Of a DNA stretch of 64,000 nt, positions 1 through 64,000 are shown in pieces. The notes under the pieces are model-generated. The model saw only the letters and a list, made by a program, of their open reading frames with translations, had not been told where the DNA came from and made no database searches. This DNA comes from Sporichthya polymorpha DSM 43042 (GTDB lineage: Bacteria > Actinomycetota > Actinomycetes > Sporichthyales > Sporichthyaceae), in NCBI RefSeq assembly GCF_000384115.1, contig NZ_KB913029.1, forward strand, positions 592,907 to 656,906, written 5' to 3'. Positions within the stretch are counted from its first letter, which is position 1, and each line of letters starts with the position of its first letter. The position numbers and the translations under genes are program-made.

Positions 1-325
1 CGAGGTCGATGAAGCGGCGCTCGTCCTCCAGCAGCGCCCGCCCGGCCGCCCGCCCGGCCAGGTCGGCCTGCACCGCGGCGAGATCCTCGACGCTGTCCCA
101 CCAGAGCTCCGCGACCCCGTCGAACGGCGCGCCGCCCGGCCACCGCGCCTCGACCGCCGGCGCCAACCGCGGGTCGGTGACCCCGAGGCTCTGGACGTAT
201 CGCCGGATCCGCAGCGTCTCCGCGTGGGCCCGCACCAGCGGCGCGTGCTCCTCCCGCCAGTACCGCGCGAACTCGGTGTGGCTCAGCGATTCCCGGCGCC
301 GCAGACAGAAGACGAGCTTGATCAC
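1..325 (-). CDS. EthD-domain protein, 3' end beyond the left edge
   Basis: A GTG start at 325 opens a frame that runs off the left edge after 108 codons. It begins VIKLVFCLRRRESLSHTEF and continues with RYWREEHAPLVRAHAETL, the usual start of the EthD ferredoxin-like fold (family length about 100-120 residues, often in dimers or fused). EthD proteins were named from a gene needed for ether degradation, and many relatives have no defined reaction. The gene lies downstream of the ABC permease on the same strand, but a 19-bp perfect inverted repeat sits between them, so co-transcription is doubtful. No alternative start gives a better N terminus. The family call is firm, the function is not. Confidence 0.75.
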   Translation of the reverse strand, partial: MIKLVFCLRRRESLSHTEFARYWREEHAPLVRAHAETLRIRRYVQSLGVTDPRLAPAVEARWPGGAPFDGVAELWWDSVEDLAAVQADLAGRAAGRALLEDERRFIDL

Positions 326-336
326 CCGCCCAGCGT

Positions 337-375
337 CCCATCCCCACTGGAGATGACATCTCCAGTGGGGATGGG
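337..375. promoter_or_regulatory. Perfect 19-bp inverted repeat with 1-bp centre
   Basis: The arms 337-355 and 357-375 are exact reverse complements around A356. The repeat lies 15 bases past the stop of the ABC permease and 11 bases ahead of the GTG of the EthD gene, both on the minus strand. As RNA it is a stem with almost no loop and no U tract. It could be an actinobacterial-type terminator, or a protein operator controlling the EthD gene. The near-zero loop favours a DNA-binding site. Confidence 0.6.
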
Positions 376-390
376 GTGGAGATGTCCTCG

Positions 391-2352
391 TCAGGGGGCG
401 GGGCGGCGGGAGCCGGCGAGGGCGGCGGCGGTCGCCAGGAGCCCGCAGGTCGCGACGATCCCGAGCAGCGGGAGCCACGGGATCGTGAGCGCGGGGCTGA
501 CGCCGGTTCCGACGAGGTCGGTGGCGATCGCGTGGCGGACGAGGAGGCCGAGCCCCACCGCGGTGAGCCCGCCGAGCACCAGGCCGGCGCCGGTGACGAA
601 GCCCGCCTGCCAGATCGCGGCCCGGCGGAGCTGGTCCGGCGTCGCGCCGAGCAGGGTGAGGGTCCGCGACTGCCGACGGCGCTGGGTCGCGCCGATCAGG
701 GTCGCGTTGACGACCGCGATCGCGGCGTAGAACCCGGCCGGGCCGAGCAGGATCGTCAGCCCGAGGTTGTTCGCGCGCCGGACCTCCGCGGTCACGGCGT
801 CGATCCACTCGTCGCCGGTCAGCACGGTCGCGCCCGGCAGGTCCCGGGCGAGCGATGCGCGCGCCGCCTCGACGTCCGCTCCCTCGTGCAGGACCACGAA
901 CAGCTCCGCCGCCGGCGTCGGGGCGACCTGGCCCGCGACAAGGTCGACCGGCAGCAGGATGTCGCCGTAGAGGTCGGGGGCGTCGGGCACGACCGCGACG
1001 ATCCGCAGGCGGTGCTCCTCGCCGTTGATCCGGACGGCGACGCGATCGCCGAGGCCCTTGCCGGCGTCGGTGGTCCAGCTCCGCGAGACCGCGACGGCGC
1101 GGCCGTGCAGGTCGTCGATGCTGCCCTTCGTGGCGCGCAGGCCGCGGGCGGCGGTCGCGGTCGCGACGTCGACGGCGTCGACGTCCTCGCGCGCGAACCC
1201 GTCGAGGTCGAGGTGCACCGGCACGACGTGACGCTGGTCGACGAGGCGGACGGCCGGGTGATCGGTCACCCGCGTCAACACCGCCTGGTCGCCCTCGGCC
1301 TGGACGACGAGCGGCGCGCGCAGGTGCGCGCGGTCGAGCGCGGACGTCCAGTCGGCGGTGAAGCTGAGCGCGAGGAGCATCGAGGAGGCGATCGCGGAGA
1401 TCGCGAGCACCGGGGCGGCGACCGCGGTCGTCGTCCGCACACCCGCGCGCAGGTCGTCGCGGGCGATCCGTGCCGCGACGTCACGGGCCACGAACGGTCG
1501 CGCCAGCAACCCGGCGACGCGTGGGATGAGGAACGGGCCGAAGCACATCAGCCCGATCACGACGACCTCAGGCAGCAGCACGGCCGCGATCAGGGCGAAC
1601 AACGGACCGGTGCGGTCGGCGTAGATCACCGCGACGACGACGGTGGCTCCGACGCCCGCCAGGCAGAGGGTGCCGACGATCCACTGCGTGACGCTGGGCC
1701 GGCCGCGCTCGATCACGGCCTCGCGCAGAGCCGCCGTCGGTGGGACCTTCGCCGCCCGCCGCGAGGACCGCCACGCCCCGAGCAGGGCGACGGCCATCCC
1801 CGTCGGGGCCGCGATCGACCAGGCGAGCCACGGCGCCGGCGCCACGAGGTGCTGGTCGGTGAGCCCGATGTGCCGCACGAGGGCAAGCACCGGCCCGGCG
1901 AGCGGCGTCGCGATCAGACACCCCGTCAGGGATGCCGCGACCGCGACGGCGAGCGACTCCCCCAGGACCAGCCGGCGCACCTGCCCGCCCGTCGCTCCGA
2001 CGAGCCGCAGCAGCCCGAGCTCCCGGCGCCGCGTCGCGACGACGAACCCGAACGTCGAACCGACGACGAAGACCGCCAGAAACAGCGAGATCGCCGACAT
2101 GATGCCGAGCATCGAGGTGAGGTCGTCGAGTTGCCGACGCTGGTCCTCGGTGGCCGCGGGGCCGAGCCGGGACAGCGTGGCGTCGACGGACCCGAGCAGA
2201 TTGACCGTCGTCGCGATCAGCACGACACCACTCACGAGCGCGACGAACGCGCCGAGGTACGCGGGCCACGAGACGCGGACGGTCTGCCGGGACAGGCGGC
2301 TCATCGGGCCGGTCAGCGGACCGGTGACCAGCCGCAGCGCGGTGGCGGTCAT
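391..2352 (-). CDS. ABC transporter permease, FtsX/MacB type (653 aa)
   Basis: This is the membrane subunit of an ABC exporter. The chosen ATG at 2352 overlaps the ATPase stop (ATGA, 4 bp); the longer frame upstream is only the ATPase read out of frame. The N terminus MTATALRLVTGPLTG leads into a first membrane helix near residues 30-50. FtsX-type helix groups then surround two blocks, one near residues 100-200 and one in the C-terminal 120 residues, with an extracytoplasmic stretch between. The length and duplicated FtsX layout match actinobacterial permeases partnered by LolD/MacB-like ATPases. In actinobacteria such exporters often sit beside a NarL-type two-component system and handle peptides or cell-envelope-active drugs. 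The substrate here is unknown. The gene is cotranscribed with the ATPase. Confidence 0.9.
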   Translation of the reverse strand: MTATALRLVTGPLTGPMSRLSRQTVRVSWPAYLGAFVALVSGVVLIATTVNLLGSVDATLSRLGPAATEDQRRQLDDLTSMLGIMSAISLFLAVFVVGSTFGFVVATRRRELGLLRLVGATGGQVRRLVLGESLAVAVAASLTGCLIATPLAGPVLALVRHIGLTDQHLVAPAPWLAWSIAAPTGMAVALLGAWRSSRRAAKVPPTAALREAVIERGRPSVTQWIVGTLCLAGVGATVVVAVIYADRTGPLFALIAAVLLPEVVVIGLMCFGPFLIPRVAGLLARPFVARDVAARIARDDLRAGVRTTTAVAAPVLAISAIASSMLLALSFTADWTSALDRAHLRAPLVVQAEGDQAVLTRVTDHPAVRLVDQRHVVPVHLDLDGFAREDVDAVDVATATAARGLRATKGSIDDLHGRAVAVSRSWTTDAGKGLGDRVAVRINGEEHRLRIVAVVPDAPDLYGDILLPVDLVAGQVAPTPAAELFVVLHEGADVEAARASLARDLPGATVLTGDEWIDAVTAEVRRANNLGLTILLGPAGFYAAIAVVNATLIGATQRRRQSRTLTLLGATPDQLRRAAIWQAGFVTGAGLVLGGLTAVGLGLLVRHAIATDLVGTGVSPALTIPWLPLLGIVATCGLLATAAALAGSRRPAP

Positions 2353-3128
2353 GCCCGCTCCAGTTCGTTCATGCGGCGGGCGATGGTGTCGGCGTCGGCG
2401 TTCCACAGGTGCCCGACGATGCGGCCGTCGGCGAGGAAGAGCGTCTGGTCGGCGTACGACGCGGCCAGCGGGTCGTGCGTCACCATCAGGACCGTCTGGC
2501 CCTCGTCGACGAGACCGCGGAGCAGCGCGAGGACGTCGCGGCCGGTGGTGCGGTCCAGCGCGCCGGTCGGCTCGTCGGCGAACAGGACGGCGGGCCGCGT
2601 GTGCAGCGCCCGGGCGATCGCGACGCGCTGTTGCTGACCCCCCGACAGTTCCGGCGGACGGCGCTTGGCGAGCTCCCGGAGGCCGACGCGGTCGAGCGCG
2701 CTCAGGACCGCGGCGCGGTCGACCGGCTGCCCCGCGAGCCGCGCCGGGAGCGCGACGTTGTCGAACGCGGTCAGCGCGTCGAGCAGGTTGTAGGACTGGA
2801 AGACGAAGCCCATCGCGGTGCGGCGGAACTTCGTCAGCGCCGTCGCGTCGAGCCGGCCGAGGTCGGTCCCGGCGATGCTGACCCGGCCGCGGGTCGGGGC
2901 GTCGAGGCCGGCCGCGACCTGCAGCAGCGTCGACTTGCCGGAGCCGGACGGCCCCATGATCGCGGTGAACGTCCCGCGCGCGAACGCGTGCGTGACGCCG
3001 CGCAGCGCCTCGACGCTGCCGGCGCGGGACCGGTAGATGCGGGTGACGTCGTCGAGCGCGACGGCCGGTCCGGCGAGGGTGGCGGCGTCTTCGTCGGAAG
3101 CGGTGCGGGCGAAGGTCGGAAGCGGCAT
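2349..3128 (-). CDS. ABC transporter ATP-binding protein, LolD/MacB family (259 aa)
   Basis: This is the ATPase that powers the overlapping FtsX-type permease. Visible motifs are Walker A GPSGSGKST, the Q-loop region FQSYNLLDAL, the signature LSGGQQQRVAIARAL, Walker B AVLFADEPTGALD and the switch His in VLMVTHD. I chose the ATG at 3128 (MPLPTFARTAS) over one 33 bases upstream because the N-terminal extension is poor. The 4-bp overlap with the permease implies translational coupling. The gene is divergent from a histidine kinase, with a dyad at 3185-3202 in the 107-bp gap, so the neighbouring two-component system is the obvious regulator by inference. Confidence 0.93.
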   Translation of the reverse strand: MPLPTFARTASDEDAATLAGPAVALDDVTRIYRSRAGSVEALRGVTHAFARGTFTAIMGPSGSGKSTLLQVAAGLDAPTRGRVSIAGTDLGRLDATALTKFRRTAMGFVFQSYNLLDALTAFDNVALPARLAGQPVDRAAVLSALDRVGLRELAKRRPPELSGGQQQRVAIARALHTRPAVLFADEPTGALDRTTGRDVLALLRGLVDEGQTVLMVTHDPLAASYADQTLFLADGRIVGHLWNADADTIARRMNELERA

Positions 3129-3184
3129 GGATCCAGTGCACCCGTCCTCGCGGCCGCACACACGGGCCCGCGCGCCACGATCGA

Positions 3185-3202
3185 GGTAGCGCGTGCGCTA
3201 CC
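3185..3202. promoter_or_regulatory. Dyad (8-bp arms, 2-bp centre) between ABC exporter and sensor kinase
   Basis: GGTAGCGC (3185-3192) and GCGCTACC (3195-3202) are exact reverse complements. The dyad lies in the 107-bp gap between the ABC ATPase (minus) and the histidine kinase (plus), 34 bases before the kinase GTG. NarL-family regulators commonly bind such dyads, so this is a candidate site for the response regulator encoded at 4477-5151. That link is inference. Confidence 0.45.
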
Positions 3203-3235
3203 GCGGGGAGCGGCCTTCGCTTCTACGCTCGATCA

Positions 3236-4480
3236 GTGCCCCGCTCCCCCGACGCCTGGACCGCGGTCCGCGGCCGGCCGACGGTGTTCCTGACCTCGGT
3301 CTGGCCGTGGCGCTCTTTGGGCTACCTGCTCTCGACCGTCCCGGTCGGGGTGCTGACGTTGGTGGTCCTCGGGCTGGTCGTCGGCCTGGGCGTGCTGACG
3401 GCGGTCGTCGTCATCGGGCTGCTGCTGCTGGCGAACGTGCCGCTGGTGACGACGGTCGTGGGCGAACTGGAGCGGGCCCGGTTGCGGCTGGTCCTGCCGA
3501 CGGCGCCGGCCCGCACCGCGTCGCTGCGTGAGCGGGTCCGGACGTGGCGGACGCTGCCGGTCGCGTGGTCCGAGATCGGCTACGCGGCCCTGCTGGCGAC
3601 GGTGCTGTGGGTCGTCGACGCCGTGGTGGTGACGTTCGCGCTGACCGTGCCGGTGGTGCTGCTGCTCGCGCCAGCGCTGGTCGAGATGGACGCGGTCGAG
3701 GTCGCCGGCTGGCGCATCGACTCGGGCGCCGAGGCGTGGCCGGCGGTCGGGGTCGGCGTGCTCGCCGCGATCGGGGCGGCGTACCTGGTCACCGCCCTCG
3801 CCAGCGGCCAGGCCGCGCTGACCCGGCAGCTGCTCGACCCGCCGGAGGCGCGCCTGGTCGAGGCCGTCGACCGGTTGCGGCGCTCGCGGGCCGGGCTGGT
3901 CGACGCGTTCGAGGCCGAGCGGCGGCGCATCGAGCGCGATCTCCACGACGGCGCGCAGCAGCGCCTGGTCGCGTTGACGATGGCGCTCGGGCAGGCGGAG
4001 CTCTCCCTCGACGAGGGGCCGGCGCTCGCGCAGGTGCAGCGCGCGCACCGCCTCGCCGAGGAGGCGCTGGAGGACCTGCGCGCCACGGTCCGCGGCATTC
4101 ACCCGCAGGTGCTCACCGACCACGGTCTCGCGGCCGCGATCACCGAGCTCGCGGACCGCTCCGCCGTCCCGGTCCGCACCGACCTGCACCTCGACGGTCG
4201 GCTGCCGGCACCGGTGGAGACGGCCGCCTACTTCCTCGTCAGCGAGGCGCTGACGAACGTCGCCCGGCACGCCGAGGCCCGGTCGGTGCAGGTGCACGCG
4301 TGGGTCGTCGACGGCGAGCTGACCGTGACGGTGGTCGATGACGGCCGCGGCGGCGCCGACCCGGCCCGCGGCACCGGGCTGGCGGGCCTGGCTGTCCGGG
4401 TCGAGGCGATCGACGGCACTCTGGAGGTCACCAGCCCGCCCGGCGGACCGACGACCGTGAGGATGACAAGCCCGACATGA
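3236..4480 (+). CDS. Sensor histidine kinase, NarX/DesK (HisKA_3) type (414 aa)
   Basis: A membrane sensor kinase that should phosphorylate the response regulator overlapping its stop codon. Hydrophobic segments occur near residues 15-75 and 110-185, an arrangement seen in actinobacterial sensors with an N-terminal membrane domain. The HisKA_3 phospho-acceptor block is ERRRIERDLHDGAQQRLVAL, with the His around residue 237. The HATPase_c domain shows EALTNVARHA (N box), VVDDGRGG and GTGLAGLAVRV (G boxes). The GTG at 3236 is the first start after the intergenic dyad. The final ATGA overlaps the regulator by 4 bp, so the pair is coupled. The divergent ABC exporter suggests a stress- or antibiotic-sensing circuit, which is inference from context. 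Confidence 0.92.
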   Translation: MPRSPDAWTAVRGRPTVFLTSVWPWRSLGYLLSTVPVGVLTLVVLGLVVGLGVLTAVVVIGLLLLANVPLVTTVVGELERARLRLVLPTAPARTASLRERVRTWRTLPVAWSEIGYAALLATVLWVVDAVVVTFALTVPVVLLLAPALVEMDAVEVAGWRIDSGAEAWPAVGVGVLAAIGAAYLVTALASGQAALTRQLLDPPEARLVEAVDRLRRSRAGLVDAFEAERRRIERDLHDGAQQRLVALTMALGQAELSLDEGPALAQVQRAHRLAEEALEDLRATVRGIHPQVLTDHGLAAAITELADRSAVPVRTDLHLDGRLPAPVETAAYFLVSEALTNVARHAEARSVQVHAWVVDGELTVTVVDDGRGGADPARGTGLAGLAVRVEAIDGTLEVTSPPGGPTTVRMTSPT

Positions 4481-5151
4481 CGGACCGTCAGTCGCTGCGC
4501 ATCGTCCTCGCCGAGGACGTCGCGCTGCTGCGCGAGGGGCTGGTCGGCATCCTCACCGCCGCGGGGCACGAGGTCGTCGCGGCGGTCCCGGACGCCGACG
4601 CGCTGCTGGTCTTCACCGAACGTCTGCAACCCGACGTCGTGGTCACCGACATCCGGATGCCACCCACGCACACCGACGAGGGTCTGCGCGCGGCGGTGAC
4701 GATCCGCGCTCAGCACCCGCGGATCGCGATCCTGCTGCTGAGCGCGTACATCGCCGAGGCCTACGTGACCGATCTGCTGGACTCCACCACGCAGAGCGGG
4801 CACGCGGGTCTGGGGTACCTGCTCAAGGACCGGGTCGGGCACGTCCGCGAGTTCCTCGACAGCCTCGACCGCGTCGCGGCGGGCGGCACGGTCGTCGACC
4901 CCGACGTCGTCCGGCACCTGCTCGCCCGACGCCGCGACGACGGCCCGCTCGCCGCCCTTACCGACCGGGAGCGCGAAGTTCTCGGCCTGATGGCCGAAGG
5001 GCACACGAACCCGACCATCGCGTCCCGGCTCTACGTCAGCGAGGCCGCCGTCCGCAAGCACGTGGGGAACATCTTCGCCAAGCTCGACCTCGACCCGGAC
5101 TCCGACCGACGGGTTTCTGCCGTCCTCACCTACCTGCGCGGCGTCGGCTAG
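4477..5151 (+). CDS. Response regulator, NarL/LuxR family (224 aa)
   Basis: A transcription factor partnered with the upstream kinase. The receiver domain shows acidic residues E13-D14 in VLAEDVALLREG, the phospho-acceptor Asp58 in VVVTDIRMP and a Lys in YLLKDRV. The C-terminal LuxR helix-turn-helix begins LTDREREVLGLMAEG and continues with IASRLYVSEAAVRKHV. The start ATG overlaps the kinase stop. A likely target is the divergent ABC exporter through the dyad at 3185-3202. No terminator with a T tract is evident after the gene; a 7-bp dyad lies at 5238-5254. Confidence 0.94.
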   Translation: MTDRQSLRIVLAEDVALLREGLVGILTAAGHEVVAAVPDADALLVFTERLQPDVVVTDIRMPPTHTDEGLRAAVTIRAQHPRIAILLLSAYIAEAYVTDLLDSTTQSGHAGLGYLLKDRVGHVREFLDSLDRVAAGGTVVDPDVVRHLLARRRDDGPLAALTDREREVLGLMAEGHTNPTIASRLYVSEAAVRKHVGNIFAKLDLDPDSDRRVSAVLTYLRGVG

Positions 5152-5293
5152 CCGTGTCCGAACCCCGGGTGGGCTCGGCCGGCGGATCAGGTCGGACGCG
5201 TCCTGGCGTCGACTTCGCGCGTCGCGGGCGCGAATTGTCTGACGTCCCGTCAGAAACTAGTGACAGTAGGGGCAAATGAGGTCTTGACGATGC

Positions 5294-5309
5294 TCGAACA
5301 TTTGTTCGA
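5294..5309. promoter_or_regulatory. LexA (SOS) box upstream of the DUF222-HNH gene
   Basis: TCGAAC-ATTT-GTTCGA is a perfect match to the mycobacterial/actinobacterial SOS box (TCGAAC-N4-GTTCGA). It ends 7 bases before a TAGAAT -10 element and 19 bases before the ATG at 5329, so bound LexA would block the promoter. Relatives of the downstream gene (the 13E12 family in mycobacteria) are known members of the LexA regulon. Confidence 0.88.
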
Positions 5310-5316
5310 GTCGAGG

Positions 5317-5322
5317 TAGAAT
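5317..5322 (+). promoter_or_regulatory. -10 element TAGAAT of a probably leaderless transcript
   Basis: TAGAAT fits the actinobacterial TANNNT -10 consensus. Its last base is 7 bases before the A of the ATG at 5329, so transcription is predicted to begin at or next to the start codon. No Shine-Dalgarno sequence precedes the ATG. The combination implies a leaderless mRNA repressed by LexA at the adjoining box. Confidence 0.6.
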
Positions 5323-5328
5323 CGTGGT

Positions 5329-6741
5329 ATGTCCGCAGCGGTGGGGACGCATCCGGCACTGGCCCTGATGGCCAGTGCGGTGCAGGACGCGCGCAAGGCC
5401 GCGACGATGCTCACCACGGATGAGGTGTGGACGTTCTCGGACGCGGAGCTGGAGTTGATGCTGCGCTCGCAGGCCGAGTTGGACGCGGCGTGTGCCGCGG
5501 TGGGGATCCGTGCGGTGCGCGAGGCGGACGCGCGGGGGTTGGCTGCCGAGGACGGGAAGGTCTCGACCGCGACCTGGCTGGGGCGCAAGCTGGACCTGCA
5601 CCCGGCCGAGGCCGCCCAGCGGGTCAAGGAGTCCGACATTCTGTCCCGCAAGGGCACCGCGACGATCAACGCCCTGGCCGCCGGGCGGATCAACCCGGCC
5701 CAGGCCCGTGCCCTGGCGAAAGATCTGACCAAGATCGAGCCGATCGCCTCGGCGCAGGAGCTGAGCGATTTCGAGACGATGCTGCTGCGGGAGGGGATCG
5801 GGCTCCACGCCGGGCTGATCAGTAGGTTGGCCCGCCACGCCGAAGAAGCCATCGACCCCGACGGCAAAGAGCCTGAGTTCGATCCCGAGGACCCCGCATC
5901 AACGGCGGACACCCGCCGCTCCGCGCGGGCGCACCGCAGGCGGAACCTGTCGATCACCGATCTGGGTAACGGGCTGCACCGCATCCGCGGCGAGCTCACC
6001 GACGAGGTCGCCGCGCTGCTGAACGCGGCGATCGATCCGTTGGCGTCGCCGCGGCCGGCAGTGAACGGCCAGGCCGATGAGCGGACGGCCCCGCAGCGCC
6101 GTCACGACGCGCTCGGGGACATCGCGCGGCAGTTCCTGCGTTTCGGGGACGCCCCCCGCTCGCACGGGGTGCGCCCCCACATCCACGTCACCGCAAGCGT
6201 CGAAACCATGGCAGGCGACACCGGGCACCCCTTCGCCCGCACCGCGACCGGGGAAGACCTGGACATTGCGACCCTGCGCCGGATCGCCTGCGATGCCGGG
6301 ATCACCCCCATCGTCGCGAACACTTTGGGGGTGCCGCTCGCGATGGGCCGCGAGACCCGCACCGCCACCCCCGCCCAGTGGGCCGCCCTCGTCGCCCGGG
6401 ACATCGGCTGTATCGGCGAAGGCTGCACCCGACCCGCGAACTGGTGCAAGGCGCACCACATCCACTGGTGGGATCGCGACGACGGCCCCACCGATGTGGA
6501 CAAGATGGCCTTGGTCTGCTCGCACGAGCATTATCTGATACATCATCAGGGGTGGGAAGTGCGGATGGGCGCCGACGGCCATCCCGAAATGATCCCCCCG
6601 AAATGGGTTGGCTCCGAGCAGAGACCCCGACGTAACGCGCACTGGAAACTCATCCGCGACGGACTCAAACAACACGAACCCCCACCGACGCCCTCGCCAC
6701 CAGAGCCACCGTCAGAAACAGACCCCGACCGCGGGCCGTAG
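5329..6741 (+). CDS. DUF222 / HNH endonuclease-domain protein, 13E12 family (470 aa)
   Basis: The N-terminal DUF222 domain covers roughly residues 20-330. It is followed by a C-terminal HNH nuclease domain near 350-420, with the paired Cys and His residues visible in IGCIGEGCTRPANWCKAHHI and in VCSHEHYLIHH. A Pro/Glu-rich tail ends the protein. Members are multi-copy in actinobacteria and are often called REP13E12 proteins. Their biochemical role is unsettled; links to DNA damage and to phage attachment are reported for mycobacterial copies. The perfect LexA box and -10 directly upstream say this copy is DNA-damage inducible. The gene stands alone, followed by insertion-sequence debris. Length and domain order are normal, so it looks intact. 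Confidence 0.93.
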   Translation: MSAAVGTHPALALMASAVQDARKAATMLTTDEVWTFSDAELELMLRSQAELDAACAAVGIRAVREADARGLAAEDGKVSTATWLGRKLDLHPAEAAQRVKESDILSRKGTATINALAAGRINPAQARALAKDLTKIEPIASAQELSDFETMLLREGIGLHAGLISRLARHAEEAIDPDGKEPEFDPEDPASTADTRRSARAHRRRNLSITDLGNGLHRIRGELTDEVAALLNAAIDPLASPRPAVNGQADERTAPQRRHDALGDIARQFLRFGDAPRSHGVRPHIHVTASVETMAGDTGHPFARTATGEDLDIATLRRIACDAGITPIVANTLGVPLAMGRETRTATPAQWAALVARDIGCIGEGCTRPANWCKAHHIHWWDRDDGPTDVDKMALVCSHEHYLIHHQGWEVRMGADGHPEMIPPKWVGSEQRPRRNAHWKLIRDGLKQHEPPPTPSPPEPPSETDPDRGP

Positions 6742-7048
6742 CAGGGCAGGTCCGGTTCGGCATCTCGCGCAAGACTCATCACGCCTGGATCAAGCGGGCC
6801 GAGAAGTACGGGTGTCCGCGTTGCTGCCCAAGGACGACGGCGCCCGCATCAGCCCGATGCGATGAGCGCGCAGGGGGTCTCGACGATCCTGGCCGAGGCG
6901 CTGGACCGGCCCACGCCCGGCCGCACACCACGACAGGTCCGCCGCGAACTCGCCCGGCGCCTACGCAAGACTGCTGCCTGCCCCACTGACCGGGTCAACA
7001 GCGACAGCCTGAACTGTCACCCCAACCCGGGAGCCGGAAGCCCTCGGC
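6742..7048. other. 307-bp gap with no intact gene, holding an IS scrap
   Basis: No open frame here has convincing coding character. The left part holds the helix-turn-helix fragment described separately (6747-6860). The remainder up to the hemerythrin gene stop at 7049 contains an Arg/Pro-rich frame from 6862 that I cannot assign. Confidence 0.5.
6747..6860 (+). pseudogene. Fragment of a transposase helix-turn-helix (IS481-like)
   Basis: From 6750 a frame without its own start reads VRFGISRKTHHAWIKRAEKYG, the pattern of the N-terminal helix-turn-helix of IS481/IS3-type transposases (FGIS-R-T-W-R-Y-G). After a frame change it could continue as VSALLPKDDGARISPM, resembling the Pro/Arg-rich segment that normally follows. 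The DDE domain is absent. This is a short decayed remnant and the family assignment is tentative. Confidence 0.35.
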
Positions 7049-7843
7049 CTAGGCAGCCGCCCGACGAACCAGGGTGAGGCGCCACGCCTCGGGGCCGCGC
7101 TGGAGGTATCCGACCTCGAAGACGCCGGGCGAACGGCGCTCCAGCTGAGCGAGCAGCGGCAGCGGATCGTGCGGGGCGACGAGGATCAGCCCACCGCCGG
7201 GACGGACGGCGTCGAGGGCGCCGAAGACCGTCGCGTGCCGGATCGCGTGGGGCACGGCCCGGGCGTCGAGTTCGGGGTAGCCCGGGTCGTCGTGGCCCCC
7301 ACAGCCGCAGGCGTGGTCGTCCACCGCTGCGTCCTCGGCCGCCGTGGCCGGCGCGGCCGTCTCGAGGGCGTCGTGCATCCCCGCGAGCAGGTCGGCGAGG
7401 GGGACGTCCGGGTCGGCGGCGAGCAGCGGGAGGACCAGGGTGTTCTCCTTTGCCTGGTGGCTGTCGAAGACGACGCGCAGCGCGGCGGCGGCCGCGGCGC
7501 CGCGCACGACGTCGTGGACGGTCGTCAACTCGCGGACCAGACCGAGCAGCACGCCGTGCTCGGCGAGCAGGGCGTCGATGAGCAGTCGGCCCTCGGGGTT
7601 CTCCCGGGCGGCCGGATACAGCACGGCTTCCTCGGCCGCCGCGTGCGGAACGAGCTCCGCCTGACACCAGCCCGCCAACGCCACCAGCGCGGCCCGCGCG
7701 GCGGCCGCGTCGCCGCGCGCTACCGCGCTCAGGGCGGCGTCGACGCGCATTGACAGCGCCCCGACCAGCTGAGCGTGGTGCTGTTCGACGGCGGTGACTG
7801 CCGCCGCGTCGGCCTCGGTCGAGGCGATCACGATCGTGTCCAT
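7049..7843 (-). CDS. Hemerythrin-like plus DUF2249 fusion protein (264 aa)
   Basis: The N-terminal four-helix hemerythrin-like domain (about residues 15-150) shows iron-ligand type residues in EQHHAQLVGAL, LVPHAAAEEAVLYP, AEHGVLLGLV and FDSHQAKENTLVLP. A linker rich in His and Cys (DDHACGCGGHDD) leads to a DUF2249 domain, about residues 180-260, starting ELDARAVPHAIRH. Such fusions are common near denitrification and nitric-oxide genes in actinobacteria and are thought to bind O2 or NO through a di-iron site. That fits the divergent operon, which ends in a NirK-type protein. The 87-bp gap to the divergent regulator gene probably holds both promoters. Confidence 0.85.
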   Translation of the reverse strand: MDTIVIASTEADAAAVTAVEQHHAQLVGALSMRVDAALSAVARGDAAAARAALVALAGWCQAELVPHAAAEEAVLYPAARENPEGRLLIDALLAEHGVLLGLVRELTTVHDVVRGAAAAAALRVVFDSHQAKENTLVLPLLAADPDVPLADLLAGMHDALETAAPATAAEDAAVDDHACGCGGHDDPGYPELDARAVPHAIRHATVFGALDAVRPGGGLILVAPHDPLPLLAQLERRSPGVFEVGYLQRGPEAWRLTLVRRAAA

Positions 7844-7930
7844 GTCCAGACCTCCGGTGTGACGGGAACGGCAGCTCGACGGACCAAAGGCCGTTGTGCG
7901 CGGCCGCGCGAATTTCTTACACTAAGTTCC

Positions 7931-8626
7931 GTGAAAAATAGCACCCCGTCGACGGAGCTCGGACCCCGATCCGGCGAGACCGCGCCGACGCTGTCCGCGT
8001 CGCGCGGGCACGTGCTGGCGACGCTGCGGCAGCAGGCGGGTCCGGTGCCACTGGCGACGCTCACGACCGCCACCGGCCTGCACGCCAACACCGTCCGCGA
8101 ACATCTGGACGCCCTGGTGGACGCGGGACTGGTGCGCCGCCGGCGTTCGGCGCCGAGCGGTCGCGGGCGGCCGGCCTGGAGCTACGAGGCGCGGGGCGCC
8201 ACCGCGGGTCGCGCGGGCGCCGAGTACGCCGGCCTGGCCGCCACGCTCGCCCGGTTCATCTCCCGCACCAGCGACTCCCCCCGCGCCGACGCCATCGCCG
8301 CCGGGATCCAGTGGGGCCGGGATCTCGTCCGCGGCCAGGACACCGCGGGGGCGGCGGCCGACCGGCGGGGCCCGATCGTGGAGCTGCTCGCCGAGATCGG
8401 CTTCGCGCCGAGGACCGACGCCGAACGCGGCACCATCCGGCTCACCCGGTGCCCGCTGCTCGAGACCGCGCGGGCCTACCCGGACGTCGTCTGCGGCGTC
8501 CACCTCGGCATCGTCCGCGGCGCGCTCGCCGCGCGCGGCGCGGATCCGGAGCGCGCCGAACTCACCCCGTTCGCGGAGCCGGGCGCCTGCCTGCTCGACC
8601 TGGACCCGGTACCGGCGTCACGATGA
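7931..8626 (+). CDS. Winged-HTH regulator with a C-terminal Cys cluster (231 aa)
   Basis: The N-terminal winged helix (residues about 20-90) reads TLRQQAGPVPLATLTTATGL then HANTVREHLDALVDAGLV, of ArsR/MarR/SufR-like type. The C-terminal part carries three spaced cysteines in CPLLETARAYPDVVC and EPGACLLDL, with exactly 13 residues between the first two. Cys placement of this sort is used by SufR-like and NO-sensing regulators to hold an iron-sulfur cluster, so a redox or NO sensor is plausible but unproven. I chose the GTG at 7931 because a TACACT -10-like element ends 7 bases before it, implying a leaderless message. The stop overlaps the next ATG by 4 bp, placing it as first gene of the nitrite-reductase operon. 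Confidence 0.75.
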   Translation: MKNSTPSTELGPRSGETAPTLSASRGHVLATLRQQAGPVPLATLTTATGLHANTVREHLDALVDAGLVRRRRSAPSGRGRPAWSYEARGATAGRAGAEYAGLAATLARFISRTSDSPRADAIAAGIQWGRDLVRGQDTAGAAADRRGPIVELLAEIGFAPRTDAERGTIRLTRCPLLETARAYPDVVCGVHLGIVRGALAARGADPERAELTPFAEPGACLLDLDPVPASR

Positions 8627-9819
8627 CCATCCGGACGGGGAGCGCACCCGCGGCGGCGCCCGGCCCCGCGGCGTCCGTCCCCGCGGCGTCCGTCCCCGCG
8701 GCGTCCGTCCCCGCGGCGTCCGTCGCGGCGCCGGAGGGACGGCGCGCGCTCCGGGCCGCGCTGCTGGTCCCGGCCGCCGTGGCGCTGCTGACCGGACTCG
8801 ACGCCGCGCTGCTCCGGCTCGGACTGCCCGCCCCGATCCGGACCGACCGGCTTCCCGCGGTCCACGGCATGCCGCTCGTGTTCGGGTTCCTCACCACGCT
8901 GATCGCGCTGGAGCGGGCCGTCGCCCTGCGACGCCCCGCCGGGTTCGCCGCTCCGGTTCTCACCGGCCTCGGAGGGCTGGCGCTGCTGTCCCCGGCACCA
9001 CTGAAGGTGGGTCAGATCACGCTGCTGGCCGGCGTCGCCGTCTTTGCCGCCGTGCACGTGCCGCTCTGGCGCCGGCAGCGAGCCCGCGGGGTCGCGGTGC
9101 AGGCGTTCGCCGCCGCCCTCGGCGCCGGCGCGCTGCTGCTGTGGCTCGGCGACGTCACGGTGCCCGCGCTGCTCCCCTGGCTCGTCGCGTTCCTCGTGCT
9201 CACCGTCGCGGCGGAACGCCTGGAGCTGGCCCGGCTCGACCGGGGGACCCACGAGGACGCGTTCGTCGTGCTCGCCGCCGCGGTCGGCGTCGGGGCGGTC
9301 GCCGCGCTGCTGTGGCCCGAGACCGGGACGGTGCTGTTCGGGCTCACCCTCCTGAGCCTGCTCGGCTGGCTCGTCCGGTACGACGTGGCCCGGCGGACCG
9401 TGCGGTCGCGCGGCCTGCCCCGGTACGTCGCCGGCTGCACGCTCGCGGCCTACGGGTGGCTGGCCGTCGCCGCGGCCGCGTGGGTCCTCGGCGGCCCCGC
9501 ACCGGAGGGACCCCGGTACGACGCGGTTGTGCACGCGGTCTTCCTCGGCTTCACGATGTCGATGGTGTTCGCGCACGCGCCGGTGATCCTCCCGGCCGTG
9601 CTCCACTGCCGACTGCCGTACCACCCGGTGCTGATCGTGCCCGCCACCCTGCTGCACGCGTCGCTCGTCGTGCGGCTGTGGCTCGGCGACGCCCGGGGAC
9701 ACCACGGGGCCTGGCAGACCGGTGGCGTGGGCAACATCGTCGCCCTGCTTGTGTTCGCCGGGGTGGCCGTCGCCCTGGCGAGCGGTCTGCTCCGCCCCGG
9801 ATCCCGGGACCTCCGATGA
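8623..9819 (+). CDS. Polytopic membrane protein of the NirK operon (398 aa)
   Basis: After an Ala/Ser/Val/Pro repeat at residues 10-40 the protein is almost entirely hydrophobic, with about ten to twelve predicted helices. Conserved-looking polar positions occur inside helices: a His in VHGMPLVFGF, and HAVFLGFTMSMVFAHAPVI near residue 305. These recall heme/copper membrane proteins such as NnrS, which accompany denitrification genes, but I cannot confirm membership. It overlaps its neighbours by 4 bp on both sides (ATGA), so all three genes are one transcript. A role in nitrite/NO handling or copper/heme delivery to the NirK-type protein is inferred from position only. Confidence 0.75.
   Translation: MTIRTGSAPAAAPGPAASVPAASVPAASVPAASVAAPEGRRALRAALLVPAAVALLTGLDAALLRLGLPAPIRTDRLPAVHGMPLVFGFLTTLIALERAVALRRPAGFAAPVLTGLGGLALLSPAPLKVGQITLLAGVAVFAAVHVPLWRRQRARGVAVQAFAAALGAGALLLWLGDVTVPALLPWLVAFLVLTVAAERLELARLDRGTHEDAFVVLAAAVGVGAVAALLWPETGTVLFGLTLLSLLGWLVRYDVARRTVRSRGLPRYVAGCTLAAYGWLAVAAAAWVLGGPAPEGPRYDAVVHAVFLGFTMSMVFAHAPVILPAVLHCRLPYHPVLIVPATLLHASLVVRLWLGDARGHHGAWQTGGVGNIVALLVFAGVAVALASGLLRPGSRDLR
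8671..8730 (+). repeat. 15-bp tandem repeat, four units, in coding sequence
   Basis: Three exact copies of GCGTCCGTCCCCGCG (8671-8715) are followed by a diverged fourth copy. They encode an ASVPA repeat at the cytoplasmic N terminus of the membrane protein. Because the unit is 15 bp, copy-number change keeps the reading frame. Confidence 0.85.
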
Positions 9820-12476
9820 CCGGGCTCACGGCGACCGGGCCCACGGCGCCCGGACCCACGGCGACCCGAGGTTTCTGGCCGCTGCGCGATCTCCCGGTCG
9901 TGGGCTGGCTGATCGCGACGGTCGTCGTCGCGCTCGTGCACCCCTACGTGACGGCGCCGCGGTGGCTGATGATCCACCTGTTCCTGCTCGGCGCGGTCAG
10001 CCACGCGATTCTGGTGTGGAGTCGCTACTTCGCCGACGCGCTGCTCCACACCGGCTCCGGACCGGCGGAACGCCGGGAGCAGAGTGCACGGTTGCTGCTG
10101 CTCAACAGCGGCGCGGCGACGGTCGTGTCCGGGATCCTGACCGGTCGGTGGGTGCTCACGCTCGTCGGCGCCACCGCGGTCGCGGGCGCCGTGCTCTGGC
10201 ACGGCGTCAGATTGGCGCGGGACCTGCGCCACGCGCTCGGATCCCGGTTCGCCGCGACCGTGCGGTTCTACGTGGCCGCGGCGGCGCTGCTGCCGGTCGG
10301 GGCCGGGCTCGGGGCGTACCTCGCCCGCGGACTCGCCGATCCGACGCACCAGCAGGTGCTGATGGCGCACGTCCTGGTCAACGTCCTGGGGTGGGTGGGC
10401 CTGACCGTCCTCGGCACGTTGGTCACACTGTGGCCGACGATGCTGCGGACGCGCATCGTGGCCGGCGCCGAGACGGCCGCCGCCCGGGCGCTGCCGGTCC
10501 TGGTCGGTTCGATCCTGATCGCCGCCGGCGGCGCGTGGGGCGGCCAGCGCCTGGTCGCCGCCGCCGGGGTCACCGCCTACGTGGGCGGGGCCGCCCTGCT
10601 GGCGCGACCGTTCGTGGCTGCGGCGCGCACCAAGGCACCGGCGTCCTATCCGACCTGGTCCGTCCTGGCCGGACTGCTCTGGTTCGCCGGGCTGCTCGTC
10701 AGCTTCGCGGTCGCGATCGGCACCGCGTCCTCCTGGGTGGAGGCCGGGTCCCGGTTCCGCGACATCACGCCGTTCCTGGCGGCGGGGTTCGCCGCACAGG
10801 TCCTGCTCGGCGCCCTCTCCTATTTGGTCCCGGTGGCTCTCGGCGGCGGTGCGACGCCGACCCGGGCCGCGAACACCGTCCTCGACCGGGGCAGCGCCCT
10901 GCGCATCACGGTGATCAACGCCGGTCTGCTGCTGTGCATCCTTCCGGTACCGAGCGTGGTCCGGGTGCTCGCCTCGATGCTCGCCCTCGCCGGGCTCGCC
11001 GCCTTCCTTCCCCTGCTGGTGCTGGCGATCCGGGCCTCCCGGGTCGCGAAACGAACCCCGGTCGGCGAACGTCCCGTGACGCCCGGACGCCCGGGCCGAC
11101 CCGCGGCGGAACGCCCGCCCGGACAGCTAACCGGCCTCGCCCTGACCGGCCTGGCGGTCACGGCGCTCGCGGTCGCGGGCGGCGTCGCGCTCGACCCGAG
11201 CGCCCTGCCGGGCGCGACGTCGACGGTCGCGGCCTCGGCCGGCGTCGAGCCGACCGGCCGTACGACGACGGTCGCCATCCAGGCCCTCGACATGCGCTTC
11301 GTGCCCGACCGCATCGAGGTGCCCGCCGGGGATCGCCTGGTGATCGACCTGACCAACGGCGACGACGACGTCCACGACCTCGTGCTCGACTCCGGCGACC
11401 GGAGCGGGCGCCTCTCCCCCGGGGACACGGCCCGGCTCGACATCGGCGTCGTCGGGCGCGCGCTCGACGGGTGGTGCTCGGTGATCGGGCACCGGCAGAT
11501 GGGCATGGTGCTCACCGTCGAGGCCACCGGTCTGTCCGCGCCGTCGGTCGCGCACCCGGGTCACGCGGTCGGACCCGACTCAGCGGCCCCAGGGCCGAGC
11601 GCGACGGACCGGCTCGACCTCCGCGCCACCCCGAACGCGGACTTCACGCCGTACGACGCGGTGCTCCCGCCGCTGACGGATCATCAGGTGCGCCGCCACA
11701 CGTTCACCGTTCGCGACGTGGTGCGCGAGGTCGCCCCCGGCGTCACGCAGCAGCTGTGGACGTTCAACGGCACGGCCCCGGGTCCGGTCCTGCACGGCCG
11801 GGTCGGCGACATCTTCGAGATCACCCTCGTCAACGAAGGCACGATCGGGCACTCGATCGACTTCCACGCCGGTGCCCTCGCGCCCGACGAGCCGATGCGC
11901 ACCATCACTCCGGGTGAGTCGCTGCGGTACCGGTTCCGCGCCGAACGCGCCGGCGTGTGGATGTACCACTGCTCGACGATGCCGATGTCCGCCCACATCG
12001 CCAACGGACTCTTCGGCGCCGTGGTCATCGAGCCGCCGGATCTCCCGGCCGTGGACCGCAGCTACCTGCTGGTGCAGTCCGAGTTCTACCTCGGCCCGCC
12101 GGACGGTCCGGTCGATGTCGACAAGCTCCGGGCCGAGCGACCCGACATCGTCGCCTTCAACGGCTACGCCCGCCAGTACGACCACCGGCCCCTGCCGGCC
12201 CGGGTCGGCGAACGGGTCCGCATCTGGGTCCTCGACGCCGGCCCGAACCGCGGCAGCTCGTTCCACGTCGTCGGCGGCCAGTTCGACACCACCTACCTGG
12301 AGGGGTCCTACACCCTGCGCCCCGGCCCGGGCGGGAGCCAGACCCTCGCCCTCGCCCCGGCGCAGGGCGGTTTCGTCGAACTCGTCTTCCCCGAACCCGG
12401 CCACTACCCGTTCGTCTCCCACGTCATGATCGACGCCGAACGCGGCGCCCATGGCCACTTCCACGTCACCGACTGA
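9816..12476 (+). CDS. Membrane / cupredoxin / NirK-type copper nitrite reductase fusion (886 aa)
   Basis: Three parts are visible. Residues about 20-430 form a polytopic membrane domain. Residues about 470-570 form a cupredoxin with type-1 copper ligand pattern (VHDLVL, then GWCSVIGHRQMGM). Residues about 610-886 form a two-domain multicopper oxidase of NirK/AniA type. In the last part HSIDFHAG supplies a type-1 and a type-2 His plus the active-site Asp, MYHC (His718-Cys719) supplies type-2 and type-1 ligands, and SSFHVVGGQF supplies the distal His. NirK reduces nitrite to NO. The usual axial Met of the oxidase-domain type-1 site (NGM in relatives) is Leu732 here (AHIANGLFG). The first cupredoxin could relay electrons. 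The start overlaps the upstream stop by 4 bp. Confidence 0.85.
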   Translation: MTGLTATGPTAPGPTATRGFWPLRDLPVVGWLIATVVVALVHPYVTAPRWLMIHLFLLGAVSHAILVWSRYFADALLHTGSGPAERREQSARLLLLNSGAATVVSGILTGRWVLTLVGATAVAGAVLWHGVRLARDLRHALGSRFAATVRFYVAAAALLPVGAGLGAYLARGLADPTHQQVLMAHVLVNVLGWVGLTVLGTLVTLWPTMLRTRIVAGAETAAARALPVLVGSILIAAGGAWGGQRLVAAAGVTAYVGGAALLARPFVAAARTKAPASYPTWSVLAGLLWFAGLLVSFAVAIGTASSWVEAGSRFRDITPFLAAGFAAQVLLGALSYLVPVALGGGATPTRAANTVLDRGSALRITVINAGLLLCILPVPSVVRVLASMLALAGLAAFLPLLVLAIRASRVAKRTPVGERPVTPGRPGRPAAERPPGQLTGLALTGLAVTALAVAGGVALDPSALPGATSTVAASAGVEPTGRTTTVAIQALDMRFVPDRIEVPAGDRLVIDLTNGDDDVHDLVLDSGDRSGRLSPGDTARLDIGVVGRALDGWCSVIGHRQMGMVLTVEATGLSAPSVAHPGHAVGPDSAAPGPSATDRLDLRATPNADFTPYDAVLPPLTDHQVRRHTFTVRDVVREVAPGVTQQLWTFNGTAPGPVLHGRVGDIFEITLVNEGTIGHSIDFHAGALAPDEPMRTITPGESLRYRFRAERAGVWMYHCSTMPMSAHIANGLFGAVVIEPPDLPAVDRSYLLVQSEFYLGPPDGPVDVDKLRAERPDIVAFNGYARQYDHRPLPARVGERVRIWVLDAGPNRGSSFHVVGGQFDTTYLEGSYTLRPGPGGSQTLALAPAQGGFVELVFPEPGHYPFVSHVMIDAERGAHGHFHVTD

Positions 12477-12678
12477 GTGACCGTCAACATCCGGTGCCCC
12501 GCCTCTTGCGCGCAACCGCCGGGGCCGCGATTGTTGGCGCCCTGATCTGACGACGAGGAGCCTCGCATGGGCCCTGCTGCCCTGTTCGCGAGCTCGTCAA
12601 CGCCGAGGTGGTCAAGAAGACCGATGTCCGCGGCTTCACCGCGGAGAAGTACGTGGCCGACCCGGCCACCCTCGCGCC
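12477..12678 (+). other. Gap with unassigned decayed coding sequence
   Basis: Between the NirK-type gene and the enoyl-CoA hydratase relic, a short frame around 12589-12680 reads ELVNAEVVKKTDVRGFTAEK and onwards without a valid start or stop. It looks like a piece of a real protein but I cannot name the family. Together with the relic that follows it suggests a deletion scar. Confidence 0.3.
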
Positions 12679-12939
12679 GAGCTGGACCAGTTCACGACTG
12701 ACCTGGCCCGGAGGATCGCCTCGCAACCGTCGATGGGGTTGAAACTGGCCAAGCAGGCGGTGAATCAGGCCCTCGACGCCCAGGGGCAGTGGACCGCGCT
12801 CCGGGCGGCCTTCGGGCTCCACCAACTCGCGCACTCCCACAACATGCAGCGCTTCGGCTCGCTCCTCGACCCCGCAGGCCTGGGACAGGTCACGGCCGGC
12901 GCGCCGCGGATCGTGCCGGCCGGACCCCCGGCGTCTTAG
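12679..12939 (+). pseudogene. Enoyl-CoA hydratase C-terminal relic
   Basis: The frame from 12679 reads ELDQFTTDLARRIASQPSMG and then LKLAKQAVNQALDAQGQW, followed by ALRAAFGLHQLAHSHNMQRF. This is the typical C-terminal third of crotonase-family enoyl-CoA hydratases. The N-terminal part with the oxyanion-hole and catalytic Glu segments is missing, and no start precedes it in frame. It ends at a TAG at 12937. This is a truncated, non-functional copy. Confidence 0.75.
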
Positions 12940-13040
12940 CCGCCGCGGAGGCGGCGCCGACCACCGCGGACGCGGAAACCGACCAACACCGCCAAACGGG
13001 TCCGCGGGTTGACCTGAGACCCGCCTCTGATCAGCCGAAA

Positions 13041-13069
13041 GGCCGCTTTCCGATTCTCGGAAAACGGCC
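13041..13069 (-). terminator. Terminator-like hairpin, original downstream end of tRNA-Ala
   Basis: GGCCG-c-TTTCCGA / TCGGAAA-a-CGGCC forms a 12-pair stem with one mismatch and a 3-base loop. Read on the minus strand it is followed by TTTC. It lies 18 bases beyond the left 46-bp att repeat, exactly where the tRNA-Ala transcript would have ended before the element inserted. The hairpin is clear; its role is inferred. Confidence 0.6.
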
Positions 13070-13086
13070 CCTGCCTGCACAAACTG

Positions 13087-13132
13087 GGTGGAGCTGAGGG
13101 GATTTGAACCCCTGGCCCCCTCGTTGCGAACG
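13087..13132. repeat. attL: 46-bp copy of the tRNA-Ala 3' half
   Basis: These 46 bases are identical to 21537-21582, which form the anticodon-loop-to-3'-end half of the intact tRNA-Ala. The match stops abruptly on both sides (13086 and 13133 differ). A tyrosine integrase begins 164 bp inside. This is the standard footprint of site-specific integration into a tRNA 3' end. Confidence 0.92.
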
Positions 13133-13252
13133 GGAGGTCGCTGTCCGATCCGAGCGCTGGACGTAGGGATCTTGAGCGGTATAATTGCAGCTCAGGTACG
13201 GTTTTACGTCCGCAGTCATCCACCGGGGTCCGGGGCAGTCCACTCGCAATTC

Positions 13253-13271
13253 TGCTGACAAACTGCTGACA
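13253..13271. promoter_or_regulatory. Paired direct repeat TGCTGACA upstream of integrase 1
   Basis: TGCTGACA-AAC-TGCTGACA: two identical 8-mers on an 11-bp (one helical turn) period, ending 24 bases before the integrase ATG. The same motif with one base changed lies at the same distance before the second integrase (43926-43944). Candidate integrase arm site or autoregulatory operator. Confidence 0.55.
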
Positions 13272-13295
13272 CGCGATCTTGGGGAGGATCGTCGG

Positions 13296-14747
13296 ATGGG
13301 GTGGGTTCGCGAGCGCGCCGGACGCGATAACAAGAAGCGCTTCATCGCCGTCTACCGCGACGTGCGCGGCAACGAGCGCTCCGCCGGCACGTACCGGACC
13401 GAGCGGGAGGCAGTGCGGGCGTGGCACGAGGCCGAGCAGAACCTCTCGCTCGGTCAGGTCGACGACCCAAAGCGCGGTCGCCAAACGCTGGCCCGCTACG
13501 TCGAGGCGGAATGGTTTCCCAACCACGTCATCGAAGCCACCACCCGGGAGAACTACCGCTACCTACTCAATCGGTACGTGCTGCCCGGGCTCGGCCACCT
13601 GCGCATGGTGGAGCTGCTGCCGTTCCATGTCCGGGAGTGGATTGCCGAGCTGCAGTCCACCTACGGCGCGCGGCCCCCGACTGTGCGCGAGGCGAAGGTC
13701 GTCCTGGACGCCATCCTGACCACGGCGCTCAACGACCGGGTCGTGCTCATCCACGCCGGCCGCGGCGTGAAGACTCCCCCGGTCGCCCGGAAGCTGCGTC
13801 GCATCATCACCGTCGAGCAGTACAACGCGATCTACGCCGCGCTCCAGGACGACACGATGCGCCTGCTGGTCGAGACGAAGATCGAGACCGGGCTGCGATG
13901 GGGAGAGCTGACCGAGCTTCGGCCTCGCGACCTCGACCCAAAGACGCGTGTCCTCACTGTCTCGCGCGCGGTCGTCGAGCTGAAGGCGAAGGACCGGCCC
14001 GAGGGAGTCCGGTTCGTCGTGAAGGACTACCCGAAGGACAAGGAGTGGCGACAACTCGGCCTGACCGGACGCCTCGCCGACCAGATCCAGTTGCACGTCA
14101 AGCAGCGCAAGCTCAGACGAGACGACCTGCTGTTCCCGTGCCCCGCACCGGCCGAAGCGCCATACCGCCGGCCCGAGCAGCTCCCGGCCCCCGAGACGTT
14201 GGGGCTGACCGAGCCAAACCAGAGGGGCCGGCAGTACCACCACGGCACCCTCACCGCCTACCAGGCCGCTCCGTGCCGATGCCGACACTGCAAGGACGCC
14301 GTCGCCGCCTACCGCGCCGCGCGCCGAGCCGTTGGCAAGGACCGCCCGCGCCGCCCCCGAGCGGTTCGCACCGACGGGCACATCCCCAACCGCTGGTTCC
14401 GGGCGCGCGTCTGGGATCCGGCGCTCGAAGCAGCCGAGCTTGGGTTCCACGTGACACCCCACGGCCTGCGCCACGCTCACGCCTCCTGGCTGCTAGCCGG
14501 CGGAGCGGACCTGCAGGTCGTCAAGGAGCGACTTGGCCACGGGAGCATCGCCACGACCGGCAAGTACCTCCACGCGCTGCCCGGCGCCGACCAAGCTGCC
14601 TTCGAAGCGCTGGACGCGTTCCGCTCGCGCCCCGCCACGACCGGTCAGGCACCCCCTTCGGACCATCGAGGCGAACTCGCCGAGATGCGTGACCTCGCCG
14701 CCCGGTTACACAGGATGCTCGAAGCGAACGGCGAGGCGGCCACCTGA
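13296..14747 (+). CDS. int: Tyrosine integrase of the tRNA-Ala element (483 aa)
   Basis: A site-specific recombinase that should act on the 46-bp att core. An N-terminal AP2-like arm-binding segment ([20 protein letters not shown]) is followed by the SAM-like core-binding domain (about residues 65-160) and the catalytic domain. Catalytic residues are visible: Arg in [11 protein letters not shown], HxxR in HGLRHAHAS, the second His in LGHGS and the nucleophilic Tyr in TTGKYLHAL. An insertion near residue 335 holds a Cys cluster (CRCRHCKDA), possibly zinc-binding. The ATG at 13296 matches the start of the homologous integrase at 43969 and leaves the paired TGCTGACA repeat upstream. The protein looks intact. 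Confidence 0.93.
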
Positions 14748-15071
14748 GAGGCGAGAGGGCGACCTGGCCGGTGGCGGCCATCGATATATCTGATCTGCCG
14801 TCGGATCCATGCGTGCAGATCGAGACCACCCAGAAGTACCTGCACCCTTTGACTGACGCCGACGACTTGACAGTTACAGCCTTCCAACGCAGTCGCCGCC
14901 GAGTGTGAGCACTGGCAAGTCCGGTCCAAGCACCCAGTCGCGACGGCCCGGGCGCGCCTCTTGAGCGTTCGCCACCATCCGCACTCGTGGCGCAAAAGCG
15001 CATCTGGTACTCCACATCGATTCGCGAAGCGCACGGCACCACCGCCGGGTGAGGCTTCCGCGCAGGTGGGA
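14748..15071. other. 324-bp gap between integrase and GlxA-type gene
   Basis: It contains only the integrase C-terminal scrap (14819-14908). The remaining sequence shows no gene, repeat or hairpin that I can support. Confidence 0.5.
14819..14908 (+). pseudogene. C-terminal remnant of another tyrosine integrase
   Basis: A start-less frame of 29 codons reads IETTQKYLHPLTDADDL and ends at a TGA at 14906. TTQKYLH is the block holding the nucleophilic Tyr of tyrosine recombinases, and it differs clearly from the intact integrase next door (TTGKYLH). The rest of the gene is absent. It records an earlier integrase at this same locus. Confidence 0.65.
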
Positions 15072-16040
15072 CTAGCGGAAGGCGCCCTGGCGAACAGCGA
15101 GCGGGGATTTTCCTAGCCTGCGCTGCACGAGGCGACGTAGCGCCGTCGCGTTGGCGAAACCGACCCGGGCGGCGACCGCCTCGACGCTGAGGCCGGTCGA
15201 TCGCAACAGGTGGACGGCCTCATCGAGACGCACGTCGTTCACGAACTCGAGCGGAGACATTCCGAGCGAACTGTCGGTGATTCGTTGCAGGGTACGTTCG
15301 GAGACACCGATGCTCGCTGCGGCGACACCGATGCGGATCGGCTGGTCCAGGTGAGCCCTGACCCAACGTTCGAAGGCCGACAACTCAGGATTATGACGGG
15401 CCATCACGGCTGGCATCGCGAACCCCGCTTGGGACGCCCGGTCACCGATCAGAAGATAGCGCGCGACCAGGTCAGCCAGTACCGGACTGCGTTGATGCAC
15501 CAACGACAGAGCCAGGTCGATGTGGGCGAAAGCGGCTCCGGCCGTGCGGACACCCCGACCGAAGACCAGCGTCTCAGCGACGTCGAGTTCCACGGTCGGG
15601 AAGTACTCCCGGAACAACGGGCCGAGCCACCAGCTCGTAGTCGCCGGCTGGCCGTCCAGGATGCCCGCCTGGGCCATGAGCAGTGTTCCGCTGCAAGCGC
15701 CGACCACCTCGGCCCCCAGCCCACCGGCTGCGGCTATAGCCGCAACGGAAGGACGGAGCACCTTGGATCGGGTGTCCTCAATCAGCTGCGCCGGGCTGCG
15801 CAGGCCCAAGGCCGGTACAACGACGACATCGGCCGCGTCTGCTGAAGCGATGGGCACGGTCGTGACCCGCAATCCCGCAGCGGTGTGCATTTGACGCCGC
15901 GTTCCAACCACCGTCACCGACCACTCGGTGGGCGCCTGAGGCACCTCACCGCGCAGCGCGTTGGCCGCGGCGAGGACATCGCACACAGCGGCCAGGCTGG
16001 AGTCCCAGACTCCGTCCGCCATGAGCACCCACACCCGCAT
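15072..16040 (-). CDS. GlxA-family regulator: DJ-1/PfpI domain plus AraC HTH (322 aa)
   Basis: Residues about 1-185 form a class-I amidotransferase-like (DJ-1/PfpI) ligand-sensing domain, with Cys in the nucleophile-elbow position VVGACSGTLLMAQ. Residues about 215-320 form two AraC helix-turn-helices (IGVAAASIGVSERTLQRITD and LSVEAVAARVGFANATALRR). Start ATG at 16040 (MRVWVLMADGVWDSS); an ATG 30 bases upstream is possible. Family members regulate genes for carnitine, choline or other small molecules, and many are uncharacterised. It is divergent from the secreted hydrolase over about 200 bp, so it probably controls that gene (inference). Both lie inside the tRNA-Ala element as cargo. Confidence 0.88.
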   Translation of the reverse strand: MRVWVLMADGVWDSSLAAVCDVLAAANALRGEVPQAPTEWSVTVVGTRRQMHTAAGLRVTTVPIASADAADVVVVPALGLRSPAQLIEDTRSKVLRPSVAAIAAAGGLGAEVVGACSGTLLMAQAGILDGQPATTSWWLGPLFREYFPTVELDVAETLVFGRGVRTAGAAFAHIDLALSLVHQRSPVLADLVARYLLIGDRASQAGFAMPAVMARHNPELSAFERWVRAHLDQPIRIGVAAASIGVSERTLQRITDSSLGMSPLEFVNDVRLDEAVHLLRSTGLSVEAVAARVGFANATALRRLVQRRLGKSPLAVRQGAFR

Positions 16041-16242
16041 GGCGCCAACCGTACTGCCGATCATGTGCATTGCATCTGTCGGATTTCGATCGAAACACGT
16101 CGGATCCGACGCTCGTGCCGAAGAGCTCACGCTACGTACAGTTGCGTGTCGCTGTTCAGCGATCCGGCCGGGGGCCCCCAACATTTCCCGGCCTATCCTC
16201 TGCGCGGATGCCGCCACATCCTCCCGATCGAAAGGCGCATCC

Positions 16243-17286
16243 ATGCGTGTCCGCACTCTGCTCTCGAGCACCCTCGCCGCGGTGGTGATTGGCGCCCTGT
16301 TCACCGCACCGGCCTCGGCAGCGCCGGACAACGACGTCGTTCAGATGCCGGTCAGCTTCAAGGTGACGAACACCAATACGAGCGCCCTTCCGTGCAGTAG
16401 CGACGGCAAGAACTACACAGTCAACGGCGTCGTCGTCGGCCCACGCAACGCGATCGCTGCTGGCAGGGCCGCCACGTTGTACCTGCACGCCGTCACCTGG
16501 GGCGCGTACTACTTCAACCTCAACATCCCTGGTCACAACTACGCACACGAGATGGCCAAGCGCGGCCATGTCTCGGTCCTCGTCGACCGCTTGGGGTACG
16601 GCAGCAGCGGTAAGCCGGCTGGCTTCGGCACGTGCTTCGGCTCAGAAGCCGACGTCGCCCATCAGATGGTCGACCAGCTCAGGTCCGGTGCCTACACGCT
16701 CAAGGGCGCGAAGAAGACCCCCGCCTACCACAAGGTCTTCATCTCCGGCTCCTCCGTGGGAGGCCTGATCTCCAACGTTGTTGCCTACAGCTACGGCAAT
16801 GTCGACGGCGTGTTCAACCAGTCCTGGGGCGACTTCACCGCCGGCCCCTACACCGGCGCGGAATCCGCGAGCATCGTCGCGCGCTGCTCTGCCGGCGGCG
16901 ACGCCGGCGCCCCGCCGTACTACGCCCAATTCGCCAAGGACTCCCGCGACACCTTCTACTTCAACGACGCGAGCCCGGACGTCCGCGCTGCCGTGCCCCC
17001 ATCGCAGCCCGACCCCTGCGGTCAGTTCGAATCGGTCGCCGCCGGGATCGGCGCGGACCTCGCTCACCTCGGCGAGATCGACGTCCCGGTTCTCGTCATG
17101 TTCGGCACGGGTGAGGTCGTCTTCCCGCAGCCGCCGTCAGCTGACCAGATGGCCGCTCGGTATTCGGGCAGTCCGAAGGTCACCAAGCTGATCATCGACG
17201 GCGCTTCGCACTATCCGATCGTCGAGCAGGGTTTTCCCCAGATGGTCGAGGGCGCTGATCGCTGGCTGAACGAGAACGGCGGCTGA
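16243..17286 (+). CDS. Secreted alpha/beta hydrolase (347 aa)
   Basis: A Sec signal peptide is clear: MRVRTLLSSTLAAVV, a hydrophobic core and an A-S-A-A cleavage region near residue 28. The mature part is an alpha/beta hydrolase with the nucleophile elbow SGSSVGGLIS (about residue 170), an acid candidate in VLVMFGTGEVVF and a His in GASHYPIVEQ near the C terminus. It should be an extracellular esterase or lipase-like enzyme; the substrate is unknown. The ATG at 16243 is preceded by GAAAGG. A 10-bp-stem terminator follows at 17303. It pairs with the divergent GlxA-type regulator as element cargo. Nothing looks broken. Confidence 0.86.
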   Translation: MRVRTLLSSTLAAVVIGALFTAPASAAPDNDVVQMPVSFKVTNTNTSALPCSSDGKNYTVNGVVVGPRNAIAAGRAATLYLHAVTWGAYYFNLNIPGHNYAHEMAKRGHVSVLVDRLGYGSSGKPAGFGTCFGSEADVAHQMVDQLRSGAYTLKGAKKTPAYHKVFISGSSVGGLISNVVAYSYGNVDGVFNQSWGDFTAGPYTGAESASIVARCSAGGDAGAPPYYAQFAKDSRDTFYFNDASPDVRAAVPPSQPDPCGQFESVAAGIGADLAHLGEIDVPVLVMFGTGEVVFPQPPSADQMAARYSGSPKVTKLIIDGASHYPIVEQGFPQMVEGADRWLNENGG

Positions 17287-17302
17287 CACCGACGTCGGAG
17301 GT

Positions 17303-17329
17303 GGGCGCCGGTACACGTGACCGGCGCCC
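17303..17329 (+). terminator. Hairpin terminator after the secreted hydrolase
   Basis: GGGCGCCGGT (17303-17312) and ACCGGCGCCC (17320-17329) form a perfect 10-bp stem with a 7-base loop, 14 bases after the stop codon. There is no T tract, which is common in actinobacterial terminators. Confidence 0.65.
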
Positions 17330-17468
17330 TCCCGATCCGAATCGGAGCGATCCTGCCCGACACTGCTGACCCGTGAATGAATCTGCGGGAGGCGTGCGGC
17401 AGCGTCCGGGCGCAGCCCGGACACGTTCTTGGCGGTCCCGTGCTGCCCCGGGATGTCCGAGACGATGG

Positions 17469-18630
17469 TCAGGCGCTCTGGTCGAGGGTGACGGTGTGGC
17501 CGAGGCGTTCGAGCTGCGCCACCAGCCGGCGGATGCGGATCTCGGGGTCGATCGGGCGGGTGAAAGTAGTCCGCGCCGAGATCGCGGTAGGGCTCGTCGC
17601 GTTCGAGCATGTAGTAGGCCGCCACGAGCATCGAGTGCGCGACGGCGACGATCGCGCGTTTGGCGCCGCGGCGTGGAGCGAGGTGGCGGTATTGGGCGCC
17701 GAGGTAGTTCGTCTTCATCCGCGACGCTGAGCCGGCGGCCTCGACCAGCGCCGAGGCCAGCCACTTGTTGCCCTTGCGGGAGCCCATCGACCAGGCCTTG
17801 CCGGCGGACTCGTGCACCGACGGGGCGGGCCCGGCCCAGGCGGCCAGGTGCGCCGCCGAGGGGAAGCGGGACATGTCCGCACCGGTCTCAGCGATGATCA
17901 CCTCGGCGGTCTTGACCCCGATCCCGGGCATGGTCTGCAACAGCTCGAACTGGTGGCGCCACGGGGCGATCTCGTCGAGGATCTGCGCGTCGCAGGCCTT
18001 CAGCGACGCCTCGACCTGGGCCAGTCGCTGCAGCATCCCGCCGACGAGCAGGGCGTGGTGATCATCGAAGCGCCCGAGCAGGGACTCGGCCAGCTCGCTC
18101 TTGCGGTTGCGCAGCTTGGAATAGGCCAGATCCGCCATCACGTCGGGGTCGCGTTCCCCGGCCACCAGCGCGGTCAGCATCGCCCGCGCCGAGGAACCGG
18201 CGATGTTCGACACCACCGCGCGGAGAGCTTGATCGAGGCGTCCTCGAGCAGCTTCTCCACCCGGGTGACCTCACGGGTCCGATCACCCATCAGCTGGACC
18301 CGATACCGAGTGAGGTTGCGCAGCCGGCGGATCTCTGGCGGCGGCACGAACGAGGGCGTGACCAGGCCGTGCTCGACCAGCCGGGCGATCCATTCGGCGT
18401 CGCGGACGTCGGACTTACGCCCCGGGACGGCCTTGATGTGGGCGGCGTTGAGCAGCCAGGTCTCCATCACCTCCTCCAGGCAATAGAACGGCGGCTTCCA
18501 ATAGGTCGCGGTCGATTCCATCGCAGCCAGCTCGACCCCGCTCTCGACCAGCCACGCCGCCATGGCCTGAATCTGGCGCGTCATCGTGGAGTAGGTGCGC
18601 ACCTCGTTCGTGCGCGAGCGCCCTGAGATG
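17469..18630 (-). pseudogene. IS110-family transposase, decayed
   Basis: Pieces in three frames together make a nearly complete IS110 transposase. The first (18630 to about 18220) runs EVRTYSTMTRQIQAMAAWLV to KLLEDASIKLSA. A frameshift near 18220 moves to VVSNIAGSSARAMLTALVAG through ESAGKAWSMGSRKGNKW. A second frameshift near 17564 (DYF) is needed to read TRPIDPEIRIRRLVAQLERL up to a TGA at 17469. The N-terminal Asp block (GIDVHK in relatives) is missing. The DEDD-type Glu (AMESTATYW) and Asp (GRKSDVRDAEW) blocks and the C-terminal Ser region remain. It belongs to a different IS110 subgroup from the intact copy at 42581. It is inactive. Confidence 0.88.
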
Positions 18631-18639
18631 GACACAGAC

Positions 18640-19008
18640 CCACGTGCTCTACGGCAACAATCCGACGCTCCCGGAGACCCCGCGCCAGACTCGCTCTACG
18701 AGCTCGAATCGCAGCATCAGAGTGATAGCGACGTCGCCGGGCGACACCCCACCAGGATCCGCCCATCAGCACGGACCTCCCCGAACCGCCCCGGATCCCG
18801 GCGGACCACACAGGATCCTGACGGACAGTCAGACCGAATCCTGAGGACCGCCACCACCCACGCAGCCGCAAGCCGACCACACATTCTCAAGCCCCGACAC
18901 GGCGCCATCGAAGATCGCCACGCGTACTCATCTGGCACCAACGGTGATCGGCGTCGATCTCGGGGCCCGGAGCGCGCACATGTACGGCATGGGCGAGGTT
19001 CGGACGGG
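18640..19008. other. 369-bp gap between IS110 relic and relaxase
   Basis: I see no gene with convincing codon use, no RNA and no strong hairpin. A relaxase origin of transfer (oriT) would be expected near here, but no inverted repeat that I would call a nic region is visible. Confidence 0.4.
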
Positions 19009-21234
19009 ATGGCGGCGCAGCGCGTGATGTCGCTGTCGCGCCTGTCCGCGGGGGCCGGCTACAAGTACCTGCTTCGTCACACCGCCTGCGGCGACGCCTG
19101 CCGCGAAGCCGGATCTCCGCTGACTGGGTACTACGCAGCGTCCGGCTACCCGGTCGGGCGCTGGCACGGCCGCGGCTTGGTGGGGCTGGACGCCGGACGC
19201 GGGCTCGCGGCGGGAACTGCAGTCGCCGAAGAGGCGATGGCCGCGCTGTTCGGCACCGGCCACGACCCGGTCAACGGCGAAGCGCTCGGCCGTCCCTACC
19301 CGGCCTACCGCAACGTGGAAGGCCGGATTGCCGAAGCGCTTGCCGAACTCCCCGAATGCCTCAACACCGACGAACGGAACGCCCGGACCGCCGAGATCGA
19401 GACGACCGAGCGGGCCCGGCCGGTACGCACCGCCGTCGCCGGGTTCGACCTGACCTTCACGGTCCCCAAGTCCGCGAGCGTCCTGTGGGCTCTCGGCCAT
19501 CAGGATGTGCAGACCGCGGTGATGGAGGCGCACCGAGAGGCCGTGACCACCGTGCTCGATCTGATCGAAGAGCGCTTCCTGCACACCCGCGTGGGCCACG
19601 GCGGCTGCGCACAGGTCGGAACGCGCGGCATGATCGCGGCCGCATTTGACCACTGGGACACACGTACGGGCGATCCGAATCTGCACACCCACGTCGTCAT
19701 CGCCAACAAAGTCCAGGGCGCGGACGGCAAGTGGCGATCCGTGGACTCTCGCGCGCTGCATCACGCCGCCGTCGCACTGTCCGAGGTTTACGACGACCTG
19801 ATCGCCGATGCGATCTCGGCCCGCCTGCCGGTGGCGTGGTCCTGGCGCGACCGGGGCGAACGCCGCTCGCCCGCGTTCGAGATCGCCGGCCTACCGGACG
19901 AGCTGCTCGCCGTGTTCTCGACCCGTTCCGGGCAGATCGCCGCAGCCATGCAGCACCTGATCGCCGACTTCCGAATGCGCCACGACCGGGATCCCAACCG
20001 TCGCGAGATCCTGCGACTCCGCCAGCAAGCCACGCTGGCCACCCGACCGGACAAGACGGTGAGACCGCTCGGCGAACTCATCGGACGCTGGCGGACCACC
20101 GCGACCGACCTCACCAAGCGGACTCCTGAGCAGATCGTCGCCGCCGCCTTGCAAGTCCACCCGCATGCTCCGGCACCGGCCGTCGACGCACTTGCGCAGT
20201 TCGCCCTGGCCGCGGTCGTTGAGCGACGCTCGACGTGGACGCGCGCGAACCTGCTCGCGGAGGCCGCCCGGGCTTCCCGCCAGGTGCGCACGCCCGACCC
20301 GGCCGCGCGCGTCGCGCTGCTCGATCGGATCGTGGAGGCAGCCGTCGGGAAATGCGTCGCGCTCGATCCACCCGAGCTGTTCGACGTCCCCCACCGCTTC
20401 CGGCGGCCGGACGGCTCCAGCCTCTTCGCCCGCCCGGCCGAGCACGCGTACACGGCGATCGCCGTACTGGAAGCCGAAGACCGCCTCGTGGCCGCCACCG
20501 ACACCCTGGAGGCTCCGGCGGTCCACGCTGACGCGCTGACGCCGGTGCTCACCGCCGCCGCGCTCGGCATGCCGGGCGCGCGCGGTCTGACCGCCGATCA
20601 GGCCGGCGCCGTCGCGGCGATCGCGAGCTCGGGGCGCCTCCTGGACGTTCTCGTCGGCCCGGCCGGATCGGGCAAGACGCGCGCTCTGCGCGCGCTGCGG
20701 TCGGCGTGGGAGAACGTGCACGGACCGGGCAGCGTCCTGTGGGCCCTCGTCCGCACCATCCTCGAGTACTTCGATCCGACTCTGGCATACACGACCCAAG
20801 TCACGTGGAAGGACGGTGCGGGGTACCTCAACGTTCTGTACAAGACCCTGCCCCGCACCGAGCACTCGCAGGTTCAGTTCGCCTTGGTGTACGACGGCGA
20901 TCAGCGTCCGTCGTCCACCCCCGCGGAGGACCCAAACAGGCAGAACTGGCCGAAGCTCTATCTGCCCGGCGCGGTGAGCCCGGACGCACTCTTGCGAACC
21001 ACACGGACGAAACCGGATGCACCCGCCGCCGCACTCGGAAGCGACCCCACGACGCTGAAGGTCGCTCTCAGTGCTCTCGAGGGCATCGATGACCATGATT
21101 GGGTGGACCGTCTTTGTGCCCAGTACGGGCCGCGCGCAGGCTCCCTTCGTGCGTTGTGTCGACTGTGGGTGCAGCAAAACGAGTCCGCGGCATTCGCCTT
21201 CTACCAAGATGTCCGCGGGGCCAGCCCTACGTAA
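19009..21234 (+). CDS. MobF/TraA-type relaxase with truncated helicase and foreign C terminus (741 aa)
   Basis: Residues 1 to about 310 are a TrwC/MobF relaxase. MSLSRLSAGAGYKYLLRHTA carries candidate nucleophilic Tyr, TVPKSASVLWALG is the typical core, and HWDTRTGDPNLHTHVVIAN at about 214-232 gives the three-His metal site. A RecD-like helicase then begins, with Walker A VGPAGSGKTRALRAL near residue 550. About 20 residues later, after HGPGSV (nt about 20737), the sequence stops matching a helicase and becomes an unrelated tail of about 165 residues (WALVRTILEYFDPTLAY onwards, containing FALVYDGDQ). Walker B and later helicase motifs are absent. Conjugative relaxases are normally 1000 residues or more. 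ATG 19009 chosen; GTG 19024 or ATG 19027 are alternatives. Confidence 0.82.
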   Translation: MAAQRVMSLSRLSAGAGYKYLLRHTACGDACREAGSPLTGYYAASGYPVGRWHGRGLVGLDAGRGLAAGTAVAEEAMAALFGTGHDPVNGEALGRPYPAYRNVEGRIAEALAELPECLNTDERNARTAEIETTERARPVRTAVAGFDLTFTVPKSASVLWALGHQDVQTAVMEAHREAVTTVLDLIEERFLHTRVGHGGCAQVGTRGMIAAAFDHWDTRTGDPNLHTHVVIANKVQGADGKWRSVDSRALHHAAVALSEVYDDLIADAISARLPVAWSWRDRGERRSPAFEIAGLPDELLAVFSTRSGQIAAAMQHLIADFRMRHDRDPNRREILRLRQQATLATRPDKTVRPLGELIGRWRTTATDLTKRTPEQIVAAALQVHPHAPAPAVDALAQFALAAVVERRSTWTRANLLAEAARASRQVRTPDPAARVALLDRIVEAAVGKCVALDPPELFDVPHRFRRPDGSSLFARPAEHAYTAIAVLEAEDRLVAATDTLEAPAVHADALTPVLTAAALGMPGARGLTADQAGAVAAIASSGRLLDVLVGPAGSGKTRALRALRSAWENVHGPGSVLWALVRTILEYFDPTLAYTTQVTWKDGAGYLNVLYKTLPRTEHSQVQFALVYDGDQRPSSTPAEDPNRQNWPKLYLPGAVSPDALLRTTRTKPDAPAAALGSDPTTLKVALSALEGIDDHDWVDRLCAQYGPRAGSLRALCRLWVQQNESAAFAFYQDVRGASPT

Positions 21235-21536
21235 TGGGCGGCGTGGATGGCGGAACGAGGGCCTCCCCGACGGCGGCACGAAGCGCCTTCTAGTCGGCGG
21301 TACTTCCGGCAGCAACACGCCTTCCGGGATGCACACCTGACGATCACACGCACTCGCGGCAGCTCGCCGAACCTCACCCAAGGGACGGGCAACTCGGCGG
21401 GCCCGGTCCGCGCTGGTGCGACACCGTCCGGGTGAATTCGGCACCGTCCGAACCGAATCTGCTGCCGAGCTGCTGCCAAGGGATCACGAGGCCGACCCGG
21501 AAGTTCTCCGAATCGGCCTCTGACCTGCACTGATGC
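21235..21536. other. 302-bp gap between the chimeric relaxase and the attR repeat
   Basis: This right-end stretch of the element has no credible gene. The only structure I see is the 8-bp-stem hairpin at 21488-21520, described separately. Confidence 0.5.
21488..21520 (-). terminator. Hairpin at element right end, beside the tRNA-Ala 3' end
   Basis: GAGGCCGA (21488-21495) and TCGGCCTC (21513-21520) form a perfect 8-bp stem with a 17-base loop. It starts 19 bases past the 3' end of tRNA-Ala on the minus strand. It may replace the original terminator at 13041-13069 that the element displaced. No T tract follows. Confidence 0.4.
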
Positions 21537-21582
21537 GGTGGAGCTGAGGGGATTTGAACCCCTGGCCCCCTCGTTGCGAACG
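21537..21582. repeat. attR: 46-bp direct repeat inside tRNA-Ala
   Basis: Identical to 13087-13132 and covering the 3' half of the intact tRNA-Ala from the anticodon loop to just past the discriminator base. The tRNA 5' half continues only on this side, so this is the end that keeps the tRNA functional. Confidence 0.92.
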
Positions 21583-21612
21583 AGGTGCGCTACCGGACTG
21601 CGCCACAGCCCC
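21539..21612 (-). tRNA. tRNA-Ala, anticodon CGC
   Basis: On the minus strand the acceptor GGGGCTG (21612-21606) pairs with CAGCTCC (21546-21540), with A as discriminator. The G3-U70 wobble that specifies alanine is present. The anticodon stem-loop reads CTCGT-TCGCAAC-GAG with CGC as anticodon, and the T-arm contains GGTTCAAATCC. Length is 74 with no encoded CCA. It is the integration target of the element on its downstream side. Confidence 0.95.
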
Positions 21613-22057
21613 CGAAGTGCGGAGAAAGATTATCACTGGCCCCCGGGTGGTCGACGCGGGCCGGACCCCGGGGCGCGGGGCTCATCTTCTCCGGCGCGGC
21701 GCGCCTATCCCGGGGCCGCGATAGGCGCGCCAGGCCGCAGAAGTTGCGGCGCGGCCTCATCTTCTTCGGCGCGGGGCGCCTATCCGGGGGCCGGGATAGG
21801 CGCGCCAGGTAGGAGAAGTTGCGAACCCGACCGGGCAACCCAGGCCGGCCGGACCGCCGGGGGCGGGCCTCATCTTCTCCTGCGCGGGGCGCCTATCCGA
21901 CCCGGTAGATAGGCGCGCCAGGCAGGAGAGTCGAGGCGGGTGCTCGTCTTCTGCGGCGCGGGGCGCCTATCCCGGGGCCGGGATGGGCGCGCCAGGCTGG
22001 AGAAGTTGCGAACAAGGCGGCCCGGCGAACCACGCGGCCGGGCGGGCGAGGCGGGAA
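21613..22057. other. 445-bp non-coding spacer filled by the hairpin repeats
   Basis: Between the tRNA-Ala 5' end and the stop of the SepX/GLPR gene there is no protein gene. The spacer consists mainly of the four hairpin units described separately, with GC-rich linkers. Confidence 0.75.
21683..22010. repeat. Four tandem copies of a 66-bp hairpin unit
   Basis: Units lie at 21683-21748, 21758-21823, 21871-21935 and 21945-22010. Each has the plan CTTCT, variable GC-rich bases, GGCGCCTATC, a 10-base loop, GATAGGCGCGCC, variable bases, AGAAG. The inner stem is 11-13 bp in every copy; copy 4 has GGATGGG, a wobble-compatible change. The outer arms vary, and in copy 3 (TCTCCTGC with GCAGGAGA) the variation stays paired. 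The copies form two pairs (start-to-start 75 and 74 bp) repeated at a 188-bp period. All point the same way, in the spacer upstream of tRNA-Ala and downstream of the SepX/GLPR gene. REP-like element, processing or terminator array, or structured RNA are the options. Confidence 0.85.
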
Positions 22058-22936
22058 TTACTCCCCGACGGCGCGGGGGATCTCGATCTCGTCCTCGTCC
22101 AGACCGGCGACCTCAGCGGCGGGGGCGGGGGCCTCAGCCGGGGCGGCGGCCTGCTCGGCCATCTCCGCCTCGATCTCGGCGATCAGCTCGTCGGTGAGGG
22201 CGGGGAACTCCTGAGTGGCCTCGTCGTCCTCGTCGGCGACGGCCCAGGGACGGCCGGCGGAGACGTCGATCCGGCGGGCGACGCGGGGCGCCTTGGGGGC
22301 GGTGACGTACGTCGGGAGCGGGACGGGGCGGGGCTCCCAGCCGTCGGCGATATCGGCGACGGGGCCGGGCTTGGTCTCCTCGACCTCGACCGAGGGCCAG
22401 GGGTCCCACGTCAGGTCCGAGTCGGCGGGCCGGCTCCGGGTGCCGCGCTGCGCGGGGATGCGGGCCGGGCCGGCGGGGGCGGCGACGGGCGGGACGGCCA
22501 CGCGGGTCACGCGGGCCTTCTTCGCCCGCACCCGCACCTCGTAGAGGTACGCGACGAACAGGGCGGCGGGGATCGCGGCCGGCCACAGCGGCAGCAGGCC
22601 GAGCAGGTTCGCGGTCAGCAGCGGGACGAACACGGAGACGAGCGTGCCGAGGACCCGACGACGCCGGCGCGCGGTCGCGGCGCTGACGCGCGGCCGGGTG
22701 ACGACCTCGACGGGACGGACGCCGGACTTCACGACCGGCTCGGCCGCGGGTGGGACGGCCGGGCGCAGCATCGAGTAGGTACCAGCGGCCGGGTCCGGCT
22801 CGCCGCGGCGTCGCAGCACAGTCCCCTCCGGAACTCCGCAGTCGATGTCGGTCGGCGTCACTTTCAGACACCGCGTCAGAAGAAACACGGCCCAGGCGCC
22901 GAGCACCGCTGCGTAGAGAAGGCCGCTTCCGCTCAT
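22058..22936 (-). CDS. sepX: SepX/GLPR-type divisome membrane protein (292 aa)
   Basis: The N-terminal membrane helix is residues 5-20 (LLYAAVLGAWAVFLL), a second hydrophobic hairpin lies near 95-135, and a long acidic, Pro/Ala-rich cytoplasmic tail is rich in DEDDEATQEF and DEDEIEIP. This layout and the position next to rimJ, mog, moaC and moeA match SepX of Streptomyces and GLPR of corynebacteria. These are division proteins that work with FtsZ and, in corynebacteria, with the MoeA-like protein Glp. Sequence conservation outside the helices is low, so the call rests on topology plus synteny. Start ATG 22936 (MSGSGLLYA) preferred over 22945. The hairpin-repeat array lies directly downstream. 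Confidence 0.7.
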   Translation of the reverse strand: MSGSGLLYAAVLGAWAVFLLTRCLKVTPTDIDCGVPEGTVLRRRGEPDPAAGTYSMLRPAVPPAAEPVVKSGVRPVEVVTRPRVSAATARRRRRVLGTLVSVFVPLLTANLLGLLPLWPAAIPAALFVAYLYEVRVRAKKARVTRVAVPPVAAPAGPARIPAQRGTRSRPADSDLTWDPWPSVEVEETKPGPVADIADGWEPRPVPLPTYVTAPKAPRVARRIDVSAGRPWAVADEDDEATQEFPALTDELIAEIEAEMAEQAAAPAEAPAPAAEVAGLDEDEIEIPRAVGE

Positions 22937-23054
22937 GACCCCCAAAGTTAGGGCCGCAAAGGGCTGCGATCCGGGAAGCTCGCCGCGTGTCGCGCGGGAC
23001 AGATGTGACTAGAGAGGTTTCGGGCCTGACGGAACGTCCGAAAACCGGACCTAT

Positions 23055-23690
23055 CTACTCGCGCGACTGCTCGCTCGGCGACGGACGACCCGACACCGTC
23101 GACGCGCGCCAGCGCGGCAGCAGACCGCCCGGAACCTCCTCCGCGGTGACGACGAAGACGAGGTGGTCGCGCCACGCGCCGTCGATGTGGAGGTAGGCCG
23201 GGCGCAGGCCCTCCTCGCGGAAGCCGAGCTTCTCGACGACCCGGCGGCTGTTCGCGTTCTCGGGCCGGATGCAGATCTCGATCCGGTGCAGGCCCATCGT
23301 GAACAGGCAATGGTCGGTGGCCAGCGCGACGGCAGTCGGCATGATGCCCCGGCCGGCATGGCCCTTGTCGATCCAGTAGCCGATGTGGGCCGCGCACAGC
23401 GAACCCCACGTGATGCCCGAGACCGTCAGCTGCCCGACGAAGTTGCCCGCGTAGGTCACCGCGAAGGGCATCGTCCGGCCGGCGCGCGCCTCGGCCCGCA
23501 GGCGGCGAACCATGTGCGCGAACGTCATCTCCGGCACCTCGTCCACCGGGCGGCTCGCCTCCCACGGTGCGAGCCAGGCGTGATTGGCGCGGCGGAGCTC
23601 GTGCCAGGGCTGGCCGTCGCGCATCCGCAGGGGGCGCAGGGCGACCGGACCCTCCGCGAGTCGCACCGGCCAGGTCTTGTTAATGGTCAC
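23055..23690 (-). CDS. GNAT N-acetyltransferase, RimJ-like (211 aa)
   Basis: A RimJ/RimL-type acetyltransferase that would move an acetyl group from acetyl-CoA to an N-terminal amine or a similar acceptor. The acetyl-CoA loop is visible as DKGHAGRGIMPTAVALATD (about residues 115-133), followed by the conserved HRIEICIRPENANSRRVVEKL and FREEGLRPAYLHIDG. The GTG at 23690 has GGGGGAGGT just upstream and overlaps the mog stop by 11 bp, so the two are translationally coupled. Position between mog and sepX is conserved in many actinobacteria. The natural substrate is unknown. Confidence 0.88.
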   Translation of the reverse strand: MTINKTWPVRLAEGPVALRPLRMRDGQPWHELRRANHAWLAPWEASRPVDEVPEMTFAHMVRRLRAEARAGRTMPFAVTYAGNFVGQLTVSGITWGSLCAAHIGYWIDKGHAGRGIMPTAVALATDHCLFTMGLHRIEICIRPENANSRRVVEKLGFREEGLRPAYLHIDGAWRDHLVFVVTAEEVPGGLLPRWRASTVSGRPSPSEQSRE

Positions 23691-24156
23691 CTCCCCCGAT
23701 CTGATCCACCGCGTGCCGCAGGATCGGCGAGAGCACCGCGATCCCGTCCTTGCACCCACCCGGCGACCCGGGCAGGTTCACGATCAGGGTTTGCCCGGCC
23801 ACGCCGGCCAGCCCACGACTCAGCATGGACGTCGGCACCTTGTCCTGGGAATGCCGACGGATCGCATCGGCGATCCCCGGCACCTCGCGCTCGATCACGC
23901 GCCGCGTGACCTCCGGCGTGTGGTCGCCGGGCGTCAGGCCGGTGCCGCCGGTCGTGAGGATGACGTCGTAGCCGGCCGCGATCCCCGCGGTCAGCGCCTC
24001 GAACACCGGCTCCCCGTCGGGCACGACCTGCGGGCCGTCGACGGCGAACCCGAGTTCGGTCAGCCCCGCGGACAGGATCGGACCGCCCCGGTCCTCGTAC
24101 ACCCCGGCGGCCGCTCGGTTCGAGCAGGTGATCACGAGCGCCCGGGGCGAGCTCAC
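23680..24156 (-). CDS. mog: Molybdopterin adenylyltransferase, Mog/MoaB type (158 aa)
   Basis: Activates molybdopterin by adenylation before molybdenum insertion by MoeA. The MPT-binding signature is ILTTGGTGLTPGDHTPEVTR (about residues 66-86), and the glycine-rich LIVNLPGSPGGCKDG occurs near residue 125. Length is normal for the family. It overlaps moaC by 4 bp and the acetyltransferase by 11 bp, in a tight run with moeA/glp and galU. Confidence 0.93.
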   Translation of the reverse strand: MSSPRALVITCSNRAAAGVYEDRGGPILSAGLTELGFAVDGPQVVPDGEPVFEALTAGIAAGYDVILTTGGTGLTPGDHTPEVTRRVIEREVPGIADAIRRHSQDKVPTSMLSRGLAGVAGQTLIVNLPGSPGGCKDGIAVLSPILRHAVDQIGGGDH

Positions 24157-24647
24157 GCGTCCGCCCGCCGATAGGTCCCCGACTTACCGCCGGTCTTCTC
24201 CTCGATCCGGATGTCGGTGATCACCGCGCCCTTGTCGACGGCCTTCACCATGTCGACCACCGTGAGCCCGGCGACGGCGACGCAGGTGAGCGCCTCCATC
24301 TCGACGCCGGTGCGGTCGGCGGTGCGGACGGTCGCGGAGATCTCGACCCCGTCGTCGGAGACCGAGAGGTCGACGGTGACGCCGTGGATCGCGAGCGGGT
24401 GGCACAGCGGCACGAGGTCGGGGGTCTTCTTCGCGGCCTGGATGCCGGCGATGCGGGCGACCGCGAGCGCGTCGCCCTTCGGCACGCCCTCGCCGCGGAG
24501 CAGCCCGACGACGGTCGGCGACACGAGCACCCGGCCCGTCGCGGTTGCCTGACGGACCGTCACGTCCTTCGCGGAGACGTCGACCATGCGGGCCTCGCCC
24601 TTGGCGTCGACGTGCGTCAGGCCCTGCTCAGAGGGTGCTGTACTCAT
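24153..24647 (-). CDS. moaC: Cyclic pyranopterin monophosphate synthase accessory protein MoaC (164 aa)
   Basis: Catalyses formation of cyclic pyranopterin monophosphate from the MoaA product in molybdenum-cofactor synthesis. Visible hallmarks are MVDVSAKDVTVRQATATG near the N terminus, KKTPDLVPLCHPL (active-site region), and GVEMEALTCVAVAGLTVVDM. The C-terminal Lys-rich loop EEKTGGKSGTY is also present. Length is typical. It overlaps moeA/glp (4 bp) and mog (4 bp). No moaA or moaE gene is in the window, so the pathway is completed elsewhere. Confidence 0.95.
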   Translation of the reverse strand: MSTAPSEQGLTHVDAKGEARMVDVSAKDVTVRQATATGRVLVSPTVVGLLRGEGVPKGDALAVARIAGIQAAKKTPDLVPLCHPLAIHGVTVDLSVSDDGVEISATVRTADRTGVEMEALTCVAVAGLTVVDMVKAVDKGAVITDIRIEEKTGGKSGTYRRADA

Positions 24648-25885
24648 GCGGGGGCTCCGAACCGAAGGATGTTGACCTGTTCGCCGGCCTTGACCTCGGT
24701 CACGTCCTCGGGCACGACGATGAAGCAGTTCGACTGCGCGAGGCCCGCGAGCAGGTGCGAGCCCGGGCCGCCGACCGGCCGGACCTCGGGCAGCCCGTAA
24801 GCGCCGGAGGGGACGACCCAGCCGCGCAGAAACTGCGTCTTGCCGGCGGGCGAGGTGAGGTCGACCGAGAGCGTCGCCTGCGTCATCGGCCGCCGCTCGG
24901 GCGTCAGGCCGCGCAGCCGGCGGATCGCCGGGCGCACGAACACCTCGAACGAGACGTACGAGGAGACCGGATTGCCGGGGAGGGTGAAGATCGGCGTCCC
25001 GGTGCCGAAGCGGCCGTCGCCGCCGATGAACCCGAAGCCCTGCGGCTTGCCGGGGTTCATCTTGATGCCCTCGAAGTCGACGGTGCCGAGCTGCGAGAGC
25101 ACGCCCTTGACCACGTCGTACGCGCCGGCGCTCACGCCGCCCGAGGTGATGATCAGGTCGGCGCGGGTGGTCTGCTCCTCGATCGTGGCGAGGACGGCGT
25201 CCTCGTCGTCGTGGACCATCCCGACGCGGTACGCGACGGCGCCGGCCTCGCGCGCGGCGGCGGCGAGCATGTAGCTGTTCGACTCGTAGATCTGCCCCGG
25301 GCCGAGGGGGTTGCCCGCCTCGACGAGCTCACTGCCGGTGGAGATGACGACGACGCGCGGCCGCGGATGTACCTCGACGCGGCCGACGCCGATCGCGGCG
25401 AGCAGCCCGACCTGCGCGGACCCGAGTTCGGTGCCGGCGGCGAGCAGCGCCTGCCCGATCGCGACGTCGCTGCCACGGACGCGGATGAACTGGCCCTCCC
25501 CCGGCTCGGCCTGGATCGAGACGCGGGTGGTGCCGCGGTCGGTCTGCTCGACGGGGACGATCGCCTCGGCGCCCTCGGGCACCGGGGCGCCGGTCATGAT
25601 CCGGGCGCAGGTGCCCGGCTTGATCACCTTGCTCGAGACGGCGCCGGCGGCGATGTCGTCGATGACGTCGAGCTCGGCCGGGAACTCGGGCGAGGCGCCG
25701 GTGACGTCGGCCATCCGGACGGCGTAGCCGTCCATCGCCGAGTTGTCCCACGGCGGGAGGTCGAGCGGAGCGTGGACGTCGTTCGCCAACAGGCACCCGT
25801 GCGCCTCGGTGAGCGGGACGTCGAGCACCGGCATCGGCGTCAGCTGACCCAGGACGTGGACGAGGTACTCCTCGACGGACCTCAC
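24644..25885 (-). CDS. glp: MoeA/gephyrin-family protein, probably Glp (413 aa)
   Basis: MoeA proteins insert molybdate into adenylated molybdopterin. The sequence shows PPWDNSAMDGYAVR, GAPVPEGAEAIVPVEQT, VISTGSELVEAG, SGGVSAGAYDVVKG and LPGNPVSSYVSFEVFVRPAI, covering all MoeA domains. In corynebacteria the paralogue in this same neighbourhood, Glp, binds FtsZ and the membrane protein GLPR rather than serving only in cofactor synthesis. The nearby SepX/GLPR-like gene makes that role likely here. GTG start at 25885 overlaps galU by 4 bp. Whether it retains enzymatic MoeA activity cannot be read from the sequence. Confidence 0.9.
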   Translation of the reverse strand: MRSVEEYLVHVLGQLTPMPVLDVPLTEAHGCLLANDVHAPLDLPPWDNSAMDGYAVRMADVTGASPEFPAELDVIDDIAAGAVSSKVIKPGTCARIMTGAPVPEGAEAIVPVEQTDRGTTRVSIQAEPGEGQFIRVRGSDVAIGQALLAAGTELGSAQVGLLAAIGVGRVEVHPRPRVVVISTGSELVEAGNPLGPGQIYESNSYMLAAAAREAGAVAYRVGMVHDDEDAVLATIEEQTTRADLIITSGGVSAGAYDVVKGVLSQLGTVDFEGIKMNPGKPQGFGFIGGDGRFGTGTPIFTLPGNPVSSYVSFEVFVRPAIRRLRGLTPERRPMTQATLSVDLTSPAGKTQFLRGWVVPSGAYGLPEVRPVGGPGSHLLAGLAQSNCFIVVPEDVTEVKAGEQVNILRFGAPA

Positions 25886-26808
25886 GGCGCGATCTCCCCC
25901 GTCCCGAGTTCCTTGGCGACGAAGTCGGCGAGCCAGGAGCGGAACTCCGGCCCGAGGTCCTCGCGCTCGCAGGCGAGGCGGACGATCGTGCGCAGGTAGT
26001 CCTGCCGGTCGCCGGTGTCGTAGCGGCGGCCGCGGAACACGACCGCGTGCACGGGCCCGCCGCCGTCCCCGTGCGCGAGCGAGCGGAGCGCGTCGGTGAT
26101 CTGGATCTCGCCGCCCCGGCCCGGCGGGGTCCGGCGCAGGACGTCGAAGACGGCCGGCTCGATGACGTAGCGGCCGATGATCGCGAGGTTGCTCGGAGCC
26201 TCCTCGCGCGGCGGCTTCTCGACCAGGTCGGTGACGCGGACGAGGTCCTCGGAGTCGGTCGGCTCAATCGCGGCGCAGCCGTAGAGGTGGATCTGCTCGG
26301 GCGCGACCTCCATCAGCGCGATGACGCTGCCCCCGTAGCGGGTCTGCGCGTCGATCATGCGCGTGAGGAGCGGGTCGCGGGGGTCGATGAGGTCGTCGCC
26401 GAGGAGCACCGCGAACGGCTCGTCGCCGACGTGCTCGGCCGCGCAGAGGATCGCGTGCCCGAGCCCCTTCGGCTCGCCCTGGCGGACGTAGTGCATGGTC
26501 GCGAGGTCGTTGGAGGCCTGGACCTTCGCCAGCGTGGCCTCGTCCCCCTTCTCCGCGAGCTTGGTCTCGAGCTCGTAGTTGCGGTCGAAGTGGTCCTCGA
26601 GGGCCCGCTTGCTCCGCCCGGTGATCATGAGGACGTCACGCAGGCCGGCGGAGACCGCCTCCTCGACGACGTACTCGATCGCGGGCTTGTCGACGACCGG
26701 AAGCATCTCCTTCGGGGTCGCCTTGGTCGCGGGGAGGAACCGCGTGCCCAGGCCGGCGGCCGGGATGACGGCCTTGGTCATGCGGGCCGGGGTCATGCGG
26801 GAGGTCAT
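25882..26808 (-). CDS. galU: UTP--glucose-1-phosphate uridylyltransferase (308 aa)
   Basis: Makes UDP-glucose for cell-wall polysaccharide and trehalose synthesis. The nucleotide-binding start VIPAAGLGTRFLPATKATPKE (residues 14-34), DKPAIEYVVEEA, GHAILCAAEHVGDEPF, VLLGDDLID and the sugar-binding region LVEKPPREEAPSNLAIIGRY are all present. Length is normal. Three in-frame ATGs lie at the start (26808, 26796 and 26781); I give the longest. It heads the operon galU-glp-moaC-mog-rimJ-sepX and is divergent from the cyclo-ligase gene over a 96-bp gap. Confidence 0.96.
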   Translation of the reverse strand: MTSRMTPARMTKAVIPAAGLGTRFLPATKATPKEMLPVVDKPAIEYVVEEAVSAGLRDVLMITGRSKRALEDHFDRNYELETKLAEKGDEATLAKVQASNDLATMHYVRQGEPKGLGHAILCAAEHVGDEPFAVLLGDDLIDPRDPLLTRMIDAQTRYGGSVIALMEVAPEQIHLYGCAAIEPTDSEDLVRVTDLVEKPPREEAPSNLAIIGRYVIEPAVFDVLRRTPPGRGGEIQITDALRSLAHGDGGGPVHAVVFRGRRYDTGDRQDYLRTIVRLACEREDLGPEFRSWLADFVAKELGTGEIAP

Positions 26809-26904
26809 GCCCGCAGGCTACCGAGCAGGACCGGCATGACGCGGGTGCCGCTCGTACGGAAGGATTTGATCGGCGCCCGGAGCGGCCCGGGGGACGGAGG
26901 CGAG

Positions 26905-27543
26905 ATGGCGGTTGGCGGTGCAACCGGGTCTCAAGATGACGTGGATGCCGCCAAATCCGCCCTGCGCGCCCGGATCCTCGCCGACCGTCGCGCCCTCGAC
27001 CCCGCGGCCCTCACGGCGGCGGCCGACACGATCCGCGACCACGCCCTGACCGCCCTCGCCGCGCTTCCGGTGCAGGTCAGCGGACCGGCGCGCACCGTCG
27101 CCCTCTACGTCTCGACCGGCACCGAGCCCGGGACCCGGCCCCTGCTGGAGGCCCTGCGAACCGCCGGCACGCGCGTCCTGCTCCCGGCTCTGCGGGCCGA
27201 CCTCGACCTGGACTGGGGCGCCTACGCCGGCCCGGACGCCCTCGTCCCCGGCCCGCGGGGCACCGTCGAGCCGGCCGGGCCGAACACCGCCGCCCTCGCC
27301 GAGGCGGACGTCGTCCTCGTCCCCGGCCTCGCCGCCGACCGGGCCGGGCACCGACTCGGTCGCGGCGGCGGCTCCTACGACCGCGCGCTGCGCGCCGCGC
27401 ACCCGGCGGCGCGGGTCGCCGTCGTCCTGCACGCCGGGGAGCTGCTCGAGTCCGTGCCGGCCGCGGCGCACGATGCGCCCGTCGACGCCGTCCTCACCCC
27501 CGCGGGCTGGACCCGCGTCGGCGCGACCGGGGAGGCGCCGTGA
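26905..27543 (+). CDS. 5-formyltetrahydrofolate cyclo-ligase (212 aa)
   Basis: Converts 5-formyl-THF to 5,10-methenyl-THF with ATP, recovering a storage folate. The family pattern is ALRARILADRRALDP near the N terminus, YVSTGTEPGT, the Mg-ATP loop LGRGGGSYDRAL (about residues 151-162) and the C-terminal VDAVLTPAGW. ATG at 26905 follows GGGGGACGGAGG. The final GTGA overlaps the antiporter start. The divergent arrangement with galU is widespread in actinobacteria. Confidence 0.93.
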   Translation: MAVGGATGSQDDVDAAKSALRARILADRRALDPAALTAAADTIRDHALTALAALPVQVSGPARTVALYVSTGTEPGTRPLLEALRTAGTRVLLPALRADLDLDWGAYAGPDALVPGPRGTVEPAGPNTAALAEADVVLVPGLAADRAGHRLGRGGGSYDRALRAAHPAARVAVVLHAGELLESVPAAAHDAPVDAVLTPAGWTRVGATGEAP

Positions 27544-29072
27544 TCCTCGGCGCCGGCGGCGGGGGCGAGGGCGCCCTGACCCTGGACGAACTCAACATCG
27601 GCCTGCTCCTCGGGTCGTCGGTGCTAATCGTGGCGATCGTCGCGATCCGGCTCGCGAGCCGGACGTCGCTGCCGAGCCTCCTGCTCTACCTCGGCCTGGG
27701 CGTCCTGCTCGGGCAGGACGTCATCGGCATCGAGTTCAGCGACGACGTCCTCACCCGGACCCTCGGCTACGCCGCCCTCGTGATCATCCTGGCCGAGGGC
27801 GGCATCACGACGAACTGGTCGACCATGCGGCCGGTCGTGCCGGCCGCCGCGTTGCTGGCGACGATCGGCGTCGGCGTGTCCGTGATGATCACCGGGACGG
27901 CCGCGCACTACCTGCTCGACCTGAACTGGCAGGTCTCGTTCCTGCTCGCCGCGATCGTGTCCTCGACCGACGCGGCGGCGGTCTTCTCCGTGCTGCGCCT
28001 GCTGACCGTGCGCCCGAAACTCGTGGGCCTGCTCGAGGCCGAGTCCGGGTTCAACGACGCCCCGGTCGTCATCCTCACCGTGGCGCTGTCGACGACCGAC
28101 GCGTTCGGGGCGGGCGATTTGCCCAGCCTGCTCGGGCTGCTGGTCTACGAGCTCAGCGTCGGCCTCGTCGTCGGGGTCGTCGTCGGGTTCGTCGGCGCGG
28201 CGGGCGTGCGCCGGCTCGCCCTGCCCTCCTCGGGTCTGTACCCGATCGCGGTGCTCGCGCTGGCGGTGCTCGCCTACAGCGGGGCCTCGATGATCCACGC
28301 CAGCGGCTTCCTCGCGGTCTACATCGCGGCCGTGATCCTCGGGAACTCGCGGTTGCCGCACCGGCCCGCGACGCGCGGCTTCGTCGAGGGTCTCGCCTGG
28401 CTGGCGCAGATCGGGCTGTTCGTCCTGCTCGGCCTGCTGGTCTCCCCCGACGAACTCGGCTCGGACGTGCTGCCCGCGATCGCGGTCGGGTTCGTGCTGC
28501 TGTTCGTCGCCCGGCCGGCCGCGGTGTTCGCCTCGACGGTCTGGTTCCGGATGCCGTGGGCGGAACAGGCCTTCCTGTCCTGGGCCGGCCTGCGCGGGGC
28601 GGTGCCGATCGTCATCGCGACGATCCCGGTCGTCGAGGGCGTGCCGGACAACGAGCGGCTGTTCAACATCGTCTTCGTCCTCGCCGTCATCTACACCCTG
28701 CTGCAGGGGCCGACGCTGCCGCTGGCTGCCCGGCGGCTCGGGGTGGTGGCCGAGGCCGAACCCGTCGACCTGGACCTGGAGGCCGCGCCGCTCGAGCGCC
28801 TGGGCGCCCAGGTCCTCCAGATGCGGGTGCCGCCGGAGTCGAAGATGCACGGCGTCGAGGTGTTCGAGCTCCGGCTGCCGCAGGGGGCGAGCGTGTCGCT
28901 CATCGTGCGGGGCGGCCAGTCGCTGGTCCCGGGCGGGACGACCCGGATCCAGCGGGGCGACGAGCTGCTCGTCGTCACCCCGACGGCGATCCGCCGAGCC
29001 ACCGAGGAGCGCCTGCGGGCGGTGAGTGAGCACGGTCGCCTGGCCGGCTGGGTGGACCAGAACCGCCCCTAG
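27540..29072 (+). CDS. Cation/proton antiporter, CPA1 NhaP2/CvrA type, with RCK_C domain (510 aa)
   Basis: Exchanges K+ or Na+ for protons across the membrane. About twelve helices fill residues 15-410, including the ion-binding stretch AAIVSSTDAAAVFSVLR (near residue 142) and EAESGFNDAPVVILTVAL. A cytosolic TrkA-C/RCK_C domain occupies about 420-500 (VPPESKMHGVEVFELRLPQG and GDELLVVTP), which usually senses nucleotides or ions. GTG start at 27540 overlaps the cyclo-ligase stop by 4 bp. Ion preference cannot be told from sequence alone. Confidence 0.9.
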   Translation: MILGAGGGGEGALTLDELNIGLLLGSSVLIVAIVAIRLASRTSLPSLLLYLGLGVLLGQDVIGIEFSDDVLTRTLGYAALVIILAEGGITTNWSTMRPVVPAAALLATIGVGVSVMITGTAAHYLLDLNWQVSFLLAAIVSSTDAAAVFSVLRLLTVRPKLVGLLEAESGFNDAPVVILTVALSTTDAFGAGDLPSLLGLLVYELSVGLVVGVVVGFVGAAGVRRLALPSSGLYPIAVLALAVLAYSGASMIHASGFLAVYIAAVILGNSRLPHRPATRGFVEGLAWLAQIGLFVLLGLLVSPDELGSDVLPAIAVGFVLLFVARPAAVFASTVWFRMPWAEQAFLSWAGLRGAVPIVIATIPVVEGVPDNERLFNIVFVLAVIYTLLQGPTLPLAARRLGVVAEAEPVDLDLEAAPLERLGAQVLQMRVPPESKMHGVEVFELRLPQGASVSLIVRGGQSLVPGGTTRIQRGDELLVVTPTAIRRATEERLRAVSEHGRLAGWVDQNRP

Positions 29073-29119
29073 CGTGCACAATTAGCAGTCTCAGCCGGAG
29101 AGTGCCAGGAGGAACGTCG

Positions 29120-29437
29120 GTGCCGACCTACCAGTACGCGTGCACGGAGTGCGGGCACGAGTTCGAGGCCGTGCAGAAGTTCAGCGACAGCGCCCTGACC
29201 GAGTGCCCGAACTGCACCGGCAAGCTCCGCAAGGTCTTCTCCGCGGTGGGCGTCGTCTTCAAGGGCTCGGGCTTCTACCGGACCGACTCCCGCTCCTCGA
29301 ACGGCTCGTCCTCGTCCTCGTCGACGTCGTCGTCGAGCTCCTCGGACAGCTCGTCCAGCTCGTCCAGCTCGTCCAGCGACTCCACGAGCTCGTCCGCGGC
29401 CGGCTCGTCGTCCCCGAAGAGCGAGTCCGCGGCCTGA
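29120..29437 (+). CDS. FmdB-family zinc-ribbon protein with Ser-rich tail (105 aa)
   Basis: Residues 1-45 form the FmdB putative regulatory zinc ribbon: PTYQYACTECGHEFEAVQKF followed by LTECPNCTGKLRKV, giving two CxxC pairs. From about residue 58 the protein is nearly all Ser with some Asp and Thr, encoded in part by repeated AGCTCGTCC units around 29348-29378. FmdB proteins are small, often near the cyclo-ligase and MscL genes in actinobacteria, and have no settled function. GTG start at 29120 has AGGAGG upstream. The Ser tail is probably disordered. Confidence 0.9.
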   Translation: MPTYQYACTECGHEFEAVQKFSDSALTECPNCTGKLRKVFSAVGVVFKGSGFYRTDSRSSNGSSSSSSTSSSSSSDSSSSSSSSSSDSTSSSAAGSSSPKSESAA

Positions 29438-29503
29438 CCCTGGCTCGTCGGCCTGTGGACAACTCGGGGGTCTGACCTCCGGGCGGGGCTAATCTCCTCG
29501 CCC

Positions 29504-30337
29504 ATGACCGACACGAGCATTCCCTCCGACGTCCGCGCCGACATCGGCGTCATCGGCGGGTCGGGGCTGTACGAGTTCCTCGACGAAGCCGTTGCCGTCG
29601 ACGTCTCGACCCCGTACGGGCCGCCGAGCGACCCGCTCGTCATCGGCGAGATCGCGGGACGCCGGGTGGCCTTCCTGCCCCGGCACGGCGCGGACCACCG
29701 GTGGCTCCCGCACCGCATTCCCTACCGGGCGAACCTCTGGGCGCTGCGGGCGGTCGGGGTGCGGCAGGTGCTGGCACCGGCGGCGGTGGGGTCGCTGACG
29801 CACGAGCTGCCGATCGGGGCGCTCGTCGTGCCCGACCAGGTGCTCGACCGGACCTCGGGCCGCGACCGGACCTACTTCGACGGGCCGCCCGCCGGGGTCG
29901 TGCACGTCGGGTTCGCGGATCCGTACTGCCCGGCCGGGCGCGCGGCCGCGCTCAAGGCCTCGGCGGCGTCGGGCTGGCCGGCCGCCGACGGCGCGACGCT
30001 CGTCGTGATCGACGGCCCGCGGTTCTCCAGCCGCGCCGAGTCGCAGTGGTACGCCGCCGCCGGCGCGCGGATCATCGGGATGACCGGGATGCCCGAGGCA
30101 GCACTCGCTCGAGAGCTCGCGCTCTGCTACACCCCGATGGCGTTGGTGACCGACCTCGACGCCGGGATCGAGACCGGCGAGGGCGTCACGATGGCCGAGG
30201 TCTTCGCCGTGTTCAAGGAGAACGTCGGCCGCCTGCGGACGGTGCTGATGGACGTCGTCGCCGCGCTGCCGACCGAGCGCACCTGCGCGTGCGGGTCCGC
30301 GCTCGACGGGCTGAACCTCGGGATCGAGCTGCCGTGA
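29504..30337 (+). CDS. mtnP: S-methyl-5'-thioadenosine phosphorylase (277 aa)
   Basis: Cleaves methylthioadenosine to adenine and methylthioribose-1-phosphate in methionine salvage. The phosphate-binding GVIGGSGLYEF (residues about 15-25), LPRHGADHRWLPHRIPYRAN, VIDGPRFSSRAESQWYAAAG and the substrate region IIGMTGMPEAALARELALCY are all visible. Length is typical for the trimeric PNP/MTAP family. Specificity between MTA and other purine nucleosides is hard to fix by eye. The stop overlaps the next gene's GTG by 4 bp. Confidence 0.9.
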   Translation: MTDTSIPSDVRADIGVIGGSGLYEFLDEAVAVDVSTPYGPPSDPLVIGEIAGRRVAFLPRHGADHRWLPHRIPYRANLWALRAVGVRQVLAPAAVGSLTHELPIGALVVPDQVLDRTSGRDRTYFDGPPAGVVHVGFADPYCPAGRAAALKASAASGWPAADGATLVVIDGPRFSSRAESQWYAAAGARIIGMTGMPEAALARELALCYTPMALVTDLDAGIETGEGVTMAEVFAVFKENVGRLRTVLMDVVAALPTERTCACGSALDGLNLGIELP

Positions 30338-31017
30338 GGTCGCCCGGTGGGAGGTCCGCGCGGTCGGCGGGCGGGGGACCACTGACGTCGACGCCGCGGA
30401 TGCTGCTCGCGCGGTACCGGGGTGTGCTCGCCGGCTCGTGCGCCGGGGTGGCGGTGCTCGCGGCGCTGCCGGTGCTGGCGCCCGGGCCCGATCCGACGGT
30501 GCCGGTGCTGGTGGCGGCACGGGACCTGCGCTGGGGCGTCCCGCTCGGCGCGGACGACATCGTCGTCGCGGCGTTGCCGGCGGACGCGGTGCCCGACGGG
30601 GCGCTGACCGAGGCGTCCGCGGCGCGCGGGCGGCTGCTCACCTCACCGGTGCGGCGGGGCGAGGCGATCACCGACGTCCGGCTCGTGGGGCCGGCGACGG
30701 TGGAGCCGGGACTGCTCGCGGTCGGCGTGCGGATCGCGGACGCCGGCATGGCCGCGGTGCTGCGCGCCGGCGCGGTGGTGGACGTGCTCGCGGCCGCACG
30801 CGACGAGGGCTTCGACCGCCCGGTCGGACTGGGCACGGCCGAGGTCGTGGCCAGCGGAGTGCGCGTGCTCGCCGTGCCGAACGCGCGCCGTACGAGCCTT
30901 GACGGCGCTCTCGTTCTCGTCGCCGCGAGTGAGGCGCAGGCCTCACGATTGGCGGCCGCCGGCGCGACGCGTCACCTTTCCGTGGCGCTCCGTACCGATA
31001 GCGTGGGGTCGCCCTGA
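30334..31017 (+). CDS. SAF-domain membrane-anchored protein, CpaB/RcpC-like (227 aa)
   Basis: One N-terminal membrane helix (about residues 30-52, VLAGSCAGVAVLAALPVLA) is followed by a SAF domain (VPVLVAARDLRWGVPLGADD to LLTSPVRRGEAITDVRLV), the fold found in Flp-pilus assembly proteins CpaB/RcpC. A C-terminal RcpC-like half ends near residue 215. No other pilus genes are nearby, and in actinobacteria this stand-alone gene recurs between MTA phosphorylase and MscL, so a pilus role is uncertain. GTG start at 30334 overlaps mtnP by 4 bp. Confidence 0.8.
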   Translation: MRSPGGRSARSAGGGPLTSTPRMLLARYRGVLAGSCAGVAVLAALPVLAPGPDPTVPVLVAARDLRWGVPLGADDIVVAALPADAVPDGALTEASAARGRLLTSPVRRGEAITDVRLVGPATVEPGLLAVGVRIADAGMAAVLRAGAVVDVLAAARDEGFDRPVGLGTAEVVASGVRVLAVPNARRTSLDGALVLVAASEAQASRLAAAGATRHLSVALRTDSVGSP

Positions 31018-31055
31018 CGGGCCGACAGATTCCCCTCTAGTCGCTGGGAGCAGCT

Positions 31056-31466
31056 GTGATCAAGGGTTTTCGTGACTTCCTGATGCGCGGAAACGTCGTC
31101 GACCTCGCCGTCGCTGTCGTCATCGGCACCGCGTTCACCGCGCTCGTGACCGCGTTCACCAAGTCGTTCATCGACCCGATCATCAAGGTCGTGATGGGTG
31201 GTGGTGTCACCGGCGGCACGGTCAAGCTCGACGACGAGAACCGACTGCTCTTCGGCGACTTCACGAACGCGCTGATCACGTTCGTCATCACGGCGGCCGT
31301 CGTCTACTTCATCTTCGTGCTGCCGTTGAAGACGCTGAACGAGAAGCGTCAGCGCGGCGAGGTCGCCGAGCCGGAGCCGGCCGCGATCCCGGACGACGTC
31401 CTGTTGCTGCAGGAGATCCGCGACCTGCTCGCGAACCGCGCTCCCGGGTCGGGTTCGATCCGCTAG
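31056..31466 (+). CDS. mscL: Large-conductance mechanosensitive channel MscL (136 aa)
   Basis: A pentameric emergency release valve in the cytoplasmic membrane that opens on hypo-osmotic shock. It begins [20 protein letters not shown], the amphipathic helix and first membrane helix, with the pore-lining Gly/Ala pattern in [13 protein letters not shown]2 is [20 protein letters not shown], and a charged C-terminal helix contains [12 protein letters not shown] start at 31056; length is normal. It follows the SAF-protein gene by 38 bp on the same strand. Confidence 0.96.
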
Positions 31467-31481
31467 CTGTACTCCCCGGCG

Positions 31482-31637
31482 CTACGCGGTCGCCGGCGCC
31501 TGGCCCTCGGCGGAGTCCGCCGTGGGCCGCTCGGCGGCGCGGGTGCGCTGGGTGAGGTGCCGGGACTCGATGTCGGCGAGGAAGAAGACGAGCGCCAGCA
31601 TCAGGAACGGCATGACGACGGCGAAGGCGACGCTCAC
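31482..31637 (-). CDS. Small membrane protein coupled to the STAS gene (51 aa)
   Basis: A 51-codon gene starting GTG at 31637, overlapping the STAS-gene stop by 4 bp (GTGA). It has one strong membrane helix (residues 2-22, FAVVMPFLMLALVFFLAD) followed by a charged cytoplasmic tail (RHLTQRTRAAERPTADSAEG). I do not recognise a family. The exact overlap with the STAS gene and clean topology argue it is real. It might anchor or localise the STAS protein at the membrane, which is inference. Confidence 0.6.
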   Translation of the reverse strand: MSVAFAVVMPFLMLALVFFLADIESRHLTQRTRAAERPTADSAEGQAPATA

Positions 31638-32026
31638 GAGGCGACCGCCGGAGCCTCGGCACCGCGGCCGGCCGGAACGGCGGCGCGGCCCTTGCCGCGC
31701 AGGGCGGCCTCGACGTCGGTGTAGCACGGCAGCGACGTGCACAGGCCGGTGATCTCCAGCAGGCGGCGCACGATCGGCGACGGGCCGGCCATCCGCATCC
31801 ACGTGCCGACCGCGATCGAGCGACGGCCGAGGTTGGCCATCGTGCGCAGGCAGGCGAGGTCGCAGAAGGTGACCTCGGAACAGTCGAGAACGATGCCCGT
31901 GGGGCGCGCACGCAGCACGTCGAGCAGCTGGGTGTGCAGGGTGGCGGCGCGGCTCAGGTCGTAGTCGCCGGACAGCGCCACGACGACCACACCACCAGCG
32001 CGGCGGACCGCGAAGTTGGCGTCCAC
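31634..32026 (-). CDS. STAS-domain protein, anti-sigma factor antagonist-like (130 aa)
   Basis: Residues about 5-105 form a STAS fold: VVVVALSGDYDLSRAATLHT, then GIVLDCSEVTFCDLACLRTM and the C-terminal helix region. In SpoIIAA-type antagonists the position after the Asp of the D-S motif is a phosphorylatable Ser or Thr. Here the block is FCDLACLR, with Leu at that place, so classical phospho-switching by an anti-sigma kinase looks impossible. It may be a locked binder or have another role. GTG start at 32026. No anti-sigma kinase or sigma factor is adjacent; the next gene downstream is a 51-residue membrane protein overlapping by 4 bp. Confidence 0.85.
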   Translation of the reverse strand: MDANFAVRRAGGVVVVALSGDYDLSRAATLHTQLLDVLRARPTGIVLDCSEVTFCDLACLRTMANLGRRSIAVGTWMRMAGPSPIVRRLLEITGLCTSLPCYTDVEAALRGKGRAAVPAGRGAEAPAVAS

Positions 32027-32225
32027 GGCTCCTCATTTCTTGGCGGGTACTGGCGGGCAAGGAGCAAGACAGGTCTTCATGATGTGGCGACACGCCGACG
32101 CGGGTTCGGGCTTTCTCATCGCCTTGGACGGCACTTTGCACGGCGTGACGGACGCCGGAACCAAAGCGGACAATCCCGGCATTGACGGTCACTGAGCGCG
32201 ACGAGGCAAGCGCGACCGGTGCTCG

Positions 32226-32840
32226 CTAGCGCGGAAGTTCCACGGTCGTGGTGACCCGCACGAGCGCGGGGGCCGGCGGGACCGACCCGAAGCCGAACCG
32301 GACCGGCGGGTCGATCGACGCGAGCGGCCCGAGGTCGGTGCCGTCGAGCCAGGCGACCACGGCGGTGATCGGGCGCAGGTCCTGGGCGCCGTAGTACTCC
32401 CGGCGGCCGTGGCCGGCGCTGCCGACGGTCCGGACGCCGGGCAGCAGCCACCGGGCCGGGCGGTCGATCGCGGAAATCCAGGCCGGGCGCCGGGCCAGCG
32501 GGGGCGGGACGGCGCGGAGCAGGTAGCCGAGCGGCGGCCGGCGGCCGATCTCGAACGCCACGTTCAACGGCCCGGCGGTCAGGGCCCACTCGACGCGGGT
32601 CCGGGTGACCCCGACGTGGGCGATCTCGACGGCGTCGAAGGTGTAGGTCGCGGCGACGAAGTCCGCGACCTCCCGCCGCGGGGCGAGCAGGCGACGGTGG
32701 CCGGAGGCGTCCTCGATCATGACGTCGGTGAAGCCGCCGAACGGGCTGCGGGGCCAGCGGCCGATGACCAGCCGCGTCCCCGAGGCGGTCCCGAGGCCGG
32801 CGATCCAGCCGTCGAAGACCAGCCGCTGGTGACGGGGCAT
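32226..32840 (-). CDS. Conserved hypothetical protein (204 aa)
   Basis: I do not recognise the family. The protein has no signal peptide and no membrane helix, and is rich in Arg, Pro and aromatic residues with an alternating pattern suggesting beta structure (RRPPLGYLLRAVPPPLARRP, then PARWLLPGVRTVGSAGHGRR). Codon use is like its neighbours. Its ATG overlaps the stop of the XRE-cupin regulator by one base (TGATG), so it is probably the second gene of that operon. A function tied to the redox enzyme divergent from the regulator is possible but unsupported. Confidence 0.75.
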   Translation of the reverse strand: MPRHQRLVFDGWIAGLGTASGTRLVIGRWPRSPFGGFTDVMIEDASGHRRLLAPRREVADFVAATYTFDAVEIAHVGVTRTRVEWALTAGPLNVAFEIGRRPPLGYLLRAVPPPLARRPAWISAIDRPARWLLPGVRTVGSAGHGRREYYGAQDLRPITAVVAWLDGTDLGPLASIDPPVRFGFGSVPPAPALVRVTTTVELPR

Positions 32841-33460
32841 CAGTCAGTCCGGTCAGCGGCGCTGCGCTCGCTCGTGCGGCGGGTCCGCGCGCGGACGTGC
32901 ATCCGCTCGCCCTCGCGGCCGAACAGGCTGAGAATCTCGGCGGGGCCGGCGCCGGCGCTGCCGAACCAGTGCGGGACGCGGCAGTCGAACTCGGCCACCT
33001 CGCCGGTGGTGAGCACCAGGTCCTGGTCGCCGAGGAGCAGGCGCACCTTGCCGGACAGCACGTACATCCACTCGTGGCCGTCGTGGGTGCGCAACTCCCC
33101 CGGCTTCGACTGGCCGGCGGGGATGATCATCTTCCAGGCCTGCATCGAGCCGGGCATCCGCGTCAGCGGGATGACGGTGCGGCCGTGCGCCTTCAACGGC
33201 TTCATGCGCAGGCGCGGGTCGCCGACCTCGGGGGCGCCGACGAGGTCGTCGAGCGGGACGCCGTAGGCCGAGGCAAGCGGGAGCAGCAGCTCGAGGCTGG
33301 GCTTGCGCTGGCCGGACTCCAGCCGGGACAGGGTGCTCTTGGATATCCCCGTGGTCGCCTCGAGGCTGGTGAGGGTGATCCCCCGCTGGGTGCGCAGCAG
33401 CTTCAACCGGGTGCCGACCTGCTCGAGGGCGGTCGCGATCGCCGAGTTCGGGTCGGTCAT
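32840..33460 (-). CDS. XRE-family regulator with C-terminal cupin sensor (206 aa)
   Basis: Residues about 15-72 form an HTH_XRE domain (LKLLRTQRGITLTSLEATTG then ISKSTLSRLESGQRKPSLEL). A cupin_2 barrel follows at about 110-185 (RTHDGHEWMYVLSGKVRLLL and GEVAEFDCRVPHWFG), probably binding a small ligand or metal. Such XRE-cupin proteins typically repress or activate the divergent gene, here the thioredoxin-reductase-like enzyme at 33544. The 83-bp gap contains an imperfect dyad at 33469-33497. ATG start at 33460. Confidence 0.92.
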   Translation of the reverse strand: MTDPNSAIATALEQVGTRLKLLRTQRGITLTSLEATTGISKSTLSRLESGQRKPSLELLLPLASAYGVPLDDLVGAPEVGDPRLRMKPLKAHGRTVIPLTRMPGSMQAWKMIIPAGQSKPGELRTHDGHEWMYVLSGKVRLLLGDQDLVLTTGEVAEFDCRVPHWFGSAGAGPAEILSLFGREGERMHVRARTRRTSERSAADRTD

Positions 33461-33468
33461 GGCGTCAT

Positions 33469-33497
33469 TGTTCCCCGGCGGACGCTTCCCGGAAACA
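33469..33497. promoter_or_regulatory. Imperfect dyad between XRE-cupin and oxidoreductase genes
   Basis: TGTTCCCCGG (33469-33478) and CCCGGAAACA (33488-33497) match as reverse complements at 8 of 10 positions, around a 9-bp centre. The location in the short divergent gap makes it a candidate operator for the XRE-cupin protein. Weak on its own. Confidence 0.35.
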
Positions 33498-33543
33498 GCA
33501 ACAAAAGTTGTCGGGGCCGGGACGGCGGAGGCACCGTCAGATC

Positions 33544-34467
33544 ATGAGCGAATACGACGTGGTGATCATCGGTGGCGGGGCGGCCGGGCTGTCGGCGGCA
33601 CTGACGTTGGGGCGGGCGCGACGACGCGTCCTCGTCGTGGACGGTGGAGCGCCGCGGAACGCGCCGGCCGCGCACATGTACGGGTTCCTGTCGCGGGACG
33701 GCCAGTCCCCCGCGCAGCTGCTGGAGCTCGGACGCGCGGAGGTGAAGTCCTACGGCGGGGAGATCACGACCGCCGTGGTCACCGGCATCGAGCGCGCCGG
33801 GACGCGGTTCCGGGTGGCGCTGGAGGGCGACCGCTCCGTGTCGGGCCGGCGGCTGCTGGTGGCGACGGGGCTGCGCGACGTCCTGCCCGAGATCCCGGGG
33901 CTGGCGGAGCGGTGGGCGCGTGACGTCCTGCACTGCCCCTACTGCCACGGGTACGAGGTGCGGGACCAGCGGCTCGGCGTGCTCGGTGGCGGACCCATGA
34001 CCGCGCACTACACGCAGCTCATCCGGCAGTGGTCGGACGACGTGGTGCTGTTCGCGCCGGTCGGGTCGGTGCCGGCGACCGACGCCGCGGGGTACGCGGC
34101 GCGCGGGATCGAGGTCGTCGAGGGCGCGGTGACGCGGACCGTCGTCACGGACGACCGGTTGGTGGGGCTGGAGGTCGGCGCTTTGGATTCCGGGAGCCGT
34201 GTGGTCCCGGTCGACGCGGTGTTCGCCGCGCCCCGGTTCGAGCCGAACGACGGCTTGCTCCGGGCGCTGGGCTGCGAGATCGACGCGGACGGGTGGGTCG
34301 TTTCCGACGCGACCGGGCAGACGACGGTGCCGGGCGTCTGGGTCGCGGGCAACGTTGCGAACCCGCGGGCGCAGGTGATCGTGGCCGCGGGTGAGGGCGT
34401 CGCGGCGGCGGCAATGCTGAACGCGGACCTGGTGGCGGAGGAGGTCGCGGACGCGGTGGCGGCTTGA
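33544..34467 (+). CDS. FAD/NAD(P)-dependent oxidoreductase, thioredoxin-reductase-like (307 aa)
   Basis: The N-terminal FAD motif is VVIIGGGAAGLSAALTLGRA (residues 6-25). A CPYCHGYEV block sits near residue 139, where thioredoxin reductase carries its CxxC. The NAD(P) motif is LGVLGGGPMTAHYTQL, and the C-terminal FAD contact is GVWVAGNVANPRAQV. The spacing fits the short ferredoxin/thioredoxin-reductase-like family often found next to XRE-cupin regulators. CPYC could be redox active. The electron partner is unknown: no thioredoxin gene is adjacent. It is divergent from the regulator and followed after 30 bp by a PPOX gene on the same strand. Confidence 0.9.
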   Translation: MSEYDVVIIGGGAAGLSAALTLGRARRRVLVVDGGAPRNAPAAHMYGFLSRDGQSPAQLLELGRAEVKSYGGEITTAVVTGIERAGTRFRVALEGDRSVSGRRLLVATGLRDVLPEIPGLAERWARDVLHCPYCHGYEVRDQRLGVLGGGPMTAHYTQLIRQWSDDVVLFAPVGSVPATDAAGYAARGIEVVEGAVTRTVVTDDRLVGLEVGALDSGSRVVPVDAVFAAPRFEPNDGLLRALGCEIDADGWVVSDATGQTTVPGVWVAGNVANPRAQVIVAAGEGVAAAAMLNADLVAEEVADAVAA

Positions 34468-34497
34468 GTCGTCGCTGATCGGGGGAAGGATGGGCGC

Positions 34498-34926
34498 ATG
34501 GCGATCTCGCAGCCCCAGCTGGACTTCCTCACCGCGCACCGGATGGGCGTGCTCGTCACGCTGAAGCGGGACGGCCGTCCGCAGCTGTCGAACATCATCT
34601 ACCGCTACGACGCCGAGTCCGGGCGGGTGCAGATCTCCGTCACCGCGGACCGGGCGAAGACCCGCAACGCCGAGCGCGACCCGCGGGTGAGCCTGCACGT
34701 CGCGTCGAAGGACTTCTGGTCGTGGGTCGTGGTGGAGGGTGAGGCCGCGCTGACCCCGGTCGCGGCGGCGCCGGACGACGCGACCGTCGAGGCCCTGGTC
34801 GCGCTCTACCGCGGGCTGTCCGGCGAGCACCCGGACTGGGACGAGTACCGCGCGGTCATGGTCTCCGAGCGGCGGCAGGTCCTGGAGTTCACGATCACCC
34901 ACGCGTACGGGCAGTTGCCTGGCTAG
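34498..34926 (+). CDS. PPOX-class split-barrel protein, probably F420-binding (142 aa)
   Basis: A pyridoxamine-5'-phosphate-oxidase-like split beta-barrel. Typical blocks are LDFLTAHRMGVLVTLKRDGR and PQLSNIIYRYD, then VQISVTADRAKTRNAERDPR and SWVVVEGEAAL. The Lys/Arg-rich DRAKTRNAERDPRV segment is characteristic of actinobacterial Rv1155-like proteins that bind F420. Length is typical. The physiological substrate is not known. It lies 30 bp after the oxidoreductase and could be cotranscribed. Confidence 0.85.
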   Translation: MAISQPQLDFLTAHRMGVLVTLKRDGRPQLSNIIYRYDAESGRVQISVTADRAKTRNAERDPRVSLHVASKDFWSWVVVEGEAALTPVAAAPDDATVEALVALYRGLSGEHPDWDEYRAVMVSERRQVLEFTITHAYGQLPG

Positions 34927-35034
34927 CTGCTCCCCCGTCACGTCGGCGGCGGCGAACGTTTCCGGCTCCTCCTGCGTCCCTGTCCTGACGCCGGGTGCCG
35001 CCGGCGCGTCCCGCCCGCCGTTCAGGGAGCCGAG

Positions 35035-35904
35035 ATGTCCATTTCGTTCCGCCGCGCGTCGCTCAGTGCGGCCGCTGCCGTCGTCGTCGCCGCCGTCGCC
35101 GCCGGGGCGGTCGTGTCCGGGAGCTCCGGGTCGGTCGCCGCAACCGGTGGGGAGCCGGACGCGCGGGCCGTCACCGTCTCGGGCTCCGGGTACGCGAGCG
35201 GGACGCCGGACATCGTGCGGCTCGACCTCGGGGTGCAGCGGTCGGGGCCGGACGTCAACGCCGCCCTCGACACGGCGAACTCCGACATCCGGCGCATCAA
35301 GGAGGTTCTCGCCCGGCATGGGGTGTCCGGCGACGACATGCAGACCTCGCAGCTCTCGATCAACCAGCACTACGGCCCGATCGAGCCGTACGGGGACTCG
35401 AAGCCGATGCCGGCGCCGATGGGCGACGCGCCCGCGGTGGCCGCCGACCCGGCGGCGCCGGCTCCCTCGATTGCGGTGCCGGAGTCCGGCCGGTCGGTGA
35501 TGCCGGTACCGCCCGCGCCGAACGGGTTCGAGGTGCACCAGTCGCTGTCGGTGAAGCTGCGCAACCTGGAGACCGCCGGGAAGGTCATCTCCGAGGCGGC
35601 GGCCGCGGGCGGGAACGCGACGCGCATCAACGGGGTGTGGTTCGAGTTCTCCGACACCGAGAAGCTGACGAAGGACGCGCGGGACGAGGCGTTCGCGGCG
35701 GCGAAGGAAAAGGCCGAACAGTACGCGCGGCTCGCGGGCGGGAGCCTCGGCCGGGTCGTGTCGGTGAGCGAGGGCTCCGAGGGCGGCGGCGGGTTCCCGT
35801 ACCCGGCGGCGGCGCGGGACGCGGGCACCGCGTCGTCGGTGCCGCTGGCGCCGGGCAGCCAGCAGGTGGGCGTGACGACCACGGTGGTGTGGGAACTGAG
35901 CTGA
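35035..35904 (+). CDS. Secreted SIMPL (DUF541) domain protein (289 aa)
   Basis: A signal peptide is visible: basic start MSISFRRASL, an Ala/Val core and an Ala-rich cleavage region near residue 35-40. The mature SIMPL domain (about residues 45-289) shows VTVSGSGYASGTPDIVRLDL, an extended Pro/Ala insertion near 125-160, and the C-terminal block DARDEAFAAAKEKAEQYARL then LGRVVSVSEG. SIMPL proteins form oligomeric periplasmic or surface assemblies with poorly known function, sometimes linked to stress. ATG at 35035. The next gene begins 14 bp after the stop. Confidence 0.88.
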   Translation: MSISFRRASLSAAAAVVVAAVAAGAVVSGSSGSVAATGGEPDARAVTVSGSGYASGTPDIVRLDLGVQRSGPDVNAALDTANSDIRRIKEVLARHGVSGDDMQTSQLSINQHYGPIEPYGDSKPMPAPMGDAPAVAADPAAPAPSIAVPESGRSVMPVPPAPNGFEVHQSLSVKLRNLETAGKVISEAAAAGGNATRINGVWFEFSDTEKLTKDARDEAFAAAKEKAEQYARLAGGSLGRVVSVSEGSEGGGGFPYPAAARDAGTASSVPLAPGSQQVGVTTTVVWELS

Positions 35905-35918
35905 GCTACCGTCGAGGC

Positions 35919-36755
35919 GTGGGGACGGATCTGCGCAGCCGCGTCGGCGGCCTGATCTTCGCGCGCGTGGCCGGGCCGGAGGGCCCGGCCCGCCGCGAGC
36001 GGATCCTCGGCACGCCCGGGCCGCGCTGGTTCGCCGAGGACCGGCCGATCCGGCGGGTGCACGGCGATGCCGCGATGTTCGTCGGTGGGTTGCGGGCGCT
36101 GCTGCTGCAGTCGCTGCACCCGCTGGCGATGGCCGGCGTGGCCGGACACTCGGGCTACCGCGGTGACCCGTGGGGCCGGCTGCACCGGACGAGCGCGTTT
36201 CTCGCGACGACGACGTTCGGCGCGGCCGAGGACGCGCAGGCCGCGGTGGACCAGGTGCGGTCGATCCACGAGCGGGTGCGCGGCACCGCGCCGGACGGCC
36301 GGCCCTACGCGGCGAGCGACCCGCACCTGCTGCAGTGGGTGCACGTCGCGGAGATCGACAGCTTCCTGACGGCCCATCAGCGCTTCGGGTCGCAGCCGCT
36401 GTCGGCGGCGGAGGCCGACGATTACGTCGCGGACGCGGCCCACATCGCGCGCAAGCTCGGGGCGCCGGCGCCGCCGGAGACGGTGGCCGAGCTGACGGCC
36501 TGCCTGGAGTCGTACCGGGCGGAGCTGACGGGGACGAAGGAGGCGCGGGACGCGGCGCGGTTCCTGCTCCTGACTCCCCCGCTGCCCCTCGTCGCCCGCC
36601 CCCCGTACGCGGTGCTGGCGGCGAACGCGGTCGCGCTGCTGCCCGGGTGGGCGAGCCGGGAACTGTGGCTGCCCCGGCTCCCGTTCGCGGAGGCCACGGC
36701 GGTGCCGCTGGGCGGTCACGCGCTGGTGCGCGGGATCCGCTGGGCGATGCGCTGA
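35919..36755 (+). CDS. Oxygenase MpaB family protein (DUF2236) (278 aa)
   Basis: Family hallmarks are WFAEDRPIRRVHGDAAMFVG, LRALLLQSLHPLAMAGVAGH, HRTSAFLATTTFG, IHERVRGTAPDGRPYAASDP and LLQWVHVAEIDSFLTAHQRF. The conserved His residues bind heme b in characterised relatives (Lcp rubber oxygenase, MpaB). Many actinobacteria have several copies with unknown substrates. The GTG at 35919 gives the best N terminus (VGTDLRSRVGGLIF) and lies 14 bp after the SIMPL gene stop. Confidence 0.88.
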   Translation: MGTDLRSRVGGLIFARVAGPEGPARRERILGTPGPRWFAEDRPIRRVHGDAAMFVGGLRALLLQSLHPLAMAGVAGHSGYRGDPWGRLHRTSAFLATTTFGAAEDAQAAVDQVRSIHERVRGTAPDGRPYAASDPHLLQWVHVAEIDSFLTAHQRFGSQPLSAAEADDYVADAAHIARKLGAPAPPETVAELTACLESYRAELTGTKEARDAARFLLLTPPLPLVARPPYAVLAANAVALLPGWASRELWLPRLPFAEATAVPLGGHALVRGIRWAMR

Positions 36756-36879
36756 GCTGGGCTCGTCAGCGGGAGCGGGGAGTGCGAATGTCCGGATCGT
36801 CCCGATCCCGCGGTTCAACCGTGACGCTGCTCAACATCTGAGGCAGTTTCACGCTTTGCGGCCCGGGAATTCTCCGGGC

Positions 36880-37044
36880 ATGGCATTTCTACTGTGGATC
36901 CTCGCGGTTCTCCTGGTGGTCGGCGGCGTGGTCAACCTGCTTCAGGGCCAGATCCTGTTCGGGGTGCTCCTCATCGTCGTTGGTCTCGCGATCGGCCCGG
37001 GTGGGTACTCGATCTTCCGGTCGCGCAGCAGCGCCAGCGTGTAA
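36880..37044 (+). CDS. Small two-helix membrane protein (54 aa)
   Basis: The ATG at 36880 opens a 54-residue protein with two hydrophobic stretches (AFLLWILAVLLVVGGVVNLL and ILFGVLLIVVGLAIGPGGYS) joined by a short loop, then an Arg/Ser tail. The GPGGYSIF block is seen in small actinobacterial membrane proteins of unknown role. A good terminator follows at 37108, supporting expression as a single gene. No function is assigned. Confidence 0.75.
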   Translation: MAFLLWILAVLLVVGGVVNLLQGQILFGVLLIVVGLAIGPGGYSIFRSRSSASV

Positions 37045-37107
37045 CTGCACGTCCCCGTTCCGGACGGAACGGGACAGGATCAGACGAATCGTCAGGTAAT
37101 CCGGCTG

Positions 37108-37144
37108 ACCCCGGCACTCCGCCCGATTGCCGGGGTCCTTCTTT
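37108..37144 (+). terminator. Rho-independent terminator
   Basis: ACCCCGGCA (37108-37116) and TGCCGGGGT (37128-37136) form a perfect 9-bp stem with an 11-base loop, followed by CCTTCTTT. It ends the small membrane-protein transcript and lies 57 bp before the histidine-kinase start. Confidence 0.85.
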
Positions 37145-37200
37145 GGGCCCGGTGCCCCGATTTCCTTCAGGTTGGTCTGCGTCCGGCCGAGATTCAGGAC

Positions 37201-39423
37201 GTGGCCACCCCACTCGGCGACGTGCGTGAACGCGGGCCCTTCAGCCAGCGCGGCCTCGTGCCGCGCATCGTCCCCTATGCGGTGGTTGCCTCGGCCGCGC
37301 TGTTCGTGGGTGCGTTCAACGTGCGGAGCGAGGATGCTTGGCTCTACGCCGGCGTCGCTCTGAGCTATCTGCTGCTGGTGCTGGGGGCGTTCCTGCTCCC
37401 GTGGGATCGGCTGCCGCGGTGGACGCAGTCACTCCTCGCCATGGCCACGCTGCCGTTGGTGGGGGTCCTGCGTGAGGCGACGGGGGACGCCCGGTCCCCG
37501 TTCACCGCCCTGATCTACCTGCCGCTGATGCTGTTCGCGATGCACGGGACCCGCCGTGAGGTGCAGGCGTGCATCGCCGGCATCGGCGTGGTGCTCGCCG
37601 CGCCCCTGATCGGGAGCGGGACCGCGTCGGAGTGGCAGCGCATGGCGCTGAACACCGCGATCGCGGGGTTCATCGGCCTGAACGTGAGTGCTGTGGTGGG
37701 TCGGCTGCGGGACAGCGCTCGCCAGTATGGGGAGACGGAAGCGCGCGCCCGCGAGGCGCGGGACCAGTTCGTCGGTCTCGTCGAGGCGGCGACGCAGTTC
37801 TCGATCATCGCGACCGATGCGAGCGGCGCGATCACGGTGTTCAACGAAGGCGCGGCGCGGATGCTGGCGTACGAGCCCGAGGACGTCATCGGGCGCGTCC
37901 CGACGTTCCTGCACGACCCCGAGGAGCTCGCGGCGCGGGCGGCGGAACTCGACGTCCCGGCGGGGTTCGAGGTGCTCGTGGCGGCGGCGCGGGTCGGTGA
38001 GGCGGACGTCCGCGACTGGACCTACGTGCGCAGCACGGGTGAGCGCATCACGGTGTCGGTGACGGTGTCGGCGGTGCGTGGGCCGGACGCGGTGCCGGTC
38101 GGGTTCATCGCGATCGCGTGCGACGTCACCGACGAGAGGCGCAACGAGACGAAGGTGCGCGAGCAGGCCCAGCGCGCCAGTCTGATCAACGAGCTGACGC
38201 ACGCGATCCGGCAGGACCTGGACCCGGAGTCCGTGCAGCGCCGCGCGGTGACGTCGCTCGGCGATCGACTGGACGCGGACCGCGTCGTGATCCGGCTGGC
38301 GAGCGAGGACGACCCGGTCGGTGTGATCGCGCAGTCGTGGGTGCGCGAGGGTCTGCCCGCGCTGGTGAACTCGGTGGCGCCGCCGGCCGGCATCGCGCGG
38401 CTGTCGCGGCGGGCGCACGGGGACGACACTGCGCTGGTCGTCTTCGACGTCGAGGACGACGCGCGGCTGCGGCCGGGCGAGGCGGCCGAGCTCAGCGAGG
38501 GGTACGGGATCCGCGGGTACCTCGGGTGCCCGATGTGGGTGGGATCGCGGCTCGTGGGCTGGCTGGTCGTGAACACGACGCGGCCGCGGAACTGGACGGG
38601 CAACGAGGTGGCGATCGTGTCGGCGATCGCGCGGACCGTCGGGGCGGCGCTGCTGCAGGCGCAGACGTATCAGCAGGAGCTGGAGATCATCCGGCGGCTG
38701 CGGGAGCTCGACCAGGCGAAGTCGGACTTCGTCTCGTCGGTCTCGCACGAGCTGCGGACGCCGCTGACGAGCATCATCGGGTACCTCGAGATGCTGGTGG
38801 AGGGCGACGGCGGGCCGCTGACCGTCGAGCAGCTGCAGCTGGCCGAGGTGGTCGAGCGGAACTCGCGGCGGTTGCTGGCGCTGATCGAGGACCTTCTGAC
38901 GCTCTCTCATATCGAGGCCGGGCGGACGGAACCCGTGGCGGAACCGGTGGACCTGGCGGCCGTCGTGGCCGACGTGCAGCGCACGGTGGTGCCGATCCTC
39001 GGGGCGCGGGAGCTCGAGGTCGTCGTCGACGTCCCGGAGGACATCGGGTCGGTGCTCGGCGATGCGGGTCAGCTGGAGCGCGTCCTGTTCAACCTGGTGA
39101 CGAACGCGGTGAAGTTCACCCCCGACGGCGGCCGCGTGTCGATCGTGGGCGCCGCGGTCGACGGGCTGGCGCGGCTGAGTGTCTCCGACTCCGGGATCGG
39201 CATCCCGGAGGAGGAGCAGGAGCAGTTGTTCACGCGGTTCTTCCGGTCGTCGGCGGCGCGGGAGAACGCGATTCAGGGCACGGGTCTGGGCCTGGTGATC
39301 GTGAAGTCGATCGTCGAGGCCCACGGGGGGTCGATCTCGGTCGCGTCCCTGGTCGGGGTCGGGACCACCGTCACCGTCGAACTGCCGTTGCTGCCCGTCC
39401 CCGCCGACGTTGTTCTGGCCTGA
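37201..39423 (+). CDS. Sensor histidine kinase with membrane, PAS and GAF domains (740 aa)
   Basis: Domains in order are: a membrane region of about six helices (residues 20-165), a short coiled linker, a PAS domain (about 185-310, ATQFSIIATDASGAITVFNE), a GAF domain (about 330-485), HisKA with the phospho-acceptor in FVSSVSHELRTPLTSIIGYL (about residue 517), and HATPase_c with LFNLVTNAVKFTPDGG, SDSGIGIPEEEQEQLF and GTGLGLVIVKSIVEAHGG. GTG start at 37201. It is followed after 28 bp by a single-domain response regulator, its probable partner. The membrane part plus PAS/GAF suggests combined envelope and cytosolic sensing; the signal is unknown. Confidence 0.92.
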   Translation: MATPLGDVRERGPFSQRGLVPRIVPYAVVASAALFVGAFNVRSEDAWLYAGVALSYLLLVLGAFLLPWDRLPRWTQSLLAMATLPLVGVLREATGDARSPFTALIYLPLMLFAMHGTRREVQACIAGIGVVLAAPLIGSGTASEWQRMALNTAIAGFIGLNVSAVVGRLRDSARQYGETEARAREARDQFVGLVEAATQFSIIATDASGAITVFNEGAARMLAYEPEDVIGRVPTFLHDPEELAARAAELDVPAGFEVLVAAARVGEADVRDWTYVRSTGERITVSVTVSAVRGPDAVPVGFIAIACDVTDERRNETKVREQAQRASLINELTHAIRQDLDPESVQRRAVTSLGDRLDADRVVIRLASEDDPVGVIAQSWVREGLPALVNSVAPPAGIARLSRRAHGDDTALVVFDVEDDARLRPGEAAELSEGYGIRGYLGCPMWVGSRLVGWLVVNTTRPRNWTGNEVAIVSAIARTVGAALLQAQTYQQELEIIRRLRELDQAKSDFVSSVSHELRTPLTSIIGYLEMLVEGDGGPLTVEQLQLAEVVERNSRRLLALIEDLLTLSHIEAGRTEPVAEPVDLAAVVADVQRTVVPILGARELEVVVDVPEDIGSVLGDAGQLERVLFNLVTNAVKFTPDGGRVSIVGAAVDGLARLSVSDSGIGIPEEEQEQLFTRFFRSSAARENAIQGTGLGLVIVKSIVEAHGGSISVASLVGVGTTVTVELPLLPVPADVVLA

Positions 39424-39451
39424 GCGACATCCATCCCCAAGGAGAACTGAC

Positions 39452-39832
39452 ATGGCACGCCTGCTCGTCGTCGACGACGACCCCGACATCCTCGCCCTCG
39501 TCACTGCCCGGTGCCGCAACGCCGGCCACAAGGTGCTGACCGCGACCTCCGGGCAGCAGGCCCTCGAGGTCCTCGGCGAGACTCCCCCGGACGTCGCGAT
39601 CCTCGACGTCGGGCTGCCGATGATGACCGGCTTCGAACTGCTCACCGAGCTCCGCAAGCGCGAGGGCATGACCGACCTTCCGGCCATCTTCCTCAGCGCC
39701 CGCGTCCAGCAGGAGAGCATCGACGCCGGCCGCGAGCTCGGGGCGACCTACCTGACCAAGCCGTTCGTCGCCTCCGCGTTGCTGACCGCCATCGACCGGG
39801 CGCTGCCCACCGACGACGGGGACGGCTGGTAG
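39452..39832 (+). CDS. Single-domain response regulator (126 aa)
   Basis: Only a receiver domain is present. The acidic pocket is VVDDDPDILALV, the phospho-acceptor is Asp52 in VAILDVGLPMM, Thr/Ser is in AIFLSARVQ and the Lys is in TYLTKPFVA. There is no output domain, so it acts by protein contact like CheY/DivK-type regulators or in a phosphorelay. AAGGAG lies upstream of the ATG. The partner is the kinase ending 28 bp upstream. Confidence 0.93.
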   Translation: MARLLVVDDDPDILALVTARCRNAGHKVLTATSGQQALEVLGETPPDVAILDVGLPMMTGFELLTELRKREGMTDLPAIFLSARVQQESIDAGRELGATYLTKPFVASALLTAIDRALPTDDGDGW

Positions 39833-39845
39833 GCCGTCCGCGCGG

Positions 39846-39992
39846 TTACTCCAGCTCCTCGGTCAGGTCCTCCGCGGCCTGGCCGAGGCTTCCGCGGACC
39901 TGATGGGTCTTGTCCTTCGAGTCCTCGACCTTCTCCTCGACCGGATTCATCGATTCCTCGGCCTTGCGCTTCAGGTCGTCGATCTCGCCCAT
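39846..39992 (-). CDS. Small CsbD-like hydrophilic stress protein (48 aa)
   Basis: The ATG at 39992 opens a 48-codon frame reading MGEIDDLKRKAEESMNPVEE then KVEDSKDKTHQVRGSLGQAA and ending DLTEELE. The Lys/Glu/Asp-rich helical pattern and QVRGSLGQAAEDL resemble CsbD-like general-stress proteins and the similar short actinobacterial proteins. AGGACGG lies upstream on the minus strand. It faces the response regulator tail-to-tail with a 13-bp gap. The codon pattern supports a real gene; function is inferred by resemblance only. Confidence 0.7.
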   Translation of the reverse strand: MGEIDDLKRKAEESMNPVEEKVEDSKDKTHQVRGSLGQAAEDLTEELE

Positions 39993-40059
39993 CCGTCCTC
40001 CCGGGTTGGCTGCCGTGGAGATAGGGCTTCCCGGGAGGCGGCGATCGAACCGGGTCGGG

Positions 40060-40497
40060 TCAGCGAACCGGGTCGAGGACCAGGACCGGGATCAGCCGGT
40101 CGGTCTTCTCCTGGTACTCCGCGTACGGCGGGTACGCCGCGACGGCGCGCTCCCACCACTGCGCGCGCTCCTCGCCGCTGACCTCGCGGGCACGGAAGGT
40201 CCCGGTCACCGTGCCGTCCTGCACCGTCACCTCGGGGTTCGCCTGCACGTTCGCGTACCAGGCCGGGTGCTCCGGCGCCCCGCCCTTGCTCGCCACCATC
40301 GCGTACCGGCCCTCGTGCTCGACCCGCATCAGCGGGACGTAGCGCTGCTTCCCGGTCTTCGCCCCCGTCGTCGTGATCAGGACGACCGGGCGGTCCATCA
40401 CCGTCACCCCGTCGGTCGTCCCGGTCCGGAGGATCTGTTCCGTCTGGTCCCGGACCCACGGGGTCGGACTGAGTTCAGCTGACGTCGAATTGCTCAT
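40060..40497 (-). CDS. F420-dependent nitroreductase, DDN family (145 aa)
   Basis: Split-barrel protein of the Rv3547 (Ddn) family, which uses reduced F420. Visible blocks are [40 protein letters not shown] and [20 protein letters not shown], a very typical core. ATG at 40497 ([13 protein letters not shown]). Relatives reduce quinones or nitro-compounds; the native substrate here is unknown. It stands alone, upstream of tRNA-Arg on the opposite strand. Confidence 0.92.
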
Positions 40498-40582
40498 ACC
40501 CGGAGAAACACGATCCCCCCACCCCCACATTCCCGCCGCTGCGGCGAGCCTCCACCCGCCCGTGGCAGGATTGGCCGTCCCC

Positions 40583-40655
40583 GCCCTCGTAGCTCAGGGG
40601 ATAGAGCACCGCTCTCCTAAAGCGGGTGTCCGCAGTTCGAATCTGCGCGGGGGCA
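40583..40655 (+). tRNA. tRNA-Arg, anticodon CCT
   Basis: The acceptor GCCCTCG pairs with CGGGGGC (one U-G pair), with discriminator A at 40655. The D-arm contains AGCTCAGGGGATAGAGC, the anticodon loop CTCCTAA gives CCT, and the T-arm contains GTTCGAATC. Length is 73, no encoded CCA. A tyrosine integrase starts 91 bp downstream, so the 3' end is a likely attachment site, but I found no second copy of it in the window. Confidence 0.96.
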
Positions 40656-40746
40656 CGCCAACTGACCTGCGGTTTTCCACTCCCGAAGTTCACCAAGCCA
40701 GGCCGCATGGCATGAAACGTGGCATGAACTGTCGTAACCTGCAGAG

Positions 40747-42168
40747 GTGGCAGTCGTCCGGGGGCGTGCGGAGGGGAGCATTGAGCTGCTTCCCTCTGGC
40801 CGGTATCGCGTGCGTGTCTACGCCGGCCGAGACGCCCTCACGGGTCGGCAGATGTACCTGCGGGCCACGGCCCGCACCAAGCCCGAGGCGAAGGCGGAAC
40901 TGGCCCGGCTGCTCAACCAACTCCATGAGCGACGACAACCTCGCGCGGCGATCACCATGGCGCAGGCGATCGACCAATGGCTCGGAGTGGTCCGCCACGA
41001 GGCCAGCACCCGGGAGCGGAACGAGCAACTGATCCGGCTCTACATCCTGCCGACGCTCGGCAAGAAGCCGGTGCACAAGATCACCGCCGAAGGGCTGGAG
41101 ATCCTGTACTCGCGCCTGCTGAAGTGCCGCTCGCTGTGCAGCGATCGCCCGAAGGCCGGTCACAAATGCGAGCCCCTGGCTCCCAACACCGTCCGCAAGG
41201 TGCACTTCATCATCCGCTCGGTGCTCGACCGCGCCGTGCGCTGGAAGTTCCTCTCCGTAAACGAAGCGGAGCTAGCGGAGCCCCCGGCGTTCTACCGGAA
41301 CGAACCGGACCCCCCGTCGTCCGACGAGGCGCGGGCGCTGCTCGCCGAGGCATCCCGGGCCCCGGACTGGGCGCTCCTGCTGTTCCTGACCATGGTGCTG
41401 GGCTGGCGCCGCGGCGAGCTCTGCGCCCTTCGGTGGACCGACGTCAATCTGAACGACGGCTACATCACGATCGAACGCAGCCACTGGGGAAACGTCGAGA
41501 AGCGGACCAAGACCAACCAGACGCGACGGGTCGCGCTCGACCAGCACTCGCTCAACCAGCTCGTCGACCTGCGCGAGCGGCGGCAGGCGGCGTGCGCCGA
41601 ATTGGGCGTCGAGTGGTCCCGCGGCTCCTTCGTCTTTTCCCGCGCCGCGGACGGCAGCACCCCGCTCACGCCCTCCAGCGTCACCCAGCGCTACCGCAAG
41701 CTCGCCACCAAACTGGGATTGCGTAGTACGCGTCTCCACTCCCTCCGTCACTACTCAGCGACCGAGCTCATCGCCGCGAACGTCGACGTCCGAACGGTCG
41801 CCGGCCGACTAGGGCACGGCAGTGGCGGGACGACGACCCTGCGGACCTACGCAGGGTGGAGTGCGGACGCCGACCGGCGAGCCGCGGAAACGATCGCAAC
41901 GTTGATTCCGCGACCGGAGCCCGCGCTTCGACGGCCACAGTCACCGTACGAGCAACTCGCTGCCGACATCCGAAACTCGATCCTGTCCGGCGCACTACCG
42001 GCCGGCACTCAGCTACCGACCCTCGCCGAGTTGGCAGCCGAGCACAACATGGCGCCGAACACCGCGGCGCGGGCCATCGCGATGCTCAAGGACGAAGGAT
42101 TGCTATCAGCCGAACGAGGTCGCCGCGCAGTGGTTCTTGAGCAGCCAGCGTCATCGGCGGGAAGCTGA
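40747..42168 (+). CDS. int: Tyrosine integrase fused to a GntR-type winged helix (473 aa)
   Basis: Residues 1-60 hold an AP2-like arm-binding segment (RAEGSIELLPSGRYRVRVYA), 65-165 a core-binding domain, and about 190-385 the recombinase domain. Catalytic Arg is in GWRRGELCAL, HxxR in LHSLRHYSA, His in RLGHGSGG and nucleophilic Tyr in LRTYAGW. After a short linker the C terminus (about 395-470) reads SPYEQLAADIRNSILSGALP, AGTQLPTLAELAAEHNMAPN and TAARAIAMLKDEGLLSAERG, a complete GntR winged helix. In pSAM2-type elements a separate GntR repressor controls transfer, so this fusion joins recombination and DNA-binding regulation in one chain. GTG start, 91 bp after tRNA-Arg. Confidence 0.9.
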   Translation: MAVVRGRAEGSIELLPSGRYRVRVYAGRDALTGRQMYLRATARTKPEAKAELARLLNQLHERRQPRAAITMAQAIDQWLGVVRHEASTRERNEQLIRLYILPTLGKKPVHKITAEGLEILYSRLLKCRSLCSDRPKAGHKCEPLAPNTVRKVHFIIRSVLDRAVRWKFLSVNEAELAEPPAFYRNEPDPPSSDEARALLAEASRAPDWALLLFLTMVLGWRRGELCALRWTDVNLNDGYITIERSHWGNVEKRTKTNQTRRVALDQHSLNQLVDLRERRQAACAELGVEWSRGSFVFSRAADGSTPLTPSSVTQRYRKLATKLGLRSTRLHSLRHYSATELIAANVDVRTVAGRLGHGSGGTTTLRTYAGWSADADRRAAETIATLIPRPEPALRRPQSPYEQLAADIRNSILSGALPAGTQLPTLAELAAEHNMAPNTAARAIAMLKDEGLLSAERGRRAVVLEQPASSAGS

Positions 42169-42328
42169 CGCTCCGTCAGTTCTGCCTGCGGCTCTAGGCT
42201 CGGGAACCTAGCCCGACCTCTGGGTTATGAGCCGTATTCTAGGGGGCCGATCGCAACCACATAGCGGTATGAGCGAACGCATTCGTGCAGGTCAGCGACG
42301 GTGAGCCCTCAGGGGGCTCACCGTGGTT
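42169..42328. other. Gap between integrase-GntR and IS110 left end
   Basis: No gene is visible. A short dyad (CTGACG-ctc-CGTCAG, 42165-42179) covers the integrase stop codon, and a stronger hairpin lies at 42301-42321. Confidence 0.5.
42301..42321 (+). terminator. Hairpin just outside the IS110 left end
   Basis: GTGAGCCC (42301-42308) and GGGCTCAC (42314-42321) form a perfect 8-bp stem with a 5-base loop. No T tract follows. It could terminate the integrase transcript or insulate the insertion sequence. Confidence 0.5.
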
Positions 42329-42342
42329 CGCGAAGATTCGCG

Positions 42343-42580
42343 GCCGGACGTTGCCGGAGGACTGGCCGTAGCCACGAGCGGGCGGTCAGGATCGGCTGGT
42401 CCGTTCCGGTGGACACCGATTCCTCTGTGGTGCCTGCGAGCCTGTAGGTCAGCATGGTGGTGCAGGGCTGCCACGGGGACCGTGGAATGTTGCCTTCGAG
42501 CACGAGCGTCAGACTTTAGATTTTCCTCGCCCTGCCCGGGACGGACACCGTATTGGTCGGTTGCCGTTGGAGGTGGCGGT
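42343..42580 (+). ncRNA. Candidate bridge RNA region of the IS110 element
   Basis: This 238-bp non-coding leader lies between the left inverted repeat and the transposase GTG. In IS110-group elements this segment encodes the bridge RNA, whose two loops pair with target and donor DNA to direct insertion. Short self-complementary stretches are visible, such as CCACGG-gga-CCGTGG at 42468-42482. I have not folded it, so the exact RNA ends and guide loops are not defined. Confidence 0.5.
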
Positions 42581-43825
42581 GTGGAAATCGTTCATCGGCG
42601 TTGCGCAGGGCTCGATGTGTCCAAACGCGACGCGAAGTGCTGTGTGCGGATCGCCGGCGGCGGCCGGGCCGGCACCAAATCAACGGTGAGCACGTGGGGC
42701 TCGGTCACTAATCAGGTACTGGCGCTGCGGGAGCACCTGATCGAGCAGAAGGTCACGCTGGTGGTGATGGAGGCAACCAGTGACTACTGGAAGCCGTTCT
42801 ACTATCTGCTCGAGGACGCCGAGTTCGAGGTGATCCTGGTCAACGCCGGGCATGTGAAGAACCTGCCCGGGCGCAAGAGCGATGTCTCCGACGCCGCCTG
42901 GCTGGCCGAGCTCGGTGCGCACGGGCTGGTCCGGGCCTCTTTCGTTCCGCCGGAGCCGGTGCGTCAGTTGCGGGATCTGACCCGCACCCGCACTGCGATC
43001 ACCCGGGAACGGACCCGGGAGATCCAGCGGCTGGAGAAGCTGCTCGAGGACGCCGGGATCAAGTTGTCCTCGGTTGCCTCCGACATCACCGGGATCTCGA
43101 GCCGAGCCATGCTCGAAGCGCTCATTGCCGGGGAGAGCGACCCGGGCGAGCTGGCCGACCTGGCCCGACGGCGACTGCGCTCGAAGATACCGGCCCTGAC
43201 CGAGGCATTGACCGGGCACTTCAACGCCCACCACGGGTTCCTGGCCCGCCTGCACCTGGACCTGATCGATCAACACACCCGGGCCATCGATGAACTCACC
43301 GCCCGGATCGAGGTGGTGATCGAGCCCTTTCGCGGGGCCCGGGACCTGATCGTCACGATCCCGGGAATCAGCACCCTGGTCGCGGACGTGATCATCGCCG
43401 AGACCGGCGCGGACATGACCCGCTTCCCAACCGCCGGGCATCTGGCCTCCTGGGCCGGGACCTGCCCGGGCAGCAACGAATCAGCCGGGCGGATCAAATC
43501 CACCAAGACCCGCCCCGGCAACCCTTACCTCAAAGGCTCCCTCGGCGTCGCGGCGATGGCCGTCGCGCGCAGCAAGAACACCTACCTGTCGGTGAAGTAC
43601 CGGCGCATCGCCGCCCGCCGCGGCCCGATGAAGGCCCTGGTCGCGATCGAGCACGCGATGCTCGTCGCAATCTGGAACATGCTCACCACCGACACGACCT
43701 ACCAAGACCCCGGAGCCGACTACTACAGCCGGCTCAACCCCGACCGGGCCCGCAACCGCGCTCTGCACCAACTCCGCGAGCTCGGCTACGAGGTCACCCT
43801 CAACCCCCTGACCGAGGCCGGATGA
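42581..43825 (+). CDS. IS110-family transposase (bridge-RNA-guided recombinase type) (414 aa)
   Basis: The N-terminal DEDD/RuvC-like domain shows Asp in CAGLDVSKRDAKC, Glu in VVMEATSDYWKPF and Asp in LPGRKSDVSDAAWLAEL. A coiled-coil region follows (LIDQHTRAIDELTARIEVVI). The C-terminal Tnp domain contains IPGISTLVADVIIAETGADM, HLASWAGTCPGSNESAGRIK with the candidate nucleophilic Ser, and ARSKNTYLSVKYRRIAARRG. GTG at 42581 has TTGGAGG upstream. The frame is uninterrupted and all catalytic blocks are present, so the element may be active. It belongs to a different subgroup from the broken copy at 17469-18630. Confidence 0.93.
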   Translation: MEIVHRRCAGLDVSKRDAKCCVRIAGGGRAGTKSTVSTWGSVTNQVLALREHLIEQKVTLVVMEATSDYWKPFYYLLEDAEFEVILVNAGHVKNLPGRKSDVSDAAWLAELGAHGLVRASFVPPEPVRQLRDLTRTRTAITRERTREIQRLEKLLEDAGIKLSSVASDITGISSRAMLEALIAGESDPGELADLARRRLRSKIPALTEALTGHFNAHHGFLARLHLDLIDQHTRAIDELTARIEVVIEPFRGARDLIVTIPGISTLVADVIIAETGADMTRFPTAGHLASWAGTCPGSNESAGRIKSTKTRPGNPYLKGSLGVAAMAVARSKNTYLSVKYRRIAARRGPMKALVAIEHAMLVAIWNMLTTDTTYQDPGADYYSRLNPDRARNRALHQLRELGYEVTLNPLTEAG

Positions 43826-43925
43826 CCGTCAACCCAGGCGGGGGCCAAGAACGCGAATCTTCGCGTCAGAGGCGGTTTGAGTCCATCCTGGTCCGGACCC
43901 GTCCGCCGTCGTCCAGCAGCGCTGG

Positions 43926-43944
43926 TGCTGACAAATTGCTGACA
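43926..43944. promoter_or_regulatory. Paired direct repeat TGCTGACA upstream of integrase 2
   Basis: TGCTGACA-AAT-TGCTGACA, one base different from 13253-13271, also ending 24 bases before the integrase ATG. Conservation of both motif and distance suggests function. Confidence 0.55.
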
Positions 43945-43968
43945 TCGGTGGGTCTTGGGGGCGGGGCT

Positions 43969-45421
43969 ATGGGGTGGGTCAGGGAACGCGTTGGCCGCGA
44001 TGGGAAGGCTCGCTACACCGCTGTGTACCGCGATGTGCGTGGCGCCGAGCGTTCTGCCGGGACCTTCCGGACCGAGAAGGAAGCCGTCCGCGCGTGGCAC
44101 AAGGCTGAAGAAGGTCTTTCGGTCGGGAAGGTCGGCGATCCCAAGCGGAGCCGGCAGACGTTGGCCCACTACGTCGAGACTGAGTGGTTTCCGAATCACG
44201 TCATCGAACTGACGACGAGGGAGAACTACCGGTACCTGCTCAACAAGTACGTGCTCCCCGCCTTGGGCCACATCCGGATGGTGGAGCTGCTCCCCCATCA
44301 CGTGCGCGAGTGGATCTCCGAGCTGCAGAGCGTCTATGGCGCGCGCCCACCGACGATTCGGGAGGCGAAAGTCGTCCTCGACGCGATCCTCACCACCGCG
44401 TTGAACGATCAGGTGGTCCTCATCCATGCCGGACGCGGCGTCAAGACCCCGCCCGTCGCCCGTAAGCCGCGACGCATCATCACCGTCGAGCAGTACGACG
44501 CCATTTACGCGGCCCTTCAAGACGACACCATGCGCCTCTTGGTGGAGACCAAGGTCGAGACCGGCCTGCGCTGGGGTGAGCTGACCGAGCTGAGGCCGCG
44601 CGACCTCGACCCGAAGACGCGAGTCCTCACCGTCTCCCGGGCAGTTGTGGAACTGAAGGCGAAGGATCGGCCTGACGGTGTGCGCTTCGTCGTGAAGGAC
44701 TACCCCAAGGACAAGGAGTGGCGGCAGTTGTCCTTGACCGCGCGGCTGGTCGAACAGATCCAGTTGCACATCAAGCGCAACGCACTTGGTCCCGGGGACT
44801 TGTTGTTTCCCTGCCCCGCGCCTGCCGAGGCGCCGCGTCGGAGACCGGAACAGCTCCCTGACCCCGCGACGCTCGGACTCACACAACCCAACCGACTCGG
44901 TCGGCAGTACCGACATGGCACTCTCACGGCCTACCAGTCTGGGCCCTGCCGTTGCCGACCGTGCAAGGACGCTGTCGCCGCTTACCGCGCCGCCCGACGT
45001 GCCGCTGGGAAGGACGCGCCGCGCAGGCCTCGCGCCGCCCACACTGACGGACATATCCCCAACACCTGGTTCCGCAAGAACGTCTGGAACCCCACCGTGG
45101 CGCCCGCCGGGCTCGGGTTCCGCGTCACACCCCACGGCTTACGCCACGCCCACGCCTCCTGGCTCCTGGCCGGCGGAGCCGACCTGCAGGTCGTCAAGGA
45201 ACGCCTCGGCCACGGCAGCATCGCCACCACCGGCAAATACCTCCACGCGCTGCCCGGCGCCGACCAAGCCGCACTCGATGCGCTGGACGCCTTCCGATCG
45301 CGGTCAGTTGCCGCTGCGGGACCCCAATGCAGAGATACCAACGGACGAGCTCGCCGACATGCGCGACCTGGTCGCGCGCCTAAGCAGGATGCTCGACGCC
45401 GGCGGGAAGATGCGTGGATGA
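43969..45421 (+). pseudogene. int: Second tRNA-Ala-type tyrosine integrase, frameshifted near its 3' end
   Basis: From ATG 43969 the product is, by eye, roughly 80% identical to the integrase at 13296 through [20 protein letters not shown], including every catalytic block ([34 protein letters not shown]) and a Cys cluster (CRCRPCKDA). Just after that, between about 45300 and 45340, the frame shifts. The normal tail (DELADMRDLVARLSRMLDAG to a TGA at 45421) continues in another frame, while the original frame runs on for some 180 residues antisense to the P450 gene. The catalytic core is unaffected, so activity is possible but the tail is lost. The IS110 ends 103 bp upstream of the start and may have separated the gene from its att site. 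Confidence 0.85.
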
Positions 45422-45513
45422 GCGGAAACTGTGCGCCACAGAGGTCCGGACCCCGATTGCGGCGCGCCCGCGAGCGGAGCCCCGTTACAGTGTGCCGCCA
45501 CGCTGCGCCGGGT

Positions 45514-46749
45514 TCACCAGACAACCGGCAGCTTTGTGACATGACGAGCGAGAATGCCGCCGACCTCGGCCGTCTCTCCGTCGGCCAGGCGGTAGTTGGG
45601 GATTCGGCGGAGGACCTCCTCGAGGACCACGCGCATCTCCAGGCGAGCCAGGCTGGCACCCAGACACCGATGGATACCGTCGCCGAAACCCAGGTGGCCG
45701 TTGTTCGGGCGGTCCACGACGAAGGTGTCCGCGTTTTCGAATCGGACCTCGTCGCGATTGGCGCTGCCCCAGGCGAGAACGACCTTGTCGCCCTCGGAGA
45801 GCTCGACACCGTTCAGCGTGACGTCGCGCTCGACGGTGCGGGCAATCCGCTGGATCGGTGAGCCGAGCCGCAGCGACTCCTCGACCGCCTTGTCGACCAG
45901 GCTGGGGTCCTCCACCAACCGACGCTGCAGGTCGGGGTATTCGATCATGTGGAGCAACAGCATGCTGATGCCGCCGACGCTGGTTTCGTGCCCCGCCATC
46001 AGCATGAAGAAGGCCAGACCCAGCACCGAGTCGTCGTCGATGCGCTCCCCGTCGATCTCGATGGTCAGCATCTTGGTCAGCATGTCATCGCGGGGCGCGG
46101 TCTTGCGGTCCTCGACAGCGAGCGCGAGGTAACACATCAGGTCGATGCTCATCTGCGCCGCGAGTTCCTCGTCCTCGATCTCGGCGGCATGGACGAGCGT
46201 CTCAGCCTGCCGGCGGAACTCCGCCCAGTCCTCCCGAGGGAGACCGAGGATCGCGGCGATGACGACGGGCGGGACGGGGCCGGCCAGTTCGGCCGACAGG
46301 TCGGCGCTTCCCTTGTCGATGAACCCATCGATGATCTCGGTGACCAACTCGCGGATCAGCGGTTCAAGCTTGGCCATTTCCTTCGCCGAGAACCACGGCT
46401 GCAACGCCTTGCGGTACTTGGTATGCAGCGGCGGGTCCAGCTCGATCGGCAGGAACGGCGTGGGATTGCCGACCGCGGGGACGTTGACGCCCTTGGCGGA
46501 GCAGTACACCTCGGGGTCCCGGGCGATCTGCTTGACGTCGTCGTACCGGCTCACCAGCCAGAAGCCGCCGAACTGCTCACTTCGGGAGACCGGGCACTCG
46601 GCCCGCAGCTTGGCGTAGGTGGGATATGGGTCGACGATGAATTCTGGGCTGCCCAGCTCGGGAGCCTCGATGGTTGCTTCGGTCGCCCCGCGCGGGTCTG
46701 GTGACACGTCGTCCTCCGAGTTGCTGATGGTGTGTCCGGGCAGCGTCAT
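45514..46749 (-). CDS. Cytochrome P450 (411 aa)
   Basis: A soluble bacterial class-I monooxygenase that would hydroxylate a hydrophobic substrate using electrons from a ferredoxin. The I-helix oxygen-binding stretch is FFMLMAGHETSVGG, the K-helix ExxR is VEESLRLGS, and the heme-binding loop is FGDGIHRCLGASLARLE with Cys near residue 362. Length is normal. Its start overlaps the ferredoxin stop by 4 bp, a strong sign that they work together. No ferredoxin reductase gene is nearby. In the catabolic cluster it may start or extend substrate oxidation. Substrate not predictable by eye. Confidence 0.95.
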   Translation of the reverse strand: MTLPGHTISNSEDDVSPDPRGATEATIEAPELGSPEFIVDPYPTYAKLRAECPVSRSEQFGGFWLVSRYDDVKQIARDPEVYCSAKGVNVPAVGNPTPFLPIELDPPLHTKYRKALQPWFSAKEMAKLEPLIRELVTEIIDGFIDKGSADLSAELAGPVPPVVIAAILGLPREDWAEFRRQAETLVHAAEIEDEELAAQMSIDLMCYLALAVEDRKTAPRDDMLTKMLTIEIDGERIDDDSVLGLAFFMLMAGHETSVGGISMLLLHMIEYPDLQRRLVEDPSLVDKAVEESLRLGSPIQRIARTVERDVTLNGVELSEGDKVVLAWGSANRDEVRFENADTFVVDRPNNGHLGFGDGIHRCLGASLARLEMRVVLEEVLRRIPNYRLADGETAEVGGILARHVTKLPVVW

Positions 46750-46940
46750 GCGTGAACTGCGATCGCTCGCTCCGGGCAGGTCGAGGCCGCGTCGAGCGCG
46801 GCCTTTTCCAGCTCAGCGGTGAGCTCGGGAACGAGCACGACCGCGCGCCCGTCGTCGTCGACGTCGAAAAGTTCCGGAGCGCCCAGGGCACAGATCGCGT
46901 GGCCCTCACAGCGCTGGTGGTCGACCGTGACCCGCGCCAT
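46746..46940 (-). CDS. Ferredoxin, [3Fe-4S] P450-partner type (64 aa)
   Basis: A 64-residue electron carrier: MARVTVDHQRCEGHAICALG, then LFDVDDDGRAVVL and ASTCPERAIAVHA. Three cluster-binding Cys are visible, in CEGHAIC and TCP, with His at the position of the fourth Cys of [4Fe-4S] ferredoxins. That is typical of actinobacterial ferredoxins paired with P450s. It overlaps the P450 start by 4 bp and the dehydrogenase stop by one base, so the three are one transcript. Confidence 0.94.
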   Translation of the reverse strand: MARVTVDHQRCEGHAICALGAPELFDVDDDGRAVVLVPELTAELEKAALDAASTCPERAIAVHA

Positions 46941-48127
46941 CAGAGGGCCGCCGGGCCAGCAGTCAGGAGGGAACGAGAGACGACGAGGCGCTGGATGTTG
47001 CCCGTTCCCTCCCAAATGTCGAGGATCTTGGCATCCCGGTACCGCTTCTCGAACAGGTCGTCCTCGCTGTAACCGCTGGACCCCATGAGCTGTAGGCAGC
47101 GCAGGATCACCCGCTCTCCTATCGGGCCGGCGTACGCCTTCGCCATCGAGGAATCCGCGTTGTAGTCCAAGCCCTGGTCCATCCGCCAAGCGGCCCGGCG
47201 GATGACCAGCCGAGCCTCCTGCAGGGCGGCGTCCATGCGATCGAGTTCCTCGGTTATTGCCCGCCACCGGTGCGGGGCGAACGACGCACGCTCGGCGGCC
47301 AGCCGCTCACGCGTCTCGTCGAGCTGCGCCTGCCCGACGCCCACCGACACCGAGGTCGCCTGCGGGCGCGTCGTGCCCAGCGTGTGCAGCGCGGTCCGGA
47401 GCGCGGTCGGGTCAGCGGGGTCGCCCAGCAGGTTGGCAGCCGGGACGACGCAGTTGTCGAAATTCAGCTCCGAGGTCTGCATGTTGCGCATGCCGAGCTT
47501 TCGCTCGTTGGGCTTGACGACCGAAAAGCCCGGGGTGCCGGCATCGACGACGAACGCGCGGATTCCCTTGCCGCCCAGGGTCTTGTCGATGGTGGCGAAC
47601 ACCACCACGAAGTCCGCGATCGCACCCCCCGAGCAGAAGATCTTGGCCCCGTTGAGGATGTAGTTGTCGCCATCGCGGGTTGCAGTGGTCGCCACCGCCG
47701 CGGTGTCCGACCCCATGCCGGGCTCGGTCAGCGCGAAGCCCGTGTACTTGTAGACGCCCGCGGCCAACGGGGCGAACCAGCGCTCGACCTGTTCAGGCGT
47801 GCCGAGCAACCTCACGACCCGGCCCCCGATCCCTGTTCCGGGGATGATCGCCATCATGTACGCGTCGCCGTAGACGAACTGCTCCATGACTCCACAAGCG
47901 AGGACGTTGCTGCCCCGCCCGTCGTGCAGGATGTGCTCCTTGCGCCCGAGATCCTCCCCGACCAACGGACTGACGTCCAAGGGACAGGTGGACAACACCT
48001 TTTCGGTGGCCTCAGGGTTCGCGTGCGCCCGGTCCGCCTCCCGCGCGAAGGGCCGGCCTTCGGTCACGGCCCACTCGCGACAGCGCGCCAACAGATCCTG
48101 GCTCTCCTGAGACAGCGTCAGGTCCAC
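46940..48127 (-). CDS. Acyl-CoA dehydrogenase, catalytic-type subunit (395 aa)
   Basis: An FAD enzyme that would introduce a 2,3 double bond into an acyl-CoA. Typical blocks are YTGFALTEPGMGSDTAAVAT (FAD and substrate contact), YILNGAKIFCSGG, LGMRNMQTSELNFDNCVVPA and the C-terminal KRYRDAKILDIWEGTGNIQR. The Glu in that last block (about residue 373) is in the position of the catalytic base. GTG start at 48127. The next gene upstream encodes a second dehydrogenase that lacks this Glu, so the two probably form a heteromeric enzyme like those of actinobacterial steroid side-chain degradation. Cotranscribed with ferredoxin and P450. Confidence 0.9.
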   Translation of the reverse strand: MDLTLSQESQDLLARCREWAVTEGRPFAREADRAHANPEATEKVLSTCPLDVSPLVGEDLGRKEHILHDGRGSNVLACGVMEQFVYGDAYMMAIIPGTGIGGRVVRLLGTPEQVERWFAPLAAGVYKYTGFALTEPGMGSDTAAVATTATRDGDNYILNGAKIFCSGGAIADFVVVFATIDKTLGGKGIRAFVVDAGTPGFSVVKPNERKLGMRNMQTSELNFDNCVVPAANLLGDPADPTALRTALHTLGTTRPQATSVSVGVGQAQLDETRERLAAERASFAPHRWRAITEELDRMDAALQEARLVIRRAAWRMDQGLDYNADSSMAKAYAGPIGERVILRCLQLMGSSGYSEDDLFEKRYRDAKILDIWEGTGNIQRLVVSRSLLTAGPAAL

Positions 48128-48155
48128 AGCGACAACTCCTTCTGGGTCCAGATCG

Positions 48156-49277
48156 TCATGCGAGCAGCAACGGAGCGGCGAGCGGATCGAAGTCGATAGC
48201 GGCGAGCGTCGCCGCGTCGCGGTACCAGCGCTCGCACGGATGGTCCTCGAGGTATCCGTGACCGCCCAGGGTGTTCACGGCAACCCGCGTCGACTCGCAG
48301 GCGAGGCCGTAGGCGCGCGCCGCGACCCGGCCACTGCGCTGCTCGATGTCGATCGGGTCGGCCGACAGGGCGATCTGCTGCGTGGCGTCCCAGGCCGCGA
48401 GCCGGACGGCGTGCAGGTTCATCTCGATGTCCGCGAGCGGGAAGGACACCGCCTGATAATCCGCGATCGGGCGCCCGAACGCGCGACGTTCTGCGGCGTA
48501 ACGCAGCGCATAGGCCAGCGCGGTACGTGCTGTGCCCAGCGCGACGGCCGCCCCGCCGAGCCGCGCCGACGCCACAGCGCGCGCGGTCGCCGCGACGTCG
48601 CCGCCCAGGTAGGCCCCGTGCGGCAGTGGCACGTCGTCGTAGACCACGACCCCGGTCGCGGCGGCCCGTAGTCCCAATCGCCCGGAATCGACGTCGTCGC
48701 GCTCGACGCGAGGTTGCGCACTCCGGCTGTCGAACGCGAAGGCTGCGAGGTCCCCGTCCTCGGTGCGTGCAATCAACACGGTGAGATCGGCTCCGCCCGG
48801 CCAGAGGACCCCGATCTTGCGTCCGGAAATGACCCAGCCGCCGTCGGCCCGGCGTGCGGTCGTCGTGTACTCCGACGGGTTACGGCCGAAGCCTTCGTGC
48901 AGGTGCAGGCTGAGACGCGGCGCGCGCGAACCGCCAATGCCGGTGAGTAGGTGCCGCTGATCCGCTCCCGAAGCCAACTGATCCAGCGAAGCCGCTGCAC
49001 CAAGCGACCCGGCCAGAGCGAAGGCCAGGCCCGGATCGGCCGCGGCGCACTCCTCGAGCACCAAAAGGAGACTGACGGCGTCGGGAACCCCATCTCCACC
49101 GCGGTCGAGGGCACCGGGCGCGAGCAGCCCCATCGCGTGCATCTCGCCCAGGAGCGGTTCAGCCGAGTCGGGAGTGAGCTCGCCTCGGTCGAGCGCGGAA
49201 CGCACGTCTCGCTCGGCGAACGCCTGCACGGTCTTGCGGAGTGCGTGCTGCTCCTCGGTCAGGCTCAGGTCGAACAC
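48156..49277 (-). CDS. Acyl-CoA dehydrogenase-like subunit without the catalytic Glu (373 aa)
   Basis: Fold blocks are clear: LSLTEEQHALRKTVQAFAER, GGWVISGRKIGVLWPGGADL, RRAFGRPIADYQAVSFPLAD and VNTLGGHGYLEDHPCERWYR. The C-terminal segment reads RDAATLAAIDFDPLAAPLLL, where catalytic subunits have the EGT block, and the protein stops there. No other residue obviously replaces the base. Such proteins pair with a catalytic partner in alpha2-beta2 dehydrogenases. The partner is almost certainly the gene 28 bp downstream. GTG start at 49277 with GGGAG upstream; divergent from the hydrolase at 49431 over 153 bp. Confidence 0.88.
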   Translation of the reverse strand: MFDLSLTEEQHALRKTVQAFAERDVRSALDRGELTPDSAEPLLGEMHAMGLLAPGALDRGGDGVPDAVSLLLVLEECAAADPGLAFALAGSLGAAASLDQLASGADQRHLLTGIGGSRAPRLSLHLHEGFGRNPSEYTTTARRADGGWVISGRKIGVLWPGGADLTVLIARTEDGDLAAFAFDSRSAQPRVERDDVDSGRLGLRAAATGVVVYDDVPLPHGAYLGGDVAATARAVASARLGGAAVALGTARTALAYALRYAAERRAFGRPIADYQAVSFPLADIEMNLHAVRLAAWDATQQIALSADPIDIEQRSGRVAARAYGLACESTRVAVNTLGGHGYLEDHPCERWYRDAATLAAIDFDPLAAPLLLA

Positions 49278-49430
49278 GTGCGCTCCCGGCGGTATGGGCT
49301 CTCGGGTCGTGGCAGCCTCTCGGCCGCCCGATGCCAGGATTGTCCTGGACCGCCCCGGCGCAGAGGTGCGGCATTCCGAGTGCCGGAACCGCCCTGGCAG
49401 AAAGTCACCGGCGCCGTCAATCTCCTCGAC

Positions 49431-50267
49431 ATGGACATGCGCGGCGGCCTGCGGGTGCGCTCCAGCGGTGGAGTGTCGATCGAGGTCCACGACCTGGGCG
49501 GGCACGGCGAGCCGCTGTTGATCTGTCACGCCGTCGGGTTCTGCGGACGGGCGTACGAACCGTTGGCCTCCGAACTTTCTGAGTTGTTCCACGTGTGGGC
49601 GATGGACTTTCGGGGGCACGGGCTCTCGGACGTGCCGGCCGACGGGGATTTCAGCTGGGACCGGATGTCCGAGGACGCGAGGGCAGCAGTACTTGCCATC
49701 GCTCCCGAGGGCGTCAAGGTTTTCGGGCACTCGATGGGCGGCGCGGCTGCCCTGCTCGCGGAAGCACGCTGGCCAGGAACGGTGACCGCGGCATACGTCT
49801 ACGAACCCGCGATCGTTCAGGCTGCCGTCCCCGCAGAGCTCGAGCGGATGATGGTCGAACGGACCCGGCGCCGTAGCGCAGCGTTCGCCTCGCGAGAGGA
49901 AGCCCGGGTCTATCTGGCGGCGCGGCCGCCCTACTCGAGCTGGCGCGGGGACTGCCTCGACGCTTTCGTGGAGCACGGCTTCGCTGATCGCCCGGACGGC
50001 AGCGTTGAACTGCGCTGCACCGCCGAACACGAGGCGCTGTGTTACGCCTCGCCGACCAGTTCCATCGCCGACGTGGCCGACGTGCGGATTCCGCTGGCCG
50101 TCGCGCTGGGACTGGGCCCGGACATCTTCAATGCCACGCCGGCGGCGCGGGCGTTGAGCGCCGCCATCCCGCCCGCGCGCCTGGTCGAACACGCAGAACT
50201 CAGCCATTTCGGCCCGTTCGAGGATCCGGTCGCCGTCGCGAAAGCGGCGCGAACGGCGCTGATCTGA
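49431..50267 (+). CDS. Alpha/beta hydrolase (278 aa)
   Basis: Core motifs are LLICHAVGFCGRAYEPLASE (oxyanion region), VWAMDFRGHGLSD, the nucleophile elbow KVFGHSMGGAAALLAEA (Ser near residue 100) and a C-terminal His in HAELSHFGPFEDP. Intracellular, no signal peptide. It could hydrolyse an ester, lactone or carbon-carbon bond made by the oxygenases in the cluster; the sequence does not decide. First gene of the plus-strand catabolic operon, 28 bp before the acyl-CoA ligase. ATG 49431 chosen; a second in-frame ATG is at 49437. Confidence 0.87.
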   Translation: MDMRGGLRVRSSGGVSIEVHDLGGHGEPLLICHAVGFCGRAYEPLASELSELFHVWAMDFRGHGLSDVPADGDFSWDRMSEDARAAVLAIAPEGVKVFGHSMGGAAALLAEARWPGTVTAAYVYEPAIVQAAVPAELERMMVERTRRRSAAFASREEARVYLAARPPYSSWRGDCLDAFVEHGFADRPDGSVELRCTAEHEALCYASPTSSIADVADVRIPLAVALGLGPDIFNATPAARALSAAIPPARLVEHAELSHFGPFEDPVAVAKAARTALI

Positions 50268-50295
50268 GCCGGGACCCGACCGCGAGAGGAAGACC

Positions 50296-51864
50296 ATGTC
50301 CGTGCACCGGCCTCCCACCCAGAGCGAGCTCGTCGTGCAAGCGCTGCGCCGGTTCCCCGACCGAGTGGCTTTCCGACAGGGCGGGAAATCCCTGAGTTAT
50401 GCAGGACTCGCTGACGCGCTGGCCCGCTGGCTGACCGTCCTGCGCGAACACGGCATCGGTCCCGGTGGGCGGGTCGGCCTGCTGTCGCTGAACCGGCCGG
50501 AAGTCTGGCTGGCCCAGGTCGCGCCCGGGCTCCTCGACGCGAGTTACACCGCGCTGCACCCGGCCGGCTCGTTCTCCGACCACCTCTTTATTTGTGACGA
50601 CGCCGAACTCACGGTGCTCATCGTCGACCCCGCTTTCGCGGATCGCGCGGCCGAGCTCGCCGCCAAGAGCGCGACCCTCACGCACGTCCTCACCCTCGGA
50701 CCGAGCGACCTCGGATCGGACCTGCTGGTCCTCGCTGACCGGGCAGCCCCGTCGGTCCTGGAGCCATCGGCCGACCCCGAGAGCACCACGTGGCTGCTCT
50801 ACACCGGCGGCACGACGGGCCTGCCGAAGGGCGTGCACCTGTCCCAGCGCGCGCTGGCAGCGCAGGCCCTCAACCTCGCGACCGGGTGGGATCTGCCCCG
50901 GGAGCGGCGCTACCTGTCCGTCGCACCGATCTCGCACGCCTCTGGACTGCCGATCCTTCCCACCCTGCTGGCTGGTGGGACGACGGTCCTGATGACCAAG
51001 TGGGATCCCGAGGAATGGCTCCGTACCGTGGCAGACGAGCGGGTCACCATGTCCTTCCTGGTCCCGACGATGATCTATTCCCTCCTTGACACCGAGGGCG
51101 TGGAAGCGGCCGATCGCAGCAGTCTGGAGGCCATCGTCTACGGCGCCTCGCCGATGTCCCCGGCGCGTCTCCGGGAGGGGATCGCGCGCCTTGGCGGCGT
51201 CTTCACGCAGATGTGGGGTCAGACCGAGTCGACCGGGACCGGTACCACGCTGTGGCGTTCGCAGCACGATGTGAGTGACACCCCCGAGGCCGCCGAACGG
51301 CTCACGTCCTGCGGCCAGGCCACCCCGGGAGTCACCATCGCCGTCCTGGACCCGGACGGGCAGCCGGTCGAGCCCGGCGAGATCGGGGAACTGTGCCTGC
51401 GCGGCCCGAGCGTGATGACGGGGTATCACAATCAGCCCGAGCTCACCGAGCAGGCCTTCGCCCACGGGTGGCTCCACACCGGTGACGTGGGGCGGGTGGA
51501 TTCCGCTGGGTTCGCCTACATCGTCGACCGTCTGAAGGACCTCATCATCACCGGCGGCTACAACGTCTACCCCACCGAACTCGAGAAGGTCATCAGCGCC
51601 CACCCCGCGGTCGCGCAGTGTGCCGTGATCGGCGTCCCGGACACCAAGTGGGGAGAGGCAGTCAAAGCTGTGGTCGTCGTCCGGTCGGGCATGGCCGTGG
51701 GGCCGGAGACGCTGATCGACCTGGTCCGTCAGGAGAAGGGGTCCGTGCAGGCGCCGAAGTCCGTGGACTTCGTCGACGCCATCCCGGTCACCGGGGTCGG
51801 CAAGCCCGACAAGAAGACGCTGCGAGCCCGGTACTGGGCCGATCACGACCGCGCTGTGAACTGA
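50296..51864 (+). CDS. Acyl-CoA ligase / AMP-dependent synthetase (522 aa)
   Basis: Activates a carboxylic acid to its CoA thioester using ATP. The AMP-binding loop is LLYTGGTTGLPKGVHLS (about residue 172), with WGQTESTGTGTTLW, GWLHTGDVGRVD, DRLKDLIITGGYNVYPTELE and the C-terminal Lys region VTGVGKPDKKTLR. All motifs of a working ANL enzyme are present. It follows the hydrolase by 28 bp and is followed by a second ligase after 23 bp, so the pathway activates at least two acids or one at two stages. ATG at 50296 has GAGAGGAAG upstream. Confidence 0.93.
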   Translation: MSVHRPPTQSELVVQALRRFPDRVAFRQGGKSLSYAGLADALARWLTVLREHGIGPGGRVGLLSLNRPEVWLAQVAPGLLDASYTALHPAGSFSDHLFICDDAELTVLIVDPAFADRAAELAAKSATLTHVLTLGPSDLGSDLLVLADRAAPSVLEPSADPESTTWLLYTGGTTGLPKGVHLSQRALAAQALNLATGWDLPRERRYLSVAPISHASGLPILPTLLAGGTTVLMTKWDPEEWLRTVADERVTMSFLVPTMIYSLLDTEGVEAADRSSLEAIVYGASPMSPARLREGIARLGGVFTQMWGQTESTGTGTTLWRSQHDVSDTPEAAERLTSCGQATPGVTIAVLDPDGQPVEPGEIGELCLRGPSVMTGYHNQPELTEQAFAHGWLHTGDVGRVDSAGFAYIVDRLKDLIITGGYNVYPTELEKVISAHPAVAQCAVIGVPDTKWGEAVKAVVVVRSGMAVGPETLIDLVRQEKGSVQAPKSVDFVDAIPVTGVGKPDKKTLRARYWADHDRAVN

Positions 51865-51887
51865 CCCGACCACAGATCGGACTCGCG

Positions 51888-53456
51888 ATGACCGGCCCTC
51901 TCGTCAATACCCTGCCCGCGGCACTCCAGGCCACCGCCGAACGGTTCCCCGACCGCGAGGCCGTGGTCGACGGCGACGTCCGGCTGACCTGGACCGAGTA
52001 CCGCACCGCGGTGGACGAGGTGGCGCGGGCGGCGATCGCCCAGGGCGTCTCGCGCGGGGACCGCGTGGCGATCTGGGCCCAGAACTCGTGGCAGTGGTGC
52101 GTCGCCGCCCTGGGCCTCCAGGCGGCGGGTGCCGCGCTCGTACCGATCAACACCCGCTTCCGCGGCCGCGAGGCCGCCGACGTCGTGCGGCGCAGCGGCG
52201 CCCGGGCGGTCTTCACCACCACCGGCTTTCTCGACAACGACTACCCGTCGATGCTGCGCACCGCCGAGCTCCCCCTGGCCGACCTGCCCGTGATCGTGAT
52301 GTCCGGCGATCACGGTTCCGACCTGAGCTGGTCGGAGTTCCTCGGCCGCGCCGGCGAGGTGAGCTCCGCGGAGGCCCGCGCCCGGGCGCAGGAGGTTACG
52401 GCCGACGACATCGCCGACATCGTTTACACCTCCGGATCGACCGGATCGCCCAAGGGCGTGGTCCAGACCCACGGCAACGTGGTCCAGGCCATGACCGCCT
52501 TCAGCGACGCCCGGACGATGACCCACACGGACCGGTCGCTGGTGCTCGCGCCCATGTTCGCGCAGTTCGGGCTGCGGTGGCTGAACGCCAACGTGATCTG
52601 CGGCGCCACCATCGTCACCCGATCGACGTTCGACCCCGCGACCCTGTTCCAACTCCTGCAGGACGAGCGGATCACCGATTTCGCCGGGCCGCCGACGATG
52701 ATGGCGGCGCTGCTCGCCCCCGCGGCCGGGCAGTTCGACCTCTCCGCCCTCCGAGTCGCCGTGATCGGTTCGACCACCGTCCCACCGGAGCTCGTCCGTT
52801 CCCTGCTCGAGAACAAGGTCTTCGAGCACGTGTTCACAGCCTGGGGACTCACCGAGGCCTGCGGGCCGGTGACGATCTCCCCGGTGGGCGCCGACGTCGA
52901 GCGGATCGCAGGGTTCGCCGGCACGGCGCTGGACCACGTCCGGTTGCGCGTGGTCGCCGCCGACGGGTCAGTGGCGGGTCCCGGTGAGGAGGGCGAACTC
53001 CAGGTTCTCAGTCCGACGATGATGCGCGAGTACCTCGGCGATCCCGAGCTCACGGCGGCGACCCTGGTCGATGGTGGGTGGCTGCGCACCGGTGACCTCG
53101 GCAGCATCGACCCCGACGGCTACGTCCGCATCACCGACCGCCTCAAGGACCTCGTGATCGTGGGCGGGTTCAACGTCGCCTCCGCAGAGGTGGAGGCGAT
53201 GTTGCGCACCTGCCCCGGGATCAAGGACGCGGCCGTGGTCGGCCGCCCGGACGACCGGCTCGGTGAGGTTCCGGTGGCGTTCGTTGTGGCCGTGGACGGC
53301 GCCACCCCGGACCCGGCCGAGGTGATCGCCTGGTGCCGCGAGCAGATGGCGAACTTCAAGGTCCCGCGCCACGTCGAGGTGTGTGCAGCCTTGCCCCTGA
53401 ACGCGAGCCTGAAAGTGGACAAGATCACGCTCCGCGGGCAGGCCCGCGCGTTCTGA
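51888..53456 (+). CDS. Second acyl-CoA ligase, FadD3-like (522 aa)
   Basis: ANL-family ligase with VYTSGSTGSPKGVVQTHGNV, AWGLTEACGPVTISP, GWLRTGDLGSIDPDGY, DRLKDLVIVGGFNVASAEVE and the C-terminal LNASLKVDKITLRG. The short C-terminal linker and FNVASAEVE block resemble the FadD3-type ligases that activate ring-derived propionate side chains in steroid breakdown, but the likeness is by eye and not proof. It lies between the first ligase (23-bp gap) and a hydrolase, in one direction, probably one operon. Confidence 0.9.
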   Translation: MTGPLVNTLPAALQATAERFPDREAVVDGDVRLTWTEYRTAVDEVARAAIAQGVSRGDRVAIWAQNSWQWCVAALGLQAAGAALVPINTRFRGREAADVVRRSGARAVFTTTGFLDNDYPSMLRTAELPLADLPVIVMSGDHGSDLSWSEFLGRAGEVSSAEARARAQEVTADDIADIVYTSGSTGSPKGVVQTHGNVVQAMTAFSDARTMTHTDRSLVLAPMFAQFGLRWLNANVICGATIVTRSTFDPATLFQLLQDERITDFAGPPTMMAALLAPAAGQFDLSALRVAVIGSTTVPPELVRSLLENKVFEHVFTAWGLTEACGPVTISPVGADVERIAGFAGTALDHVRLRVVAADGSVAGPGEEGELQVLSPTMMREYLGDPELTAATLVDGGWLRTGDLGSIDPDGYVRITDRLKDLVIVGGFNVASAEVEAMLRTCPGIKDAAVVGRPDDRLGEVPVAFVVAVDGATPDPAEVIAWCREQMANFKVPRHVEVCAALPLNASLKVDKITLRGQARAF

Positions 53457-53535
53457 GGGACGGAATGCCCTTTTGCCCGCGGCGCCGGACGAGACGAAAG
53501 TGGCGATCACATCCGCCGGAAAAGGGGAACCCGCT

Positions 53536-54507
53536 ATGGCACTGACCGACGAAGGCCTGATCGAGGTCGCCGACTTCGACTCCCGCTGGGTACGCCTGGC
53601 GAGCGGGGCGAAGGCGCACTACATGACCTCCGGGAGCAACGGCCCGGCGGTCGTCCTGCTGCACGGCGGCATCACCGGATCCTCCGGTCTCGCCGGCTGG
53701 CGCTTCATGGCCCCGTTCCTCGGTGCCAACGGCTTCCGCGTCTACGCGCCGGACATGCCGGGCTTCGGGTTGGCCGACACTTCGCCCCAGCACCAGCCGA
53801 AGTCCTACGCCGCCTACGTGGATTTCATCAAGGAGTTCACCACCGCGCTGTGTCTGGACAAGTTCCACATCGCGGGGAACTCGATGGGATGCGGCAACGC
53901 GGTCAACTACATCTGCAACCACCCCGAGGACATCATCAGCTTCGCTCTCATCGCGGGGCCGGTCGGCGACGTTGCGCCGGCCGTGCCGATCAGTGACGAC
54001 GCGAAGAAGCGTCTGATGGCCTTCGACGGCACGCCCGAGTCGATGCGCGCGATGATGAACGACATCATCTACCGCGAGACCGCGATCACCGACGACCTGA
54101 TCACGATGCGCACCAACGCGGCCAACGCGCAGAAGGAGTCCTACGCGGCGATCCCGCCGTCCTTCCTGAGCTGGGTCGCCGGTAAACCGGACCCGATTCT
54201 CGGTGCCCGCCTGACCACCAAGGGCCGACTCGACCGGTGCGGCATTCCGGGGATCTACCTGTACGGCCGCAACGACGTGATCCTGCCGGTGGAGAACGGC
54301 TTCGGCATCGAGCCCCACCTGCCCGACGTCCAGTTCTTCTACCCGGACGAGTGCGGTCACCAGGGCCAGACCGACCAGCCCGAGATGTTCAACCAGGTCT
54401 TCCTGGAGTTCTTCCGCGACGGCAAGGTGAGCCGCAAGACCGCGGACTGGGCCGGGGTCTCGGACACGCGTCCGGAGAACCCGAACCTGGTGGAGCAGGC
54501 GTCATGA
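53536..54507 (+). CDS. Alpha/beta hydrolase, MhpC/HsaD-like (323 aa)
   Basis: The full catalytic layout is visible: oxyanion region VVLLHGGITGSSGLAGWR, APDMPGFGLADTS, nucleophile IAGNSMGCGNAVNYI (Ser near residue 119), acid Asp in YLYGRNDVILPVENG and His in ECGHQGQTDQPEMFN. Sequence flavour recalls C-C bond hydrolases that open ring-cleavage products, though esterases share these motifs. AAAAGGGG precedes the ATG at 53536. Its stop overlaps the SDR start by 4 bp. Confidence 0.9.
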   Translation: MALTDEGLIEVADFDSRWVRLASGAKAHYMTSGSNGPAVVLLHGGITGSSGLAGWRFMAPFLGANGFRVYAPDMPGFGLADTSPQHQPKSYAAYVDFIKEFTTALCLDKFHIAGNSMGCGNAVNYICNHPEDIISFALIAGPVGDVAPAVPISDDAKKRLMAFDGTPESMRAMMNDIIYRETAITDDLITMRTNAANAQKESYAAIPPSFLSWVAGKPDPILGARLTTKGRLDRCGIPGIYLYGRNDVILPVENGFGIEPHLPDVQFFYPDECGHQGQTDQPEMFNQVFLEFFRDGKVSRKTADWAGVSDTRPENPNLVEQAS

Positions 54508-55274
54508 GATTCGCCCCGGGCCGCACGGCAATCATCACCGGCGCCGGGGTCGGGATCGGCAAGGCCATCGCGGCCCGGTTCGCCGACGAGGGCCTACGCC
54601 TCGTGCTCGCCGACATCGAGGGCGATCTTGTGGAGAAGGTCGCCGCCGAGTTGGCCGGACCGGGCCGCCCGGCTCCGCTGGTGGTCGTCGGGGACCTGTC
54701 GGTGCGGCAGAACGCGGCCACGTTGATCGGAACCTGCCAGGAGGCTTACGGCCAGGTGGACATCCTGGTCAACAACGCCGGCGGCGGGGTGATCCGCCCG
54801 ACGCTCTCCCACACCGAGGAGACCCTGCGCGCCACCCTCGACCGCAACCTCTGGACCACCCTCTACTGCTCGCTGGAGGCGCTCCCGCTGATGAAAGCGG
54901 CCGGGTACGGCCGCATCATCAACATGGGTGCGGACTCGGTGCGCAACGGCCTGGACTGGCACGCGATCTACAACGCGGCCAAGGGCGGCGTGCACGGCCT
55001 CACCACCGGCTGGGCGCGGGAGTTCGTGACCGACGGAATCACCGTCAACGCGATCGCGCCGTCCGCCACCCGCACCGAGGCCTACGACGCCTTCGAGCAG
55101 TCCACCGACCCGGCGATCCAGGCGACGCTGGCCAAGGTGCTGGCCGTGATTCCCGCCGGCCGGGCCGGCACCGTCGAGGAGATCGCGGCGCTCGCCGCCT
55201 ACCTCGCGTCAGATGAGTCGGGGTTCACCACCGGTCAGGTGCTCAGCATCAATGGCGGAAGCACCATGCTCTGA
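54504..55274 (+). CDS. Short-chain dehydrogenase/reductase (256 aa)
   Basis: Classical SDR that oxidises or reduces an alcohol/ketone with NAD(P). Cofactor motif TGAGVGIGKAIAARFA (residues 11-26), an Asp after strand 2 (LVLADIEGD) that favours NAD(H), NNAGGGV, the catalytic Ser in NMGADSVRNG and YNAAK (Tyr-Lys), and the C-terminal FTTGQVLSINGG. Normal length. Start overlaps the hydrolase stop (ATGA). It probably handles the hydroxyl produced by P450 or hydratase steps. Confidence 0.94.
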   Translation: MRFAPGRTAIITGAGVGIGKAIAARFADEGLRLVLADIEGDLVEKVAAELAGPGRPAPLVVVGDLSVRQNAATLIGTCQEAYGQVDILVNNAGGGVIRPTLSHTEETLRATLDRNLWTTLYCSLEALPLMKAAGYGRIINMGADSVRNGLDWHAIYNAAKGGVHGLTTGWAREFVTDGITVNAIAPSATRTEAYDAFEQSTDPAIQATLAKVLAVIPAGRAGTVEEIAALAAYLASDESGFTTGQVLSINGGSTML

Positions 55275-55326
55275 CGGTCTGACGTCCCCTCAGTTCTCGG
55301 ACGACCGCTACGACGGAAGGCACGAC

Positions 55327-56424
55327 ATGGCGACCGGCTTCGACCTCACGCTCTCCCCCGCTGCGACCGCCGCCCGGGAGCACCTGCACGCCGTCGCCGG
55401 CGAGTTGCGGGAGCAGGCGGCGACGGCCGAGGCCGAGGGCGTCGACCTGCCGACGCTGCGTGCTCACCTCGCCGCGGCCGGCCTCGATCCCGCCGTGGTC
55501 GCGCAGGCCGGCATCGATCCATTGACGGTGCTGGTCGCCCTCGACGCGCTCGCGTACGGCGACCCCGGTGCCGCCTGGGCGATCGTGCCCGCTCTTCAGG
55601 TGGCCACGATCGTCGCGGCGGTGGGCACCCCGGAGCAGAAGGCAGCGGTGAGTGCGGCCCTGGCGAGTCCGGCCGCGACCGCGAGCCTGCTCGCGTACGA
55701 GGATTACGGCCGCCAGCCCAGTGAGTACGAGACGACCGTCGGTGGTGGCAGTGCCACCGGTCGCAAGACCTCGGTCGCCTGGCCCGCCGGTGCCGACGTC
55801 AGCCTGCTGGTCGGCCGGGAGGGCGACGAGATCGTCGCCCACTGCTGGACGGGTGCACGCAGCGGCATCACGGTCGAACGCGACGACCGGGTGCTCGGCA
55901 AGATCGCCGTAACTGCCGCCCCGAGCGGCACCGTCACCCTGGACGGAGTCGCGACGAGTCCCGGCGAGCGGCTCGGCGGTGGGCTGGCCCTGGACCGGTC
56001 GCTCGGTCAGGCCCGGTTGATGTTGGGCGCGGTGCTGCAGGGCACGGCCCGGGCCTCCATCGAGTTCTGCGCCGGCTACGCCACCGCGCGCACCACCTGG
56101 GGCGTGCCGATCGCCCAGCACCAGGGCGTCGCGTTCCCGATCATCGACCGCACGACCGAGCTGGAGAAACTGCGCCTGCTGCTGTGGGACACGAGTGCGG
56201 AGGTGGACCGGGCCACCGACACCGCAGACATCGAAGCTCGGGTCGCCCGGGCGCTCAACCGCATCTCGACCCACGCGTTGCACACCACCCGCGACGGCGT
56301 GCAACTGGTGGGGGTGCGGGCCATCACCCGCGACCTCCCGTCGGAGCGTTGGTACCGCAGCGCCGCCGCCCTGGGCGTGGTCGACGTCGACATCGCCGCG
56401 ACCCCGTTCTCGTTGAGTAACTGA
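55327..56424 (+). CDS. Acyl-CoA dehydrogenase-like subunit without the catalytic Glu (365 aa)
   Basis: ACAD fold with GFDLTLSPAATAAREHLHAV, DPGAAWAIVPALQVATIVAA, TWGVPIAQHQGVAFPIIDRT and VRAITRDLPSERWYRSAAAL. The C terminus ends GVVDVDIAATPFSLSN, lacking the EGT block of catalytic subunits, exactly as in the protein at 48156. Its partner is the catalytic subunit 49 bp downstream (56474). ATG at 55327 has GGAAGG upstream. The stop codon overlaps the first unit of an 8-bp tandem repeat. Confidence 0.87.
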   Translation: MATGFDLTLSPAATAAREHLHAVAGELREQAATAEAEGVDLPTLRAHLAAAGLDPAVVAQAGIDPLTVLVALDALAYGDPGAAWAIVPALQVATIVAAVGTPEQKAAVSAALASPAATASLLAYEDYGRQPSEYETTVGGGSATGRKTSVAWPAGADVSLLVGREGDEIVAHCWTGARSGITVERDDRVLGKIAVTAAPSGTVTLDGVATSPGERLGGGLALDRSLGQARLMLGAVLQGTARASIEFCAGYATARTTWGVPIAQHQGVAFPIIDRTTELEKLRLLLWDTSAEVDRATDTADIEARVARALNRISTHALHTTRDGVQLVGVRAITRDLPSERWYRSAAALGVVDVDIAATPFSLSN

Positions 56425-56462
56425 GCAACCGAGCAACCGAGCAACCGAGCACCCGAGCAAGG
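56423..56462 (+). repeat. 8-bp tandem repeat, five units, ending in the next gene's RBS
   Basis: Three exact GAGCAACC units (56423-56446) are followed by GAGCACCC and GAGCAAGG. The last unit supplies the AAGGAG Shine-Dalgarno of the dehydrogenase starting at 56474. The first unit overlaps the preceding stop codon, so the array fills the whole intergenic space. Confidence 0.85.
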
Positions 56463-56473
56463 AGAGTCCTGCC

Positions 56474-57712
56474 ATGACCGTCTCGTTCGCTCTGCCCGAC
56501 GACACCCAGAAGCTCCTCGCCGAGATCAAGGAATGGTCGCTGCACGAGGTGCGGCCGCTGGCCCGTACCGCCGACCGGCTGCAGACGAAGTACTTCGAGG
56601 AAGGCCGGCGGGTCCTCCAGAGCTGCCCCATCGACGTGAGCCCGCTCAGCGTTCCCGAGTTCGGCCTGATCGACCGGGCCGGAAAGGTCTACCAGGCCTC
56701 CGACTCGGACGCCGACAACCACGTGCTGGGCGTCCTGGCGATGGAAGCCATGTGTTACGGGGACGGGTGGGCCTGGGGGGCGCTCAAGCGCAACGCTAAT
56801 CTGGAGAAGATCCTCTCGGTGATCGGAACCCCGGCGCAGGTGGAGAAGTTCACCGCCGACCCGGACGCCTCGTCTTCCTTCGCCTTCTCCGAGGACCACT
56901 GCGGCTCCGACATCTCGGCCATCCGCACCACTGCCGTCCGCGACGGCGACGAGTGGGTCGTCAACGGCTCGAAGCGGTTCAGCTCGCAGGGCGCCGAGGC
57001 CTCGATGATGCTCATCTTCCTCAGCATCGATACCGCTCAGGGTATGAACGGCCTGCGCGGGATGATGATCCCGCAGGGCACCCCCGGGGTGGAGATCGTG
57101 CGCGAGACCGAGGACCTCAAGCTCGGCATGCGCTTCCTACGGCAGTCGGCGATCCGCTTTCACGACGTACGCGTGCCGCTCGACCACATGCTCGGGGATC
57201 CGGACGAGCCCGGTGGCTTCGTCGAGGGGCTCAACGTGCTGAACCGGACCCGTCCGTTCTGCCAGGCCTGGAGCGTGGGAACGCTGCGTGGGGCCACCGA
57301 CTTCGTGCTCGATCACGTGCGCCGCGAGGACCGCTACGCCCCGCGTCGCCGCGCCCAGGCCGAGGCCGACTGCGCCGAGATCCACCACGCGCTGGACGAC
57401 CTCATGCGCCTGCTGGTCAGCGCCGCGTGGCTCGCCGATCGCGACCTGCCGCACCGGACGGAAGCCGCCATGGCGAAGTCCCACGGTCCCGCCATCGTCG
57501 AGGCGAGTTACCGCCGACTCCTGCAGATCATGGGCAGCGAGGCGTCCTCGGAGAAGCACCTGCTCGAGAAGTGGTATCGCGACGCGGTCACCTTCGACCT
57601 CATCGAGGGGACGAACCAGATCCTCAAGCTGACCGTCGGCCGGGGGATCTTCAAGGCGGCCGCCCGGGCCACCGGGCCCGCGGTGGCAGCCGCCCTGCGT
57701 CCGGTCGTCTAG
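56474..57712 (+). CDS. Acyl-CoA dehydrogenase, catalytic-type subunit (412 aa)
   Basis: ACAD with FAFSEDHCGSDISAIRTTAV, WVVNGSKRFSSQGAEASMML, LGMRFLRQSAIRFHDVRVPL and the C-terminal EKWYRDAVTFDLIEGTNQIL, where Glu near residue 378 is the candidate base. It pairs with the Glu-less subunit upstream, making the second such pair in the cluster. ATG at 56474 is 7 bp after AGGAGAG. The stop overlaps that of the convergent FAD oxidoreductase gene by 4 bp. Confidence 0.9.
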   Translation: MTVSFALPDDTQKLLAEIKEWSLHEVRPLARTADRLQTKYFEEGRRVLQSCPIDVSPLSVPEFGLIDRAGKVYQASDSDADNHVLGVLAMEAMCYGDGWAWGALKRNANLEKILSVIGTPAQVEKFTADPDASSSFAFSEDHCGSDISAIRTTAVRDGDEWVVNGSKRFSSQGAEASMMLIFLSIDTAQGMNGLRGMMIPQGTPGVEIVRETEDLKLGMRFLRQSAIRFHDVRVPLDHMLGDPDEPGGFVEGLNVLNRTRPFCQAWSVGTLRGATDFVLDHVRREDRYAPRRRAQAEADCAEIHHALDDLMRLLVSAAWLADRDLPHRTEAAMAKSHGPAIVEASYRRLLQIMGSEASSEKHLLEKWYRDAVTFDLIEGTNQILKLTVGRGIFKAAARATGPAVAAALRPVV

Positions 57713-59010
57713 GAAGCCGGTCGGCGGGCCAACCAGCCGAGGGCCCGATCGGCGACCTCGCGGCCGTTGGTGGCGCAACCCTGCAGACCGCCGTCGCCGT
57801 ACGCCCGGGTCGCGTCCCCGACGTTCCAGAGATTGGCGACCGGCGTTGCCGAGTCGATCTCCGAGCCGGCGACCACCCGCTGCGCGGGCCAGTCGCCCGA
57901 GAGCAGCGGAGCGCAAAGGATGCGGGCCTGCTCGAAGCCGTCCAGCTCCCGGGCGAGCTCGGCCAGGACCGCCGCCCGCTCCGCGTCCTCGTCGAACGGC
58001 GACATCGCCGGGACCGGCACGGCATAGGCGACGTAGAGGTACCACCCGGGCGGGGCGACCTCGGGACAGGCGGAGGTCAGGTGAGCAATGGCGCTGAGAC
58101 GCGAGGTGTCGGCGAAGAACACGATGCCCGCGGGTTTGGCCAGGCGCCGCCGGCTCGCGAAGGTGACCGCGTACATCGGGGCGGGATGGATCTTCTCCTT
58201 CACCAGCGCGACGTAGTCCGCCGGCAGCGCGCCGTCGGCGCAGAGGGCCACGGTGGCGCTCGGCCCCGCGTTGCTGACCACCGCGCCACAGCTCACCGTC
58301 ACGAGCTCGTCGCCGCGGCGCACCGTCGCCGACCGCACGAGCCCGCCGGCGATGTCGAGGCTCTCCACCGACGAGGACAGCCACACCTGTCCGCCGTGAC
58401 GCTCGACGACGGCGGCGAGCTCCTGCATCGGGCCGATGGTGCCGGCGCGCGAAAAGCCGTAATCGCGGAACAGACTCTTCTGGGTCAGGTAGGTCAACAT
58501 CGCACGGGCCGAGACCTCGTCGCTGTTGACCGAGAACACCCCCGCGGCGATGTTGCGCATGAGCCGTCGAACGGTCCGCCCGACCGGAAAACGGCGCAGC
58601 CACTGCTCCAGGCTCGGGTCGTCGCCCTGCGGCGGGCCGTCCCACTTCCGGGTGAGCTGCGCGCCGACCTTCCGGAGCCCGCCGTCGAGGAGCAGCCGGG
58701 CCGGCCGCGACGTCGTGTTGTAGAGCCGGCCACGGAACTGCACGCACTGCGCCGGCTCCTTCGGTCGGCGCACCTCATAGGGCGCGCCAACTGTGCGGAA
58801 CAGGTCCTCCATCGGACCGCCGAGTTCCAGCGCGACGGCTCCGGTGCTCACCAGGAAACCGTCGATCTCCACGGTGGACCCGCGGCCGCCGACGCGGTCA
58901 CGAGACTCGACGACCAGCACGCTGCGGCCGGCGTGCGCGAGCATCGCGGCGGCGGCGAGCCCCCCGATGCCCGACCCGATGACCAGCACGTCGACCGACG
59001 TCGGCTCCAT
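57709..59010 (-). CDS. FAD-dependent oxidoreductase, phytoene-desaturase-like (433 aa)
   Basis: The N-terminal dinucleotide motif DVLVIGSGIGGLAAAAMLAH (residues 7-26) is followed by VVESRDRVGGRGSTVEIDGF, the pattern of the phytoene desaturase / monoamine oxidase superfamily. The C-terminal FAD block is ANLWNVGDATRAYGDGGLQG. Such enzymes desaturate or isomerise hydrophobic ring or polyene compounds. In this cluster a steroid- or terpenoid-ring desaturase is attractive but not shown. ATG 59010 overlaps the stop of the monooxygenase gene by one base, so the two are coupled. Confidence 0.87.
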   Translation of the reverse strand: MEPTSVDVLVIGSGIGGLAAAAMLAHAGRSVLVVESRDRVGGRGSTVEIDGFLVSTGAVALELGGPMEDLFRTVGAPYEVRRPKEPAQCVQFRGRLYNTTSRPARLLLDGGLRKVGAQLTRKWDGPPQGDDPSLEQWLRRFPVGRTVRRLMRNIAAGVFSVNSDEVSARAMLTYLTQKSLFRDYGFSRAGTIGPMQELAAVVERHGGQVWLSSSVESLDIAGGLVRSATVRRGDELVTVSCGAVVSNAGPSATVALCADGALPADYVALVKEKIHPAPMYAVTFASRRRLAKPAGIVFFADTSRLSAIAHLTSACPEVAPPGWYLYVAYAVPVPAMSPFDEDAERAAVLAELARELDGFEQARILCAPLLSGDWPAQRVVAGSEIDSATPVANLWNVGDATRAYGDGGLQGCATNGREVADRALGWLARRPAS

Positions 59011-60821
59011 CACGCCGCCCGGGGTGGGAGAAGCCCCTCGAGGTCGGCCGTGATCAGGTTGGCCAGAAATTTCGAGTAGGTCCGGCACTCGTGCAGGCCG
59101 CCACCCATCACCCAGAGGCCGTCCTGCGGCGTGCGGCGCCAGATGTTGCGCATCCAGCCCTCGTCGTCCCAGCCCCACACCGGGCCGACCTTGTCGGCCA
59201 CCTCCGAGCCGCAGAACCGGCGGATCTGTTCCTGCATGTTGTCGTATCCGGTGGCCATCACGACCACGTCGGCGTCCAGCCTGCGTCCGTCGGTGAGCGC
59301 GAGACCGTCGGCGGTGAAGGTCTCGATGTCCTCGTGCTGGATCACGTTGATCTTGCCGTCGATGATGAGGTCGGAGCAACCGACGTTGATGTAGTACCCG
59401 CCCCCGCGCCGCAGGTACTGCATGTGGAAGCCGGTGTCGTCATGACCGAACCCGACCTTGAAGCCGGCGGCCTCGAGTCCCGCGATCAGGTCCGCGTCGA
59501 TCCGGCAGGTCCGCTTGGTGAGCCACTTGTAGCTGTGGAGCAGCAACTCGTAGGGATTCGCGGCGGTGATCAGGTCGATGTCCTCGACCGGCCCGGTGGT
59601 GAACAGCGAGTACACGAGGATACCGCTCGGCACCAGACTGACCACCGCGGTCGGCCCGCGCTGGATCATCGTCACCTCGGCAGCGCCGTTGGCGTGCAGA
59701 TCCTGTGCGACGTCGTGCCCGCTGTTACCCGCACCAACCACGATCGCCTTCTTGCCGGCGTAGGAGATGCCGCTGGAGAAGGCGCTGGAGTGCATGACGT
59801 CACCGTGGAACTCGTCGAGTCCCGGCAGCTGCGGCATCTTGGGCTGGCCGCTGACCCCTCCGGTGGCGAAGACCAGATGCGGCACGACCAGCGCACGCTC
59901 GGTTCCGTCCGCGCGGCGGACCCGCGCGGTCCAGCGCTTCGATGCTTCGTCGTACGAGGCGTCCACCAGCTCGGTGCCGGTCCAGACGTTGAGCTCCATG
60001 AACTCCGCGTAGGACTCCAGCCAGCCGGCGAGCTTGTCCTTCGGCAGAAACGTCGGCCAGGTGGCCGGAAAGGGAATGTACGGCAGGCTGTTCGCCCACA
60101 CCTCGTTGTGCAGCGTCAGGGAGTGGTAGCGGTTGCGCCAGTTGTCGCCGATTCGCGGATTGCGCTCAACGATCAGGGCGTCGACGCCGAACTGGGTGAG
60201 CCGCGCGGCCAGACACAGCCCGGCCTGACCCCCGCCGACGATGAGCACCTGCGGGTCACGGTCCGCGTACTGGACAGCCTTGGTGCGCAGATCGAGCCAA
60301 TTGTCTCCACCGAACTCCCAGGAGTACTCGGTGCCGGTCGGACGGAGAGCGCCGATCTGCTCCTCGTGCCCCGAGAGGTCCTGCAGCGTCGTGAGCACGA
60401 CCCAGGCCAGCGAGTCCTGCGGGGCGTGCTCGTCGAGGAGCAGCCGGGCGTAGGCGGTACCGCGACCGACGGCGGTGTCGAAATCGAGGTAGCCCTCCAC
60501 GACGGGCTGGCCGAGATACTTGGTCGCCCGAGGGGCCATCCGGTCCGGGGCCCGGCGGACATGACGGGGAGTCACGGCCGGCAGAGCCTCAGCCAGACCT
60601 TCGACGATCTGCTGCCGGCCTGCCCGCGTGCGGTAGTCCCAGGTGAACGCGACGATGTCCCGCCAGAACCCGTCGGGCACGAACGTGGCCGCGATCGCCT
60701 CGGGATCGTTCGCCGCGACAGCAGCGGCGAACTTCCCGGTCCAGGCGGTGAAGATCGCTTCCGCGTCGGCGTCGACGGGCGCTTCAAGTTCGGCGTCCGA
60801 CAGTTCGCCGGTCAGAGTCAT
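59010..60821 (-). CDS. Flavin monooxygenase with N-terminal SnoaL-like domain (603 aa)
   Basis: Residues about 20-165 form a SnoaL/NTF2-like domain (AWTGKFAAAVAANDPEAIAA, with FWRDIVAFTWDYRT). Then comes a two-Rossmann flavin monooxygenase: FAD motif VLIVGGGQAGLCLAARL (about residue 193), linker FATGGVSGQPKMPQLPGL then FHGDVMHSS, NADPH motif AIVVGAGNSGHDVAQDL and VVMATGYDN. The F-x-G-x3-H segment matches FMO/Baeyer-Villiger-type enzymes, so it may N-/S-oxidise or insert oxygen beside a ketone. ATG at 60821. First gene of the minus-strand pair with the desaturase-like enzyme. Confidence 0.9.
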   Translation of the reverse strand: MTLTGELSDAELEAPVDADAEAIFTAWTGKFAAAVAANDPEAIAATFVPDGFWRDIVAFTWDYRTRAGRQQIVEGLAEALPAVTPRHVRRAPDRMAPRATKYLGQPVVEGYLDFDTAVGRGTAYARLLLDEHAPQDSLAWVVLTTLQDLSGHEEQIGALRPTGTEYSWEFGGDNWLDLRTKAVQYADRDPQVLIVGGGQAGLCLAARLTQFGVDALIVERNPRIGDNWRNRYHSLTLHNEVWANSLPYIPFPATWPTFLPKDKLAGWLESYAEFMELNVWTGTELVDASYDEASKRWTARVRRADGTERALVVPHLVFATGGVSGQPKMPQLPGLDEFHGDVMHSSAFSSGISYAGKKAIVVGAGNSGHDVAQDLHANGAAEVTMIQRGPTAVVSLVPSGILVYSLFTTGPVEDIDLITAANPYELLLHSYKWLTKRTCRIDADLIAGLEAAGFKVGFGHDDTGFHMQYLRRGGGYYINVGCSDLIIDGKINVIQHEDIETFTADGLALTDGRRLDADVVVMATGYDNMQEQIRRFCGSEVADKVGPVWGWDDEGWMRNIWRRTPQDGLWVMGGGLHECRTYSKFLANLITADLEGLLPPRAA

Positions 60822-60938
60822 GGCGCTCCTCGGGGGACCTCGTCGCGGGAAATCGGCCTGCTCTCCGAGGCTAAGAGGACGCGGTGCCCGGGCCCCGCTG
60901 GGCATTCCGCGCCCCGGAACCCACCTGGCCGGTCCTGC

Positions 60939-61949
60939 TCAGGGATGGAAGCGCCGCACGTACTCCGGCCAGAGGAACTCCTGGCAGTCCCCGTGGGTCA
61001 CCTGTCCTTCGCACTCCCAGCGGGTGAGGCAGATGTTGGAGTCCATGTTGTGCCAGGTCTGCCACTGCACGCCGGCACAGGTCGCCCCGACGATCTCCAA
61101 CTCCCGGCCGAGCCGGTCCACCACGGTCATCTCGACGGTGTCGGGGTAGAACGACCCGGGGCGGCGAACGGTCCGCTTGGACACCGAGAGGACCTCGGCC
61201 GTCACTCCGTCCTTGCGGACCCACCCGGTGCGCAGGCTGTTGCCACCTGGCAGGTCCAGCACGCCGGCCCACTCCGGTCCCCGGGCGGGATCGTCGAAGG
61301 CCATGATCCCGAAGGCGAAGTCCTCGGAGAACGCCCCGTTCACCCAGGCCAGGGGCGGCAGTGGAACCAGGTGCTCCCGGCGCGGCTGCCCGAACGAGCG
61401 GTCACGGACGGTGGTCCCGTCGACCGCGTAGTCGACGCCGCGCAGCCGAACCGTCCCCCTGGTGCGCATGGGCTGCTCGAAATGCATGCCGCTGCCGAGC
61501 ATGGCCGGCGGCGCCATCGCCGTGAGGGTGACGTCGACGGCACTGTCGGTGGCCGGGCTGGAGTACTGGATCCGGTGGGATCGCAGCGGTTCGATCGTCG
61601 TGACCTCGTAGCCGTTCTGCAGCCGGTAGTGCCAGAAGTCCTTCTCGAGGCACTCGTCGCTCATGTACGTGACGTAGTCCCAGATCTCGGACTGCAGCGG
61701 ATGGTCCTTGAAGCCCTGCCACACCGCGATCCCGCCGGTGACCGTCTTCAGGTTCGGGTGGTACCAGACGTAGCCCAGGCCGTGGATCTGATGCTCGGGG
61801 ACGTTGAAGCCGAAGTAGTGCGTCTCCGTGCACGTCGGGTCCGGCTCCCGGGCGGTCATGTCCGGGCGCAGGAAGTCGTCCGTCTCCTGCGCCTGAACCA
61901 GACCAGGGGAGGTCTCGTCCCACCACGCCCGCTTTGAGTCCTCACTCAT
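60939..61949 (-). CDS. CrtC/AttH-like beta-sandwich protein (336 aa)
   Basis: No signal peptide or membrane helix. Rich in Trp, Tyr and His: THYFGFNVPEHQIHGLGYVW, HPNLKTVTGGIAVWQGFKDH, RDRSFGQPRREHLVPLPPLA and MDSNICLTRWECEGQVTHGD. The HYFGFN start and RDRSFG core are typical of the lipocalin-like CrtC/AttH superfamily (DUF7064-type proteins), some of which hydrate carotenoid double bonds. Actinobacterial copies sit in degradation clusters for hydrophobic compounds without a proven reaction. ATG 61949 lies one base after the stop of the kinase-like gene, so they are cotranscribed. Confidence 0.65.
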   Translation of the reverse strand: MSEDSKRAWWDETSPGLVQAQETDDFLRPDMTAREPDPTCTETHYFGFNVPEHQIHGLGYVWYHPNLKTVTGGIAVWQGFKDHPLQSEIWDYVTYMSDECLEKDFWHYRLQNGYEVTTIEPLRSHRIQYSSPATDSAVDVTLTAMAPPAMLGSGMHFEQPMRTRGTVRLRGVDYAVDGTTVRDRSFGQPRREHLVPLPPLAWVNGAFSEDFAFGIMAFDDPARGPEWAGVLDLPGGNSLRTGWVRKDGVTAEVLSVSKRTVRRPGSFYPDTVEMTVVDRLGRELEIVGATCAGVQWQTWHNMDSNICLTRWECEGQVTHGDCQEFLWPEYVRRFHP

Positions 61950-61950
61950 G

Positions 61951-63051
61951 TCAGCTCGCCTCATCCATCAACGCGGCCAGTACTCGCACCATGTGAATCT
62001 CGTCGGCGAGAGGATCCATTTCCGGCAGGGCGCCCTGCGCGTGCATCGCGGCGTACATCCGCAACCAGATGCTCAGGCCCCGGACCGCTGCGAGCACTTC
62101 GTAGAAGGTGAAGTTCTCGATCTTGTCCCCGCCACGCGCGGCGTAGAGGTCGGCCAGCTCCGCGCCGACGCACATCCCGCTGAGATCCGGGTTCCCCTGC
62201 CCATGGGTGGACCACCGGTGGAAGAACGACCACCACCCGAGATCCACACCGGCGCTGCCCACACTCGCCATCTCCCAGTCGATGACCCCGACACACGTGA
62301 AGTCGCGCCAGATCATGTTCCCGATTCGCGCGTCACCCCAGCAGATGCAATCCCGACCGGCAGAGGGCCGTGCTGCGGTCATCCACTCGATCGCCCGCTC
62401 GATGAGCGGATTCGATCGCGTACCGGCCTCGGCGCGGAACAGCGCCACCGCGTGATTGACGGTGCGCTCCACATGGTCGGCACCCGGGGCCCCGAAGCCC
62501 AGGTCCGCGAGCCCGAGTTCCCGGGGGTCGAGGGCATGCAGGGCGACCAGGAAGTCCACGCCCGAGGTCCACATCGCCGCGCGTCGCGCCGGCGTCGCGT
62601 CGTGGACGAATCCGGCCGCCGCGTACGTCGGCACGTCTGCCGGGATGAGACCGTCGACGAACTCCATCACCACGAAACGGGCGCCGAGCACCGCGGGCGA
62701 CTGTTCGACTCCGAGCACACGCGGGACCGGGAGAGTTCCGAGATCGCCGAGCGCGCGCTGTACCCGGAGCAGTGTGGTGAAGTCGGACTGCGGGTTGGTC
62801 TGGTTCTCCAGGACGTCCTTGCGCAGGACGACGGTGCGCTCCGCGGGACCTCCGGCTGAATCGAGGAGACAGTCGACGAGATGGGTCTCCCCCGAAAGCC
62901 CGCTGGCGTCGGACGACCGGAGGCCGCGAACCTGGGCGTTCTCGAATCCCGGAACCGCGCTCCGCAGCCATCTCTCGATCTGCGGCGCGAGAGCCTCGTC
63001 CCGGCTGCGGGCGACCTTGGCCACCACGGTCGGCCCTGCCTCGGCACTCAT
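61951..63051 (-). CDS. APH-family phosphotransferase (366 aa)
   Basis: A kinase-fold protein related to aminoglycoside phosphotransferases and the N-terminal domain of ACAD10/11. The Brenner-type catalytic loop is CICWGDARIGNMIWRDF (about residue 244), with Asp and Asn in place but Trp where His is common. The metal-binding block is GVIDWEMASVGSAGVDLG, and the N-lobe contains TVVLRKDVLENQTNPQSDF. ACAD10/11 kinases phosphorylate 4-hydroxyacyl-CoAs for removal of the hydroxyl. Given the nearby acyl-CoA dehydrogenases, a similar hydroxyacyl phosphorylation is a reasonable guess. ATG at 63051. Confidence 0.85.
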   Translation of the reverse strand: MSAEAGPTVVAKVARSRDEALAPQIERWLRSAVPGFENAQVRGLRSSDASGLSGETHLVDCLLDSAGGPAERTVVLRKDVLENQTNPQSDFTTLLRVQRALGDLGTLPVPRVLGVEQSPAVLGARFVVMEFVDGLIPADVPTYAAAGFVHDATPARRAAMWTSGVDFLVALHALDPRELGLADLGFGAPGADHVERTVNHAVALFRAEAGTRSNPLIERAIEWMTAARPSAGRDCICWGDARIGNMIWRDFTCVGVIDWEMASVGSAGVDLGWWSFFHRWSTHGQGNPDLSGMCVGAELADLYAARGGDKIENFTFYEVLAAVRGLSIWLRMYAAMHAQGALPEMDPLADEIHMVRVLAALMDEAS

Positions 63052-63102
63052 CAGTGCTCCTTCTGTTGCTCCCCAGCACGTCGACGCCCGGTGGCCGTCA
63101 TC

Positions 63103-64000
63103 TCATCGTGCGATCGATTCTCCGGGCGCGGCATCACTGGTTCCGGATCGCGGACCCTGATGGCGAACCATCCGGGCTACGGCCGGACCCGGCGGCGCGG
63201 ACGTGTCGACGACCTCGATCGGCGGCACCAGGTCGAGGAGGCGGGCGTCCTTCGCGAGGCATGCGTCTTCGAGCTCCGCAGCCGTGCGGCCACGCGGGTG
63301 GACGCCCGACGCCGCAAGCGCGCCGCCGAGCTCCTGCTCGAGCAGCGCTGTCATCACCGCCAGGAGCCGGCGAGGCATCGACATCACCCAGGAGTGAAAT
63401 GCGCCGGGCAGCACGTACAGCGGCGCCCCCGACTGCCGCGCCTGGTCGACAGCCGACTCCAACGGCACGAGCAGGTCGCGCTCACCGTGCACGACGACGG
63501 CCGGAACGCCGGCCTCCCGCATCCGGCGCAGCAGCGGCACACTCGGAGCCGCCCGCATCGTGAGTCCGATCGGAGCGGTGACGCTGGACGGCCGCCGCAA
63601 CGCCTGCAGCACGGAGGCTCTCAGCACGGCCCGGTAAGCGGCGCGTTCCCCTCGGTCCAGCCCGGTCCGGAAGTGCACGGTGTCCCACATCGCCGCCCCG
63701 ATCTGGCGGGCGAGGTCGGGCGGATGGGTCAGACTGCGCGCGGCGCGCGCGTCGAGCGGGCCACCGGCGGCTGCATCGAGCAACACGGCGCACAGCGTGC
63801 GCTCGGGTCGCGCCGCCGAGAGCTCGATGACCTTGCGGCCACCCATCGAATGGCCCACCAGGACCGCGCGCTCGACCCCGAGTTCGTCGAGGATGCGACC
63901 GACCAATGCGGCGCGCATGCTGAAATCGGTCCCGGCCTCCCGCGGTCCGTCGGACCGGCCGTGTCCCGGCGCGTCGACGGCGACGACGAGAAAGCCCAGC
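63103..64000 (-). CDS. Alpha/beta hydrolase, N terminus beyond the right edge
   Basis: The frame is open to the right edge. It reads GFLVVAVDAPGHGRSDGPRE at the edge, then the nucleophile elbow AVLVGHSMGGRKVIELSA, acid candidate VVVHGERDLLVPLE, and His in LPGAFHSWVMSMPRRL. The ATG near 63918 is internal because the conserved DAPGHGRSDGP block lies upstream of it. The C-terminal tail after about residue 215 of the visible part is long and Pro/Ala-rich. It follows the same direction as the APH-like gene with a 51-bp gap. Confidence 0.85.
   Translation of the reverse strand, partial: LGFLVVAVDAPGHGRSDGPREAGTDFSMRAALVGRILDELGVERAVLVGHSMGGRKVIELSAARPERTLCAVLLDAAAGGPLDARAARSLTHPPDLARQIGAAMWDTVHFRTGLDRGERAAYRAVLRASVLQALRRPSSVTAPIGLTMRAAPSVPLLRRMREAGVPAVVVHGERDLLVPLESAVDQARQSGAPLYVLPGAFHSWVMSMPRRLLAVMTALLEQELGGALAASGVHPRGRTAAELEDACLAKDARLLDLVPPIEVVDTSAPPGPAVARMVRHQGPRSGTSDAAPGESIAR

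Follow-up and report, generated by a model that had tools for sequence, protein, structure and literature searches.

Relaxases of the MobF/TrwC family (for example, TrwC of R388, TraI of F and the actinobacterial MobF proteins) join a TrwC domain, with its HTH histidines and paired tyrosines, through a linker to an SF1 helicase with Walker A. The gene described here, from Sporichthya polymorpha DSM 43042, shares all of these features, whereas its helicase is lost after Walker A and an unrelated tail stands in its place. That tail corresponds to the C-terminal piece, with its DGD motif, of OLD-family and Gabija GajA-like ATPase-Toprim proteins, although the fusion is without their ATPase domain, the first Toprim strand and the glutamate of that strand. 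In Thermus OLD, metal A is described as bound by E377, D431 and D433, and activity on DNA fell 12- to 15-fold in the triple mutant of these residues (PMC7049728). For TrwC, unwinding is reported to be required for conjugation, whereas site-specific integration can do without it and needs no more than the N-terminal 450 residues (PMC6049929).

The same report describes a TrwC/Rep68 chimera that likewise unites a relaxase domain with a foreign C-terminal domain; that protein, however, was made in the laboratory and its partner is a working helicase, whereas the partner centre of the present fusion is incomplete (PMC6049929). Among titles and abstract openings in the literature, we found no natural relaxase–Toprim fusion, nor any natural relaxase fusion in integrative elements. 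The T4SS-type integrative and conjugative elements of actinobacteria, as outlined in PMC3218068, have in common with our locus a tyrosine integrase, an attachment site at a tRNA 3′ end and a MobF relaxase; by comparison, the island here measures just 8.45 kb, its relaxase is truncated and neither a coupling protein nor a transfer ATPase was recognized.

A reduced island at tRNA-Ala(CGC)

In the window (that is, the whole stretch of 64,000 nucleotides that was analysed), the fusion gene lies on an integrated island of 8,450 bp with an exact 46-bp repeat of tRNA-Ala(CGC) at its two ends. The tRNA gene, the integration target, occupies 21537–21612 on the minus strand and holds one attachment copy (21537–21582), and the other, an exact duplicate of the tRNA 3′ end, stands at 13087–13132. 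Beside the latter runs a tyrosine integrase ORF (13185–14747, plus strand, start codon unsettled; PF00589, E = 2.5e-18, and PF14659), followed by two cargo genes, a GlxA/AraC-type regulator with DJ-1/PfpI and HTH_18 domains (15072–16331, minus strand, start uncertain) and an alpha/beta hydrolase (16231–17286, plus strand; PF12146), and by an IS110-family transposase that is spread over two frames (17137–18635, minus strand; DEDD half at 18174–18635, Transposase_20 half at 17137–18216). The fusion gene comes last, at the tRNA end of the island, and ends about 300 bp from the tRNA. A gene that we named by eye as enoyl-CoA hydratase-like flanks the island on the left, and in another genome of the same genus (G002) the end of this gene and the tRNA are immediate neighbours, which is the empty site. 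The island thus has the integrase, the attachment repeat at a tRNA 3′ end and the empty site in a relative by which an integrative element is recognized.

Among the ORFs read or scanned between 13.1 and 21.5 kb, none encodes a coupling protein or a T4SS ATPase. A reduced island with a fusion at its tRNA end, a two-frame IS110 transposase and no transfer genes seen is the setting of a decaying element and, given that the relaxase helicase is lost as well, such an island should not transfer itself. The same tRNA is occupied in a genome of another family (G191), in which a gene of MrcB_N/NO VEIN type is followed by a decayed ATPase-Toprim remnant (L009, 5472–8529) that adjoins tRNA-Ala(CGC) and the gene that also forms the right flank in the window. 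This makes tRNA-Ala(CGC) a site at which defence-type cargo has integrated repeatedly.

Two further features of the window were recorded. Between tRNA-Ala and the next gene (21667–22013) an 85-bp unit, which has a palindrome around GGCGCCTATC...GATAGGCGCGCC, is present in four copies separated by spacers; the 15-mer GATAGGCGCGCCAGG has eight occurrences in the host genome, all of them on the same strand in the numbering used, and a single one in each of G001 and G002. From tRNA-Arg(CCT) at 40583–40656 onwards, G+C falls from about 0.71–0.73 to 0.66–0.71 for the rest of the window, which holds no repeat of at least 14 bp of the 3′ end of that tRNA.

The relaxase half

The fusion ORF spans 18595–21234 on the plus strand (879 codons), and comparison with paralogues places the natural start of the relaxase at the ATG at 19009 or 19027. 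The part from 19009 to 20736 comprises the HUH domain, the linker and Walker A, and keeps about 570 relaxase residues. It matches the TrwC profile PF08751 over 285 of 286 profile positions (E = 5.8e-85) and scores 236 bits against the MobF profile NF041492, for which the cut-off is 100. A TrwC-type HUH relaxase domain with HxH and tyrosines, the hallmark of MobF proteins, is therefore present, and Y14, Y35, Y36, H220 and H222 (numbered from 19027) are invariant in the relaxase alignment; the catalytic tyrosine is presumably among these three.

Of the 393 genomes searched in the class, 133 have a match to this relaxase, and only the best matches were turned into loci (36 rows representing 31 distinct places, as five loci are duplicates). 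The host genome itself contains several further relaxase–helicase copies; two were retrieved, one long and open and one in two pieces; the host MobF relaxase L043 (G000:C1:375143-378128) is matched in two pieces. Using 29 of the 31 relaxases (L041 and L043 did not fit and were omitted), we identified 73 columns that are invariant in the 29 others; the fusion is changed at none of them, and the 29 relaxases themselves show 0 to 4 changes each. A narrower test, in which a narrow pattern drew on 12 of the 31 relaxases, gave three changed columns in the relaxase part and six past its end, and is superseded by the wider one. The absence of damage in this half means either that the event was recent or that nicking still works. 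By analogy with characterized relaxases, the domain may still recognize its origin and nick and join DNA, whereas, from the known biochemistry of TrwC and OLD proteins, the fusion should not drive transfer.

The helicase ends just after Walker A

The Walker A motif GPAGSGKT (20656–20679, plus strand) is followed by 19 residues of normal relaxase sequence to HGPGSV, which ends at 20736, and homology changes abruptly at 20737. The profile AAA_30 matches the fusion only at its positions 2–46 of 191, so the helicase is cut just after Walker A. After the end of the P-loop, all 36 relaxase rows stay in helicase sequence, typically beginning [VI]GLAPS, and a Walker-B-like motif ([VIL][VIL].DEA) follows within 130 residues in 35 of them, the exception (L029) being frame-broken; the same motif scan found none in the fusion tail. 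Of the C-terminal SF1 helicase of MobF proteins, with Walker A, Walker B and later motifs, Walker A alone is left. The initial annotation had placed the switch at HGPGSV and described a helicase cut behind Walker A with a motif-free tail of about 165 residues; profile matches and the 36-row comparison agree with both points. Near the island, no stray helicase part was found.

The junction stretch AGCGTCCTGTGGGCCCTCGTCC (20731–20752, plus strand) is itself similar to a segment of the relaxase N-terminal part, being identical at 20 of 22 positions to 19477–19498 (SVLWAL codons), a likeness that none of 7,256 control 22-mers from 24–64 kb equalled. Six of the 22 bases are native relaxase sequence, and the remaining 16-mer matches at 14 of 16 positions, a value that 71 of 11,400 controls (about 0.6%) also reach. 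The stretch could be accounted for by repair that copied in a short templated insert, for which the likeness is suggestive but not more; it may also be due to chance. No long repeat was found at the junction.

Identity of the tail

The tail (20737–21234, plus strand) runs for 165 residues in frame with the relaxase and without helicase motifs. Searched alone it matched no Pfam, NCBIfam or PADLOC model, and its predicted structure (pLDDT 59.3, pTM 0.52) was too weak for a structure search; these were the profile and structure tests that the initial annotation had proposed. The tail is nevertheless homologous to the C termini of AAA ATPases (30% over 156 residues, E = 8e-13), which marks it as a piece of a real protein and not a chance open frame. 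(A random run of 165 codons with this composition stays open with a probability of about 0.011, and the homology excludes this explanation in any case.) It ends approximately where its ATPase relatives end and keeps an open frame with conserved DGD and LPG motifs, the DGD being invariant in five of five rows (that is, the tail and four relatives), as expected of Toprim DxD and C-terminal homology. Homology and motifs identify the tail as the C terminus, with Toprim residues, of an AAA ATPase of the OLD/GajA-like kind, and the earlier suggestion of an ATPase/TOPRIM-type C terminus was well founded.

The ATPase sequence is entered after the Toprim glutamate. In all four aligned relatives an ED that opens the Toprim centre lies just upstream of the matched region, at a place where the fusion has relaxase residues, and in the donor-type protein P0003 this glutamate precedes the DGD by 54 residues, the E377–D431 spacing of Thermus OLD as given in PMC7049728. 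The N-terminal ABC-type ATPase that is present in P0003 and L011 is likewise absent from the fusion. The junction takes away the first Toprim strand and with it the metal-binding glutamate, so that nuclease activity of the tail is not expected; neither the helicase nor the Toprim nuclease of the fusion should work.

Relatives of the tail are rare: they were found in five other genomes (G034, G191, G196, G254 and G613) across overlapping sets, with one foreign match among 98 relatives (G034), four among 393 genomes of the class (G034, G191, G196 and G254), two among 396 genomes of the phylum (G034 and G613), and G191 alone among the 22 genomes of its own family. The relatives in the four genomes examined (G034, G191, G196 and G254) all belong to stand-alone ATPases or their remnants, and none to a relaxase. 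The homologue ends stand-alone ATPases of 674 and 492 residues in G034 and G196, and in G191 it belongs to a remnant with stops. The closest sequence (46%), from G254, is part of an AAA-Toprim ATPase gene (L008, 6623–9766) that is split in its Toprim part by a transposase-like insert; this gene overlaps a GmrSD_N (DUF262) gene by 4 bp, and a second OLD-like ATPase and methylase-like and nuclease-like genes, all three named by eye, lie in the neighbourhood. That the tail is foreign to relaxases, as first proposed, was borne out, and we reject the idea that it is a normal relaxase part: it occurs in none of the 36 relaxase rows and, G613 left out, in a relaxase of none of the genomes searched. 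The initial annotation had also asked whether other genomes share the junction; none of the genome, plasmid or phage records searched does, again with G613 left out.

Donor-type ATPases match the profiles AAA_21, HEC-04, GajA, OLD, PtuA and ATPase-Toprim_I-B, and simultaneous matches to so many such models point to membership of the wider group and not to any single named system. The best Foldseek match of the P0003 model (pLDDT 60.8) was the OLD nuclease 6p74 (E = 2.5e-10) with low TM-scores (0.20/0.25), and the VIA rows for P0003 covered model residues 154–461 only, the ATPase head, with 5xei as the best (Z 16.0, rmsd 4.5, 239 aligned). Assignment of the Toprim part is therefore based on sequence, motifs and profile matches and not on fold; P0003 found nothing below E = 0.07 among PDB sequences. 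A phage or plasmid gene as the source of the tail was considered and rejected, as the tail has no match in 50,697 phage records or 72,556 plasmid records. Pattern-based scans of viral_contigs and genome_contigs, sensitive to close relatives only, did not detect it; the L008 protein as query had no match in the genome_contigs scan or the plasmid records, and P0003 gave three weak partial matches to plasmids. A second trace of the ATPase family was not found in the host genome.

Origin of the fusion

We suggest that the fusion is probably a scar, left when a single chance deletion within a mobile element joined two genes of the same orientation. A relaxase gene and an ATPase gene would have resided on one element, and a single deletion would have removed the relaxase helicase after Walker A, the intervening DNA and the ATPase gene through the first residues past the Toprim glutamate, joining both reading frames by chance. 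If made, the product would be a relaxase domain able to nick its origin, without unwinding and without a working Toprim centre. The initial annotation considered an in-frame fusion unusual for random decay, a view that we do not support: with genes in the same orientation, one deletion in three stays in frame and no chance-defying event is needed. The sharp switch in homology at 20737, the lost Toprim glutamate with its OLD-like spacing to the DGD in P0003, the profile and Foldseek matches of the donor family, the island limits and empty site and the G191 remnant all favour a deletion scar, as do the failure to find a second trace of the ATPase family in the genome, a stray helicase part near the island or the junction in any other record searched. 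Counting against it, the relaxase half is without decay, as a recent event would explain but retained function would too; the tail keeps its open frame, DGD and LPG; and the resemblance of the junction stretch to the relaxase is not predicted by a simple two-ended deletion. The undeleted arrangement of relaxase plus ATPase was found in no genome searched, and the residence of both genes on one element is therefore our inference.

The two genes might instead have come from two elements, an ATPase element arriving at the tRNA first and the relaxase being brought alongside by a second element or a transposition before the deletion. The G191 relative, at the same tRNA and with no relaxase matched in the 14 kb read there, is consistent with such an order, which we nevertheless think unlikely given that the window has one attachment copy besides the tRNA, that no insertion-sequence end was recognized at 20737 and that a deletion is required here as well to make the frame. 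Far less probable is a working protein, with the ATPase C terminus standing in for the helicase and offering the nicking domain a new surface for DNA binding or a new partner, and with the island mobilized or integrated through helper functions of the intact MobF elements of the host genome. The unchanged 73 columns, the other helicase-bearing MobF relaxases of the host and the ability of TrwC to integrate by its N-terminal part without unwinding (PMC6049929) would all suit it, yet the Toprim centre is broken at the junction, no genome searched shares that junction, the tail is modelled at low confidence and third-position GC drops from 0.86 in the relaxase part to 0.77 in the tail. Its specific form, a natural relaxase with an OLD-type C terminus swapped in for the SF1 helicase that still nicks and joins while same-cell helpers move the island, we regard as highly improbable. 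A local assembly error that joined two real genes at about 20737 is the most doubtful account of all: the 20/22 relative of the junction stretch inside the relaxase is a repeat of the type that can confuse assembly, but the junction has no long repeat, the genome holds no further member of the ATPase family that could have been misjoined, and in another family an ATPase relative is found at this tRNA; furthermore, the host genome is a single contig of 5.5 Mb, which rules out a join between contigs.

Implications

Taken as the scar of a deletion, the fusion is most likely an ordinary product of decay and not a new kind of protein, and it illustrates that a single deletion, at the border of a reduced mobile element, is enough to produce an in-frame fusion whose two sides both hold ordered-looking segments. 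Should it work, the relaxase chimeras made in the laboratory would have a natural counterpart in it. The tRNA-Ala(CGC) locus carries, in two families of bacteria, remnants of one rare kind of ATPase.

What the first reader, a model, noticed from the sequence alone, without database searches (positions are those of the whole stretch)
21683..22010. Array of four 66-bp hairpin repeats between tRNA-Ala and the SepX/GLPR gene
Four copies share an 11-13-bp inner stem around a 10-base loop and a CTTCT/AGAAG outer stem. Copies are arranged as two pairs with 75/74-bp spacing inside a 188-bp period. Variation in the outer arm of copy 3 and the inner stem of copy 4 preserves pairing. This is more than terminator redundancy and fits either a REP/BIME-like mobile repeat or a structured RNA.
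Basis: seen in the sequence. Interest (0 to 1): 0.7.

Follow-up and report, generated by a model that had tools for sequence, protein, structure and literature searches.

The report
Dispersed hairpin repeats after stop codons
The four hairpins are one cluster of a 64-bp palindromic repeat that is scattered at about 26 places in this actinobacterial genome, nearly always just after genes end; it looks like a mobile element that carries a ready-made transcription terminator, and it has spread without the transposase that usually moves such repeats.

Summary
Four 63-64-bp palindromes (21683-22008) sit between SepX and tRNA-Ala. They belong to a genome-wide family: at least 41 copies at about 26 sites in the 5.5-Mb genome, also in the congeners G001 and G002 and at least 75 copies in G004 (sister genus), with essentially none outside the family (Sporichthyaceae). 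Copies lie a median 14-16 bp after stop codons, between convergent or tandem genes and almost never between divergent ones. Against a 93-95% identical congener the family varies: four copies versus one at this site, tandem units gained or lost, and a clean 64-bp presence/absence without target duplication. Pairing does not covary within this genome, but across the family 22 of 28 stem pairs change on both sides. No RAYT or other Y1 transposase was found in the five family genomes, and no insertion sequence shares the ends, so it is REP-like but fails the tested marks of RAYT-REPs. At the same SepX/tRNA-Ala slot a congener carries a different dispersed palindrome. Most likely: a non-autonomous dispersing hairpin, mobilised by an unknown activity, that works as a bidirectional terminator (function inferred). 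New variant of a known kind.

The parts
21683..21746 (+). palindromic repeat, copy 1 (64 bp)
   Evidence: 81.3 bits, E 3e-16
21758..21821 (+). palindromic repeat, copy 2 (64 bp)
   Evidence: 79.6 bits
21871..21933 (+). palindromic repeat, copy 3 (63 bp; 1-bp deletion in the outer 3' arm)
   Evidence: (61.2 bits)
21945..22008 (+). palindromic repeat, copy 4 (64 bp)
   Evidence: 80 bits
21656..21826 (.). first half of a duplicated two-copy block (84% identical to 21844-22013, offset 188)
21844..22013 (.). second half of the duplicated two-copy block
22058..22945 (-). SepX/GlpR-like gene whose 3' end faces the array (49 bp from its stop to copy 4)
   Evidence: NCBIfam SepX_GlpR_2 E 1.2e-27 but 97.5 bits is below the curated cut-off of 150
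21537..21612 (-). tRNA-Ala (CGC), next gene downstream of the array; its junction with SepX is conserved in G001, G002 and G004

Best explanation
It is a family of short dispersed palindromic elements of Sporichthyaceae. SHOWN: the unit is a 64-bp inverted repeat with a sequence-conserved foot (CAWCTTCT/AGAAGWTG) and tip (YATC/GATR) and a middle stem that differs between lineages while staying paired. It is present in tens of copies per genome, nearly always just 3' of stop codons. Its presence and tandem copy number differ between congeners. INFERRED: (1) New copies are inserted as whole units without target duplication by an unidentified activity that is not a RAYT. (2) Insertions survive mainly behind genes, where the transcribed hairpin acts from both sides as a U-tract-less terminator or 3'-end barrier for the flanking genes, here SepX. 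(3) Neighbouring copies are multiplied or lost by recombination or slippage between units (75-bp step; here also a 188-bp block duplication).
For: Genome-wide family: 41 copies at about 26 sites; lineage range. Placement: G000 13 convergent, 10 tandem, 0 divergent, stop-side median 14 bp; G004 28/32/4, median 16 bp; divergent depletion p=2e-4 and 1e-8 against intergenic base shares. Variation against G002: 4 v 1 copies at this site and at 4018999, 2 v 1 at 4642975 and 4645351, the last being a fusion of the two arms; empty sites at 2293393, 2992353 and others, the 2992353 insert being exactly 64 bp with no target duplication. Five of the G000-only sites lack the element in the outgroup G001 as well, which points to gains. 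Pairing kept across the family: 22 of 28 pairs change on both sides, covariation 0.456 v 0.162 shuffled; within G004 subfamily II 0.321 v 0.106. Orthologous 3' ends in G001 often carry other long hairpins.
Against: No covariation among the 25 copies of this genome. No U-tract and no canonical terminator call at the array. No mobilising enzyme identified. Gain and loss cannot be told apart at some sites: 3725734 has an element in G001 and a possible 13-nt remnant in G002. Some copies lie inside coding sequence (fliK, a CaiB-type gene) and four near divergent genes in G004, so a terminator role is not universal. No RNA data.
Confidence: 0.6

Rival explanations
1. Ordinary REP/BIME elements dispersed by a RAYT (IS200/IS605-type TnpA-REP), as in enterobacteria and pseudomonads.
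For: Palindromic, extragenic, 3' of genes, clustered, lineage-specific, without target duplication.
Against: No Y1_Tnp in G000-G004 while the same search finds it in 5 of 14 control genomes; no GTAG foot; 64 bp; same orientation within the array; no isolated half-element pair flanking a gene.
Confidence: 0.07
2. Not mobile: vertically inherited terminators at conserved 3' slots whose sequences are homogenised within each genome (concerted evolution or gene conversion), so that one lineage carries palindrome A and another palindrome B at the same slots.
For: G001 has family B (about 19 sites) at three sites where G000 has A with both flanks matching (SepX, 2284513, 4077333) and two more with one flank. 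Arms A and B share length, tip motif and 15-16 of 26 bases. Sites shared by G000 and G002 are those with B (5 of 7 v 0 of 5, p=0.03; small sample, and not significant if the two one-flank cases are left out).
Against: G000-only sites empty in both G002 and G001 need real gains; a clean 64-bp insertion at 2992353. Three strict coincidences could also reflect shared insertion hot spots.
Confidence: 0.2
3. MITE, i.e. the deletion derivative of an insertion sequence with matching terminal inverted repeats.
For: Near-perfect inverted repeat and presence/absence polymorphism.
Against: All 59 exact half-element matches in the genome lie in or next to known copies; none flanks a transposase. No target duplication at two junctions read closely.
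Confidence: 0.07
4. Binding site for a nucleoid, gyrase or other DNA-binding protein; the palindrome is read as double-stranded DNA.
For: In G000 the arms are conserved as sequence rather than by covariation; dyad tip YATC-N8-10-GATR and foot conserved; about 75-bp phasing in arrays.
Against: The middle stem changes on both sides across genera and within G004-II, which DNA recognition alone does not require; placement almost only 3' of genes.
Confidence: 0.06

Closest known systems
REP/BIME (GTAG REPs with RAYTs; PMC2817692, PMC3733652)
   Same: Dispersed palindromes, extragenic, 3' of genes in convergent/tandem position, in clusters, lineage-specific, some copies inside genes
   Different: No RAYT found, no GTAG foot, 64 v 20-40 bp, tens rather than hundreds of copies, same-orientation arrays, an actinobacterial family
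CGTC-tagged REPs (PMC3733652)
   Same: REP-like families with no dedicated transposase known
   Different: Only about 6 of 25 copies begin CGTC; the consensus foot is CAWCTTCT; longer unit
Rickettsia palindromic elements (RPE; recalled, partly in PMC3733652)
   Same: Palindromic repeats that can sit in frame inside proteins (here three in fliK, one in a CaiB-type protein)
   Different: Here nearly all copies are extragenic
Bidirectional intrinsic terminators / 3'-end hairpins of high-GC actinobacteria (recalled)
   Same: Strong GC-rich hairpin just past the stop codon, between convergent genes, no U-tract
   Different: Ordinary terminators are not one repeated sequence family with empty sites in relatives
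DUS dialects of Neisseriaceae (PMC3630211)
   Same: Lineage-specific versions of a repeated motif, often as inverted repeats in terminator position
   Different: DUS are short motifs in the thousands tied to DNA uptake (recalled); here tens of 64-bp units, no link to competence tested

Membership tests
RAYT-associated REP (GTAG REP) | RAYT (Y1/HUH, PF01797) in the genome | tested here: not met
   no match in G000-G004; found in 5 of 14 control genomes
RAYT-associated REP (GTAG REP) | GTAG/GT(A/G)G head at the foot of the palindrome | tested here: not met
   consensus CAWCTTCT...AGAAGWTG
RAYT-associated REP (GTAG REP) | 20-40 bp unit | tested here: not met
   64 bp, collinear in 25 copies
RAYT-associated REP (GTAG REP) | extragenic, mainly 3' of genes | tested here: met
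BIME | units in alternating orientation at regular spacing | tested here: not met
   the four units here score best on the same strand at about 75-bp steps; units are near-symmetric, so orientation is weakly defined
CGTC-tagged REP | CGTC at one end | tested here: not met
   about 6 of 25 copies
MITE | target-site duplication | tested here: inconclusive
   none at the two cleanest junctions; other junctions too diverged to read
MITE | autonomous parent IS with the same ends | tested here: not met
   own genome only
Rho-independent terminator | GC-rich hairpin shortly after the stop codon | tested here: met
Rho-independent terminator | U-tract after the hairpin | tested here: not met
   outward T fraction about 0.09 in G000; no terminator call at the array
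Rho-independent terminator | transcripts end there | not testable with these tools
   no RNA data held
Known structured RNA family | match to an Rfam model | tested here: not met
   only the two tRNAs match at gathering threshold
Rickettsia palindromic element-like | insertion in frame inside protein genes | tested here: met
   three in fliK (Pfam Flg_hook), conserved in G002, and one in a CoA-transferase III protein; a minority of copies

The most novel reading that the evidence does not exclude
Sporichthyaceae keep long-lived 'palindrome slots' behind genes. A self-spreading terminator hairpin occupies them, and its sequence is rewritten in concert across the whole genome in each lineage (A in G000/G002, B in G001, further versions in G003/G004). 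A non-RAYT enzyme that recognises the conserved YATC/GATR hairpin tip or foot would move and replace the units: a new transposition or conversion system whose cargo is nothing but a bidirectional terminator.
Probability: 0.2. Interest if true: 0.8.

Novelty: new variant of a known kind. Interest (0 to 1): 0.55.

Why it matters
Dispersed palindromes are usually explained by RAYTs. This family spreads, varies between close relatives and keeps its pairing across genera with no RAYT found anywhere in the family, so some other mobilising or homogenising activity should exist. Because it lands just behind genes, it also offers a test of whether mobile elements supply, and replace, transcription terminators in actinobacteria. 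Two congeners with different palindromes at the same slot make the question directly testable.

Tried and rejected
RAYT search in own genome and four relatives: none. Half-element pattern to find an IS with the same ends: only known copies. Idea that units insert into the centre of older terminator palindromes: no real flank complementarity; the single striking case, L131, is a contig-end inverted repeat and was discarded as a likely assembly artefact. Covariation inside this genome: none. Plasmid and phage collections: no match. Named-genome pattern scan: only a Sporichthya MAG matched well; the hits in Nocardioides and Candidatus Zipacnadia are weak (25.6 and 23.6 bits) and taken as chance. 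Uptake-sequence reading: rejected, because there are far too few copies. My first gene-finder model called many antisense ORFs and was replaced. Literature: no paper on such a family in Sporichthya was found in the held library.

Full report
What is there. The window lies at 592907-656906 of a single-contig, 5.5-Mb genome. Each folds into one long hairpin. The unit is a 64-bp inverted repeat, CAWCTTCT...YATC-(8-10 nt)-GATR...AGAAGWTG; its 25 best copies are collinear without indels apart from single cases. The 188-bp period is a duplicated two-copy block, 84% identical over 173 nt.

A genome-wide family. A DNA search and a covariance model (R1) find at least 41 copies at about 26 sites. Many are in tandem at about 75 bp: three at 579353, four here, four at 4018999, pairs at 2067361, 2284513, 4642975 and 4645351. 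Two congeners and a sister genus have the family; among 60 relatives from the class, other families give at most single weak hits. That G000 is a Sporichthya follows from the genus assignment; the species is not shown.

Placement. Gene calls were made with a codon model trained on these loci, since no annotation is held. In G000, 13 sites lie between convergent genes, 10 between tandem genes and none between divergent genes; one further site lies inside an ORF in that count. Stop-side distances have a median of 14 bp. In G004 the counts are 28, 32 and 4, median 16 bp. Against the share of intergenic bases, divergent regions are depleted with p=2e-4 (G000) and 1e-8 (G004). The element-free background comes from the same fetched stretches, so it is approximate. 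Exceptions are informative: three copies sit in frame in the linker of fliK, encoding peptides such as DFSGEARPSTASDGRGTQEK, and are conserved in G002; one sits in a CoA-transferase III protein.

Variation between close relatives. G002 is 93-95% identical around most sites. At this site G002 has one copy against four. It also has one against four at 4018999 and one against two at 4642975. At 4645351 the single G002 copy joins the left arm of G000's first unit to the right arm of its second, the signature of recombination or slippage between units. Nine further G000 sites have no element in G002. The cleanest, at 2992353, differs by exactly 64 bp (CCCCGG|64 bp|TGGG) with no target duplication. 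No G002-private site was seen. For five of the G000-only sites G001 also lacks the element, which favours gains in G000. At 3725734 the element is present in G001 and absent in G002, which may keep a 13-nt remnant, so losses occur too.

Is pairing conserved? Within G000, no more than when the 3' letters are shuffled: both arms are simply conserved as sequence. Across G000, G001 and G004, 14 of 28 pairs change on both sides, covariation 0.273 against 0.135 shuffled. Adding G003 gives 22 of 28 and 0.456 against 0.162. Inside G004, subfamily II alone gives 0.321 against 0.106. Sliding the partner by 1-3 columns destroys the signal each time. Relatedness of the copies inflates such counts, so they are not probabilities. 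The inverted repeat is nevertheless maintained while its middle sequence drifts. Selection for a hairpin and copying of one arm onto the other would both do this.

Same slot, different palindrome. The SepX/tRNA-Ala junction is kept in G001, G002 and G004. G001 has no A element there but another 60-bp palindrome (GACTCTGGTCGCGTG...GGGCTATC-loop-GATAGCCC...CCAGAGTC). This is itself a dispersed family in G001, about 19 sites, and absent from G000 and G002, where its model finds only A copies weakly. B occupies A sites at three junctions with both flanks matching (SepX, 2284513, 4077333) and two with one flank matching (4642975, 4645351). With 19 B sites, 26 A sites and about 4000 3' junctions (my assumption), five coincidences have p about 1e-7; the strict three would still be about 3e-4 by my own arithmetic. 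The arms of A and B agree at 15-16 of 26 positions including the tip (p about 0.001), which suggests common descent. Whether A and B replaced each other in place or both favour the same sites is open.

How it most likely works. Shown: dispersal, 3' placement, unit-wise presence/absence, tandem expansion and contraction, and family-wide pairing. Inferred: insertion as a whole unit by an unidentified activity, and function of the transcribed hairpin as a bidirectional terminator or 3'-end barrier. A U-tract is absent; terminators without one are accepted in high-GC actinobacteria (own knowledge, not tested here). Non-repeat long hairpins at several orthologous 3' ends in G001 fit the idea that such junctions need a hairpin and that the repeat supplies one.

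Comparison with known kinds. REP elements behave alike: extragenic, convergent/tandem placement, clusters, sometimes inside genes (PMC3733652, PMC2817692). But the features tested for RAYT-REPs are not met: no Y1 transposase in five genomes, no GTAG head, 64 rather than 20-40 bp, no alternating orientation. CGTC-REPs share the lack of a transposase but not the tag. No parent insertion sequence was found, no plasmid or phage in the collections carries it, and no Rfam family matches. I therefore file it as a new variant of REP-like repeats, not as a REP.

Limits. Gene calls are mine. G001 and G004 are draft assemblies. The search tool scores a limited number of candidates per genome, so copy counts are lower bounds. 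There are no RNA data.

Noticed in passing
window 18595-21234 (+) and 21537-21612 (-): A TrwC-type relaxase ORF (Pfam TrwC 5.8e-85) lies next to tRNA-Ala. G002 homology stops about 30 bp beyond the tRNA (near window 21507), so a conjugative element is probably integrated at the tRNA 3' end in G000 only. The hairpin array is on the other side and not part of it.
   Followed up: partly
L071 2812-4050 (genome 945811-947049): fliK carries three in-frame copies of the palindrome in its linker, conserved in G002; indels between the two genomes there are mostly multiples of three.
   Followed up: partly
L079 2309-4102 (genome 3364608-3366401, minus): One copy in frame inside a CoA-transferase family III protein, kept in G002 without indels.
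   Followed up: partly
G001, e.g. L201-L204, L249-L262: A second dispersed palindrome family (B, ACTCTGG...CCAGAGT, about 19 sites) in the congener, partly at the orthologous slots of family A.
   Followed up: yes
G000 2276151, 3725808, 5123865: Extra single half-elements 30-40 bp after full units in G000; the ones aligned to G002 are absent there. They may be duplications of one arm.
   Followed up: no
L131 (G004:C58:1-1700): Contig C58 begins with a long inverted repeat around a copy, probably an assembly fold-back artefact at the palindrome.
   Followed up: no
G004 flanks of copies (L102-L197): About 15 bp on either side of G004 copies are strongly G-rich reading outward (e.g. GGGGTTGGGG), not so in G000; this could be an extended element end or a target preference.
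   Followed up: partly
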